Source: a virus. From it: a stretch of 31,832 nt of DNA. Made by a program: the position numbers and the translations under genes. Shown piece after piece: positions 1 through 31,832 of this stretch. Position 1 is the stretch's first letter, and every line of letters begins with the position of its first letter. The notes under the pieces are model-generated. The model was not told where the DNA came from. It did not search any database and worked only from the letters and a program-made list of their open reading frames with translations. The stretch is taken from the IMG/VR virus record IMGVR_UViG_3300042569_000569, positions 1 through 31,832 of that record. One strand, written 5' to 3'.

Positions 1-16
1 CAAGAAAGAAAAGAAA

Positions 17-250
17 ATGGCAGAAGTAATCACAAAGCTAGTAGTGGACTGCTCAACAGGCGAAGCAACAGAGATTCCTCTTAGCCCAGCCGAATTGGAA
101 CAGCGAGAAACTGACCGCCTAGCTTGGGAAGCTCAGGAAGCAACACGCCTAGCTGCCGAGGAAGCAAAAGAAACAGCTAAAGCCTCTGCTAATGCCAAGC
201 TAAAAGCTCTGGGTCTGACTGACGCTGAAATCGCTGCTATCACCGCATAA
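17..250 (+). CDS. Small charged helical protein at end of tail module
   Basis: A 77-residue protein. The first 25 residues look like a short beta region (VITKLVVDCSTGE). Residues 26-60 are rich in Glu, Ala, Lys and Arg and should form a long helix or coiled coil, ending in the motif LKALGLTDAEIAAI. Small proteins of this pattern are common just after tail-fibre genes and before lysis genes in actinobacterial and marine phages, but their role is not known to me; a tail-assembly or fibre-associated role is only inferred from position. The ATG follows a purine-rich stretch (AAGAAAGAAAAGAAA). The stop codon TAA shares its last base with the ATG of the next gene, so the two are probably translationally coupled. 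Confidence 0.8.
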   Translation: MAEVITKLVVDCSTGEATEIPLSPAELEQRETDRLAWEAQEATRLAAEEAKETAKASANAKLKALGLTDAEIAAITA

Positions 251-495
251 TGGCTGAGGAAACAACTGGGGTACGCATTACCCAGCAAGCAATTTACGCC
301 AAGCAACTTGAGCATGGAGAAACCCTTGTCAAGATACTTGAGAAGCTCGACCACCTAGACGAAGTTCCAAATCGTCTTAGAGAAGTCGAACTTACCCTTG
401 CCCGGTTAGCGTGGATTGAGAAAATTGCTTACACCGGATTAGCAGCAGGAATCACCGGACTAGCTTCGGCTCTATTTTCTCTTCTTGTAAAATAG
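250..495 (+). CDS. Coiled-coil/one-membrane-segment protein, holin-like (XhlA-type layout)
   Basis: An 81-residue protein. Residues 10-52 are a heptad-like amphipathic stretch (ITQQAIYAKQLEHG to RLREVELTLARL). Residues 58-80 form one hydrophobic segment (IAYTGLAAGITGLASALFSL) ending in VK. A soluble coiled coil followed by a C-terminal membrane segment is the layout of XhlA/haemolysin-type lysis accessory proteins, and the gene lies directly before an endolysin. A role in holin function or in anchoring the lysis machinery is inferred; no residue proves it. The start overlaps the stop of the upstream gene (TAATG). The end overlaps a promoter-like motif at 487-497. Confidence 0.75.
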   Translation: MAEETTGVRITQQAIYAKQLEHGETLVKILEKLDHLDEVPNRLREVELTLARLAWIEKIAYTGLAAGITGLASALFSLLVK

Positions 496-497
496 AA
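487..497 (+). promoter_or_regulatory. Late-type promoter motif GTAAAATAGAA giving a probable leaderless lysin mRNA
   Basis: The 11-mer GTAAAATAGAA contains the -10-like hexamer TAAAAT at 488-493. The lysin ATG begins at 500, exactly 7 nt after the hexamer, which is the usual -10 to transcription-start distance. No ribosome site is present before this ATG. The same 11-mer family recurs before other late genes (16651, 20692, 24306, 26237, 30280). No convincing -35 box is visible. Confidence 0.5.
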
Positions 498-499
498 CT

Positions 500-991
500 A
501 TGCGCTTTCCTTTTGATAGACCAATCCCAAAAATCTCTTCGCCTTATGGCTGGAGATTCCACCCAATCGAGAAAATTCGCAAGCACCATAACGGAGTCGA
601 TTACGCCGTTGAAATCGGTCGCCCGGTTTACGCAATCGCTAACGGAACCGTAGTCTACGCGGGAGCTTCAAAGCTAAAGTTTCCTAACGGGGAACCTGCT
701 GGCGGTGGCTACATTGTTAGACTGCGTCACAAAGTAAACGGGGAATGGATTACTTCGGGCTATTACCACCTGAAAAAAGGCTCAATAAAAGAAGCCGGAA
801 TCAAAGTTGGCGATAAGGTTTTAGAAGGAACAAAACTGGGGGAATCGGGCAACACGGGGGAATCTACCGGTCCTCACCTTCATTTTGAAATTCAGCGCGG
901 TAAGTTTTACGTTTGGAACAATAAAGGTCTACGCTACACCGAACCGACAAGTTACATAAAAACTCAAATTGCGTTAGACAAACTAAAGTGA
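500..991 (+). CDS. Endolysin, M23-family zinc metallopeptidase
   Basis: A 163-residue protein that should cut peptide cross-links of peptidoglycan. The M23/LytM signature is clear: H30-x3-D34 (HNGVD region), an active-site histidine at H90 (GYYHL) and H126-L-H128 (GPHLHFE). The core beta fold is marked by GRPVYAIANGTVVYAG near residues 40-55 and VGDKVLEGTKLGESGNTG near 103-120. The protein starts directly with the catalytic domain; there is no signal peptide and no cell-wall-binding domain, so export depends on the neighbouring holin candidates. M23 lysins are less usual than amidase or muramidase types in actinophages. No ribosome site precedes ATG 500; the promoter-like motif 7 nt upstream suggests a leaderless message. 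The stop overlaps the GTG of the next gene. Confidence 0.92.
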   Translation: MRFPFDRPIPKISSPYGWRFHPIEKIRKHHNGVDYAVEIGRPVYAIANGTVVYAGASKLKFPNGEPAGGGYIVRLRHKVNGEWITSGYYHLKKGSIKEAGIKVGDKVLEGTKLGESGNTGESTGPHLHFEIQRGKFYVWNNKGLRYTEPTSYIKTQIALDKLK

Positions 992-1260
992 AAATTTTTG
1001 ACGCTGTAATGCTTTTGCGAGAACAAGAAGGCGAAGACACTTCTGGCCCGTCTTGGAAGTATCGTCGGAAACTAATTTACGGTGGTTATCGTTTGGGCTT
1101 TGTAATGATTTTGTTCGGAATGGGAACTTTTTTTCTTGATAAAGAAGTATCCGTTCAGCTTGTAATCGGTGGCGTGGCTCTCATTTCCATTATTCTTACC
1201 GCGTATACCGCGTCTGCTACCTTTGAAGACGTAAACCTTTATAAGAAAGAAGAAGAATAA
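988..1260 (+). CDS. Two-segment membrane protein of the lysis cassette
   Basis: A 90-residue protein starting at GTG 988, which overlaps the TGA of the endolysin (GTGA). Residues 1-25 are polar (LREQEGEDTSGPSWKYRRK). Two hydrophobic segments follow, about residues 33-51 (YRLGFVMILFGMGTFFL) and 57-76 (VQLVIGGVALISIILTAY), then a charged tail NLYKKEEE. Position directly after the lysin suggests a holin or holin-partner. It could also be a spanin-like or unrelated membrane protein; there is no family signature I recognise. Confidence 0.75.
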   Translation: MKIFDAVMLLREQEGEDTSGPSWKYRRKLIYGGYRLGFVMILFGMGTFFLDKEVSVQLVIGGVALISIILTAYTASATFEDVNLYKKEEE

Positions 1261-1445
1261 TGTTGAACCTAGCCCCGCACACCCGCAAATGGATTTATGG
1301 AATTGTCGCCGCAACCGTTCCGCTACTAATTAGCTTGGGAACGATTACTAACGAACTAGGAGCGCAAATTCTAAACGTCGCCGCAGCTCTTTTAGCCGTC
1401 GGTGGTTCTGCGCTTGCTATTTCTTACGTGCCTGACGAAGAATAA
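1260..1445 (+). CDS. Small holin-like membrane protein
   Basis: A 61-residue protein with a short cationic N terminus (HTRKW) and two hydrophobic segments, about residues 12-27 (IYGIVAATVPLLISLG) and 35-56 (AQILNVAAALLAVGGSALAI), ending in the acidic tail VPDEE. This small two-segment layout fits class II phage holins and closes the lysis cassette. The start overlaps the previous stop (TAATG). Its 3' end overlaps the 3' end of the convergent WhiB gene by about 22 bases, so the two transcripts meet tail to tail with no room for a terminator between them. Confidence 0.75.
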   Translation: MLNLAPHTRKWIYGIVAATVPLLISLGTITNELGAQILNVAAALLAVGGSALAISYVPDEE

Positions 1446-1705
1446 CGTTCGGCTTCAGTAGTCCCGCCCCAAATGCCAGTCACCTTAGTTGATTTGGCAT
1501 AATCGCGGCATAATACACGAACAGGGCAAGAAGCACAAATGTTTTTTGCTATACTCTCAACCATTAGTTGAGCCTCTTTGCTGGCTTCTTGCGCGAAAAA
1601 CACGTCTGGAAGTTCTTCGCATTCAACAGAACCCACATTTCTTATAGCTTCGTGTAGTTCTAAATAGGTTCGTTCAATGCCTAGTAATTGTCGTAGGGTA
1701 GTCAT
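1424..1705 (-). CDS. whiB: WhiB-family iron-sulfur transcription regulator
   Basis: A 93-residue protein, the only supported gene on the minus strand. It has the WhiB pattern: one cysteine in VECEELPDVFF, then a C-x2-C-x5-C group (NICASCPVRVLCRDYA), followed by the glycine/tryptophan turn GIWGGTTEAER. The four cysteines bind a [4Fe-4S] cluster in this family, and the turn contacts the principal sigma factor. WhiB proteins occur only in Actinobacteria and their phages, so this gene fixes the host phylum. A phage copy could redirect host sigma factor or, as shown for WhiB of mycobacteriophage TM4, affect division and superinfection; which applies here is unknown. The ATG at 1705 has no ribosome site, but a -10-like hexamer lies 7 nt upstream, suggesting a leaderless mRNA. 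Confidence 0.93.
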   Translation of the reverse strand: MTTLRQLLGIERTYLELHEAIRNVGSVECEELPDVFFAQEASKEAQLMVESIAKNICASCPVRVLCRDYAKSTKVTGIWGGTTEAERYSSSGT

Positions 1706-1749
1706 AAGTTAGACCATACAGGTATAACAACCCGAAACGAAAGGAAAAA
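1706..1749. promoter_or_regulatory. Divergent promoter region between whiB and the exonuclease operon
   Basis: These 44 bases separate whiB (-) from the first gene of the replication operon (+). On the minus strand TATGGT (1718-1713) fits TANNNT and lies exactly 7 nt before the whiB ATG. On the plus strand TATAAC (1723-1728) is the best -10-like hexamer, followed by the ribosome site GAAAGG (about 1738-1743) and ATG 1750. No clear -35 boxes are seen. Because the two promoters would overlap, WhiB could affect its own and the operon's expression; this is inference. Confidence 0.4.
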
Positions 1750-2637
1750 ATGATAAAAGGGGAATTGAAACAAGCAGAACTTGGTGACGCTATTTTGCTT
1801 GGGAATTATGAAAATGGTTCCGAAGAATGGCACAACCTTAGAAACGAAGACGGTGCGGTCGGCGGTTCTGATATTGGGGCAATCGCCGGGCTAAGTCCTT
1901 GGGAATCCCAAATAACAAAATGGGCTAAAAAAACAAAACAAATTCCTGACGATTTTGAACCGTCTATGGCTATGCGTTTGGGGACAAAACTCGAAGCGCC
2001 TATTTTAGAAATCTTTGCCGAAGAGCACCCTGAATACGAAATTTTTCTAACAGGCACTTGGGCGCACAAAGAATTCAACTGGCAACGAGCGAATCCAGAC
2101 GCCTTGTATCGTAAACCTGACGGAAGTTGGGGAATTGTCGAAGTGAAATTTTCACGCGATTATTGGAACGAAGTGCCACAGCATTATCGGGCGCAAGTTC
2201 TTTGGTATATGAATGTTTTTGGAATTCAAGAAGCAAAATTGGTGGCATTGGCGGGTTCTAGTTATCAAGAATTCGACGTTGAATGGGATTCATTTGAAGC
2301 CAGTTCGCTAATTGCCGCCGCTTATCGTTTCCGTGAATCGGTTTTGAATAAAAAAATGCCCGATTGGGACGGTAGCAATTCAACGTTTGAAACAATTCGG
2401 GCGATGAATCCCAAAATCGAAGATGGTGAAGAACACCTTGACGAACTGGGCGTCCATTATTTTATTGCGCTGACGCAATTTGAAGAAGCAGAAAAAAAGC
2501 TTACCGAACTAAAAAGCCGAGTTTTGTCGGCTATGGGCGGAAAGAAAAAGGGCATTGTCTACGGTGAACACGCAATTAGTTTGCGCGCTCGCGGTATGGG
2601 AAACCCTTATTTACACCACGAGAAAGGAAAAAAATAA
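1750..2637 (+). CDS. YqaJ/lambda-exonuclease-type recombination nuclease
   Basis: A 295-residue protein of the YqaJ viral recombinase family, expected to degrade one strand from double-stranded ends and hand the 3' single strand to an annealing protein. Visible signature: GGSDIGAIAGLSPW (about 38-51), GTKLEAPI with E82, NPDALY with D117, and VEVKFS with E131 and K133, which together give the PD-(D/E)XK metal site. Then comes PQHYRAQVLWYM, the conserved helix after the active site. The C-terminal 100 residues are helical and charged and less conserved. It heads the replication operon, behind the ribosome site GAAAGG. An Erf-like annealing protein three genes downstream makes the expected partner. 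Confidence 0.9.
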   Translation: MIKGELKQAELGDAILLGNYENGSEEWHNLRNEDGAVGGSDIGAIAGLSPWESQITKWAKKTKQIPDDFEPSMAMRLGTKLEAPILEIFAEEHPEYEIFLTGTWAHKEFNWQRANPDALYRKPDGSWGIVEVKFSRDYWNEVPQHYRAQVLWYMNVFGIQEAKLVALAGSSYQEFDVEWDSFEASSLIAAAYRFRESVLNKKMPDWDGSNSTFETIRAMNPKIEDGEEHLDELGVHYFIALTQFEEAEKKLTELKSRVLSAMGGKKKGIVYGEHAISLRARGMGNPYLHHEKGKK

Positions 2638-2759
2638 TGCCAAAACTAATCATTAGCGGATTTGGAGACGAAGACATAACTATTGACCTAACGGGCAAAA
2701 CAGCCGATGAAGCAATAGAACAAGCGATTGAAGAAATAAACGAGAAAGGAAAAGAATAA
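2637..2759 (+). CDS. Small acidic protein of unknown function
   Basis: A 40-residue open frame starting MPKLIISGFGDEDITIDL and ending in a charged helix (EQAIEEINEKGKE). Both ends overlap neighbours by the TAATG pattern (start with the exonuclease stop, stop with the next start), which supports real translation. No family is recognised. Its place between the exonuclease and the annealing protein hints at a link with recombination, but nothing in the sequence proves this. Confidence 0.6.
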   Translation: MPKLIISGFGDEDITIDLTGKTADEAIEQAIEEINEKGKE

Positions 2760-2935
2760 TGGAAAAATGTTCTTGCGGAAATCGTGAAAAATACGATAAC
2801 AATGGACTGTATAAAACAGAAGACCTCATTGAATTATTTTGGGGATTGCTCAAAGACGGTTATACCGGACTTGGGTTTGGGTTGATACTTGACCTAATCG
2901 AACGAGATGTAAAAGACCAACGAGAAGGGAAATAA
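2759..2935 (+). CDS. Small protein with N-terminal CxC motif
   Basis: A 58-residue protein beginning MEKCSCGNREKYDNNGLY, then a hydrophobic helix region (LIELFWGLLKDGYTGLGFG) and a charged tail. Cys4 and Cys6 form a C-x-C pair; with no second pair in the chain, zinc binding would need a dimer. It is coupled to the previous gene by TAATG and sits 2 bases before the annealing-protein gene, behind which GAGAAGGG serves as ribosome site. Function unknown. Confidence 0.6.
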   Translation: MEKCSCGNREKYDNNGLYKTEDLIELFWGLLKDGYTGLGFGLILDLIERDVKDQREGK

Positions 2936-2937
2936 AA

Positions 2938-3459
2938 ATGGCACAGTTCAACCTCAACGACTACGAAACTGTTGAAGAAAGACTTCGCAGGTTTTGGTCC
3001 AGCGAAATTGCTGAAGACGCCAGAATGATTACCGTCAATCACACAACACCACAGGATAGAGCAGTTGGAACTTGGGTTGTTGAAGCTCGGTTGTATTTGA
3101 ATCAAGAAGACCAAGCTCGCAATTTACCAAAAACAACTGGTTGGGCATTCGAAGTAGACGGCGTGGGAATGGCAAACAAAACCAGCGCACTTGAGAACGC
3201 AGAAACTTCCGCTATTGGACGTTGCCTTGCCAATTACACCTTCAGCGGAAACAAGCGAGTCACACGTGAAGAAATGGAAAAAGTTGCGCGAGGTCAAACA
3301 CCTAAATTGCCAACACGCGATTGGATGACAGAAGCGGGTGAATTAGCAAAAGCAAAAGACATAGACAAATTACGTTTGCTTTATTCCGAAGCCAAAACCG
3401 CTAAAGCAACCGTTGAAGTTCTTGATTGGGTGAAGATGACCGCTGAAAGTATGAAGTAA
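2938..3459 (+). CDS. Erf-like single-strand annealing protein (probable)
   Basis: A 173-residue protein. Residues about 80-102 carry the stretch GVGMANKTSALENAETSAIG followed by RCLANYTFSG, closely resembling the Erf-family motif in which ETSAIGRALA is the most conserved part. Erf proteins form rings on single-stranded DNA and anneal complementary strands. The exonuclease encoded upstream would supply the substrate, so the two probably form an Exo/annealing pair. The C-terminal part (residues 130-173) is helical and contains DKLRLLYSEAKTAKA, often seen as a separate small domain in such proteins. The family call rests on one motif and on context, so a remote relative with another role is possible. 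Confidence 0.7.
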   Translation: MAQFNLNDYETVEERLRRFWSSEIAEDARMITVNHTTPQDRAVGTWVVEARLYLNQEDQARNLPKTTGWAFEVDGVGMANKTSALENAETSAIGRCLANYTFSGNKRVTREEMEKVARGQTPKLPTRDWMTEAGELAKAKDIDKLRLLYSEAKTAKATVEVLDWVKMTAESMK

Positions 3460-3788
3460 TGGAAACACCGGGACAAATCGTTGAAGAACTTCAGCGCATT
3501 AGTCGGGAAATGGACAAGGGAGCTTCGGCGTTGTTTGACGCTGAAGTGAACCTTGCCGACGCTGAAGCTGCTTATGATAAATCCGTTTCTTTATCTTTTT
3601 TGAACAGTCAAGGCACGGTCGCAGACCGTCAAGCGGTGGCAAAGCTTCAAGCAATAGACGAAAAGCTAAAAGCCGACCTTGCCCGAGCTGAATTCAACAG
3701 GGTAAAAATGAAGATGAAAGTGTTATCCGACACGGCTACAATGACCGCGGTTATTAGTCGAAATATAGAACTTCAATGGCGGAGTTAG
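3459..3788 (+). CDS. Coiled-coil protein of the recombination operon
   Basis: A 109-residue, almost wholly helical protein with heptad-like spacing across residues 5-60 (IVEELQRISREMDKGASALF, LADAEAAYDKSV) and 60-100 (RQAVAKLQAIDEKLKADLA). It is coupled to the annealing protein through TAATGG. Short coiled-coil proteins are common beside phage Exo/annealing pairs, but their job is not settled. No catalytic motif is visible. A structural or adaptor role is the most that can be inferred. Confidence 0.7.
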   Translation: METPGQIVEELQRISREMDKGASALFDAEVNLADAEAAYDKSVSLSFLNSQGTVADRQAVAKLQAIDEKLKADLARAEFNRVKMKMKVLSDTATMTAVISRNIELQWRS

Positions 3789-3814
3789 ACTAATGGGCGG
3801 GAGATTGGCGACTT

Positions 3815-4048
3815 ATGAAAATTCGGGAAAAGTGTTCTTGTGGCGCAACGTTTCAAGCGTCTGGGGACGAAGCTACCCAACTTTACAAGAATTGGATTCG
3901 TCGCCATTCTTGCCCCGCACCGACCGAAGAAGAAATTCTAAATTTCCGAGATACGGACAGCAGTTCAACTATTGGTTTTTCCGCAGACTATTCCGGGACG
4001 GGTTTAGACCTTCCCGCAAAGAAATATGACCCGTGGGAAGATGAATAA
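3815..4048 (+). CDS. Small single-CxC-finger protein
   Basis: A 77-residue protein beginning MKIREKCSCGATFQASGDE; Cys7 and Cys9 form a C-x-C-G knuckle and Cys33 (RRHSCPAP) may add a ligand. The first residues look like half of a zinc ribbon, followed by a helix (EATQLYKNWIRRHSC) and an acidic, proline-containing tail ending DPWEDE. This short protein type recurs in actinobacterial phage replication regions; its role is unknown. An alternative frame from 3793 is rejected because it lacks any recognisable pattern and would run through the better-supported gene. The 3' end overlaps the next gene by 8 bases. Confidence 0.7.
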   Translation: MKIREKCSCGATFQASGDEATQLYKNWIRRHSCPAPTEEEILNFRDTDSSSTIGFSADYSGTGLDLPAKKYDPWEDE

Positions 4049-4376
4049 AAAACAATTTCAAAAATACCTTGAACGGGACAAAGCTTGTCCTTGTTGTGGA
4101 ATTACGGGTGACCAGTTGATACCACAACACCGACAAAATCGAGGTATGGGTGGCAGTAAATTGCGAAACAACCCGGCAAACATTATTGTTTTTTGCTCAA
4201 CGGGCAACGGGCTTATGGAATCAAATTCAACGTTTGCTGGGCTTGCGCGAGATTATGGATGGAAATTGACAGCAGGACAAGACCCGACAAAAATTCCAGT
4301 TCGATTATGGGACGGTTGGTTTTTATTGAACGACAATTACGAAAGGACTTCAACCGAAAAACCGGACGAAGAATGA
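4041..4376 (+). CDS. HNH-like zinc protein
   Basis: A 111-residue protein. It has a C-x2-C knuckle at residues 16-19 (ACPCCG), then LIPQHRQNRGMGGSK with H30, and finally NPANIIVFCSTGNGLMES. The order CxxC, His, Asn is that of HNH-type beta-beta-metal folds, and this variant with H-R-x-N-R-G-M-G-G is frequent in actinophages. It may be a nicking nuclease or a DNA-binding relative. An in-frame ATG lies five codons upstream at 4026, but 4041 follows GGGAAG at close range and gives the usual short overlap with the upstream stop. The stop overlaps the next frame's ATG at 4373. Confidence 0.75.
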   Translation: MNKKQFQKYLERDKACPCCGITGDQLIPQHRQNRGMGGSKLRNNPANIIVFCSTGNGLMESNSTFAGLARDYGWKLTAGQDPTKIPVRLWDGWFLLNDNYERTSTEKPDEE

Positions 4377-4387
4377 AAGGCAACGAA

Positions 4388-4807
4388 ATGGGAAATTACG
4401 AACCGCGCTTCGACGTGGATTTTACAAGGGGTAGAGTCGGTGAGGAATTAGTTGAAACGTTTTTAGCAGACCTTATTGGCAAAAAAATCGAAGTCAAAAC
4501 CGATTATCGAATTGGTGAAACGGGAAATGTTTATGTTGAAACGTGGCAGTATTCACAACCAGACGCTTCGGACAAAAAACAATCCGGCATAAACATTAGC
4601 GAAGCTGAATATTATTGCTTTGGTGCGCCATTAGGCGAAGGTTTTGTAATGATAAAAACCAGCGTTTTGAAAGAATTCATAAGGCAGACTAACCCGCGTG
4701 AAACACGTCAGCCAATAGCGTCTAAACAAACAAAAGCTTCTATTGGAAGGCTTGTGCCATTAGGGGATTTGTTGTGTAGTATCGGGCTTAGTCGAAAGGG
4801 AAACTAA
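4388..4807 (+). CDS. Possible PD-(D/E)XK-fold nuclease
   Basis: A 139-residue protein. The N-terminal part reads FTRGRVGEELVETFLADLIG, a helix with G-R-x-G-E-E that in restriction/Holliday-junction-type nucleases supplies the first acidic residue. It is followed by KKIEVKTDYRIGETGNVYVE, in which E-V-K fits the (D/E)-x-K strand. A separate upstream Asp in this order is not certain, so nuclease activity is inferred, not shown. The chain could be read from ATG 4373 or even upstream of it, but ATG 4388 has GAAAGG at a normal distance. The C-terminal 40 residues are basic. The stop TAA overlaps the next ATG (TAATG). Confidence 0.6.
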   Translation: MGNYEPRFDVDFTRGRVGEELVETFLADLIGKKIEVKTDYRIGETGNVYVETWQYSQPDASDKKQSGINISEAEYYCFGAPLGEGFVMIKTSVLKEFIRQTNPRETRQPIASKQTKASIGRLVPLGDLLCSIGLSRKGN

Positions 4808-5427
4808 TGAGTATTGAAGCTGTGTCTTTGGTGTTGAATGAATCAAAAGCAACAGGCAGGGCAAAATTGGTCTTGATTGGAATAGCAAATCATTTAGGCG
4901 ACCAAGGTGCTTGGCCTTCAATCGCAACGTTGGCGCGATACGCAAACGCGTCAGAACGTTCTGTGAAGCGTGACCTTCAAGAACTAATTGCGCTTGGCGA
5001 ACTTGAGGTTGAACTACAAAATGCCCCAATGAATTCACAATACAAAACGAATTTGTATTGGATAACAATTCAAGCAGGGGTGACAGATTGGGTAAGCAGG
5101 AGTGACAGCTCCGGTAAGGCAGGGGTGACACGTGGTGACACGCAAACCATAACTAATAACCGTAAAGAAACCAAGAAAATAGCTACGCGAATTTCTAAAG
5201 ACTTTCAACCTTCAAAAGAACTGTTAGATTGGCAATTGAAAAACTTTCCTTCGGTAAACGTTGAACTCGAAACAGCTAAATTCACGGACTTTTTCCTTTC
5301 AAGTCCAAAAGGTGTAAAGCTTGATTGGGACGCTGCGTGGAGGAATTGGATTAGAAATAGTTCAAAACCAAAGCCTTGGGCAAAGAAAAACAATTCAAAA
5401 GCATTGGAAGAATGGGCAAATGACTAA
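4807..5427 (+). CDS. Winged-helix replication initiator-like protein
   Basis: A 206-residue protein. Residues 16-70 form a winged-helix domain: ARLKVL-like first helix (GRAKLVLIGIANHLG), then WPSIATLARYANASERSVKR as the helix-turn-helix, and LIALGELEVE as the wing. This is the arrangement of phage initiators with an HTH_36-type domain. A linker with many Thr, Lys and Asn follows (110-140), then a DnaD-like C-terminal region ending AWRNWIRN with conserved Trp. Such proteins bind iterons or origin DNA and recruit the helicase through a loader. The next gene encodes a loader-like protein and overlaps by 8 bases, which fits this role. No primase or helicase gene accompanies it. Confidence 0.75.
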   Translation: MSIEAVSLVLNESKATGRAKLVLIGIANHLGDQGAWPSIATLARYANASERSVKRDLQELIALGELEVELQNAPMNSQYKTNLYWITIQAGVTDWVSRSDSSGKAGVTRGDTQTITNNRKETKKIATRISKDFQPSKELLDWQLKNFPSVNVELETAKFTDFFLSSPKGVKLDWDAAWRNWIRNSSKPKPWAKKNNSKALEEWAND

Positions 5428-5785
5428 AACCGAACTCAAAGAGCTAATGGAATACCTTAGCGCAATTGACAATCGGCAATTGACCGCCGAAAAGCTTCAA
5501 GTTTGGTATGACCTAATTGGTTATTTAGACTTTGCCGAAGCCAAAACCGCCGTAATTGAAGCGCAACGCGACGGTTCTATTTCTTACGTTGAAGCCAAAC
5601 ACGTGATTGCTCACGCCATAAAAATCAAGGAAAAAAGAAAAGCCGAACAAATTCGAGCAACTTCTTACACCGAGGAACGCCACGGCACACCACAGCCAAA
5701 ATGCGTTCACGGTATTGGTCTTTTGGCGTGCGACCCTTGTTGCCGAAACGCCGCAATTCAAGCCGGGCTAATAAAGGCAAACTAA
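5420..5785 (+). CDS. Helicase loader/inhibitor-like protein (G39P-type)
   Basis: A 121-residue protein. ATG 5420 overlaps the end of the initiator gene; a start further upstream would run back far inside it. Residues 8-50 (LMEYLSAIDNRQLTAEKLQV followed by WYDLIGYLDF) and AEAKTAVIEAQRDGSISYVE follow the all-helical pattern of G39P-like helicase loader/inhibitors, in which D-F-x-x-A-x-x-A-V is conserved. The C-terminal part is basic and then has C-V-H-G-I-G-x-L-A-C-D-P-C-C with several cysteines, probably a zinc site. Together with the initiator it should bring the host DnaB helicase to the phage origin. The family assignment is by pattern only. Confidence 0.65.
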   Translation: MTKTELKELMEYLSAIDNRQLTAEKLQVWYDLIGYLDFAEAKTAVIEAQRDGSISYVEAKHVIAHAIKIKEKRKAEQIRATSYTEERHGTPQPKCVHGIGLLACDPCCRNAAIQAGLIKAN

Positions 5786-5794
5786 GATTATGGC

Positions 5795-6064
5795 GTGGAA
5801 GATAATGAAGCGATATGTAACCGTTGCGGGCATATTTGGCGCGTCAAAATGGACGAACCCAAAACCGGCGTCCGTTGCGCCGATTGCCGAATGGGTCAGT
5901 CGCTCATTGTCAAATACGGAAATACCAAATGCCTTCCTTGGCAAGGTGAATTTGATTCCGAAACGCTCACCCGCCCAATTTACGAAGACAAACCAGTTTT
6001 ACCCGGGATACGAAATTGCGGGCATTCGGATTGCGTCAATCCCGAACATATCAAAAAGGCTTGA
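5795..6064 (+). CDS. HNH-like small zinc protein, paralogue of the protein at 11989
   Basis: An 89-residue protein from GTG 5795. It has two N-terminal pairs, CNRCG (8-12) and RCADCR (27-32). Then come KYGNTKCLPWQGEFD and a C-terminal PGIRNCGHSDCVNPEHI. That end matches the last part of HNH folds, where C-V-N-P-E-H carries Asn and the second metal His. The same skeleton (CNRCG, RC-x-DCR, VKY, C-x-PW-x-GE, LPG-x-R-x-CGH-x-DCVN, HI) occurs in the protein at 11989, so the two are paralogues. The frame starting 5790 lacks these features. Whether it cuts DNA is unknown; the first catalytic His of HNH is not apparent. Confidence 0.7.
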   Translation: MEDNEAICNRCGHIWRVKMDEPKTGVRCADCRMGQSLIVKYGNTKCLPWQGEFDSETLTRPIYEDKPVLPGIRNCGHSDCVNPEHIKKA

Positions 6065-6110
6065 CTTACGATAAAGTAAGAAACAACAAAAAAGAAAGGT
6101 GGAAACACTA

Positions 6111-6437
6111 ATGGCAACAATCGAAGTAAAAGGCGAAGTCGTTGGACTGGTCTTCGGAAACAAAGGGGTTCAGATTCTTGAAACTTACAAATCAAAAGAC
6201 GGTGAAAAACGAGATTCAAGATACACCGCTTGGTTAGATGTTCCAACCAGTTCACTTCAGGTTGGGCAAAAAGTATCGGCACGCGGTTTGCTTTCCGCGT
6301 CAATTGGAAATTACACAAACAAAGAAGGCGAAGATAAAACCGTAGTAAATTTGTCTATCAACTTCGCAACAATCAAATTAGACGGTTCAGAAGCTCCGGG
6401 TATGGTTCCAACACACGAAGACGCTCTACCGTTCTAA
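6111..6437 (+). CDS. ssb: SSB-like OB-fold single-strand DNA-binding protein
   Basis: A 108-residue protein from ATG 6111, chosen because GAAAGGTGG lies 9 bases upstream; an in-frame GTG at 6099 is inside that ribosome site. Residues 2-90 look like a compact OB fold (IEVKGEVVGLVF, KVSARGLLSAS, KTVVNLSINFATIKL). The C-terminal end is THEDALPF, an acidic tip finishing in Pro-Phe as in bacterial SSB (DDIPF), which serves to dock partner proteins. It is shorter than bacterial SSB and lacks the long linker. It should protect single strands during replication and annealing, and fits the recombination genes upstream and RusA downstream. Confidence 0.75.
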   Translation: MATIEVKGEVVGLVFGNKGVQILETYKSKDGEKRDSRYTAWLDVPTSSLQVGQKVSARGLLSASIGNYTNKEGEDKTVVNLSINFATIKLDGSEAPGMVPTHEDALPF

Positions 6438-6601
6438 TGTTCATTCGTTGGCTAGTCCCCGTCGCGTCCGGAATTTTATTCGTTGAATTCGCTTCCGAAT
6501 CTTCCGGCTTCCTACACGGGGCGGGGCTAGTCTTCGGTTGTTTTTATCTATGGGCTGGAATAACCGAAGCTTGGAACCAGTATGTTCGACCTAACGCTTG
6601 A
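6437..6601 (+). CDS. Small membrane protein
   Basis: A 54-residue protein starting at the overlapped stop of the SSB gene (TAATG). Two hydrophobic stretches, about residues 3-19 (IRWLVPVASGILFVEF) and 25-43 (FLHGAGLVFGCFYLWAG), suggest a two-segment membrane protein. Its 3' end overlaps the RusA gene by 20 bases. No family recognised. A membrane protein placed between two replication proteins could tether complexes or act on the host envelope, but this is speculation. Confidence 0.6.
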   Translation: MFIRWLVPVASGILFVEFASESSGFLHGAGLVFGCFYLWAGITEAWNQYVRPNA

Positions 6602-6986
6602 AGTATTTGGCGAACCCGCCTCACAAGGTTCTCATTCTGTAATAAACGGAAGAATTGTTCAGGTCAATTCAGCAAAACATAAACGCTGGCGAAACGCTGT
6701 TGCTTTTGCCGCGATGGATTTAGTTGGTTCAGATTGGGAATTGTTAGACGAACCAATAAAGCTTTCTGTAATTTTTTATTTACCAAGACCCAAAACGGCT
6801 ACGCGTGACCTGCCCGCGGTAATGCCCGATTTAGACAAGTTGATTCGTAGCGTTGGGGATTCGCTGACCGGGACAATCATCCGCGACGATTCCAGAATCG
6901 TAATCATTCAAGCCCAAAAAATTTACGCAGACGAACGCGGTTCGGGCGCCTTGATTCGCGTCAGTTCTGTCGAAAACGACGCATAG
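6582..6986 (+). CDS. rusA: RusA-family Holliday junction resolvase
   Basis: A 134-residue protein, the usual length for RusA. The signature is PDLDKLIRSVGDSLTG with D83, D85 and K86, followed by RDDSRIVIIQAQK with D102 and D103; these acidic residues form the metal site that cleaves four-way junctions. The N-terminal half has the RusA beta pattern (LTLEVFGEPASQGS, HKRWRNAV). It closes the recombination and replication operon: the stop at 6984-6986 is followed by the 256-base non-coding stretch. RusA resolves branches made by the exonuclease and annealing pair or during packaging of concatemers. Confidence 0.92.
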   Translation: MFDLTLEVFGEPASQGSHSVINGRIVQVNSAKHKRWRNAVAFAAMDLVGSDWELLDEPIKLSVIFYLPRPKTATRDLPAVMPDLDKLIRSVGDSLTGTIIRDDSRIVIIQAQKIYADERGSGALIRVSSVENDA

Positions 6987-7093
6987 ACCACCCCTTCACC
7001 AGCGACGGCTAAGCGCGATTTGGCGCGTTGCCTTATCGAATGTGTCATCCATCAGGTGAAACACGCGTAGCCGCGTCCTAACGCGCCCCACGG

Positions 7094-7109
7094 TCGAACA
7101 CGTGTTCGA
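7094..7109. repeat. 16-base perfect palindrome TCGAACACGTGTTCGA
   Basis: The two 8-base arms TCGAACAC and GTGTTCGA are exact reverse complements with no spacer. Such a site suits a symmetric dimeric DNA-binding protein. The right half overlaps a direct repeat of GTTCGAATG at 7104-7112 and 7115-7123, so TTCGAA occurs twice 11 bases apart, about one helical turn, on one face of the DNA. Confidence 0.6.
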
Positions 7110-7140
7110 ATGACGTTCGAATGTCACAATTTGATAACTT

Positions 7141-7170
7141 TCGTAAAAATTCGTCAAAATTCGTCAAAAT
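7141..7170. repeat. Three tandem 10-base A+T-rich repeats TCGTMAAAAT
   Basis: TCGTAAAAAT is followed directly by two exact copies of TCGTCAAAAT. A further partial match, TCGCAAATTT, lies at 7181-7190, in the same 10-base register after one unrelated decamer. Repeats phased at about one helical turn with runs of A can bend DNA or serve as initiator-binding iterons. They lie just upstream of the promoter-like pair at 7174. Confidence 0.6.
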
Positions 7171-7173
7171 GGC

Positions 7174-7202
7174 TTGAAATTCGCAAATTTTAGGCATAGC
7201 CT
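7174..7202 (+). promoter_or_regulatory. Candidate sigma70-type promoter for the small-gene operon
   Basis: TTGAAA (7174-7179, five of six to TTGACA) is followed after 17 bases by TAGCCT (7197-7202, fits TANNNT). It lies 41 bases before ATG 7243 and directly after the tandem repeats. It is the only visible promoter candidate for the 7243-10640 run of tightly packed genes. The -10 is weak, so the call is tentative. Confidence 0.45.
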
Positions 7203-7242
7203 ATTGCTATCGCAACAACGCGACGAAACGAAAGGGAATCAA

Positions 7243-7509
7243 ATGACCACAATCGCAAAAACAACAGCACAAGCAGTTGGACGCAAACTACGCTCATTGA
7301 ATTTTGAGCCTTACGATTACGCAACTGGAATTGGTTGCTCTGTTTGGCAAGACGGCAACAGAATCACCGTTGCGAATCACGGTTACTTACCCGGAACCGC
7401 CGCTATTGAACTAAAAGAAGCCGGATACATTATTGAAAACCTTTACATTGGCGGTACAGGCAAACACTTTATGGAAACATTCACCGTAGCAGGAAGGGTG
7501 GACGCGTAA
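7243..7509 (+). CDS. Protein of unknown function, first of the small-gene operon
   Basis: An 88-residue protein. ATG 7243 is preceded by the ribosome site GAAAGGGA; reading further upstream in frame would enter the A+T-rich control region, so that start is not used. The chain has a mixed alpha/beta look: TAQAVGRKLRSLNF as helix 1, then ATGIGCSVWQDGNRITVANH and a second alpha/beta unit (AAIELKEAGYIIENLYI, FMETFTVAG). No signature recognised. It is followed after 25 bases by another small gene with the same type of ribosome site. Confidence 0.7.
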   Translation: MTTIAKTTAQAVGRKLRSLNFEPYDYATGIGCSVWQDGNRITVANHGYLPGTAAIELKEAGYIIENLYIGGTGKHFMETFTVAGRVDA

Positions 7510-7534
7510 GCGTCCCCCGAAAGGAAAGGGAAAA

Positions 7535-7738
7535 ATGAAAACCGGAACAATTATCAACGGCTTCAAAATTGTTGAAGCATTCGGAACATCTGAACTAATT
7601 GAAAAAATGTTCAACGAAGCAATCGGCTACATCGGCGTTACTGGTTCAATCGGAGTGACAATGATTGAATGCGGTTCAGATGAAAACGGAAACATAATCG
7701 AAATAGCAAAAGTAGACGTAGACAGGGTGCGGGCATAA
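7535..7738 (+). CDS. Small protein of unknown function
   Basis: A 67-residue protein behind the ribosome site GAAAGGGA. It reads MKTGTIINGFKIVEAFGTSE, a helix (LIEKMFNEAIGYIGV), then beta-rich segments (GVTMIECGSDENGNIIEIAK). It resembles neither of its neighbours. Its function is unknown and no catalytic motif is visible. Confidence 0.65.
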   Translation: MKTGTIINGFKIVEAFGTSELIEKMFNEAIGYIGVTGSIGVTMIECGSDENGNIIEIAKVDVDRVRA

Positions 7739-7768
7739 GCCCTCACTCAGAAATTGAAAGGGAAAAAA

Positions 7769-8113
7769 ATGGAAAACGAAATGAAAACAGCTCTAAAAGT
7801 AATTCGTCAAGCAGGAATCACCGCTCGGATGAACGTGAGGTCTTGTTGCCGCGGTTGTGCCGATTTGGGATTGGCAGACAACGTCCCAGTTATTTGGCAC
7901 TTCGGGGGACAAGGCAACAAAATCAGATGGGACGAAGACCCAGATGAGGTCACCTTCAACCACGATGGAATGCTAAAAGAAAAAGGTGTTTTGACTGATT
8001 CAGGACGAATCGTAGTTGAAGCATTCACAAATGTTGGACTCAAAATTGACTGGGACCAATCAGATTCAATGTGTATAACAATTCAGAAAGGCGAAACAAA
8101 TGGAAATGAATAA
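7769..8113 (+). CDS. Protein with CCRGC motif, possibly DUF6891-like
   Basis: A 114-residue protein. ATG 7769 follows GAAAGGG at the proper distance; a TTG five codons upstream lies within that site. Residues 10-40 read ALKVIRQAGITARMNVRSCC then RGCADLGLADN, which recalls the start of DUF6891-type proteins (helix, then R-x-N-x-x-C-C-x-x-C). The three close cysteines may bind metal. The C-terminal half is beta-rich (VIWHFGGQGNKIRW, KIDWDQSDSMCITIQ). The family match is from memory and unproven. The 3' end overlaps the next gene by 14 bases. Confidence 0.65.
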   Translation: MENEMKTALKVIRQAGITARMNVRSCCRGCADLGLADNVPVIWHFGGQGNKIRWDEDPDEVTFNHDGMLKEKGVLTDSGRIVVEAFTNVGLKIDWDQSDSMCITIQKGETNGNE

Positions 8114-8450
8114 AAGCGATATCAAAGGTGACATCTTGAGCAATTGGGATTACCTGACGACAACGAATTACCCAGAAGATGTTTTGAACGAATTGGCGGA
8201 ATCAGCTTTGCCTGTGTATTACCACCGCATTTTGTCCGATTGGACGGAAATGCCAAACGAATACACCGACAGCTGGAAAGAAATGGCTGCGATTCGCGAA
8301 GACGGTTCTGTATTTATGGGCAACAAGCAAAGCATTTACAATCTAATGCTTATGGATTTGTTCAACTATTACCACGACACTTACACCGAAATATATGCCG
8401 AAGTCCGCAAAGATAAAGAAGAAGAAAACGAATTGGAGGCAGTCAAATGA
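8100..8450 (+). CDS. Acidic helical protein of unknown function
   Basis: A 116-residue protein, starting MEMNKSDIKGDILSNW. It is mainly helical and rich in Tyr, Trp and acidic residues (WDYLTTTNYPEDVLNELAES, LPVYYHRILSDWTEMPNEY, LFNYYHDTYTEIYAEVRKDK). The strong negative charge could suit binding to a basic protein or mimicry of DNA, but that is only a thought from composition. It overlaps the previous gene by 14 bases and the next by 4 (ATGA), so translation is coupled. Confidence 0.65.
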   Translation: MEMNKSDIKGDILSNWDYLTTTNYPEDVLNELAESALPVYYHRILSDWTEMPNEYTDSWKEMAAIREDGSVFMGNKQSIYNLMLMDLFNYYHDTYTEIYAEVRKDKEEENELEAVK

Positions 8451-8680
8451 CAAACCTAACAATCCTTGACCATTTCGAACGTGGCGAAGATGAATTTGTG
8501 GTGATTGGGTTCACCCGAGGAAAAAACAACCAGTTCGTTTATTGCGTCGAAGTGCGCAACGGTGCGGACCACTTTTTCGAACATTACACCTCATTGGACG
8601 GCGAATTGAACAAGCGATTGGCTCACGATAAGTTTGACGAATTCGTGGACAAATTTGCCAGCCCAAAGGTGCGTGCCTAA
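8447..8680 (+). CDS. Small protein of unknown function
   Basis: A 77-residue protein that starts in the ATGA overlap with the previous gene, after the ribosome site GGAGG (in AATTGGAGGCAG). Residues 1-50 look beta-rich (TILDHFERGEDEFVVIGFTR, QFVYCVEVRNGADHFFEHYT) and the rest helical (LNKRLAHDKFDEFVDKFA). Its stop overlaps the next ATG (TAATG). No family recognised. Confidence 0.65.
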   Translation: MTNLTILDHFERGEDEFVVIGFTRGKNNQFVYCVEVRNGADHFFEHYTSLDGELNKRLAHDKFDEFVDKFASPKVRA

Positions 8681-8838
8681 TGAAAATGTTTGGATTCTTT
8701 ATTTTGTTTGCTGTCATTTTGATTGGCAGTTGGAAATTACAGGAAACGGATTTGCTTCTTGGATACACGCTTGGGGTTTTTGGGCTTCTTGGGGCTGCTA
8801 TTTGGTTCGTTGATTATTTGGCAAGGAAGTATCTCTAA
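8680..8838 (+). CDS. Small two-segment membrane protein
   Basis: A 52-residue protein with hydrophobic segments at about residues 3-17 (MFGFFILFAVILIGS) and 26-46 (LLLGYTLGVFGLLGAAIWFV), ending YLARKYL. It is coupled by TAATG to genes on both sides, the next also being a 52-residue membrane protein. The pair could act together at the host membrane, for example in superinfection exclusion, but there is no direct evidence. Confidence 0.6.
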   Translation: MKMFGFFILFAVILIGSWKLQETDLLLGYTLGVFGLLGAAIWFVDYLARKYL

Positions 8839-8996
8839 TGAATATTGAAATGATTCCAATTTTATTGTTTGCTTGGTTTGTTGAACTAACACAAATCATT
8901 CAAGCGAACGCCGGGTTTCTTTTCTTTTTACCTTTGTTCACGCTTGTTTGGATTGTTGGCGTGTTGTCTGCTATGCGAAAGTGGGACGGAAGATGA
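8838..8996 (+). CDS. Small two-segment membrane protein
   Basis: A 52-residue protein with hydrophobic segments at about residues 5-20 (MIPILLFAWFVELTQI) and 27-44 (FLFFLPLFTLVWIVGVLS), ending AMRKWDGR. It has the same length as its upstream neighbour but is not clearly similar in sequence. The positive C-terminal end suggests that end stays inside the cell. It overlaps the next gene by 4 bases (ATGA). Confidence 0.6.
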   Translation: MNIEMIPILLFAWFVELTQIIQANAGFLFFLPLFTLVWIVGVLSAMRKWDGR

Positions 8997-9178
8997 ACGA
9001 AGTGGAATTTGTTTTACGTCGCATTCTAAAAGTTGGACTTGACTACGCAAAGGAACAAAACGAAACGCGAAGCGAAAGCCCAGCATTAGCACTTCACAGA
9101 ATGACAGCACAATTACAACTTTTGAATTATTTAGAAAAAACATTTCTGGAAAGGAATACAGATGACAAGCAAAACTAA
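8993..9178 (+). CDS. Small helical protein of unknown function
   Basis: A 61-residue protein, starting MNEVEFVLRRILKVGLDY in the ATGA overlap. It is nearly all helix with mixed charge (ALALHRMTAQLQLLNYLEK). An in-frame start further upstream would lie inside the membrane protein gene and is not used. The 3' end overlaps the next gene by 17 bases. No family recognised. Confidence 0.6.
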   Translation: MNEVEFVLRRILKVGLDYAKEQNETRSESPALALHRMTAQLQLLNYLEKTFLERNTDDKQN

Positions 9179-9398
9179 CCCAACAATCGAATTCGGAAAC
9201 GACGAATTCAACCCGCACCAATTCAGTTATCAAGTCGCACAGTCGGAAGGAATGTATATGGGCAGACGACTAATGTTGGACGAAATCATTCGTCTAATCA
9301 AAGCGACAAACCCAGTTCCAACCAAAGCAGTAGCGAAAATTTTGGAATTAGTTGAAGGGTTGGACCCAGATGTTTACGCTTCTGAAACTGCCCGTTGA
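9162..9398 (+). CDS. Small protein of the G-x-x-x-(E/R)-II cluster
   Basis: A 78-residue protein behind GGAAAGGAA. After an N-terminal segment (PTIEFGNDEFNPHQFSYQVA) it has GMYMGRRLMLDEIIRLIKAT, then a second helix AVAKILELVEGLD. The helix-turn-helix-like order G-x3-R-x4-(D/E)-x-I-I, linker, then V/I-L-E-x-V-E-G is also seen in the proteins at 9370, 9558 and 10243, so these are probably diverged paralogues. The role of this family is unknown. Confidence 0.65.
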   Translation: MTSKTNPTIEFGNDEFNPHQFSYQVAQSEGMYMGRRLMLDEIIRLIKATNPVPTKAVAKILELVEGLDPDVYASETAR

Positions 9399-9561
9399 AA
9401 CAATCGCCGCTTACAACAAAGGAAGGCGCGACGAACAACAAGCAATAGAAAACCTTTTTGAATTTCTAACAATCAAGCGTTTGATTGACCCAGACACGTT
9501 GAATTTACTGATTGAAGAAATGGCAAAAATTGACCGCAGACCAAAAAAGGAAATGGAATGA
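9370..9561 (+). CDS. Small protein of the G-x-x-x-(E/R)-II cluster
   Basis: A 63-residue protein, ATG 9370, overlapping the previous gene by 29 bases. The pattern is AAYNKGRRDEQQAIENLFEF followed by a linker (LTIKRLIDPD) and TLNLLIEEMAKIDRR. K-G-R-R-D-E-x2-A-I matches the shared motif of its neighbours. No ribosome site is obvious, so the exact start is uncertain; a TTG at 9352 in the same frame is possible. Its stop overlaps the next ATG (ATGA). Confidence 0.55.
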   Translation: MFTLLKLPVETIAAYNKGRRDEQQAIENLFEFLTIKRLIDPDTLNLLIEEMAKIDRRPKKEME

Positions 9562-9803
9562 GCGCAGAAGAAGCAATCAAAAAAGCATTCATTCAAGGTT
9601 ATTTCGCCGGAATGGATGACAGATACACAAATAACACCGCTTACAGCAACGGTTTTCGAGCGGGGCAACGACACGAAAGAGAATATTTGCTGACGTTTGT
9701 TGAAGACCACGAAGGGTTTTCTTTGAACGTCCAAGATGTTGTCAACGAAATAGAAGGACGATACAAAGTAGAAATGAATGAACATTTGAAAGGGATGAAA
9801 TGA
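9558..9803 (+). CDS. Small protein of the G-x-x-x-(E/R)-II cluster
   Basis: An 81-residue protein preceded by AAAAAAGGAAATGGA. The first 30 residues (EAIKKAFIQGYFAGMDDRY) and the next block (AYSNGFRAGQRHEREYLLTF) both contain a G-x3-G/D-type helix start, so the motif may be doubled here. The chain ends VQDVVNEIEGRYKVEMNEHL. It overlaps the previous and the next gene by 4 bases each (ATGA). Function unknown. Confidence 0.65.
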   Translation: MSAEEAIKKAFIQGYFAGMDDRYTNNTAYSNGFRAGQRHEREYLLTFVEDHEGFSLNVQDVVNEIEGRYKVEMNEHLKGMK

Positions 9804-9907
9804 CAGAATGCGCTTGTATTTATTGTTTAGAAACTGAACTGTATAGCAGACTTTATTGTCAATATTGTTTCGACGGTTGCGCAAAAACAGAAGACAAAAC
9901 ACACTAA
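9800..9907 (+). CDS. Very small cysteine-rich zinc-finger-like protein
   Basis: A 35-residue protein containing C-x-C-x2-C (ECACIYCLE) and C-x2-C-x3-C (YCQYCFDGCA), a total of six cysteines in 24 residues. Two C-x2-C pairs separated by about 10 residues are enough for one zinc ribbon. It begins in an ATGA overlap with the upstream gene behind AAAGGGA, which supports expression. The target, if any, is unknown. Confidence 0.6.
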   Translation: MTECACIYCLETELYSRLYCQYCFDGCAKTEDKTH

Positions 9908-9924
9908 ACAAGAAAGGAAATGAA

Positions 9925-10149
9925 ATGAATTTGGGCGAAAAATTACTCAACGCAGCGAACGAAGGGGCAAAAACGAAAATGGAAAAAGATAAAAAGAAAC
10001 TTCTTCTTTCTGAATTCACGGACAAAAGTTGTCAGGGCAATATTCACAAAACAGGAATGGACGAAATTTGGACTTGCTTTGATTGCCTAATTGAAAACAT
10101 TAGGAAAGATGAACGAGAAAAAGTTATTGCGGAATTGAAGGGAAGCTAA
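9925..10149 (+). CDS. Small charged protein with CxxC motif
   Basis: A 74-residue protein, ATG 9925 behind GAAAGGA. A basic helical N-terminal half (LLNAANEGAKTKMEKDKKKL) is followed by Cys36 and WTCFDCLIENIRKDEREKVI, ending AELKGS. The tail I-R-K-D-E-R-E-K-V-I repeats the motif shared by the neighbouring small genes. C-F-D-C may bind metal together with the earlier Cys. The stop overlaps the next start (TAATG). Confidence 0.6.
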   Translation: MNLGEKLLNAANEGAKTKMEKDKKKLLLSEFTDKSCQGNIHKTGMDEIWTCFDCLIENIRKDEREKVIAELKGS

Positions 10150-10280
10150 TGGATATCGAAACAAGATTGGATTTGTTGCTTATCGAATTGGAAGTTTATG
10201 GCGAAATGATTCAACAATTAGAAAGGGATATGGTGAAATTCAATGAATGGCTTCAAAATGAATTGGCAAAAGAAGACTAG
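10149..10280 (+). CDS. Very small coiled-coil protein
   Basis: A 43-residue protein made of one predicted helix with leucine/isoleucine heptads (MDIETRLDLLLIELEVYGEM, then IQQLERDMVKFNEWLQNEL). It starts in a TAATG overlap and its end overlaps the next gene by 38 bases in another frame. The coupling and the clean helix support translation, but its function is unknown. Confidence 0.55.
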   Translation: MDIETRLDLLLIELEVYGEMIQQLERDMVKFNEWLQNELAKED

Positions 10281-10431
10281 AAAAAAAGCTATTGTTTACA
10301 GCAAGGGTTATGTTCACGGCGCTCGAAATGAAAGGGAAAGAATAATCTCTGATTTGCTAAAAGACGCCGTAATCATTACAAATTTAGATGTTGAAATTTT
10401 GGAAAGGGTGGTTGAAATTGTCGAAGGGTAA
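10243..10431 (+). CDS. Small protein of the G-x-x-x-(E/R)-II cluster
   Basis: A 62-residue protein that best shows the cluster motif: IVYSKGYVHGARNERERIIS, a linker with DLLKDAVIIT, and ILERVVEIVEG at the C terminus. The N-terminal 17 residues are basic (QKKTRKKA). A second in-frame ATG at 10258 is possible; GAAAGGG at about 10221-10227 fits the first start better. Function unknown. Confidence 0.6.
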   Translation: MNGFKMNWQKKTRKKAIVYSKGYVHGARNERERIISDLLKDAVIITNLDVEILERVVEIVEG

Positions 10432-10531
10432 GCACAAAGGAAAAAGAAAGCCGTTTTATCTTCGAAGGCAGCTTCTTTGGATTCAATATCAAATTCGTCT
10501 TTTCATAATTGACAGACGCAAACGTGGATAA
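10418..10531 (+). CDS. Very small basic protein from a TTG start
   Basis: A 37-residue frame starting TTG 10418 within the end of the previous gene, behind GAAAGGGTGG. It reads MSKGKHKGKRKPFYLRRQLL and then WIQYQIRLFIIDRRKRG. It has 14 Lys or Arg and a hydrophobic centre. Such a basic peptide could bind nucleic acid or membranes. It fills what would otherwise be a gap in a gapless operon, and its stop overlaps the following frame. Support is from position and ribosome site only. Confidence 0.45.
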   Translation: MSKGKHKGKRKPFYLRRQLLWIQYQIRLFIIDRRKRG

Positions 10532-10640
10532 ATCTGTGAAAATGGAATACGCTGTAATGGAACCCGAAATCGGGGACTTGGCTCTCAACATTGTAAGGGG
10601 AACAAATGCTGGAAGATTTGAAACCACCAACACGAATTAG
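10524..10640 (+). CDS. Very small open frame, possible gene
   Basis: A 38-residue frame from GTG 10524 (or ATG 10542) that bridges the space to the HTH gene. It reads VDKSVKMEYAVMEPEIGDLA and then LNIVRGTNAGRFETTNTN. Its end overlaps the HTH gene by 35 bases, and no ribosome site is clear. It could be a leader or simply chance; I list it because the operon leaves almost no other bases unused. Confidence 0.35.
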   Translation: MDKSVKMEYAVMEPEIGDLALNIVRGTNAGRFETTNTN

Positions 10641-10821
10641 CAGTTGCGCGGTTAGAACTTTACGCAACAAATTAGAAAAGAAAGACCAAGAAATCTTTGA
10701 CGCGGCATTAGCCAACAAAGAATTCAATTCAGGGGCTTTAGCGCGTGAACTAAGCTCAAGGGGATTACGGATTAGCGACGTTTCAATTCTGCGCCATCGA
10801 AAGAAAGAATGCTCTTGCTAG
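10606..10821 (+). CDS. Small helix-turn-helix DNA-binding protein
   Basis: A 71-residue protein behind AAGGGG. It reads MLEDLKPPTRISSCAVRTLR, then LEKKDQEIFDAALANKEF, then a turn and NSGALARELSSRGLRISDVS as the helix-turn-helix, ending ILRHRKKECSC. This short protein type, with L-x-x-x-G-x-x-(I/V)-S-x-x-x-I-x-x-H-R, is frequent before phosphoesterase or nuclease genes of actinobacterial phages. It probably binds DNA, with an unknown target. The stop lies inside the next gene (13-base overlap). Confidence 0.75.
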   Translation: MLEDLKPPTRISSCAVRTLRNKLEKKDQEIFDAALANKEFNSGALARELSSRGLRISDVSILRHRKKECSC

Positions 10822-11975
10822 ATAACTTAGAACCAGCCAAAAAAGTTGAACCCACGCCATTCGGTCGCCCGGGAGTAATTTTTGACGGTAATCAAGGTGA
10901 GGCAACAACACCTTACGCTGAATCGCCAACAACGTTTGAAGAATTTCTTAAAGCTGCGGGGATGAACCCAGAAGAATTTGAAGTCATTGGAAGCCCACGG
11001 GTAAGCAAATGGCAACAAAAAGAAGGCGGGGAGTTTCTAACGTCGTTTCGTTTTACATTTAGAAAACGAATCAGCGGGATTGACTTGCCCTTGCTTTATG
11101 CCGAAGCTAAAAAACTTACAAAAGGGAAGATGCCCAAACCCAACTTAGATAATTCATCAGATAAAGCTTTAGTTGTTTTGTGGTCGGATTTACAGGTTGG
11201 AAAGGTAGACCATCGCGGGGGAACTATTCAGCTAATCGAACGCGTTGAATTGACGAAGCAGAAACTTATTCAACAGGTCAAAAAAGAAAAACCTTCAAAG
11301 GTTATTTTTTGCGACGTTGGAGACACCATAGAAAATTTTATAAATGCCAATGACGCCCATCAACTTTATACAAATGATTTGAGCATTATGGAACAAGTGG
11401 ATTTAGCCACAACTTTAGCTTGGACAACTTTGCGGGCATTATGCGAACACGTGCCGGAAATTGTTTATTTGTCGGTTGCGTCTAACCATTGTCAAATGAG
11501 GGTGAATAAGCAACGCATAGGCAAAGGCACCGACGATTGGGGTATTCACATAGGCAGAACGCTTGCGCGATTGGCTGGCGAGGTTGGGTTGCCTATTACG
11601 TTTGTTGAACCACAACCACAAGACGAATCATTGGCGTTGGACATTTTCAACGACGGTTTTCACGTGTTGGGTTTGTGGCACGGTCACCAATCACCACGTC
11701 CCGACCAAGTGCCAACGTGGTGGCGTCAGCAAGCATTTGGGAACCAGCCTGTATCAGCCGCAACAATTGGCGTAAGCGGTCATTTCCACCACCTTCGAGT
11801 TGTAGAACTCGGTTCAACACCCCGGGGAACGTCAAGGTTTTGGGTTCAAGCTGCGACTATGGACAATGGTTCGGGTTGGTGGAAGCGTCAAGCAGGTGAA
11901 GACAGTCAGCCCGGATTGGTCACATTTTTCTTAGAAAAAGGAATTGACTTCACAGGAACCGTTTACAAATTATAA
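10809..11975 (+). CDS. SbcD/Mre11-like metallophosphoesterase
   Basis: A 388-residue protein. The calcineurin-like metal site is readable in order: LWSDLQVGKVD (S126-D127, with Gln129 in place of the common His), DVGDTIEN with G171-D172, ASNHC with N226-H227, LWHGHQ with H291 and H293, and SGHFHH with G324-H325 and H327. This order matches phage relatives of the SbcD/Mre11 nuclease. The first 115 residues form an extra N-terminal part (with FEEFLKAAGMNPEEFEVIGS) that is probably a DNA-binding or partner region. Likely roles are processing of DNA ends or hairpins during replication; no SbcC partner is present in the window. It overlaps the HTH gene by 13 bases. Confidence 0.85.
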   Translation: MLLLDNLEPAKKVEPTPFGRPGVIFDGNQGEATTPYAESPTTFEEFLKAAGMNPEEFEVIGSPRVSKWQQKEGGEFLTSFRFTFRKRISGIDLPLLYAEAKKLTKGKMPKPNLDNSSDKALVVLWSDLQVGKVDHRGGTIQLIERVELTKQKLIQQVKKEKPSKVIFCDVGDTIENFINANDAHQLYTNDLSIMEQVDLATTLAWTTLRALCEHVPEIVYLSVASNHCQMRVNKQRIGKGTDDWGIHIGRTLARLAGEVGLPITFVEPQPQDESLALDIFNDGFHVLGLWHGHQSPRPDQVPTWWRQQAFGNQPVSAATIGVSGHFHHLRVVELGSTPRGTSRFWVQAATMDNGSGWWKRQAGEDSQPGLVTFFLEKGIDFTGTVYKL

Positions 11976-11988
11976 GGAAGGAATACAA

Positions 11989-12342
11989 ATGAGTTGTAAT
12001 CGTTGCGGAATGGATATAAGCGATGGTGCTGTTGAAAGAAGAAAGGCAAGGGGAACTTATGACGGTCGTTGTTCGGATTGTAGACCGCACCGTTCAAATG
12101 AAGTGAAGTATGACGGCGAACCGTGTCGTCCGTGGCGCGGGGAAGTCGATGAAGACCTAAACCCAATAGATAAAAACCTCAAACTTTATTTGCCCGGCGT
12201 TAGAATTTGCGGTCACAAAGATTGTGTGAATAAAAACCACATCATTTCGCCAGTAAACATCCTTGAATTGGAACGCAACGACATTAGCTACCGAACAGGA
12301 AACAAAAGTAAAATTGAACATTTCCTAAAAGAGATTGCCTAA
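11989..12342 (+). CDS. HNH-like small zinc protein, paralogue of the protein at 5795
   Basis: A 117-residue protein, ATG 11989 behind AAGGAAGG. It carries CNRCG (3-7), RCSDCRPH, VKYDGEPCRPWRGEVDED and PGVRICGHKDCVNKNHI, matching the skeleton of the 89-residue protein at 5795. It has an additional C-terminal tail (ILELERNDISYRTGNKSKIE). The last element resembles the C-V-N-x-x-H end of HNH folds. The presence of two diverged copies in one phage suggests duplication followed by change of role. An in-frame start at 11944 would lie inside the phosphoesterase gene and is not used. Confidence 0.7.
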   Translation: MSCNRCGMDISDGAVERRKARGTYDGRCSDCRPHRSNEVKYDGEPCRPWRGEVDEDLNPIDKNLKLYLPGVRICGHKDCVNKNHIISPVNILELERNDISYRTGNKSKIEHFLKEIA

Positions 12343-12512
12343 TGCCAACTTATGAATACAAATGCTCTAAATGCGGTATGACTATGAGCGTTATTAGGGC
12401 TATAAAAGAAAAAGAAAGAAAACCTATTTGCGTGAATGACGCTCAAGAATTATCTCGGGTGTATGACGCACCGCCCGTCCACCTCAAGGGGAAAGGTTGG
12501 GGAAAAGATTAG
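12342..12512 (+). CDS. FmdB-like zinc ribbon protein with second knuckle decayed
   Basis: A 56-residue protein starting MPTYEYKCSKCGMTMSVIRA, the hallmark start of FmdB-type zinc ribbons. Normally a second C-x2-C follows before the R-V-x-x-x-P-x-x-x-F-K-G-x-G-F-Y tail. Here that pair reads C-V-N-D, while the tail is kept as RVYDAPPVHLKGKGWGKD. So one zinc ligand at least is lost and the fold may be unmetallated. The start overlaps the previous stop (TAATG). The 3' end overlaps the possible start region of the HNH nuclease gene. Role in the phage unknown. Confidence 0.75.
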   Translation: MPTYEYKCSKCGMTMSVIRAIKEKERKPICVNDAQELSRVYDAPPVHLKGKGWGKD

Positions 12513-12843
12513 TAAATTCCCTAAGCCTTGTCGTATCTGTGGGGTGTTGTCACCTGAACCGTTATGCGAACCACACCGAGCGCAAGCAAAAGCAATTCAC
12601 GAAGCGAGAAGAGCACAACGCAAAGCACAAACAGGGCAATATGGTGGGGATTACGCACGTCGAGCCAAGGCGGTCAGGGATTCGGCTGTTATTTGCCACA
12701 TATGCGGCGAAGGAAGAAAACAAAATGACCCATTTGAGGCTGACCATTACATACCCGCCGAGCAAGGCAGTCAAGCCACGTTGCTACCCGCCCATAGCAG
12801 CTGTAATAAGCGAAGGGGTAATAAACCCCTGCCCCTAAGGTGA
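12463..12843 (+). CDS. HNH endonuclease
   Basis: The protein has CRICG and PLCEPH near its start, a basic helix (HEARRAQRKAQTG), then CHICGEG, FEADHYIP, and LLPAHSSCNKRRGNK. C-x2-C, D-H, H-x2-C-N in this order is the HNH fold with an extra zinc knuckle. HNH proteins directly upstream of terminase genes are widespread and help cut DNA for packaging in HK97-like phages; here the ParB/ABC pair lies between it and the terminase. The start is uncertain: ATG 12463 (126 residues) and ATG 12436 (135 residues) are both in frame, neither with a good ribosome site. The end carries an inverted repeat (AGGGG/CCCCT at 12814-12830). Confidence 0.8.
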   Translation: MTHRPSTSRGKVGEKISKFPKPCRICGVLSPEPLCEPHRAQAKAIHEARRAQRKAQTGQYGGDYARRAKAVRDSAVICHICGEGRKQNDPFEADHYIPAEQGSQATLLPAHSSCNKRRGNKPLPLR

Positions 12844-12960
12844 ACTGCCCGCTACGGGCGTCTGGTGACGTCCTAGCCCTATACGCATAGTCCGGGGGTG
12901 GGGCAAATTGTTGACAATCATTCAATCAAATACCCCGAACGCAACTGAGCGTGAACGGTC

Positions 12961-12980
12961 GCGAAATTATTCGCTTTTTT
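12961..12980 (+). terminator. Short intrinsic terminator hairpin with T6
   Basis: GCGAA (12961-12965), loop ATTA, TTCGC (12970-12974), then TTTTTT (12975-12980). The stem is only 5 base pairs, so efficiency may be low, but the exact T run makes it a credible end for the operon that finishes with the HNH gene. A second short hairpin, GCCCG-CTA-CGGGC, lies at 12847-12859 just after that gene. Confidence 0.55.
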
Positions 12981-12982
12981 GG

Positions 12983-12991
12983 TGCTACGCT
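12983..12991 (+). promoter_or_regulatory. Extended -10 promoter for the ParB-like/ABC-GNAT genes
   Basis: TGCTACGCT fits the extended -10 form TG-n-TANNNT. It lies 2 bases after the T run of the terminator and 22 bases before ATG 13013. The ribosome site GAAAGG follows at about 13002-13007. A perfect TTGACA occurs at 12911-12916 but is too far away to pair with it and has no good -10 at 17 bases. Confidence 0.45.
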
Positions 12992-13012
12992 TGAATCATA
13001 GAAAGGCGCAGA

Positions 13013-13540
13013 ATGAAAATCGAAACCCTACAAATCAAAGACCTGACACCTGACCCAGAAAACGCTAGGCAACACGACGAAAAGAACCTAAAGGCTATTC
13101 AAGGCTCGTTGAATCAGTTCGGGCAAAGAAAGCCCATTGTGATTACCGAAGCGGGAGTAATCGTTGCCGGAAATGGCACAGTCGAAGCTGCCAAGCGTTT
13201 GGGGTGGACAAAAATTGACGCGGTGAAAGTCCCCGTAGATTGGACACCCGAACAAATAAAAGCGTTTGCTTTGGCAGACAATCGCACCGCAGAATTAGCA
13301 AATTGGGATAAAGAAATCCTTGCGACTCAGTTGCTTGACCTTGAAGAAGCGGGGTTTGAAATTGCTGATTTTGGCTTCCTTCAAAAACAAGACTCAGACC
13401 AAAAAGAATTAGATACTGATTCCATTTCTTACGAAGACAAGTTTGAAGTTGTAATCGAATGTAAAGACGAATTTGAACAGCAAGACTTTTTGGAACGATT
13501 CACAAATGAAGGTCTAAAAGTCAGGGCAATAATCGTATGA
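13013..13540 (+). CDS. ParB-like N-terminal-domain protein
   Basis: A 175-residue protein. Residues 1-95 form a ParB/Srx-type domain: IKDLTPDPENARQHDEKNL, SLNQFGQRKPIVITEAG, VIVAGNGTVEAAKRLGW, and the family signature FALADNRTAELANWD. The usual GHxR motif reads GNGT here, as in many phage versions, so NTPase or nuclease activity cannot be assumed. Chromosome-type ParB proteins have an HTH domain next; this one does not. The C-terminal part (120-175) is an acidic linker and a ferredoxin-like segment (DKFEVVIECKDEFEQQDFLE). Phage ParB-like proteins of this class usually accompany DNA methyltransferases or other base-modifying enzymes. It overlaps the ABC-GNAT gene by 4 bases (ATGA). Confidence 0.85.
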   Translation: MKIETLQIKDLTPDPENARQHDEKNLKAIQGSLNQFGQRKPIVITEAGVIVAGNGTVEAAKRLGWTKIDAVKVPVDWTPEQIKAFALADNRTAELANWDKEILATQLLDLEEAGFEIADFGFLQKQDSDQKELDTDSISYEDKFEVVIECKDEFEQQDFLERFTNEGLKVRAIIV

Positions 13541-14670
13541 AAACAATTCTTCTTGAATCCAAGATTGACCGAAGCCCAAGGGTTATCCAACTTGAGGGAA
13601 TGTTTGACTTGCCTTTGGAAAAAGTTTCTAAAACCGAAATCCCCTTGAACATCCCGAACTTGTCGGAAAGAGAATGGAACGTCGGGCTAATTGTTGGGCC
13701 TTCTGGTTCAGGTAAATCCACAATCGCCAAAAACCTGTTCAACACGGAATTACAAAAGTCAGAAAATTTTGAATGGTCAGAAGACAAAGCAGTTATAGAT
13801 GATTTTCCTAAAGGTATGACAATCAAGGAAATCACCGAATTGTTGTCTTCAGTTGGGTTCAGTAGCCCGCCCGCTTGGTTGCGTCCTTATTCCACGTTGT
13901 CAAACGGAGAGCAATTCAGGGTTTCTATGGCGCGTGTAATGGCTGAGACCGTAGAAAATGAAATCGCGGTGGTTGACGAATTCACTTCTGTCATAGACAG
14001 GACCGTTGCCAAAATCGGTTCAGTCGCTATTGGCAAAACGATTAGGCGCAGAAATCAGAAATTCGTTGCTGTCGGGTGTCATTACGACATACAAGAATGG
14101 CTTCAGCCGGATTGGGTTTACGAACCTGCCACGGGCAATTTTCGTTGGGAGTATCTTCAACAAAGACCAGACGTTGAACTTACAATCTTTCGAGCAAACT
14201 ATGAAGCGTGGAATTCATTCAGTCGCCATCATTATTTGACAAAAGACCTGAATAAGTCAGCGCAAATTTATGTTGGATGTATTGACGGACAGCCCGCAGT
14301 TATGACGGCAATTCTCCCAATGGTTCACGGGTTTATAAAAGACGGTAAGCGCATTAGCAGAACTGTTGTATTGCCTGATTTTCAAGGGATAGGACTGGGC
14401 AACACTTTTGTAAATGCGATTTGTGGTGGATTGAAAGCACAAGGGTTTAGCGTTTACACAACCACTTCACACCCAGCGCGTATTAGGGCATTGAACAAAT
14501 CCAACCAATGGTCAATGATTAGAAAGCCTTCACGTGTTGCGAAACAAGGACCAAAGGCAAACAAAGGCTTGGTAAGTTCCGGTTCGCGCATTACAGCGTC
14601 TTTCCAATACGCGGGGGAAGCGAATGAGCAAGTCGCCAAGATACTTGCCCCGAAACCGATAAAGCAATAA
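13537..14670 (+). CDS. ABC-type ATPase fused to GNAT acetyltransferase-like domain
   Basis: A 377-residue two-domain protein. The ATPase part (residues 1-200) shows Walker A GPSGSGKST (54-62), the ABC signature LSNGEQ (121-126), Walker B AVVDEF (144-149) and a switch histidine in GCHYD (H182). It has no membrane segments and is not a transporter. The GNAT part (about 215-377) shows SRHHYLTKDLN, the strand IYVGCIDGQPAV, and VVLPDFQGIGLGNTF, whose Q-G-I-G-L-G is the coenzyme-binding turn. Coupled by ATGA to the ParB-like gene. GNAT-fold Mom of phage Mu modifies adenine in DNA, and ParB-like partners are typical of phage DNA-modification genes; hence an ATP-driven DNA-base modifier is a sensible hypothesis. 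Protein or small-molecule acetylation is the alternative. The substrate is unknown. Confidence 0.8.
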   Translation: MKTILLESKIDRSPRVIQLEGMFDLPLEKVSKTEIPLNIPNLSEREWNVGLIVGPSGSGKSTIAKNLFNTELQKSENFEWSEDKAVIDDFPKGMTIKEITELLSSVGFSSPPAWLRPYSTLSNGEQFRVSMARVMAETVENEIAVVDEFTSVIDRTVAKIGSVAIGKTIRRRNQKFVAVGCHYDIQEWLQPDWVYEPATGNFRWEYLQQRPDVELTIFRANYEAWNSFSRHHYLTKDLNKSAQIYVGCIDGQPAVMTAILPMVHGFIKDGKRISRTVVLPDFQGIGLGNTFVNAICGGLKAQGFSVYTTTSHPARIRALNKSNQWSMIRKPSRVAKQGPKANKGLVSSGSRITASFQYAGEANEQVAKILAPKPIKQ

Positions 14671-14673
14671 CAA

Positions 14674-14711
14674 GCCCCTTCAGGGGATTGGATAAAACAA
14701 AAAAATTTTTT
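14674..14711 (+). promoter_or_regulatory. Hairpin and A/T tract before the terminase genes
   Basis: CCCCTTCAGGGG (14675-14686) forms a 4 to 5 base-pair stem with a tiny loop. It is followed by GGATTGGATAAAAC, which loosely resembles the GGATT-x2-x3-TAGAAT region of the late promoters at 20692 and 26237, and by an A7T6 tract ending at 14711. TAAAAC (14693-14698) is 25 bases before ATG 14723. This might be a weak terminator plus a degenerate late promoter. Evidence is thin. Confidence 0.3.
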
Positions 14712-14722
14712 AAGGGAAGCAA

Positions 14723-15172
14723 ATGCCAGCAGGAAGACCGACAAAACCAATAGAACAAAAGCGACTAATTGGCAATCCCGGCAAGCGCGCCCTGCCCGAG
14801 CAATCGGCAATAATGCTGATTCCACAAGCAACAAAAACACCTGAACCCGCACGTCCACTTCTCAAATACGGGCAGGAACTTTGGGACAGGGTTTGGGAAT
14901 CGGGTATAAATTGGATTAGCCCAAATACAGATTTAGAAATCCTTCTTATGACTTGCGAAATGATTGACGAACGCTGGAATCTTCGAGTGCGTGTAATGAC
15001 AGACAACAATTCAAAAGACCGCCGAGGGTTGCGAGAAATTGACCGCCAAATAGTTTCAAACTTGGGTCTTTTGGGATTCACCCCGTCCGACCGTTCGCGC
15101 CTTGGAGTTGCTGAGGTAAAGAAAATGAGCAAATTGGAAGAGCTAATGGCGAAGAAGGCTAACCGTGAGTAG
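14723..15172 (+). CDS. terS: Terminase small subunit, P27 family
   Basis: A 149-residue protein. It begins with the P27-type signature MPAGRPTKPIEQKRLIGNPG, has a central helical part (YGQELWDRVWESGINWISPN, LLMTCEMIDERWNLR) and ends LGLLGFTPSDRSRLGVAEVK and KMSKLEELMAKKANRE. P27 small terminases bind the packaging start site and regulate the large subunit. The ribosome site AAGGGAAG lies before ATG 14723. Its end overlaps the GTG start of the large subunit by 8 bases, as usual for this pair. Confidence 0.9.
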   Translation: MPAGRPTKPIEQKRLIGNPGKRALPEQSAIMLIPQATKTPEPARPLLKYGQELWDRVWESGINWISPNTDLEILLMTCEMIDERWNLRVRVMTDNNSKDRRGLREIDRQIVSNLGLLGFTPSDRSRLGVAEVKKMSKLEELMAKKANRE

Positions 15173-16688
15173 CTGGCCTCCATTATGGCTCACGCCAGTT
15201 TCACAAACCGCTATCGAACAAGGCGACGGTGAAGTGGTAATTGAATTTTCCGAAACGTTCGGGACAATCGGCAAGGACGGAATCGCCGGAAAAGTAGGCG
15301 ACGCGCTAAAGCTACGCGATTGGCAAAAAGAACTAATTCGGCACGTTTACGCTCGGGACGAACACGGTGGGCTAATCGCACGGACAGCCCTTATAGGGCA
15401 ACCGCGTAAAAATGGCAAGAGCGCGCTGTCTTCCATTAGCTTTGCTCTTTATTCTTTATTGGCTGAAGGTGTGGACGGTGGAGAAGTTTATTCAATCGCA
15501 GCAGAAAAAGAACAAGCGCGAATCGTATTTGGTGAAGCTAAAAGAATTGTTGAATCCACAGAGTTGTCTGAAATGGTTAAGGTTTATCGAGACGCGCTAT
15601 TTGTTCCAGCAACTAATTCTGTTTACAGGGTTTTATCTGCCGAAGCGTATTCCAAAGAAGGTTATAACCCTCACCGAGTAATTGCTGACGAACTTCACGC
15701 GCACAAAGACCGCTCACTTTTTGACGTTATGAGCTTGGCTATGGGAAACCGAGGAAGTATTGCTCAACTTATAGCGGTGACAACTGCCGGAGTAAAAAAG
15801 GATATGACTGGCGGGGATTCAATTGCTTACAATTTGTTTCAATACGGACAAAAAGTTTCGCGCGGAGAAGTTATTGACCCGTCTTTTTTTATGGCGTGGT
15901 GGGCGGCACCAGACGACGCAGACCACCGTGACCCGAAAATTTGGGAACAGGCAAATCCGGGTTTTGACGATTTAGTAGATTCGGCAGACTTTGAAAGCGC
16001 AATCAAGCGCACACCTGAAGCTGAATTTAGAACCAAACGGTTGAACCAATGGGTATCTTCTCAAACAGCTTGGTTGCCCGCCGGAAGCTGGGATGAATTA
16101 CAAACAGAACGTGAGATTAGCCCAGACGACGAAATTATCTTAGGTTTTGACGGCTCATTTTCAGGCGATTGTACTGTTCTTGTTGCCTGTTCGATTCCTA
16201 AAAACGAAGAAGAAAAACCGTTTCTTTGGTTGGTAAAAGAATGGGAAAAAGACCTTACAATCCACGATGACCAATGGCGAGTAGACATTCAAGAAGTTGA
16301 GGAAACAATTTTGAATTTTATGCGCGATTACCCAAAAACCCGTGAAGTAGCCTGTGACCCTTTTCGCTGGCAACGGTCTATGGAAGTTTTAGCAGACCGC
16401 GGTGTGCCAATTGTTGAATGGCCCAGCACTTCGCCAAAAAGAATGGTTCAAGCGTGCGCTAAGTTCTACGACGCAGTAACTGGGGCAACATTAGAACACG
16501 ACGGAAGCCCAGTTTTAGCGCGTCATTTAGACAACGCAGTTACTAAAATTGACAACTTGGGAATTCGAATTGTAAAAGAAAATCGTTATTCACCGCGAAA
16601 GATTGACGCAGCGGTAGCGGCAGTAATCGCCTTCGATAGAGCAGTTAGCAGTAGAATAGAAGAAATGGTTCCCGACTTCTTTTTCTAA
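15165..16688 (+). CDS. terL: Terminase large subunit (ATPase and nuclease)
   Basis: A 507-residue protein from GTG 15165. The packaging ATPase has the adenine/Walker A region GQPRKNGKSALSS (80-86 as PRKNGKS) and Walker B VIADEL (172-177), followed by the coupling motif TTAG. The RNase-H-like nuclease has three acidic strands: LGFDGSFSGD with D329, VACDPFRWQ with D398, and KIDAAVAAVIAFDRA with D481. Its length and motif order fit HK97-type large terminases of the P27-linked class. The ATPase drives DNA into the prohead through the portal and the nuclease makes the end cuts. A late-promoter-like motif lies inside its last codons (16651-16661). Confidence 0.95.
   Translation: MSSWPPLWLTPVSQTAIEQGDGEVVIEFSETFGTIGKDGIAGKVGDALKLRDWQKELIRHVYARDEHGGLIARTALIGQPRKNGKSALSSISFALYSLLAEGVDGGEVYSIAAEKEQARIVFGEAKRIVESTELSEMVKVYRDALFVPATNSVYRVLSAEAYSKEGYNPHRVIADELHAHKDRSLFDVMSLAMGNRGSIAQLIAVTTAGVKKDMTGGDSIAYNLFQYGQKVSRGEVIDPSFFMAWWAAPDDADHRDPKIWEQANPGFDDLVDSADFESAIKRTPEAEFRTKRLNQWVSSQTAWLPAGSWDELQTEREISPDDEIILGFDGSFSGDCTVLVACSIPKNEEEKPFLWLVKEWEKDLTIHDDQWRVDIQEVEETILNFMRDYPKTREVACDPFRWQRSMEVLADRGVPIVEWPSTSPKRMVQACAKFYDAVTGATLEHDGSPVLARHLDNAVTKIDNLGIRIVKENRYSPRKIDAAVAAVIAFDRAVSSRIEEMVPDFFF
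16651..16661 (+). promoter_or_regulatory. Late-type promoter motif inside the end of terL
   Basis: GTAGAATAGAA matches the late motif exactly at every position, with the hexamer TAGAAT at 16652-16657. It lies 46 bases before the small membrane-protein start (16697) and about 170 bases before the portal gene. It is inside coding sequence (codons for S-R-I-E-E), so it may be chance, but its location at the terminase/portal boundary fits a late promoter for the head genes. Confidence 0.4.
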
Positions 16689-16696
16689 GGGTGAGA

Positions 16697-16828
16697 ATGG
16701 CGACAATAATTCAGATAACAGGAGCGGTGCTAACCGTAGTGGGCATTGGGCTATTTTCTATCCCCGTTGCGCTAATTGTCGCTGGCGTAGCGACGCTAAT
16801 TTTCGGTATCGCATTGGAGCGTAAGTAA
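16697..16828 (+). CDS. Small membrane protein between terminase and portal
   Basis: A 43-residue protein behind AAGGGTGAGA, too short for many gene callers. It is one long hydrophobic stretch broken by Gly and Pro (IIQITGAVLTVVGIGLFSIP, VALIVAGVATLIFGIALERK), probably two short membrane segments. Small membrane proteins are often seen at this place in HK97-like phages of actinobacteria. The stop overlaps the portal ATG (TAATG). Function unknown. Confidence 0.65.
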   Translation: MATIIQITGAVLTVVGIGLFSIPVALIVAGVATLIFGIALERK

Positions 16829-18180
16829 TGCTAAATAACCTCTTCGAAAAAAGAGCAGTAAGTTTTCAAACAATTTGGGGAGCTGGGGATGACCTATTAG
16901 ACCTGAATCAGTCAGGCACTATCGTCAATTCGGAAACCGCTTTCAAAATAACAGCGCTTTATTCTGCTGTTTCTCTAATTTCAGACACCATTTCAACTTT
17001 GCCTTTGGACGCGTTTATTCGTCGTGACGGCGCGCGTTATCCTTTCCGCCCTCGTCCAGCTTGGGTAACTAAACCAGACCTTGACCAGCAACCCTCAGCG
17101 TTTTGGCAATCGGTAATGGTTTCTCTTCTAATTGACGGAAATGCTTTTGTTCGCGTCTTCCGTTCTGGCGGTCAAGTGGTAAACCTCGTGCCGCTAAACC
17201 CGTTGAAAGTTCAAATAAAACGCAACGGAATCGGACGCGTAATGTTTGAGGTTCAAGGCGAACCAAGATTGCTCAGTTCAGAAGACGTAATTTTTATCTC
17301 TGACCTTGTTCGCCCGGGAGAAATTCGCGGAATGGCTAGGGTTGAAGCACTCAAAGACAATTTCGGTCTTTCAATTGCGCTTGAATCTTACGCGGCTCGT
17401 TTCTTTTCAAACAGCGCAACACCTCAAGGCGTTATTCAATTCCCCGGCAATCTGAACTCAGAACAAGCCGAGAATCTTCGTCGCGGATTTGACGCAGCTC
17501 ACCGCGGGCTAAAACGTTCACACAAAACTGGAGTTTTATCTGGTGGCGCAGAATGGAAAGCAACTGGCGTAGACCCAGAACAGTCACAGTTGGAAATGTC
17601 GCGCCGTTTGGCAGTTGAAGACGTTGCGCGAGCATTCAATATCCCGAACCATATGTTGGGTGTTCAAGGTTCAACCGCTTACGCGTCTGTCGAACAAGAT
17701 TCCATTTTCTTTGTTCAGCACACGCTTCGCCCAATTGTCCAGAAATTAGAAACAGCATTCAGCGTTTTGTTATCAGAAGTTCCGGGCGGGGAAAACGCTT
17801 TCCTTAGATTCAATTTAGATGGACTTCTTCGAGGCGATTCACAGGCAAGAGCAAACGCTTATTCGATTGGACTTCAAGCGGGATATTACACAGTAAACGA
17901 CATTCGCAGATTAGAAGACTTAATCCCAATGACCGAAACCGTAGCGGATGAAGTTCGTGTTCCATTGGCTAACGTCGCAATCGCAGATTCAAGAATCGCA
18001 ACCGAAGACAAAAAAGTTGCTATGGCGCAAAAACTTGTTCTCGCAGGATATGACCCGAAAGCAGTTCTTGAAGCATTGGGTCTTCCCGCTATTCCTCACA
18101 CCGGAGTTCCAAGCACGCAACTTCAAGCAGTCGCGCAGATTGACCCGGCTAATCCTGAAGGCGTTTACGAGGTTCAGTAA
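16828..18180 (+). CDS. Portal protein, HK97 family
   Basis: A 450-residue protein. Typical HK97-portal stretches are TAFKITALYSAVSLISDTIS, LPLDAFIRRDG, FWQSVMVSLLIDGNAFVRVF and LVPLNPLKVQI in the N-terminal half. Further on are ESYAARFFSNSATPQGVIQF, VEDVARAFNIPNHMLGV and DSIFFVQHTLRPIVQKLETA. The portal forms a twelve-part ring at one vertex through which terminase packs DNA and to which the tail connects. Its C-terminal 80 residues (after PMTETVADEV) are less conserved. It is coupled to both neighbours by TAATG. Confidence 0.95.
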   Translation: MLNNLFEKRAVSFQTIWGAGDDLLDLNQSGTIVNSETAFKITALYSAVSLISDTISTLPLDAFIRRDGARYPFRPRPAWVTKPDLDQQPSAFWQSVMVSLLIDGNAFVRVFRSGGQVVNLVPLNPLKVQIKRNGIGRVMFEVQGEPRLLSSEDVIFISDLVRPGEIRGMARVEALKDNFGLSIALESYAARFFSNSATPQGVIQFPGNLNSEQAENLRRGFDAAHRGLKRSHKTGVLSGGAEWKATGVDPEQSQLEMSRRLAVEDVARAFNIPNHMLGVQGSTAYASVEQDSIFFVQHTLRPIVQKLETAFSVLLSEVPGGENAFLRFNLDGLLRGDSQARANAYSIGLQAGYYTVNDIRRLEDLIPMTETVADEVRVPLANVAIADSRIATEDKKVAMAQKLVLAGYDPKAVLEALGLPAIPHTGVPSTQLQAVAQIDPANPEGVYEVQ

Positions 18181-18440
18181 TGGCGATAAGTTCGGGAGCT
18201 ATTACAGTTGGAACCGTTCCGTCAATAATTGACGGAACCTACAATTCCAACTTTCGGCTAATCGTCCACAACAACGACAACACGGACGCAGTTTATTTAG
18301 GTGGTTCAGACGTATCGGTAGCTACTGGTTTGAAGTTAGATAAAGGAATAATCCTTCAGCTAGAAATGAATCCACTAGAAAGCGTTTACGCAATCTCCAC
18401 AAAAGCCGGACACACAATTAGTTATTTGAAGCAGGTATAA
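18180..18440 (+). CDS. Small beta-rich head protein, possible decoration protein
   Basis: An 86-residue protein with a beta-sandwich-like pattern: GAITVGTVPSIIDG, NFRLIVHNNDNTDAVYLGGS, GLKLDKGIILQLEMNPLESV, YAISTKAGHTISYLKQV. Proteins of this size and pattern, with L-x-N-x-x-x-x-x-V-Y-L-G-G, are common between portal and protease genes in phages and are thought to be capsid surface or head-completion parts. No direct proof here. It is coupled to the portal by TAATG; the protease gene starts 1 base after its stop. Confidence 0.65.
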   Translation: MAISSGAITVGTVPSIIDGTYNSNFRLIVHNNDNTDAVYLGGSDVSVATGLKLDKGIILQLEMNPLESVYAISTKAGHTISYLKQV

Positions 18441-18441
18441 G

Positions 18442-20436
18442 TTGCCCTATTACATAACCGACAAATCGGAAGATTGCCCTAACTGGGCAGTTGTAAAAGA
18501 AGACGGCGAACTTCTTGCTTGTCACAATTCTAAAGAATCGGCAATTGACCAAGCTATCGCTGTATCCATAGCAGAAGAAACCGAATTCGTTGGAGAACGC
18601 GCAGCCGTTGGTCAGCTTATGATTGGCGATTACGTTAGTTGGAATGTCAATAACCCAAAAATCCTTGCTGAAGTTGTAATGGTTGAAGGTCAATTTGCGG
18701 CATTAGAAGTTTATGAATTAGAAGACGGCGTCTATCATTCGACTGAACGAATTATGCTAATGAACGTTTTCAAGTTAGTTCGGGTTCCAAAACCTGAAAT
18801 GATTTCTGAAGAACTTGAAGATGAAGAAGAAGATTTAGAAGAAGAAACCGAAGAAAATTTACCTGACAATTATCGCCCAGCATTGGCTTCAAATGTTCCA
18901 GAAGGCAGGGCTTGCGGAAATTGCTATTTTTTCAACGAAGCTCGACTAAACGAAGACGGCGATAAAGCTTGGTGTGAACGTTGGGACGCTTTTGTAGATG
19001 GTGGATATTACTGTAACGCTTGGCAAGCTAACGAAGAAGACAGAGCAGAACCGGACGCTTTAGAAATTGGCGATTCCGTTTCTTGGAATTCTTCTGGGGG
19101 CAGGGCACGTGGAGTAATTGAAAGAATTGAACGCAGCGGAACCATAAATGTTCCAGACAGCGATTTCACAATCACCGGAACGGAAAAAGACCCTGCGGCT
19201 TTGATTCGCGTTTACCGCGACGGAGAAGAAGGTTTTGAACCTACGGATGTTTTGGTTGGTCACAGGTTTAGCACATTGACCAAAATTGAAAGTTTACAAA
19301 GAGCAAAAAATTATGGCAAAGAAAAAAAGAAAGAAAAGCGAGATGTAAACCTCACCCCGCCCGCTTATATGAGAGCAGCAGCGCGCAGGGGTTTGGAATA
19401 CTATTCTGAAGGTTTAGCGGGCGACGGTTTGGTAGATAAAACCGTGCGTGAAGCTCGCGCTATGGCTGAAGGGAATGTCACCGCCGATAAATGGGTAAGA
19501 ATTGCCGCGTGGATTGCTAGGCATTTGAGCGATTTAGATTCACCGGACGCAAATCCTTCTTCCGAAAATTATCCGTCTGCTGGAGTTGTGGCGCATCTTC
19601 TTTGGGGAAGCGGGCCAAGTAAAGCTTCCGCTAATCGCGCTATGAAATATGCGCAAGGTGTTGTCGCTAGACTAGAAGAAGAAAATCGCGCTATCATTAG
19701 CCAAGAAAGTGAACAAATGGCAAAAATAGAAAAACGAACTAACGAAGTCAAGTTTGAACTAAGGGCTGTTGAAGGCGGGGACGGAATGACGTTCACCGGA
19801 TACGCGGCAGTTTTCAATTCCCCTAGCGAACCACTTCCGTTTATTGAGCGTATTGCGCCGGGCGCATTCAAGCGTTCACTCAAAGCCCGAAACGACATCA
19901 AACTTTTGTGGAACCACGACACCGGAAGCGTTCTTGGTTCTACTCGCGCTGGCACTTTGAAACTTGAAGAAGACAATTATGGCCTTCGGGTAACTGCTAT
20001 GTTGCCAGAGACTTCTCTTGGAAAAGACGTTCGCACTTTAGTTCAGCGTGGCGACGTAAATGCTATGAGCTTTGGATTCAGCGTGCCGGCTAACGGTGAT
20101 TCTTGGAACACAGACGGCACCGAAAGAACCCTAAAAAGCGTCAGGATTCACGAAGTCAGCATTGTTGCTTTCCCGGCATATCAGCAGACCGCAGGAACCG
20201 CTAATGTTCGGTCATTCGACGGGGTAGCAAAACGGGCAGAAGTAGACGCAGACCAGTTGGCAGACGCTATGCTTGCTATCGAAGACGGAAAAGACTTATC
20301 TTTGGAACAGTCAGAATTACTAAGTAAAGTAATTCAAAGACTTACCCCACAAGAAGAAGTTCAAGGCGGAACCGACGAACTCACCGCGCTGGAACTAAAG
20401 AAAAAGAAAATTGAACTACTAATGAAGAGGCTATAA
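18442..20436 (+). CDS. Multi-domain prohead protease fusion
   Basis: A 664-residue protein from TTG 18442, about three times the length of a plain HK97 protease. Parts in order: a short phage N-terminal module (YYITDKSEDCPNWAVVKEDG, 1-45); GDYVSWN (62-68), a Tudor/SH3-like module; a very acidic linker (122-139); a four-cysteine module with C158, C161, C178 and C191 resembling high-potential iron-sulfur proteins; a second GDSVSWN module (210-275) of DUF2945 type; a helical module (RAAARRGLEYYSEGLAGDGL, 311-412). The S78 protease follows (435-590) with H492 (WNHDTG), S543 (AMSFGF) and E571 (HEVSIVAFP). The protease trims the capsid scaffold domain during head maturation. An internal ATG at 19717 could yield a protease-only product. 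Confidence 0.9.
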   Translation: MPYYITDKSEDCPNWAVVKEDGELLACHNSKESAIDQAIAVSIAEETEFVGERAAVGQLMIGDYVSWNVNNPKILAEVVMVEGQFAALEVYELEDGVYHSTERIMLMNVFKLVRVPKPEMISEELEDEEEDLEEETEENLPDNYRPALASNVPEGRACGNCYFFNEARLNEDGDKAWCERWDAFVDGGYYCNAWQANEEDRAEPDALEIGDSVSWNSSGGRARGVIERIERSGTINVPDSDFTITGTEKDPAALIRVYRDGEEGFEPTDVLVGHRFSTLTKIESLQRAKNYGKEKKKEKRDVNLTPPAYMRAAARRGLEYYSEGLAGDGLVDKTVREARAMAEGNVTADKWVRIAAWIARHLSDLDSPDANPSSENYPSAGVVAHLLWGSGPSKASANRAMKYAQGVVARLEEENRAIISQESEQMAKIEKRTNEVKFELRAVEGGDGMTFTGYAAVFNSPSEPLPFIERIAPGAFKRSLKARNDIKLLWNHDTGSVLGSTRAGTLKLEEDNYGLRVTAMLPETSLGKDVRTLVQRGDVNAMSFGFSVPANGDSWNTDGTERTLKSVRIHEVSIVAFPAYQQTAGTANVRSFDGVAKRAEVDADQLADAMLAIEDGKDLSLEQSELLSKVIQRLTPQEEVQGGTDELTALELKKKKIELLMKRL

Positions 20437-20604
20437 ATGGCAACCAAAGAACAAATCAAAGAAGCAATTCTAAAAGCTTCGGGCAACCCTGAGTATGGGA
20501 TAGTTACTGATTACGTAGACGCTTGGGCGCAAGCAGTTTGGGAACTAGACAATGAAGTCAAACCAAAAGAAGTTCGCGTCGTAGAGGCAAAAGAAACCCG
20601 CTAA
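20437..20604 (+). CDS. Small protein between protease and capsid
   Basis: A 55-residue protein starting directly after the protease stop (TAA ATG). It reads MATKEQIKEAILKASGNPEY, GIVTDYVDAWAQAVWELDNE and ends KEVRVVEAKETR. It is mostly helical with a charged tail. Short proteins of the type A-T-K-E-Q-(I/V)-K-E-A-I are usual at this spot in actinophage genomes. Role unknown; a scaffold or chaperone part is possible but unproven. It is the last gene before the terminator at 20643. Confidence 0.7.
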   Translation: MATKEQIKEAILKASGNPEYGIVTDYVDAWAQAVWELDNEVKPKEVRVVEAKETR

Positions 20605-20613
20605 GGGTCATAC

Positions 20614-20640
20614 GTCGGGAGTTTTCCCCTTTCACCCGAC
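20614..20640 (+). other. Small hairpin before the terminator
   Basis: GTCGGG (20614-20619) and CCCGAC (20635-20640) are exact reverse complements with a 15-base loop. It lies just after the 55-residue gene and 2 bases before the main terminator. It may protect the 3' end of the protease transcript or help termination. Confidence 0.4.
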
Positions 20641-20642
20641 AC

Positions 20643-20683
20643 GCAACCCCGCCGTATTCCTTTCCGGCGGGGTTGCTCTTTAT
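20643..20683 (+). terminator. Strong intrinsic terminator before the capsid gene
   Basis: GCAACCCCGCC (20643-20653) pairs perfectly with GGCGGGGTTGC (20666-20676), an 11 base-pair GC-rich stem with a 12-base loop. It is followed by TCTTTAT. It ends transcription of the packaging and protease block and insulates the capsid gene, which has its own promoter-like motif 9 bases downstream. Confidence 0.85.
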
Positions 20684-20691
20684 CTGGATTG

Positions 20692-20702
20692 TTAGAATAG
20701 AA
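20692..20702 (+). promoter_or_regulatory. Late-type promoter motif for the capsid gene
   Basis: TTAGAATAGAA differs from GTARAATAGAA at one base; the hexamer is TAGAAT at 20693-20698. The preceding sequence TCTTTATCTGGATT is almost the same as TCTTTATTTGGATT before the motif at 26237, although the two follow different terminator stems. Transcription starting near 20705 would give an untranslated leader of about 80 bases with two direct repeats and a strong ribosome site. Confidence 0.6.
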
Positions 20703-20710
20703 ATAATGGG

Positions 20711-20747
20711 TTGAGTCAGCTCCCCGTTGCTTCGTTTGAGTTAGCTC
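20711..20747. repeat. Direct repeat TTGAGTYAGCTC in the capsid leader
   Basis: TTGAGTCAGCTC (20711-20722) and TTGAGTTAGCTC (20736-20747) differ at one base and start 25 bases apart. Each copy is a near-palindrome (GAG...CTC). They lie between the promoter-like motif and the capsid ribosome site, so they could bind a regulator on DNA or form alternative hairpins in the mRNA. Confidence 0.5.
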
Positions 20748-20785
20748 GACGAAATCCAAATAAAAACAACTAAGGAGAAACAACT

Positions 20786-21958
20786 ATGTCTGACTTCCTA
20801 AAGTCACAGGTTGAGGCTCGCAACAACCTAATCGAACAGGCTCGCACCGTTATTGAGTCTGCCGAAGCGGATAAGCGTGGGCTAACTGCTGAAGACCAGC
20901 AGAAAATCGACCGTATCGAAACAGAAATTGGTCAGCGCGACGCTGCCATTGACACAGCAAAGAAGCTAGCTGAGCGCGAAGAGCGCGCAGTAGACGCTGC
21001 TCGCGAGTCATTCGTTCCTTCAAACGAGGTTCGTAAGGACAGCGACATTCTACGCGCAATCGCAAACGGAGAAGTTCGTTCGCACATCTTCGGCACCGAG
21101 CAGAGAGCTCTTGTCCCTTCTGACAACACAGTTCCAAAGTCTTTCTACGACGAGGTTTTCTCTGTCGCTAGACAGGCGGGTCCAATGCTTCAGCTGGCAC
21201 AGGTTATCAACACCGCTTCAGGTGAGCAGCTAACCATTCCAACTTTGACCGGATACTCAACCGCAACTATTAAGTCTGCTGGTTCAGCAATTTCCGATTC
21301 AGAGCCAACTTTCAGCTCAATTCAGCTATCAGCATTCAAGTATTCTTTCTTGGTTCCTGTTGCTAACGAGCTATTGACAGACGCGGGCTTTGACATCTCA
21401 AGCCTTATCGCTGAGCAAGCAGGTAACGCAATTGGTTACGGAGTAAACACCGGACTAACTGTTGGAACTGGAACTGTTGAGCCTACTGGTATCTTCACAA
21501 CTGGAGCTTCTGCGGTTACTGGAGGCACTGGAGTTTCTGGAGCACCTACTTACGAGAACCTTGTTGACCTTGTCTACTCACTAGACGGCGCAGCAAGAAT
21601 TCTTCCGGGCGTAGGATTCCTAATGTCGAAGTCTGGTCTTGCGGCAGTTCGCAAGCTAAAGGACGGCGCTGGAAACTACATTTGGTCAGGCAACGCAGTT
21701 CTAGGTCAGCCGGACACAATCCTTGGCTACCCAGTATTTGAGAACCCAGCTGCGCCAGCGGTCGGTACCGCGGTATTCAGCATTGGATTCGGTCACCTTC
21801 CGAGCTACAAGGCTCGTGTTGCTGGCGGTATTCAGGTTGCTCAGTCGTCAGATTACGCCTTCAACGAGGACGTAACCACCTTCCGAGTAACTGCTCGGGT
21901 AGACGGAAAATTGACTCACGCGAGCCACTTCGTCAAATTCAAGGGTGGAGCAAGCTAA
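20786..21958 (+). CDS. Major capsid protein, HK97 fold
   Basis: A 390-residue protein, typical in length for HK97 capsid precursors. Residues 1-80 are a charged coiled coil (LVEARNN-like start, KRGLTAEDQQKIDRIETEIG, AAIDTAKKLAEREERAVDAA), the delta scaffold domain that the protease removes. The fold itself follows with TVPKSFYDEVFSVARQAGPM, the strand-rich LTIPTLTGYSTA, FKYSFLVPVANELLTDAGFD, and late parts AVLGQPDTILGYPVFENP and VTTFRVTARVDGKLTHASHF. It has the strongest ribosome site in the window (AAGGAG, 9 bases before ATG) and codon use that seems smoother and more GC-rich than the early genes. It is a single-gene unit, with its own promoter and terminator, fitting very high expression. 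Confidence 0.95.
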   Translation: MSDFLKSQVEARNNLIEQARTVIESAEADKRGLTAEDQQKIDRIETEIGQRDAAIDTAKKLAEREERAVDAARESFVPSNEVRKDSDILRAIANGEVRSHIFGTEQRALVPSDNTVPKSFYDEVFSVARQAGPMLQLAQVINTASGEQLTIPTLTGYSTATIKSAGSAISDSEPTFSSIQLSAFKYSFLVPVANELLTDAGFDISSLIAEQAGNAIGYGVNTGLTVGTGTVEPTGIFTTGASAVTGGTGVSGAPTYENLVDLVYSLDGAARILPGVGFLMSKSGLAAVRKLKDGAGNYIWSGNAVLGQPDTILGYPVFENPAAPAVGTAVFSIGFGHLPSYKARVAGGIQVAQSSDYAFNEDVTTFRVTARVDGKLTHASHFVKFKGGAS

Positions 21959-21977
21959 ACCTTAGCTCTCAAAGACT

Positions 21978-22028
21978 GGAAAGGTCGCCGGACGGTAGGG
22001 TTTCGGCGGCCTTTCCTTTTGTCTTTTT
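21978..22028 (+). terminator. Strong intrinsic terminator after the capsid gene
   Basis: GGAAAGGTCGCCG (21978-21990) pairs with CGGCGGCCTTTCC (22004-22016) through 13 base pairs including one G-T wobble; the loop is 13 bases. It is followed by TTTTGTCTTTTT. This should stop most capsid transcripts and keep them from reading into the glycosyltransferase genes. Confidence 0.9.
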
Positions 22029-22032
22029 GAAC

Positions 22033-22041
22033 TGCTATTAT
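22033..22041 (+). promoter_or_regulatory. Extended -10 promoter giving a probable leaderless glycosyltransferase mRNA
   Basis: TGCTATTAT fits TG-n-TATAAT with one change. The ATG at 22049 begins 8 bases after the last base of the hexamer, with 7 bases between, so transcription should start at or next to the A of ATG. There is no ribosome site. It lies 5 bases after the T-rich tail of the capsid terminator. Confidence 0.6.
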
Positions 22042-22048
22042 TTTTGTT

Positions 22049-23260
22049 ATGAACCCTACAAATTCTAAAAAATCAGCAAACCGTGAACAATTCAAAGGAA
22101 CGGTTACGCTTTATTCCAATTCACCTGACCAACCTACGGGATACGGGCAACAAGCTCGCTATTTAGTAGACCGCCTAAAACGTCACGGCTTCGACGTAGC
22201 CGCCCTTTCAAATTATGGGCTTGAAGGAATCAAACGAGAACTGGAAACACCTTACGGAAACATCCCGCACTTCGCTCGAGGTTTCGATATGTATTCCAAT
22301 GATTCGGCTCCGATAGACCACAAAACTTTCTCAGCTTCTAAACCAAATCAACCAAACGCTATGATTACCCTTTACGACGTTTGGGTTTTAACTAATCCGG
22401 GGTTCAACGACATAGACATTCTTAGTTGGGTTCCGCTTGACCACATTACCCTTCCCCCAATGGTTGAAGAATTTCTAAAAAAAGAAAAAGTAACTCCAAT
22501 TGCTATGGCTCCGCACGGGGTAAGGCAAATGGAAGCTAAGGGAATTGAATGTAAATACGCACCACACGGAATAGACACAAAAATTCTAAAACCAACTTTT
22601 GAAATAAATGAACAATCGGTAGAAGAACATATGGGAACTAAAGACCGATTTGTTGTTGGAATGGTTGCTGCTAACAAATCTTCCGGTTTGGTTCACCGCA
22701 AAGCGTTTTCAGAGAATTTATTGGCGTTTTCAATTTTTCAGAAAAAGCACCCAGACGTTATGCTTTACCTTCACACCGACCCTGTTTCAAGAGGAATTGG
22801 CTGGAATTTAGTTTCTCTTCTTCAAAGCTTGGGAGTAAACAAAGATGACGTTGCTTTTCCGAATCCACTTAGTTATCGCTATGGAATTTCCCAAGAAAAT
22901 TTAGCCGGATACTATACGGGAATGGATGTTCTTTTGGCTACGTCTTATGGCGAAGGCTTTGGGGTGCCAAGCGTAGAAGCGCAAGCTTGTGGAACGAGAG
23001 TTATCGGTTCATCTTGGGCGGCTACTCCAGACCTTCTTTCTGAAGATTCTTTTTTGGTTGAAGGTCAGCCTTCTTGGGATTCTGGGCAACAGGCTTGGTG
23101 GCAAATTCCAAACGTGCCTTCAATCGTTGCGGCACTTGAGGAAGCTTACAAATTAGGCAAAGGACGTTCACAAACCGCTATTGACTTTGCTTCAAATTTT
23201 GACGTAGACAAAGTTTGGTCAAAATACTGGTTGCCAATTCTTCGTGACAAATTCGCATAA
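22049..23260 (+). CDS. GT-B glycosyltransferase (family 4-like)
   Basis: A 403-residue protein. The N-terminal lobe starts with a strand and glycine loop (VTLYSNSPDQPTGYGQQARY), as in GT-B enzymes that bind the acceptor. The C-terminal lobe begins FVVGMVAANKSSGLVHRKAF and has LYLHTDPVSRGIGWNL. The donor-binding E-x7-E motif is in YGEGFGVPSVEAQACGTRVI (E302 and E310). It should transfer a sugar from a nucleotide donor. Membrane segments are absent, so it acts in the cytoplasm on virion proteins, DNA or a sugar intermediate. It heads a three-gene cassette and is coupled to the next gene by TAATG. Confidence 0.88.
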   Translation: MNPTNSKKSANREQFKGTVTLYSNSPDQPTGYGQQARYLVDRLKRHGFDVAALSNYGLEGIKRELETPYGNIPHFARGFDMYSNDSAPIDHKTFSASKPNQPNAMITLYDVWVLTNPGFNDIDILSWVPLDHITLPPMVEEFLKKEKVTPIAMAPHGVRQMEAKGIECKYAPHGIDTKILKPTFEINEQSVEEHMGTKDRFVVGMVAANKSSGLVHRKAFSENLLAFSIFQKKHPDVMLYLHTDPVSRGIGWNLVSLLQSLGVNKDDVAFPNPLSYRYGISQENLAGYYTGMDVLLATSYGEGFGVPSVEAQACGTRVIGSSWAATPDLLSEDSFLVEGQPSWDSGQQAWWQIPNVPSIVAALEEAYKLGKGRSQTAIDFASNFDVDKVWSKYWLPILRDKFA

Positions 23261-23904
23261 TGATTCCCGTTTTAGGATTTGCCACTTACAGTCAATTCGA
23301 GTTGGCTAATAGACTTTTAGATTCCATAGATTATCCTGTTGAAAATTTAGTAATTGTAGACAATTCTGGATTGAAAACTTGGGAACCAAAAAAACCTGAA
23401 CAAGTAAAAAATTTATGGTTTATACAAGTTCCATTTGGACTTGGGCTTGTGGGGGCTTGGAATCTAATAATCAAATCCACACCTTACGCGCCTTATTGGG
23501 TTCTTGTAAATGATGACGCGTGGTTTGAATCTGGAGCTTTAGAAATAATTGCTCGAGAAGTAGACCCGGAAGCTATGAACTTCGTAGATATTATTCCGGA
23601 ATGGTCTTGCGTTGTATTTGGTGAAGGCGCAATTGCTAAAGCTGGGCTTTATGACGAACGCTTTTATCCGGTTTATTTCGACGACAATGACCTACAAAGG
23701 CGAATGGAAAATAGTGGTGTAAAACTAAACAAAATTCGCGCTGGGGTGAATCACCAAAATTCTTCTAGTTTAGAAGGTAAACGAGAGCAAAATAATCGAA
23801 CTTATAATGCGAACCAAAAACTAATGGATAAAAAAGTTATTGAAAATGATTTTTCTGCTGGGTATTGGGATTTACAAATAAGAAGGGCTAATCGTTGGGA
23901 CTAA
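23260..23904 (+). CDS. GT-A glycosyltransferase (family 2-like)
   Basis: A 214-residue protein. It opens IPVLGFATYSQFELANRLLD and VENLVIVDNSG, the nucleotide-binding start of GT-A enzymes. VLVNDDAWF (NDD at 84-86) provides the D-x-D-like metal site and YFDDNDLQRRM (140-150) the catalytic acidic motif, with H165 after it. The length is short, but complete for a single domain. With the GT-B enzyme upstream and the cytidylyltransferase downstream it forms one transcription unit; the acceptor is probably a virion protein, an inference from its place between capsid and tail genes. Overlaps the next gene by 10 bases. Confidence 0.85.
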   Translation: MIPVLGFATYSQFELANRLLDSIDYPVENLVIVDNSGLKTWEPKKPEQVKNLWFIQVPFGLGLVGAWNLIIKSTPYAPYWVLVNDDAWFESGALEIIAREVDPEAMNFVDIIPEWSCVVFGEGAIAKAGLYDERFYPVYFDDNDLQRRMENSGVKLNKIRAGVNHQNSSSLEGKREQNNRTYNANQKLMDKKVIENDFSAGYWDLQIRRANRWD

Positions 23905-24314
23905 TTGTTTATACGGGTGGAACGTTTGACCTGTTTCACGCGGGTCACGTTGCCTTTTTGGAAGGTTGTTCAAAATTGGGTTTTGTGACCGTTTCACTAA
24001 ACACGGATGAATTTATCGAAGCTTACAAAGGCAAACGTCCAGTCATTACTTACGAAGAAAGACGAGATGTTCTTCTTTCTTGTCGTTGGGTTTCCGAAGT
24101 GATTCCAAATTACGCCGGGGAAGATTCAAAGCCTTCTATTGAAATGGTTTCTCCAGACATTCTTGCGATTGGTTCAGATTGGGCAAGGCGCGATTATTAC
24201 GCTCAAATGGGATTCACTCAGGATTGGTTAGACGACCGGGGAATTTCTCTAATCTACATTCCCTACACCGCTGGAATCAGCTCGACCGCCATAAAAGCCC
24301 GACTGGTAAGATAG
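23895..24314 (+). CDS. Cytidylyltransferase-like nucleotidyltransferase
   Basis: A 139-residue protein from TTG 23895, overlapping the previous stop. The signature GGTFDLFHAGH (8-18) and the C-terminal ISSTAIK (128-134) are those of the glycerol-3-phosphate cytidylyltransferase/RfaE/TagD group, which join CTP (or another NTP) to an alcohol phosphate and release pyrophosphate. The middle EYKGKRPV-like stretch (EAYKGKRPVITYEERRDVLL) also fits. It likely makes the activated donor, for example CDP-glycerol or an NDP-linked polyol, for the two transferases upstream. The exact substrate cannot be read from sequence. Confidence 0.88.
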   Translation: MGLIVYTGGTFDLFHAGHVAFLEGCSKLGFVTVSLNTDEFIEAYKGKRPVITYEERRDVLLSCRWVSEVIPNYAGEDSKPSIEMVSPDILAIGSDWARRDYYAQMGFTQDWLDDRGISLIYIPYTAGISSTAIKARLVR

Positions 24315-24316
24315 AA
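24306..24316 (+). promoter_or_regulatory. Late-type promoter motif for connector/tail genes
   Basis: GTAAGATAGAA matches GTARAATAGAA except for one base (G for A in the hexamer TAAGAT, 24307-24312). ATG 24336 lies 24 bases after the last base of the hexamer, the same spacing as at 26237 and 30280. The ribosome site AAAGGA sits between. It overlaps the last codons of the cytidylyltransferase gene. Confidence 0.55.
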
Positions 24317-24335
24317 ACGAACAAAGGAAAATCTT

Positions 24336-24932
24336 ATGGCAATCGTAAATGGTTATTGCTCATTAGCAGAAATTAAGGCTTCGGCAAGAATTTCTGATTC
24401 TGTGGACGACACAATGTTAGAACTTGCGGTTGAATCAGCTTCTCGAATGGTGGACAGCTACACGCAACGCTATTTCTACAACGCTGGAACTGCGACTAGG
24501 TTGTTTGTTCCACAAGACAGTTACGTCACAGAATTAGATGACCTAATCACTTTGACAAAGTTGGAAACTTCCGACGGTGATAACTTCGGTACTACTTGGG
24601 CAGCCAAAGATTACCAACTTGAACCGCTAAACGGAACTGTGGACGGTCTTACAGGGCACCCAGCAACCCGTGTGCGGGCTGTAGACGACTTTTTGTTCAC
24701 CAACCTTGAAGGAGAAGCAACCGTGCGAGTTCAGGGCGTGTGGGGCTGGTCTGCGGTTCCTGTGGCGGTCAAACAAGCCACCATTATTCAAGCGGCTCGC
24801 ATTTTCAAGCGAAATGATTCGCCTTTAGGAATTGCGGGCTTTGGTGAAATGGGCGCAATAAGAGTTGGCGTTCAATTAGACCCAGATGTAAAGCACCTTA
24901 TTGACGTTTACAGAAAAGTTAGATTCGCCTAA
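24336..24932 (+). CDS. Head-tail connector (adaptor) protein
   Basis: A 198-residue protein. It starts with the helical pattern of HK97 gp6/SPP1 gp15-type adaptors: YCSLAEIKASARISDSVDDT, MLELAVESASRMVDSYTQRY and FYNAGTATRLF. A beta middle part (TTWAAKDYQLEPLNGTVDG, TVRVQGVWGWSAVPVAVKQA) and a last helix (HLIDVYRKVRF) follow. Adaptors form a ring under the portal and close the filled head. It is coupled to the next gene by TAATG and has its own promoter-like motif. Confidence 0.85.
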   Translation: MAIVNGYCSLAEIKASARISDSVDDTMLELAVESASRMVDSYTQRYFYNAGTATRLFVPQDSYVTELDDLITLTKLETSDGDNFGTTWAAKDYQLEPLNGTVDGLTGHPATRVRAVDDFLFTNLEGEATVRVQGVWGWSAVPVAVKQATIIQAARIFKRNDSPLGIAGFGEMGAIRVGVQLDPDVKHLIDVYRKVRFA

Positions 24933-25339
24933 TGGCTTCGATTACCGACCTTCGGGCTGGACTTGCTTCTGCTATTGGTGCTATTTCTGGTCTTAGAACC
25001 ACCACCGAAACACCCGACACAATTTCCCCGCCTGTTTCAATTATCAACGTTGCCAGCGTAAATTATGACAGAGCTGGTTCTCGAGGACTCGACGAATACA
25101 ACTTTGTTATCACTTGCGTTGTAGGAAGAGTTGGCGAAAGAACCGCTCAAAGACTTTTAGATTCTTACGTCACGCCAGCCGGGAGTTCCTCGGTAAAGCT
25201 TGCGATAGAATTAGACAGGACGCTTGGTGGGAGATGTGATTCCCTTCGAGTAACCGATATGCGCAATTACGGCTCAATTGTCATTGGCGAAGTTACCTAT
25301 CTAGCCGCTGAATTCAACGTCGTAGTATACGCACAATAA
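24932..25339 (+). CDS. Tail terminator / head-tail joining protein
   Basis: A 135-residue protein: ITDLRAGLASAIGAISGLRT, TPDTISPPVSIINVASVNYD, YNFVITCVVGRVGERTAQRL, LDSYVTPAGSSSVKLAIELD, then VIGEVTYLAAEFNVVVYAQ. The order helix, Pro-rich strand, strands, helix, strands is that of tail-terminator proteins such as lambda gpU and HK97-like gp10/gp9 neighbours, which stop tail-tube growth and join tail to head. Position between the adaptor and the tail-tube gene agrees. Family assignment is by size and position. Confidence 0.7.
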   Translation: MASITDLRAGLASAIGAISGLRTTTETPDTISPPVSIINVASVNYDRAGSRGLDEYNFVITCVVGRVGERTAQRLLDSYVTPAGSSSVKLAIELDRTLGGRCDSLRVTDMRNYGSIVIGEVTYLAAEFNVVVYAQ

Positions 25340-25370
25340 AACCGCTAGGAAAATAGGAGAAACAAAACAA

Positions 25371-25781
25371 ATGCCAAAATATGTAGTTATCAACCCAAAG
25401 GTCACAATCAACGGCGGAACAGTTTCAAGTTCCGTTGCTGCCGCAACTCTTGAGCTAACCTCAACTGATATTGACGTGACTAGCTTTGGTTCAAACGGCT
25501 GGACAGAAATTATCGGTGGACTAAAGCAGGGAACAGTATCCCTTGACTTCCACAGCGGATACGCTGCTGGTGAAATCAACACCGTTCTAAACCCGCTACT
25601 TGGAACAATCGCAACCGTAACAATCAACCCCAACGGAACCACAACTTCTTCGTCTAACCCAGCTTGGACCGCTCTTGTTCACGTCAACAGCGTGTCTCCA
25701 GTCGCGGGCGCAGTCGGAGATTTGGCTACGTTTAGCGTTTCTTACCCAACTTCGGGTTCCGTAAGCTTCGCAACAGCATAA
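25371..25781 (+). CDS. Major tail (tube) protein
   Basis: A 136-residue beta-rich protein behind a strong ribosome site (AGGAGA). It shows VVINPKVTINGGTVSSSVAA, LELTSTDIDVTSFGSNGWTE, GGLKQGTVSLDFHSGYAAGE, and VNSVSPVAGAVGDLATFSVS, with the C-terminal ...SVSFATA. The SxDxTxFG(S)xG(W)xE...GLxxGxxSLxF pattern is that of siphovirus tail-tube proteins, which stack as hexamer rings. It stands directly before the tail-assembly chaperone gene with its frameshift, the classic order. Confidence 0.88.
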   Translation: MPKYVVINPKVTINGGTVSSSVAAATLELTSTDIDVTSFGSNGWTEIIGGLKQGTVSLDFHSGYAAGEINTVLNPLLGTIATVTINPNGTTTSSSNPAWTALVHVNSVSPVAGAVGDLATFSVSYPTSGSVSFATA

Positions 25782-25790
25782 GGCTAGAGA

Positions 25791-26045
25791 ATGAAACTAA
25801 CCCTACGCATTGAATTCGCAGACGGAACACACAAAGACGTTCTTGTTTCAGCTCCAGATATGGTGGCGTTTGAAGACAAGTACGACGTTTCAATAGCAAA
25901 ACTAGACGACCCAAAAATGGGCTGGTTGTTATTCCTCGCTTGGCATTCTGAGAAGCGTAAGAAACAGACAGACAAAGATTTTGAATCTTGGCTTGAGCTA
26001 GTAGATGCCATTGGAGCAACAGAAGACCCAAAAGTTCCAGAATAG
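25791..26045 (+). CDS. Tail assembly chaperone, short (unshifted) form
   Basis: An 84-residue protein: LTLRIEFADGTHKDVLVSAP, DMVAFEDKYDVSIAKLDDPK, MGWLLFLAWHSEKRKKQTDK, DFESWLELVDAIGATEDPKV. The pattern W-L-x-F-L-A-W-H...D-F-x-x-W-L-x-x-V is that of lambda gpG-like chaperones, in which the short form is made in excess. The chaperone holds the tape measure protein while the tail tube assembles. A CCCAAAA site six codons before the stop lets part of the ribosomes shift to -1 and make the longer form. Confidence 0.85.
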   Translation: MKLTLRIEFADGTHKDVLVSAPDMVAFEDKYDVSIAKLDDPKMGWLLFLAWHSEKRKKQTDKDFESWLELVDAIGATEDPKVPE

Positions 26046-26194
26046 TCGGACTAGGCGATAGCTCCGCTCATTGGTTCATCGCTTCCCTAGCGGTCGAGTC
26101 CGGAATTCCTCCAAGTGTTTTATTGGAGCAATCCGACCGAATGCTTTGGACAATGAACAGGTGGCTTGTCGCTAAGAACCTTCCACCGCGATAA
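25791..26194 (+). CDS. Tail assembly chaperone, long form by -1 frameshift
   Basis: Read as 25791-26033 joined to 26033-26194, giving 134 residues (81 before the shift and 53 after). After the shift the chain continues SSRIVGLGDSSAHWFIASLA, then VESGIPPSVLLEQSDRML and WTMNRWLVAKNLPPR. This second part has the typical I-P-P-S-x-L-L-E...L-x-x-M pattern of the gpT-like extension that contacts the tape measure protein. The frame has no stop from the slippery site to TAA 26192, and no start codon or ribosome site of its own. Without the shift these 150 bases would be an unexplained gap. Confidence 0.85.
26027..26066 (+). promoter_or_regulatory. Programmed -1 ribosomal frameshift site
   Basis: The heptamer CCCAAAA (26027-26033) is in the right phase (C CCA AAA) for a -1 slip. 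The unshifted stop TAG lies at 26043-26045. Thirteen bases after the heptamer, CGGACTA (26047-26053) and TAG-C-TCCG (26059-26066) can pair as a 7 base-pair stem with one bulged C and a GGCGA loop, a possible stimulator. Confidence 0.8.
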
Positions 26195-26195
26195 G

Positions 26196-26227
26196 GAAGT
26201 CCCCTGCTTCGGCAGGGGCTTCTTTAT
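26196..26227 (+). terminator. Intrinsic terminator with UUCG tetraloop after the chaperone gene
   Basis: CCCCTGC (26201-26207), TTCG loop, GCAGGGG (26212-26218), extended by GAAG (26196-26199) with CTTC (26219-26222), leaving T26200 unpaired. It is followed by TTTATTT. The UUCG loop makes the hairpin very stable. It separates the connector/tube/chaperone block from the tape-measure block. Confidence 0.85.
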
Positions 26228-26236
26228 TTGGATTCG

Positions 26237-26247
26237 GTAGAATAGAA
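26237..26247 (+). promoter_or_regulatory. Late-type promoter motif for the tape-measure block
   Basis: GTAGAATAGAA, hexamer TAGAAT at 26238-26243. ATG 26267 is 24 bases after the hexamer. The motif lies 10 bases after the T-rich end of the terminator, and the preceding TCTTTATTTGGATT nearly repeats the sequence before the capsid promoter motif. Confidence 0.6.
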
Positions 26248-26266
26248 GAAAAGAAGGCTGGTTGAA

Positions 26267-26788
26267 ATGTTGAGAATTGACGTTGAAGGATTGGGTGAAA
26301 CCGTCAACAACCTCAAAAAATTTGAACCAGAACTTTTTAGCCAAATGAAAAAAGAAATAATAAATGAACCCGGAGTTGCTTCGGTTCTTTCGCAAATAAA
26401 ATCTAACGTGCCAACCGTTTCGCCATTACAGGGAAACAGCAAAGGGCAAGGCGGAATGCTTCACAATGGTCGCACTAGGTTTCTAACTCCTAAAGTCCGA
26501 ATTTTTCAAAGACCGACTGCTGGAGTGGGCAGAAGCGGCAAAGAGCGTTCTTTAGTTGGATTTGAAGCGGTTTCACCGGGCAACGCGGTAGGGTTTGAAA
26601 TTTTAGACATTGTTGGCAGGGGACCGGACGCAAATTCAAGGAATGCTCAAGGAATGCTTTCTAAGGTTGAAGGCAACGCTTCTCGTTATGTTTGGAAAGG
26701 CTACGAAAGAAGAAAAGATGGAGTTTCAAAAGCCGTCTTAGCCATAATCCAAAGATATTCAGACAAAGTAAACGTAAAGCTAAGGTAA
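26267..26788 (+). CDS. Tail protein of unknown role (HK97 gp10-like size)
   Basis: A 173-residue protein: LRIDVEGLGETVNNLKKFEP, ELFSQMKKEIINEPGVASVL, then a Gly/Arg-rich middle (GNSKGQGGMLHNGRTRFLTP) and a C-terminal helix (SKAVLAIIQRYSDKVNVKL). The N-terminal pattern I-x-V-x-G-L-x-x-x-x-x-x-L-K and the basic middle recall HK97-gp10-type neck proteins. But those normally lie before the tail-tube gene, whereas this gene follows the chaperone and precedes the tape measure. Its place and own promoter make a tail-assembly role likely; the family match is tentative. Confidence 0.65.
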   Translation: MLRIDVEGLGETVNNLKKFEPELFSQMKKEIINEPGVASVLSQIKSNVPTVSPLQGNSKGQGGMLHNGRTRFLTPKVRIFQRPTAGVGRSGKERSLVGFEAVSPGNAVGFEILDIVGRGPDANSRNAQGMLSKVEGNASRYVWKGYERRKDGVSKAVLAIIQRYSDKVNVKLR

Positions 26789-26792
26789 TGTA

Positions 26793-29036
26793 ATGGCAGT
26801 CAGAATACCGATTATCACAGTCTTCGACTCTAAAGGTTTGAAGCAAGCGCAATATCAGCTAAATAAAGTTCGCGGTAATTTTCAGGCTTTAGGGCGAAAC
26901 GCTGCTATTGCCGGTGTTGGTATTGGCATAGTTGCTTCTGCTTTGGGAAAGAGCGTTCAAAATGCTGCCGAAGCTCAAAAAATAATGTCGCAGACCGAAG
27001 CGGTTCTAAAGTCTACCGGAACTACCGCTAATGGAACTGCCGCTGATATCGCCAATCTTTCTGAAACTCTTAGCCGTCAAACAGCAGTAGACGACGAACT
27101 AATTCAATCCGGGGCAAACCTTCTTCTTACTTTCAAAAACATTCAGAACCAGTCCGGGCTAAACAACGATATCTTCAACCAGACAGTTCAAGCAACCCTA
27201 GACGTTTCCCGGGCTATGGGAACCGACGCAAGCACCGAAGCTATCCGTCTAGGTAAGGCGTTGAACGACCCGGTAAAAGGACTTACAGCCCTAAGCCGAG
27301 TTGGTATTCAATTCACCGCGCAACAGAAAGAGCAGATAAAAGCTCTCACAGAATCAGGCGACCTTCTTGGCGCGCAGAAGATTATTCTTGCGGAACTACA
27401 ATCTCAGTTTGGTGGTTCGGCGCAAGCTTACGCACAAACCTTCGCTGGACAGATAGAGCTTCTTGGAATTGAGCTAGAAAACTTCAGCGAAGAAATTGGC
27501 GTTATTGTTATGCCAGCTCTTAGAAGCCTTATGGACGGACTCCGCGAAATGGCTCCGGAGATTGGTTCTAAACTACGCGACGCCGTAAACTCCGTCGATT
27601 GGAAAGCACTAGCTAAAGCACTTCTGGATACAGCTACTTTCTTTCTTCAGAACGCAGAAGTAATTATCAAGGTTTCGGGTGCGCTATTCGCTTTGAATAC
27701 GGCTTACAACCTAATCAAAGTAACGCAAGGAATCTACAACGCTATCGCAGTTGTTACTAATACCGTTCTAGGTGGAACCGACGTAGCAGCTAAGAAAGCA
27801 ACTATCTCACTTGGTTTCCTGCGCTCCGCTTTGTTATTGAGTGGTATTGGCGCGGCGGTTGTAGCTCTTGGTTTCATAATCGACGGAATCTCAAAGACCA
27901 ATGAAGGCGCAAGAGTCACAACTCCAACCGTCACTAGCTTTGGAAGCGCAGTTCTGAAATCTGGACAAGACGCAGAATGGGCCGCCACGAAATACGGCGC
28001 AGCGAAGAGCGCAATCGAAGGACTAAACAGCGCGTCGGCTGCGTATAAGCCACCCGTTCTATCAGTTGGCCCGGACGCCGCAGAACGCCGAATGAACCTA
28101 GACAAGTCTTTCAATCTTTCTAAGTATCTAAATGTTCAAGCCGAACTAGAAAAGAATGCTGGCAAGACTTCTGGCGCTGCTTCTCCAGCGACAGTTGGAA
28201 GCACCTTCGCAGGTGTATTGTCAAGAAACTTACTAGACCAAACAAGACTCAATAAACTAACTGGGAAAGGTCTTTCTGAAGGCGCGGCAGAATTAGCTCT
28301 CTCAACTGTTGACAATAAAAAACAATTCCAAAAGCTAATAACTAACTTAGGTAAAGCGGGCGTTGTAGATAAAAGACAAGCCGTCTTCAATCGAACCGCT
28401 GCGGGTAAAGCGGAGCTTGCTCAAATAAGGGCTAACAATGAAGCCATAAACGCTCAAAATCTAGCTGACCAACAAGAAGCAGATAGACGACGTCAAGCAG
28501 TTATCGACGCAGAAAAAGCCGCAGCGGACGAACGCGAAAGAATCTATAAGTCATTTGCCGATTCGGTCACTAGCACATTCGCAAGTATCAAGGACGCAAT
28601 CGTTGGAGCGTTTAGCCTTCCAGAACTAGGCGGTTCGACAGATTCCATTATTCGGAATATGGATAAACTTCTCACCCGGGTAAAGTCATTCTCCGCTAAT
28701 ATTACAAAGCTATCTTCTATGGGCTTAGACCCAACTCTTCTACAACAGGTTATTCAAGCTGGCCCAGTTGCGGGCGCACGTCTAGCCGCAGGACTAGTAG
28801 CCGGAGGAGCAGACGCACTAGGACGAATAAACGCGGGCTTCGGAGAGATTCAAACTCTCGGTTCCGAACTAGGTATGACCGGAACGCAGTCAAGATTCAA
28901 CAACCAGACACAACAGAACATCTACAACATAAACGTAGAAGGCGGAGTTGGTTCTGGCGCGACTATTGGAAAAGCAATCGTTGACGCTATCAAGGCTTAC
29001 GAAAGAACTTCAGGCGCGGTCTGGCAGGGTGCGTAA
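26793..29036 (+). CDS. Tape measure protein
   Basis: A 747-residue protein, the longest in the window. It begins MAVRIPIITVFDSKGLKQAQ, then has the hydrophobic stretch NAAIAGVGIGIVASALGKSV, helical repeats (TEAVLKSTGTTANGTAADIA, LSRQTAVDDELIQSGANLLL) and the conserved block ALNDPVKGLTALSRVGIQFT. A hydrophobic part near residues 345-370 (FLRSALLLSGIGAAVVALGF) could insert into the host membrane. Long Ala/Gln/Lys coiled regions follow. Tape measure length sets tail length at roughly 0.15 nm per residue, which would give about 110 nm; this is a rule of thumb. The protein is bound by the upstream chaperones. Its stop overlaps the next start (TAATG). Confidence 0.93.
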   Translation: MAVRIPIITVFDSKGLKQAQYQLNKVRGNFQALGRNAAIAGVGIGIVASALGKSVQNAAEAQKIMSQTEAVLKSTGTTANGTAADIANLSETLSRQTAVDDELIQSGANLLLTFKNIQNQSGLNNDIFNQTVQATLDVSRAMGTDASTEAIRLGKALNDPVKGLTALSRVGIQFTAQQKEQIKALTESGDLLGAQKIILAELQSQFGGSAQAYAQTFAGQIELLGIELENFSEEIGVIVMPALRSLMDGLREMAPEIGSKLRDAVNSVDWKALAKALLDTATFFLQNAEVIIKVSGALFALNTAYNLIKVTQGIYNAIAVVTNTVLGGTDVAAKKATISLGFLRSALLLSGIGAAVVALGFIIDGISKTNEGARVTTPTVTSFGSAVLKSGQDAEWAATKYGAAKSAIEGLNSASAAYKPPVLSVGPDAAERRMNLDKSFNLSKYLNVQAELEKNAGKTSGAASPATVGSTFAGVLSRNLLDQTRLNKLTGKGLSEGAAELALSTVDNKKQFQKLITNLGKAGVVDKRQAVFNRTAAGKAELAQIRANNEAINAQNLADQQEADRRRQAVIDAEKAAADERERIYKSFADSVTSTFASIKDAIVGAFSLPELGGSTDSIIRNMDKLLTRVKSFSANITKLSSMGLDPTLLQQVIQAGPVAGARLAAGLVAGGADALGRINAGFGEIQTLGSELGMTGTQSRFNNQTQQNIYNINVEGGVGSGATIGKAIVDAIKAYERTSGAVWQGA

Positions 29037-30283
29037 TGGCAGCCCCAGCTCTAAAGGTAGAACTAGGTCTTGACTTAGGTGGAAACGACCCGTTCGCTTT
29101 TCGACTTGACGACGCAGTAAAAGGCGTTCTTGACAATACGGATTACACGCTAGGCGGAACGAAGCTCTTTGACATTTCTTCCCGTCTTGTTTCCGTCGCT
29201 ATCCGTCGAGGCAAGTCCCAAGCTCTCGACCGCATAGACGCGGGTATCGCAACAATCACCGTCGATAACTTCGACCGACTCTTTGACCCGCTCTACGAAA
29301 ACGGATTGTATTACGGGCAGCTTATTCCCCGGCGCGAAGTTGTGATTAGCTCAAACAATTATCCAGTCTTCAACGGCTTTATTGACGACTTTGATATTCA
29401 GTACGAACCGGGAAAGAAGTCCGTTGTTTCAATCGCAGTTTCGGACGCATTCTCAGTTCTAGCTAACTCTTCCCTAGACGAAGTAGTGCCACCGAGCGAA
29501 TTGTCTGGAGCAAGAATTGAACGCGTTCTAAACCTTCCCGAAGTTAGCTGGCCTGAAGATAGAAGAGAGATAGATTCGGGTAATACTCTTATGCTCGATT
29601 CAGTAGTGAACGAAGGCACGGGAACACTTAGCTATCTCCAGCTTGTAGAAACTAGCGAGTTTGGAACTATCTTTATATCCCGCGAAGGAAACGTAGTCTT
29701 CAGAGAAAGAAACTCCGTCCCGAACGTTATCGACGTAGTCTTTGCTAATACAAGCGTTGACCCGCTTCTGACTGCCGTTCCATTTATTGACGTAAACATT
29801 GTTTACGGTTCTGAGAATCTTTACAACCGCGTTTTCCTACAGAACGACGAAGCTATTCCAGAAGAAGGATTCGCAGAAGACCTAGATAGCCAAGCTCTAT
29901 ACGGTGTTCGCGCCTACGACAAGTCCGGGCTACTGGTTCAAAACGCAAGCGACCTTCAATTCCTATCTGACTTCTTGCTACAGAGATTCAAAGAGCCACA
30001 ATACCGATTCGAAACCGTGACCGTATCGCTAGACAACATTTCGACCGAGCAACAGAACCTAGTTCTAGACTTAGAAATCGGCGACATTGTTCAAGTCAAG
30101 TTCTTACCTTCTGAAGTTCCCCCGGCTATCGAGCAGTATTGCCGGGTAATCGGTATAAACAATAGCTGGGACAACAATAGCAAGAACATTACCTTCAGCT
30201 TGGAGCGCCTAGACTTCGCAATCTTTATCCTAGATGACGCCGTTTTGGGTGTCCTAGACGACGACCGCCTTGCTTACGAGTAA
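29036..30283 (+). CDS. Minor tail/baseplate protein with repeated LDDAV motif
   Basis: A 415-residue protein. The start (FRLDDAVKGVLDNTDYTLGG at about 22-41) and blocks LVSVAIRRGKSQALDRIDAG, TITVDNFDRLFDPLYENG and YPVFNGFIDDFDIQYEPGKK form the beta-rich pattern of actinophage minor tail proteins encoded after the tape measure (distal-tail or hub-like). They bind the tail tip and carry the fibres. The C terminus repeats the first motif (FILDDAVLGVLDDDRLAYE, 397-415). It is coupled to the tape measure gene. The exact place in the tail tip cannot be read from sequence. Confidence 0.82.
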   Translation: MAAPALKVELGLDLGGNDPFAFRLDDAVKGVLDNTDYTLGGTKLFDISSRLVSVAIRRGKSQALDRIDAGIATITVDNFDRLFDPLYENGLYYGQLIPRREVVISSNNYPVFNGFIDDFDIQYEPGKKSVVSIAVSDAFSVLANSSLDEVVPPSELSGARIERVLNLPEVSWPEDRREIDSGNTLMLDSVVNEGTGTLSYLQLVETSEFGTIFISREGNVVFRERNSVPNVIDVVFANTSVDPLLTAVPFIDVNIVYGSENLYNRVFLQNDEAIPEEGFAEDLDSQALYGVRAYDKSGLLVQNASDLQFLSDFLLQRFKEPQYRFETVTVSLDNISTEQQNLVLDLEIGDIVQVKFLPSEVPPAIEQYCRVIGINNSWDNNSKNITFSLERLDFAIFILDDAVLGVLDDDRLAYE

Positions 30284-30290
30284 AATAGAA
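30280..30290 (+). promoter_or_regulatory. Late-type promoter motif for the fibre genes
   Basis: GTAAAATAGAA, identical to the motif before the endolysin; hexamer TAAAAT at 30281-30286. ATG 30310 lies 24 bases after the hexamer, with ribosome site AAGGAAA between. The motif overlaps the last codon and stop of the minor tail gene. Confidence 0.55.
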
Positions 30291-30309
30291 GAAAGACATA
30301 AGGAAAATA

Positions 30310-30699
30310 ATGCCTAGAAAAACCTTTACCGCTGGAGAAGTCCTAGCTGCCGCAGACGTAAATCTATACCTGAGCAACGAGGTAAATCTTGCTACAAGCA
30401 CGGCGACCACGTACACCGTTCTTCCGGGCGACCGCTACGAAACTCTAGTCTTCACCGCAGCTTCAGCCGTGACCGTGACTATCGGAACCGCTACCGCATT
30501 CCAAGCCGGAGAAAGAATCGACATTCTCCAAGACGGAGCTGGAACCGTAACCATTACCCGGGACGGAACTGCCACTACGATAAATGGGCGAGGAACCGCT
30601 GGAACCGCTTACCGCATTGGTCAGCGTTATGACGCTGTGTCTGTTGTCTGTGTGGGTACTAACTCTTACCGCATTATTGGTAACGCAACGGCGGTCTAA
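30310..30699 (+). CDS. Tail-tip/fibre protein
   Basis: A 129-residue protein beginning MPRKTFTAGEVLAAADVNLY, a start shared by many actinophage proteins found before the fibres (R-K-x-F-x-A-G-E-V-L-x-A-x-D-V-N). The rest is beta-rich, with Thr/Val repeats (TVTIGTATAFQAGERIDILQ, GAGTVTITRDGTATTING, YRIGQRYDAVSVVCVGTNSY). It probably forms a collar or base for the fibre. The stop overlaps the next ATG (TAATG). Confidence 0.75.
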   Translation: MPRKTFTAGEVLAAADVNLYLSNEVNLATSTATTYTVLPGDRYETLVFTAASAVTVTIGTATAFQAGERIDILQDGAGTVTITRDGTATTINGRGTAGTAYRIGQRYDAVSVVCVGTNSYRIIGNATAV

Positions 30700-31259
30700 T
30701 GACTCTCTCAGCGTTAGGTATTTTTAGTGCTGCTGGGGCTGGTGGGGTAGTAGCTGGTTCTGACTATGACTTGATTACAACTACGATTCTTGGGTCTACC
30801 ACTTACTCTGTGACTTTTGACACAAGTGCTTTAAGTGCTTACAAGCACTTACAAATTAGGTACACCGCTCGTTCAACTGATGACTCGCAGACCCTATTTG
30901 CAACTTTCAACGGCGTGACTGGCACAAGCTACGCAGCACACAGGCTTTTTGGTAATGGCTCTAGCATGACAAGTGATGCTTTTACCTCTAGGGCTAACCT
31001 ATTTGTTGGAACAAACGGCACAAGCAATAACGCTGCTAACTCATTTGGTGCTGGTGTTATCGACATTTTAGATTTCTCCAGCACCACAAAGAACACAACC
31101 ACAAGAGTTTTGGCGGGTAATTCTGGCACTACCGCAACTGTCCAACTCCAATCAGGTTTATTCAACAACACAGCAGCTATAACTAGCATGACTATTTTTG
31201 GAAATACTGGAAACCTAGTTGCTGGAACTCGCTTCTCTCTCTACGGAATAAAGGGATAA
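30699..31259 (+). CDS. Fibre/receptor-binding protein, paralogue 1
   Basis: A 186-residue beta-rich protein, low in charged residues. It shows TTYSVTFDTSALSAYKHLQI, then FNGVTGTSYAAHRLFGNGSS, IDILDFSSTTKNTTTRVLAG, NNTAAITSMTIFGNTGNLVA and ends FSLYGIKG. The elements FNG-x-TG-x-x-Y, R-x-FGN, D-(F/Y)-S-x-T-x-K and N-T-A-A-I-T-S are also found in the next gene, so they are paralogues. Proteins of this pattern are common as tail-fibre or virion surface parts of aquatic phages and presumably contact the host surface. Confidence 0.75.
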   Translation: MTLSALGIFSAAGAGGVVAGSDYDLITTTILGSTTYSVTFDTSALSAYKHLQIRYTARSTDDSQTLFATFNGVTGTSYAAHRLFGNGSSMTSDAFTSRANLFVGTNGTSNNAANSFGAGVIDILDFSSTTKNTTTRVLAGNSGTTATVQLQSGLFNNTAAITSMTIFGNTGNLVAGTRFSLYGIKG

Positions 31260-31261
31260 CA

Positions 31262-31741
31262 ATGCCAACACCTACTTATGTTCCACTAGCTAATGTGACT
31301 CTAGGCACAGCAGCAGCTTCCGTTACCTTTTCTTCTATTCCAGCAACTTACAGAGATATAATTTTTGTGTTCAACGGCACAACAACCATAGATGACGGAG
31401 TTGGACTTAGGTTCAATGGCGATACAGGTTCCAATTACACAAATGTTAGAATGTTTGGAAACTCTGGGGGTGCTGGTTCGGACACAATAACTACAACTCG
31501 TATCGTATCTACGGCTGGAAACACAAGCCTAAGAACTGCCTTTGTTTCACAAGTAATGGATTATTCGGCAACTGACAAGCACAAGACAGTCCTAACTCGA
31601 AACAACATTACCGATAACAATGTGACTGCTATTGCTTCACGCTGGGCAAACACCGCAGCTATTACCAGCGTGACTGTTCTATCTCCCAGTTCAACAATTA
31701 CTAGCGGTTCAACTATTTCTTTGTATGCGATTGTGAGCTAA
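31262..31741 (+). CDS. Fibre/receptor-binding protein, paralogue 2
   Basis: A 159-residue protein starting MPTPTYVPLANVTLGTAAAS, then VTFSSIPATYRDIIFVFNGT, FNGDTGSNYTNVRMFGNSGG, QVMDYSATDKHKTVLTRNN, NTAAITSVTVLSPSSTITSG and ending ISLYAIVS. It shares the element order with the gene upstream and the first 20 or so residues' motif (LGTAxASxxFxSIP) with the cut gene downstream. A fibre head or tip role is inferred from position at the end of the tail module. Confidence 0.75.
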   Translation: MPTPTYVPLANVTLGTAAASVTFSSIPATYRDIIFVFNGTTTIDDGVGLRFNGDTGSNYTNVRMFGNSGGAGSDTITTTRIVSTAGNTSLRTAFVSQVMDYSATDKHKTVLTRNNITDNNVTAIASRWANTAAITSVTVLSPSSTITSGSTISLYAIVS

Positions 31742-31743
31742 AA

Positions 31744-31832
31744 ATGAAACTTATTGAATCTAAAACTCTAGGCACAGCACAAGCCTCTATTGAGTTCACC
31801 TCAATTCCCCAAGATGGGACTGACCTTGTGGC
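31744..31832 (+). CDS. Fibre/receptor-binding protein, paralogue 3, cut by window end
   Basis: Only the first 29 codons are present: MKLIESKTLGTAQASIEFTS, then IPQDGTDLV. LGTAxAS-x2-F-x-SIP matches the upstream protein at residues 13-27, so this is a third member of the fibre set. The start lies 2 bases after the previous stop. No statement on its length can be made. Confidence 0.7.
   Translation, partial: MKLIESKTLGTAQASIEFTSIPQDGTDLV

Follow-up and report, generated by a model that had tools for sequence, protein, structure and literature searches.

The ParB-like protein and the ABC-ATPase/GNAT fusion encoded beside the terminase of this phage probably form an exchangeable DNA-modification cassette that acylates phage DNA. 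This reading is based on gene context and is given a probability of about three in four; the two-gene module itself is real and widespread, and is a member of a predicted family. The window, which is the whole stretch of DNA analysed, is a virus contig of 31.8 kb. Its terminase has its closest match in Pontimonas phage phiPsal1 (61%), which makes an aquatic actinobacterium the probable host. The gene pair and its flanks are organised as follows:

12436..12843, plus strand: HNH endonuclease gene, upstream flank outside the cassette, kept in relatives
13013-13540, plus strand: ParB-like gene, ORF of 175 aa
13013..13378, plus strand: ParB/Srx N-terminal domain, codons 1-122 (phrog_620, E 1.7e-41; ParB_N, E 7e-5)
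13379..13540, plus strand: ParB linker and C-terminal beta-alpha-beta tail (tail profile), which varies with the partner enzyme
13537-14670, plus strand: ABC-ATPase/GNAT fusion gene, ORF of 377 aa
13537..14148, plus strand: ABC ATPase domain, residues 1-204 of the fusion, with every motif intact
14146..14670, plus strand: GNAT acyltransferase domain, residues 204-377, with an HHYL motif and the acyl-CoA loop PDFQGIGLG
14671..14722, plus strand: cassette boundary; conserved DNA restarts at 14671 in 10/10 relatives
14723-15172, plus strand: TerS (Pfam), flank outside the cassette
15165-16688, plus strand: TerL (Pfam), flank outside the cassette

The two genes overlap by ATGA at 13537-13540 and stand beside the terminase genes (TerS from 14723 and TerL from 15165 by Pfam), as the earlier note had described. 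The promoter that it took both genes to share was not recovered, since a sigma-70 scan upstream returned none and did not rise above shuffled expectation. A terminator-like hairpin at 12961-12974, GCGAAATTATTCGC and then TTTTTT (12961-12980), precedes the ParB gene and is not above shuffled expectation either.

The fusion is a full-length member of phrog_11143 (residues 4-365, E 1e-108) and is therefore not a chance ORF; the ABC-GNAT family extends over 351 viral stretches, with 386 in bacterial genomes. Its ABC ATPase carries a Walker A motif (GPSGSGKS, residues 54-61), an ABC signature (LSNGEQ, residues 121-126), a Walker B motif (VVDE, residues 145-148) and the switch histidine His182, and its GNAT part contains the canonical acyl-CoA loop QGxGxG (residues 283-288). 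Across about 105 non-redundant homologues K60, S122, G124, D147, E148 and H182 are invariant, and because the ABC motifs and the acyl-CoA loop are all invariant or nearly so, both halves of the fusion should be active. AlphaFold2 models the fusion with high confidence (pLDDT 91.5 overall, 92.0 when the GNAT domain is modelled by itself), the ABC ATPase coming first and the GNAT domain second. PDB structures matching these models are ABC ATPases (Z up to 14.6) and GNATs (Z up to 13.7). The matches listed for the whole model are filled by ABC ATPases, and the GNAT domain alone retrieves generic GNATs, the nearest being RimI and Naa50. By motif and fold this GNAT is of the canonical acyl-CoA type. 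No membrane domain occurs in the fusion protein, its model or the cassette; motifs, models and Pfam thus agree with the earlier description of a complete ABC ATPase joined to a GNAT without a membrane part. An ABC transporter was rejected, as there is no membrane-spanning domain or partner and the neighbours are ParB and TerS. PADLOC matches to mad3/mad8 and others were also set aside, their coverage being mainly of the ABC motifs.

ABC ATPase and GNAT are separate ORFs in pT24 and in the P335, Oenococcus, Javan141, Javan523 and MismyG phages (split loci L407, L409, L410, L163, L408 and L374, from lactic-acid-bacteria and streptococcal phages and pT24). In several records the ParB at such loci is annotated as a 'DNA modification methylase' and is only a ParB. 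For the break in the Streptococcus prophage L163, a frameshift in a CCCCC tract was considered and rejected in favour of an old gene split, because lactococcal phage P335 and the Oenococcus phage have the same 225-aa ABC gene and a separate, overlapping GNAT gene.

DNA acylation by ABC-GNATs has already been predicted in print, and what is new here is context evidence much stronger than that found in print. PMC7824862 cites an earlier prediction (Iyer et al. 2013) that a GNAT paired with an ABC ATPase puts an acyl modification, as yet uncharacterised, on a DNA base, and names Tenacibaculum phage pT24 as a carrier of the predicted pair. No experimental test of the prediction was found in the open-access literature. 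The pT24 pair has the same two domains (39% identity across 99% of the length of the window protein) and the same predicted role, but ABC and GNAT are separate genes and have no recognisable ParB neighbour.

Mom of phage Mu (PF25680, PDB 8bv8) is likewise a member of the GNAT superfamily that acts in phage DNA modification, but it has neither an ABC ATPase nor the QGxGxG acyl-CoA loop. The likeness of the GNAT part to Mom that the earlier note had proposed does not amount to significant sequence kinship: PF25680 is absent among the best 25 Pfam matches listed for the window protein (E<=0.1), and hhalign comparisons of the window GNAT with Mom alignments of 6 and of about 87 sequences gave P 0.024 and 0.075, which are not significant. 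A home-made Mom profile weakly matches a distant Leptospira relative only, and the structure 8bv8 is not among the matches listed in the GNAT fold search, in which GNAT folds are all alike. The tRNA(Met) cytidine acetyltransferase TmcA (PDB 2zpa) pairs an ATPase with a GNAT on tRNA and acetylates a nucleobase amine; it resembles the fusion in joining the two activities but differs in its helicase-type ATPase and its tRNA substrate. TmcA is among the Foldseek matches listed for the window GNAT (E 7.7e-6), no better than generic GNATs.

The ParB-like protein matches phrog_620, and its sole Pfam domain in 175 aa is ParB_N, which lies under Pfam's cut-off. Beyond this N-terminal domain, features of a partition ParB were not seen: Pfam detects no HTH centromere-binding part, and there is no ParA beside the gene, whose neighbours are the HNH and ABC-GNAT genes. 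The pairing noticed earlier at this single locus is almost obligatory. The survey covered 161 loci with homologues, drawn from bacterial genomes as well as viral contigs; of the 156 with enough upstream sequence, 147 carry a ParB-like gene immediately upstream of ABC-GNAT. In nearly all the remaining loci a ParB stands no more than a few kb away or forms a single ORF with ABC-GNAT (L112). Some members of the family from jumbo phages (pT24, PX29) lack a recognisable ParB neighbour. Many of the bacterial loci are prophage-like. At L070:5456-8401 one ABC-GNAT is surrounded by three ParB-like genes.

The C-terminal tail of the ParB switches with the partner enzyme. A profile of the tail matches all ABC-GNAT-linked ParBs (98/98, this being its training set) and none of 77 Mom-linked ones; in the slot survey described below it finds 5/5 ABC-GNAT-linked ParBs and 0/86 others. 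Because tail type matches the linked enzyme, we infer that the tail docks its partner. Mom-linked ParBs instead end in a CPxC knuckle (77/77; 14/16 in the slot survey). ParBs before Mom or C5 methyltransferases (L203-L282, L302-L304, L349-L351) mostly carry this knuckle at their end, and a Mom-specific CPxC tail was rejected since C5-methyltransferase-linked ParBs have it too and two Mom loci lack it. The knuckle recalls Com, the zinc-binding protein encoded in front of mom in phage Mu. A search with the EastWest ParB as query gave no matches.

The slot between ParB and terminase provides strong context evidence on function. The closest relatives of the window ParB were collected and their neighbours classified; in the first lineage (41 loci, L283-L323), whose nearest loci show 81-89% identity in the ParB N-domain, most loci carry fused N6/N4 methyltransferases between ParB and TerS/TerL, five carry Mom and four a C5 methyltransferase with a second methyltransferase. 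More distant ParBs precede a TET-associated glycosyltransferase (TAGT), or Tet/JBP with an amino acid:DNA transferase, and a second ParB lineage (L324-L373) follows the same pattern of cargo exchange. The 91 loci of both lineages comprise 49 with N6/N4 methyltransferases (a number with which the Pfam count agrees), 16 with Mom, 7 with C5 methyltransferases, 7 with TAGT, 3 with Tet/JBP, 5 with ABC-GNAT, one unknown and 3 truncated; several unrelated enzyme classes are represented, and as many of the contigs are close relatives the counts overstate independent events.

The borders of the exchanged segment are sharp. The ParB N-domain (codons 1-122) is 76-89% identical in the nearest relatives, the upstream HNH endonuclease gene is 67-82% identical in the nearest ones, and between the window and near relatives whose cargo differs TerS/TerL identity is mostly about 91-97%. 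DNA homology to the window ends inside the ParB gene, at 13299-13378 in the 10 loci compared, and restarts in all ten exactly at 14671, the base after the fusion stop codon. The ParB-DNA methyltransferase fusions of phrog_498 are close counterparts, having a ParB N-domain up to 89% identical and lying before the same TerS/TerL, but there a SAM-dependent methyltransferase is fused to ParB whereas ABC-GNAT is separate here. The combination of a common ParB N-domain with an interchangeable tail and enzyme suggests a general platform for the exchange of phage DNA chemistry.

Three further slot contents were observed. A histidine-phosphatase/cytidylyltransferase fusion lies between ParB and the TET-associated glycosyltransferase at L329:4746-5702 and possibly makes an activated sugar for that enzyme. 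At L336:1422-2258 ParB and a Tet/JBP oxygenase are separated by a 278-aa protein that has no Pfam match and may be a new modification enzyme. The survey's one unclassified case, L357:3-800, has a slot-family ParB whose tail is of a different type, and no cargo was recognised.

ABC-GNAT has also been exchanged in named phages. The Arthrobacter phages Sonny and EastWest have orthologous flanks on both sides (up to 80% identity) and ParB N-domains that are 57% identical, and the ParB is followed by Mom in Sonny and by ABC-GNAT in EastWest. A ParB-like gene precedes Mom in many phages, directly so in 77/77 Mom loci with room. In the genus Sourvirus, Sour has the order ParB, DpdA, QueC, QueD, QueE, FolE and terminase, and Gordonia phage BiggityBass and NHagos have ParB, ABC-GNAT, a formyltransferase and terminase; over the aligned parts the ParBs of Sour and BiggityBass are 62% and the terminases 78% identical. 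ParB and ABC-GNAT are also present in the Gordonia phages Axumite and Fresco. The Mycobacterium phage Ares, a rosebushvirus, has the gene order of Sour. The phage 7-deazaguanine system (DpdA, QueC/D/E, FolE; PMC6884629) thus occupies the same ParB-to-terminase slot in Sourvirus sisters and Rosebush-type phages, but it works by guanine transglycosylation and has no acyltransferase. The Mom and deazaguanine exchanges for ABC-GNAT are independent swaps. Sister phages, whose host strains are laboratory Gordonia, therefore differ in the modification enzyme held in one slot, and the pathway of one alternative has a measured product: DNA of Rosebush, from a related phage group, contains dPreQ0 at about 28% of guanines by LC-MS (PMC6884629). 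The gene between ABC-GNAT and terminase in BiggityBass, gp3 (L377:1823-2473; also L379:1826-2473), is annotated as a 'tRNA-methyltransferase', whereas it matched a formyltransferase here (PF00551, E 7e-10).

Because its relatives carry known DNA-modifying enzymes in this slot, the window acyltransferase most likely modifies the phage's own DNA, and the slot swaps lend strong support to the earlier proposal that ParB and ABC-GNAT form a DNA-modification system protecting phage DNA. The best-placed alternative, though an improbable one, is that ABC-GNAT acylates a protein such as ParB, the terminase, host RNA polymerase or a defence protein, in a slot that collects anti-defence or takeover genes. 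By fold the GNAT sits among acetyltransferases of proteins and of small molecules, the closest solved folds being the N-terminal protein acetyltransferases RimI and Naa50, and the phage GNAT Rac acetylates RNA polymerase, as quoted in a passage of PMC7824862. The earlier note had held that grouping with such enzymes would speak against DNA modification; the grouping is indeed present at the level of fold, but a shared fold does not determine the substrate. Against a protein substrate, 82 of the 83 classifiable slot cargoes other than ABC-GNAT are DNA-base-modifying enzymes and none modifies proteins, the ParB tail is matched to the enzyme, and Mom or deazaguanine synthesis replaces ABC-GNAT in two further lineages. 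A role of the pair in marking DNA or readying it for packaging with the adjacent terminase, as had also been suggested, is very unlikely: the gene most often found downstream of ABC-GNAT is a terminase, from one of several unrelated families, but the same TerS/TerL (mostly about 93% identical) serves methyltransferases or Mom in its place, and the EastWest and Jace modules lie among other genes, away from TerL. It is just as improbable that the enzyme works ahead of polymerisation, acylating a small molecule or free nucleotides, with an ATPase that does not act on DNA, for although GNATs with small-molecule substrates are common and the donor-making genes PanD and CoA-transferase constitute a small-molecule pathway, the exchanged enzymes (MTase, Mom, TGT) mostly act on polymerised DNA and a metabolite GNAT needs no ABC ATPase.

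In the DNA-modification reading, the GNAT domain would transfer an acyl group from acyl-CoA to the exocyclic amine of a base in phage DNA. The fused ABC ATPase may dimerise on DNA and spend ATP on duplex opening or on turnover, a role modelled on the helicase part of TmcA that serves its GNAT, in which case it would open or grip DNA. The common N-domain of the ParB-like protein would handle DNA or nucleotides and its matched C-terminal tail would dock the enzyme. As ABC-GNAT exchanges with known protective modifications, the modified phage DNA would be expected to evade host restriction. If the product is confirmed, an ATP-coupled, acyl-CoA-dependent route would join the known routes of DNA modification.

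The nature of the acyl group is hinted at by genes adjoining ABC-GNAT in other phages. In Rhodococcus phage Jace, ABC-GNAT is followed by genes for an aspartate decarboxylase (PanD) and for a CoA-transferase III that is short. Asp D133 of the latter, presumably the catalytic Asp of this family, does not vary across four homologues. Used as a query, this CoA-transferase III recovered 25 viral loci, all with ABC-GNAT just upstream and 22 with PanD in between. The viral operon ParB, ABC-GNAT, PanD and CoA-transferase III is found at L382-L406 (e.g. L387:318-2990), and a second ABC-GNAT follows the CoA-transferase III at L387-L392 and L394. Adjacency of PanD and CoA-transferase III to ABC-GNAT suggests beta-alanyl-CoA as the donor in these phages: PanD would convert aspartate to beta-alanine, the CoA-transferase would form beta-alanyl-CoA and ABC-GNAT would pass the group to a DNA base. 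The operon thus names a candidate group, beta-alanyl, and with it a mass that can be searched for. The PanD/CoA-transferase-linked ABC-GNATs fall almost wholly into one clade of the tree (support 99) from which the window protein is excluded, and its donor may therefore differ; since the cassette holds no donor-making genes, the window phage probably draws on a host acyl-CoA, e.g. acetyl-CoA. It is tentatively proposed, at somewhat less than even odds, that ABC-GNATs give rise to DNA of a new class, acylated or aminoacylated, with beta-alanyl groups in the PanD clade and, in the window sibling, another acyl group taken from a host-supplied acyl-CoA.

Other enzymes are encoded directly behind ABC-GNAT in single cases: an AdoMet decarboxylase at L005:4840-5214, where ABC-GNAT is 65% identical to the window protein, a type I CoA-transferase at L022:4708-5274 and a hexapeptide protein at L017:1909-2382. 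These are possibly other suppliers of acyl groups or tailoring enzymes.
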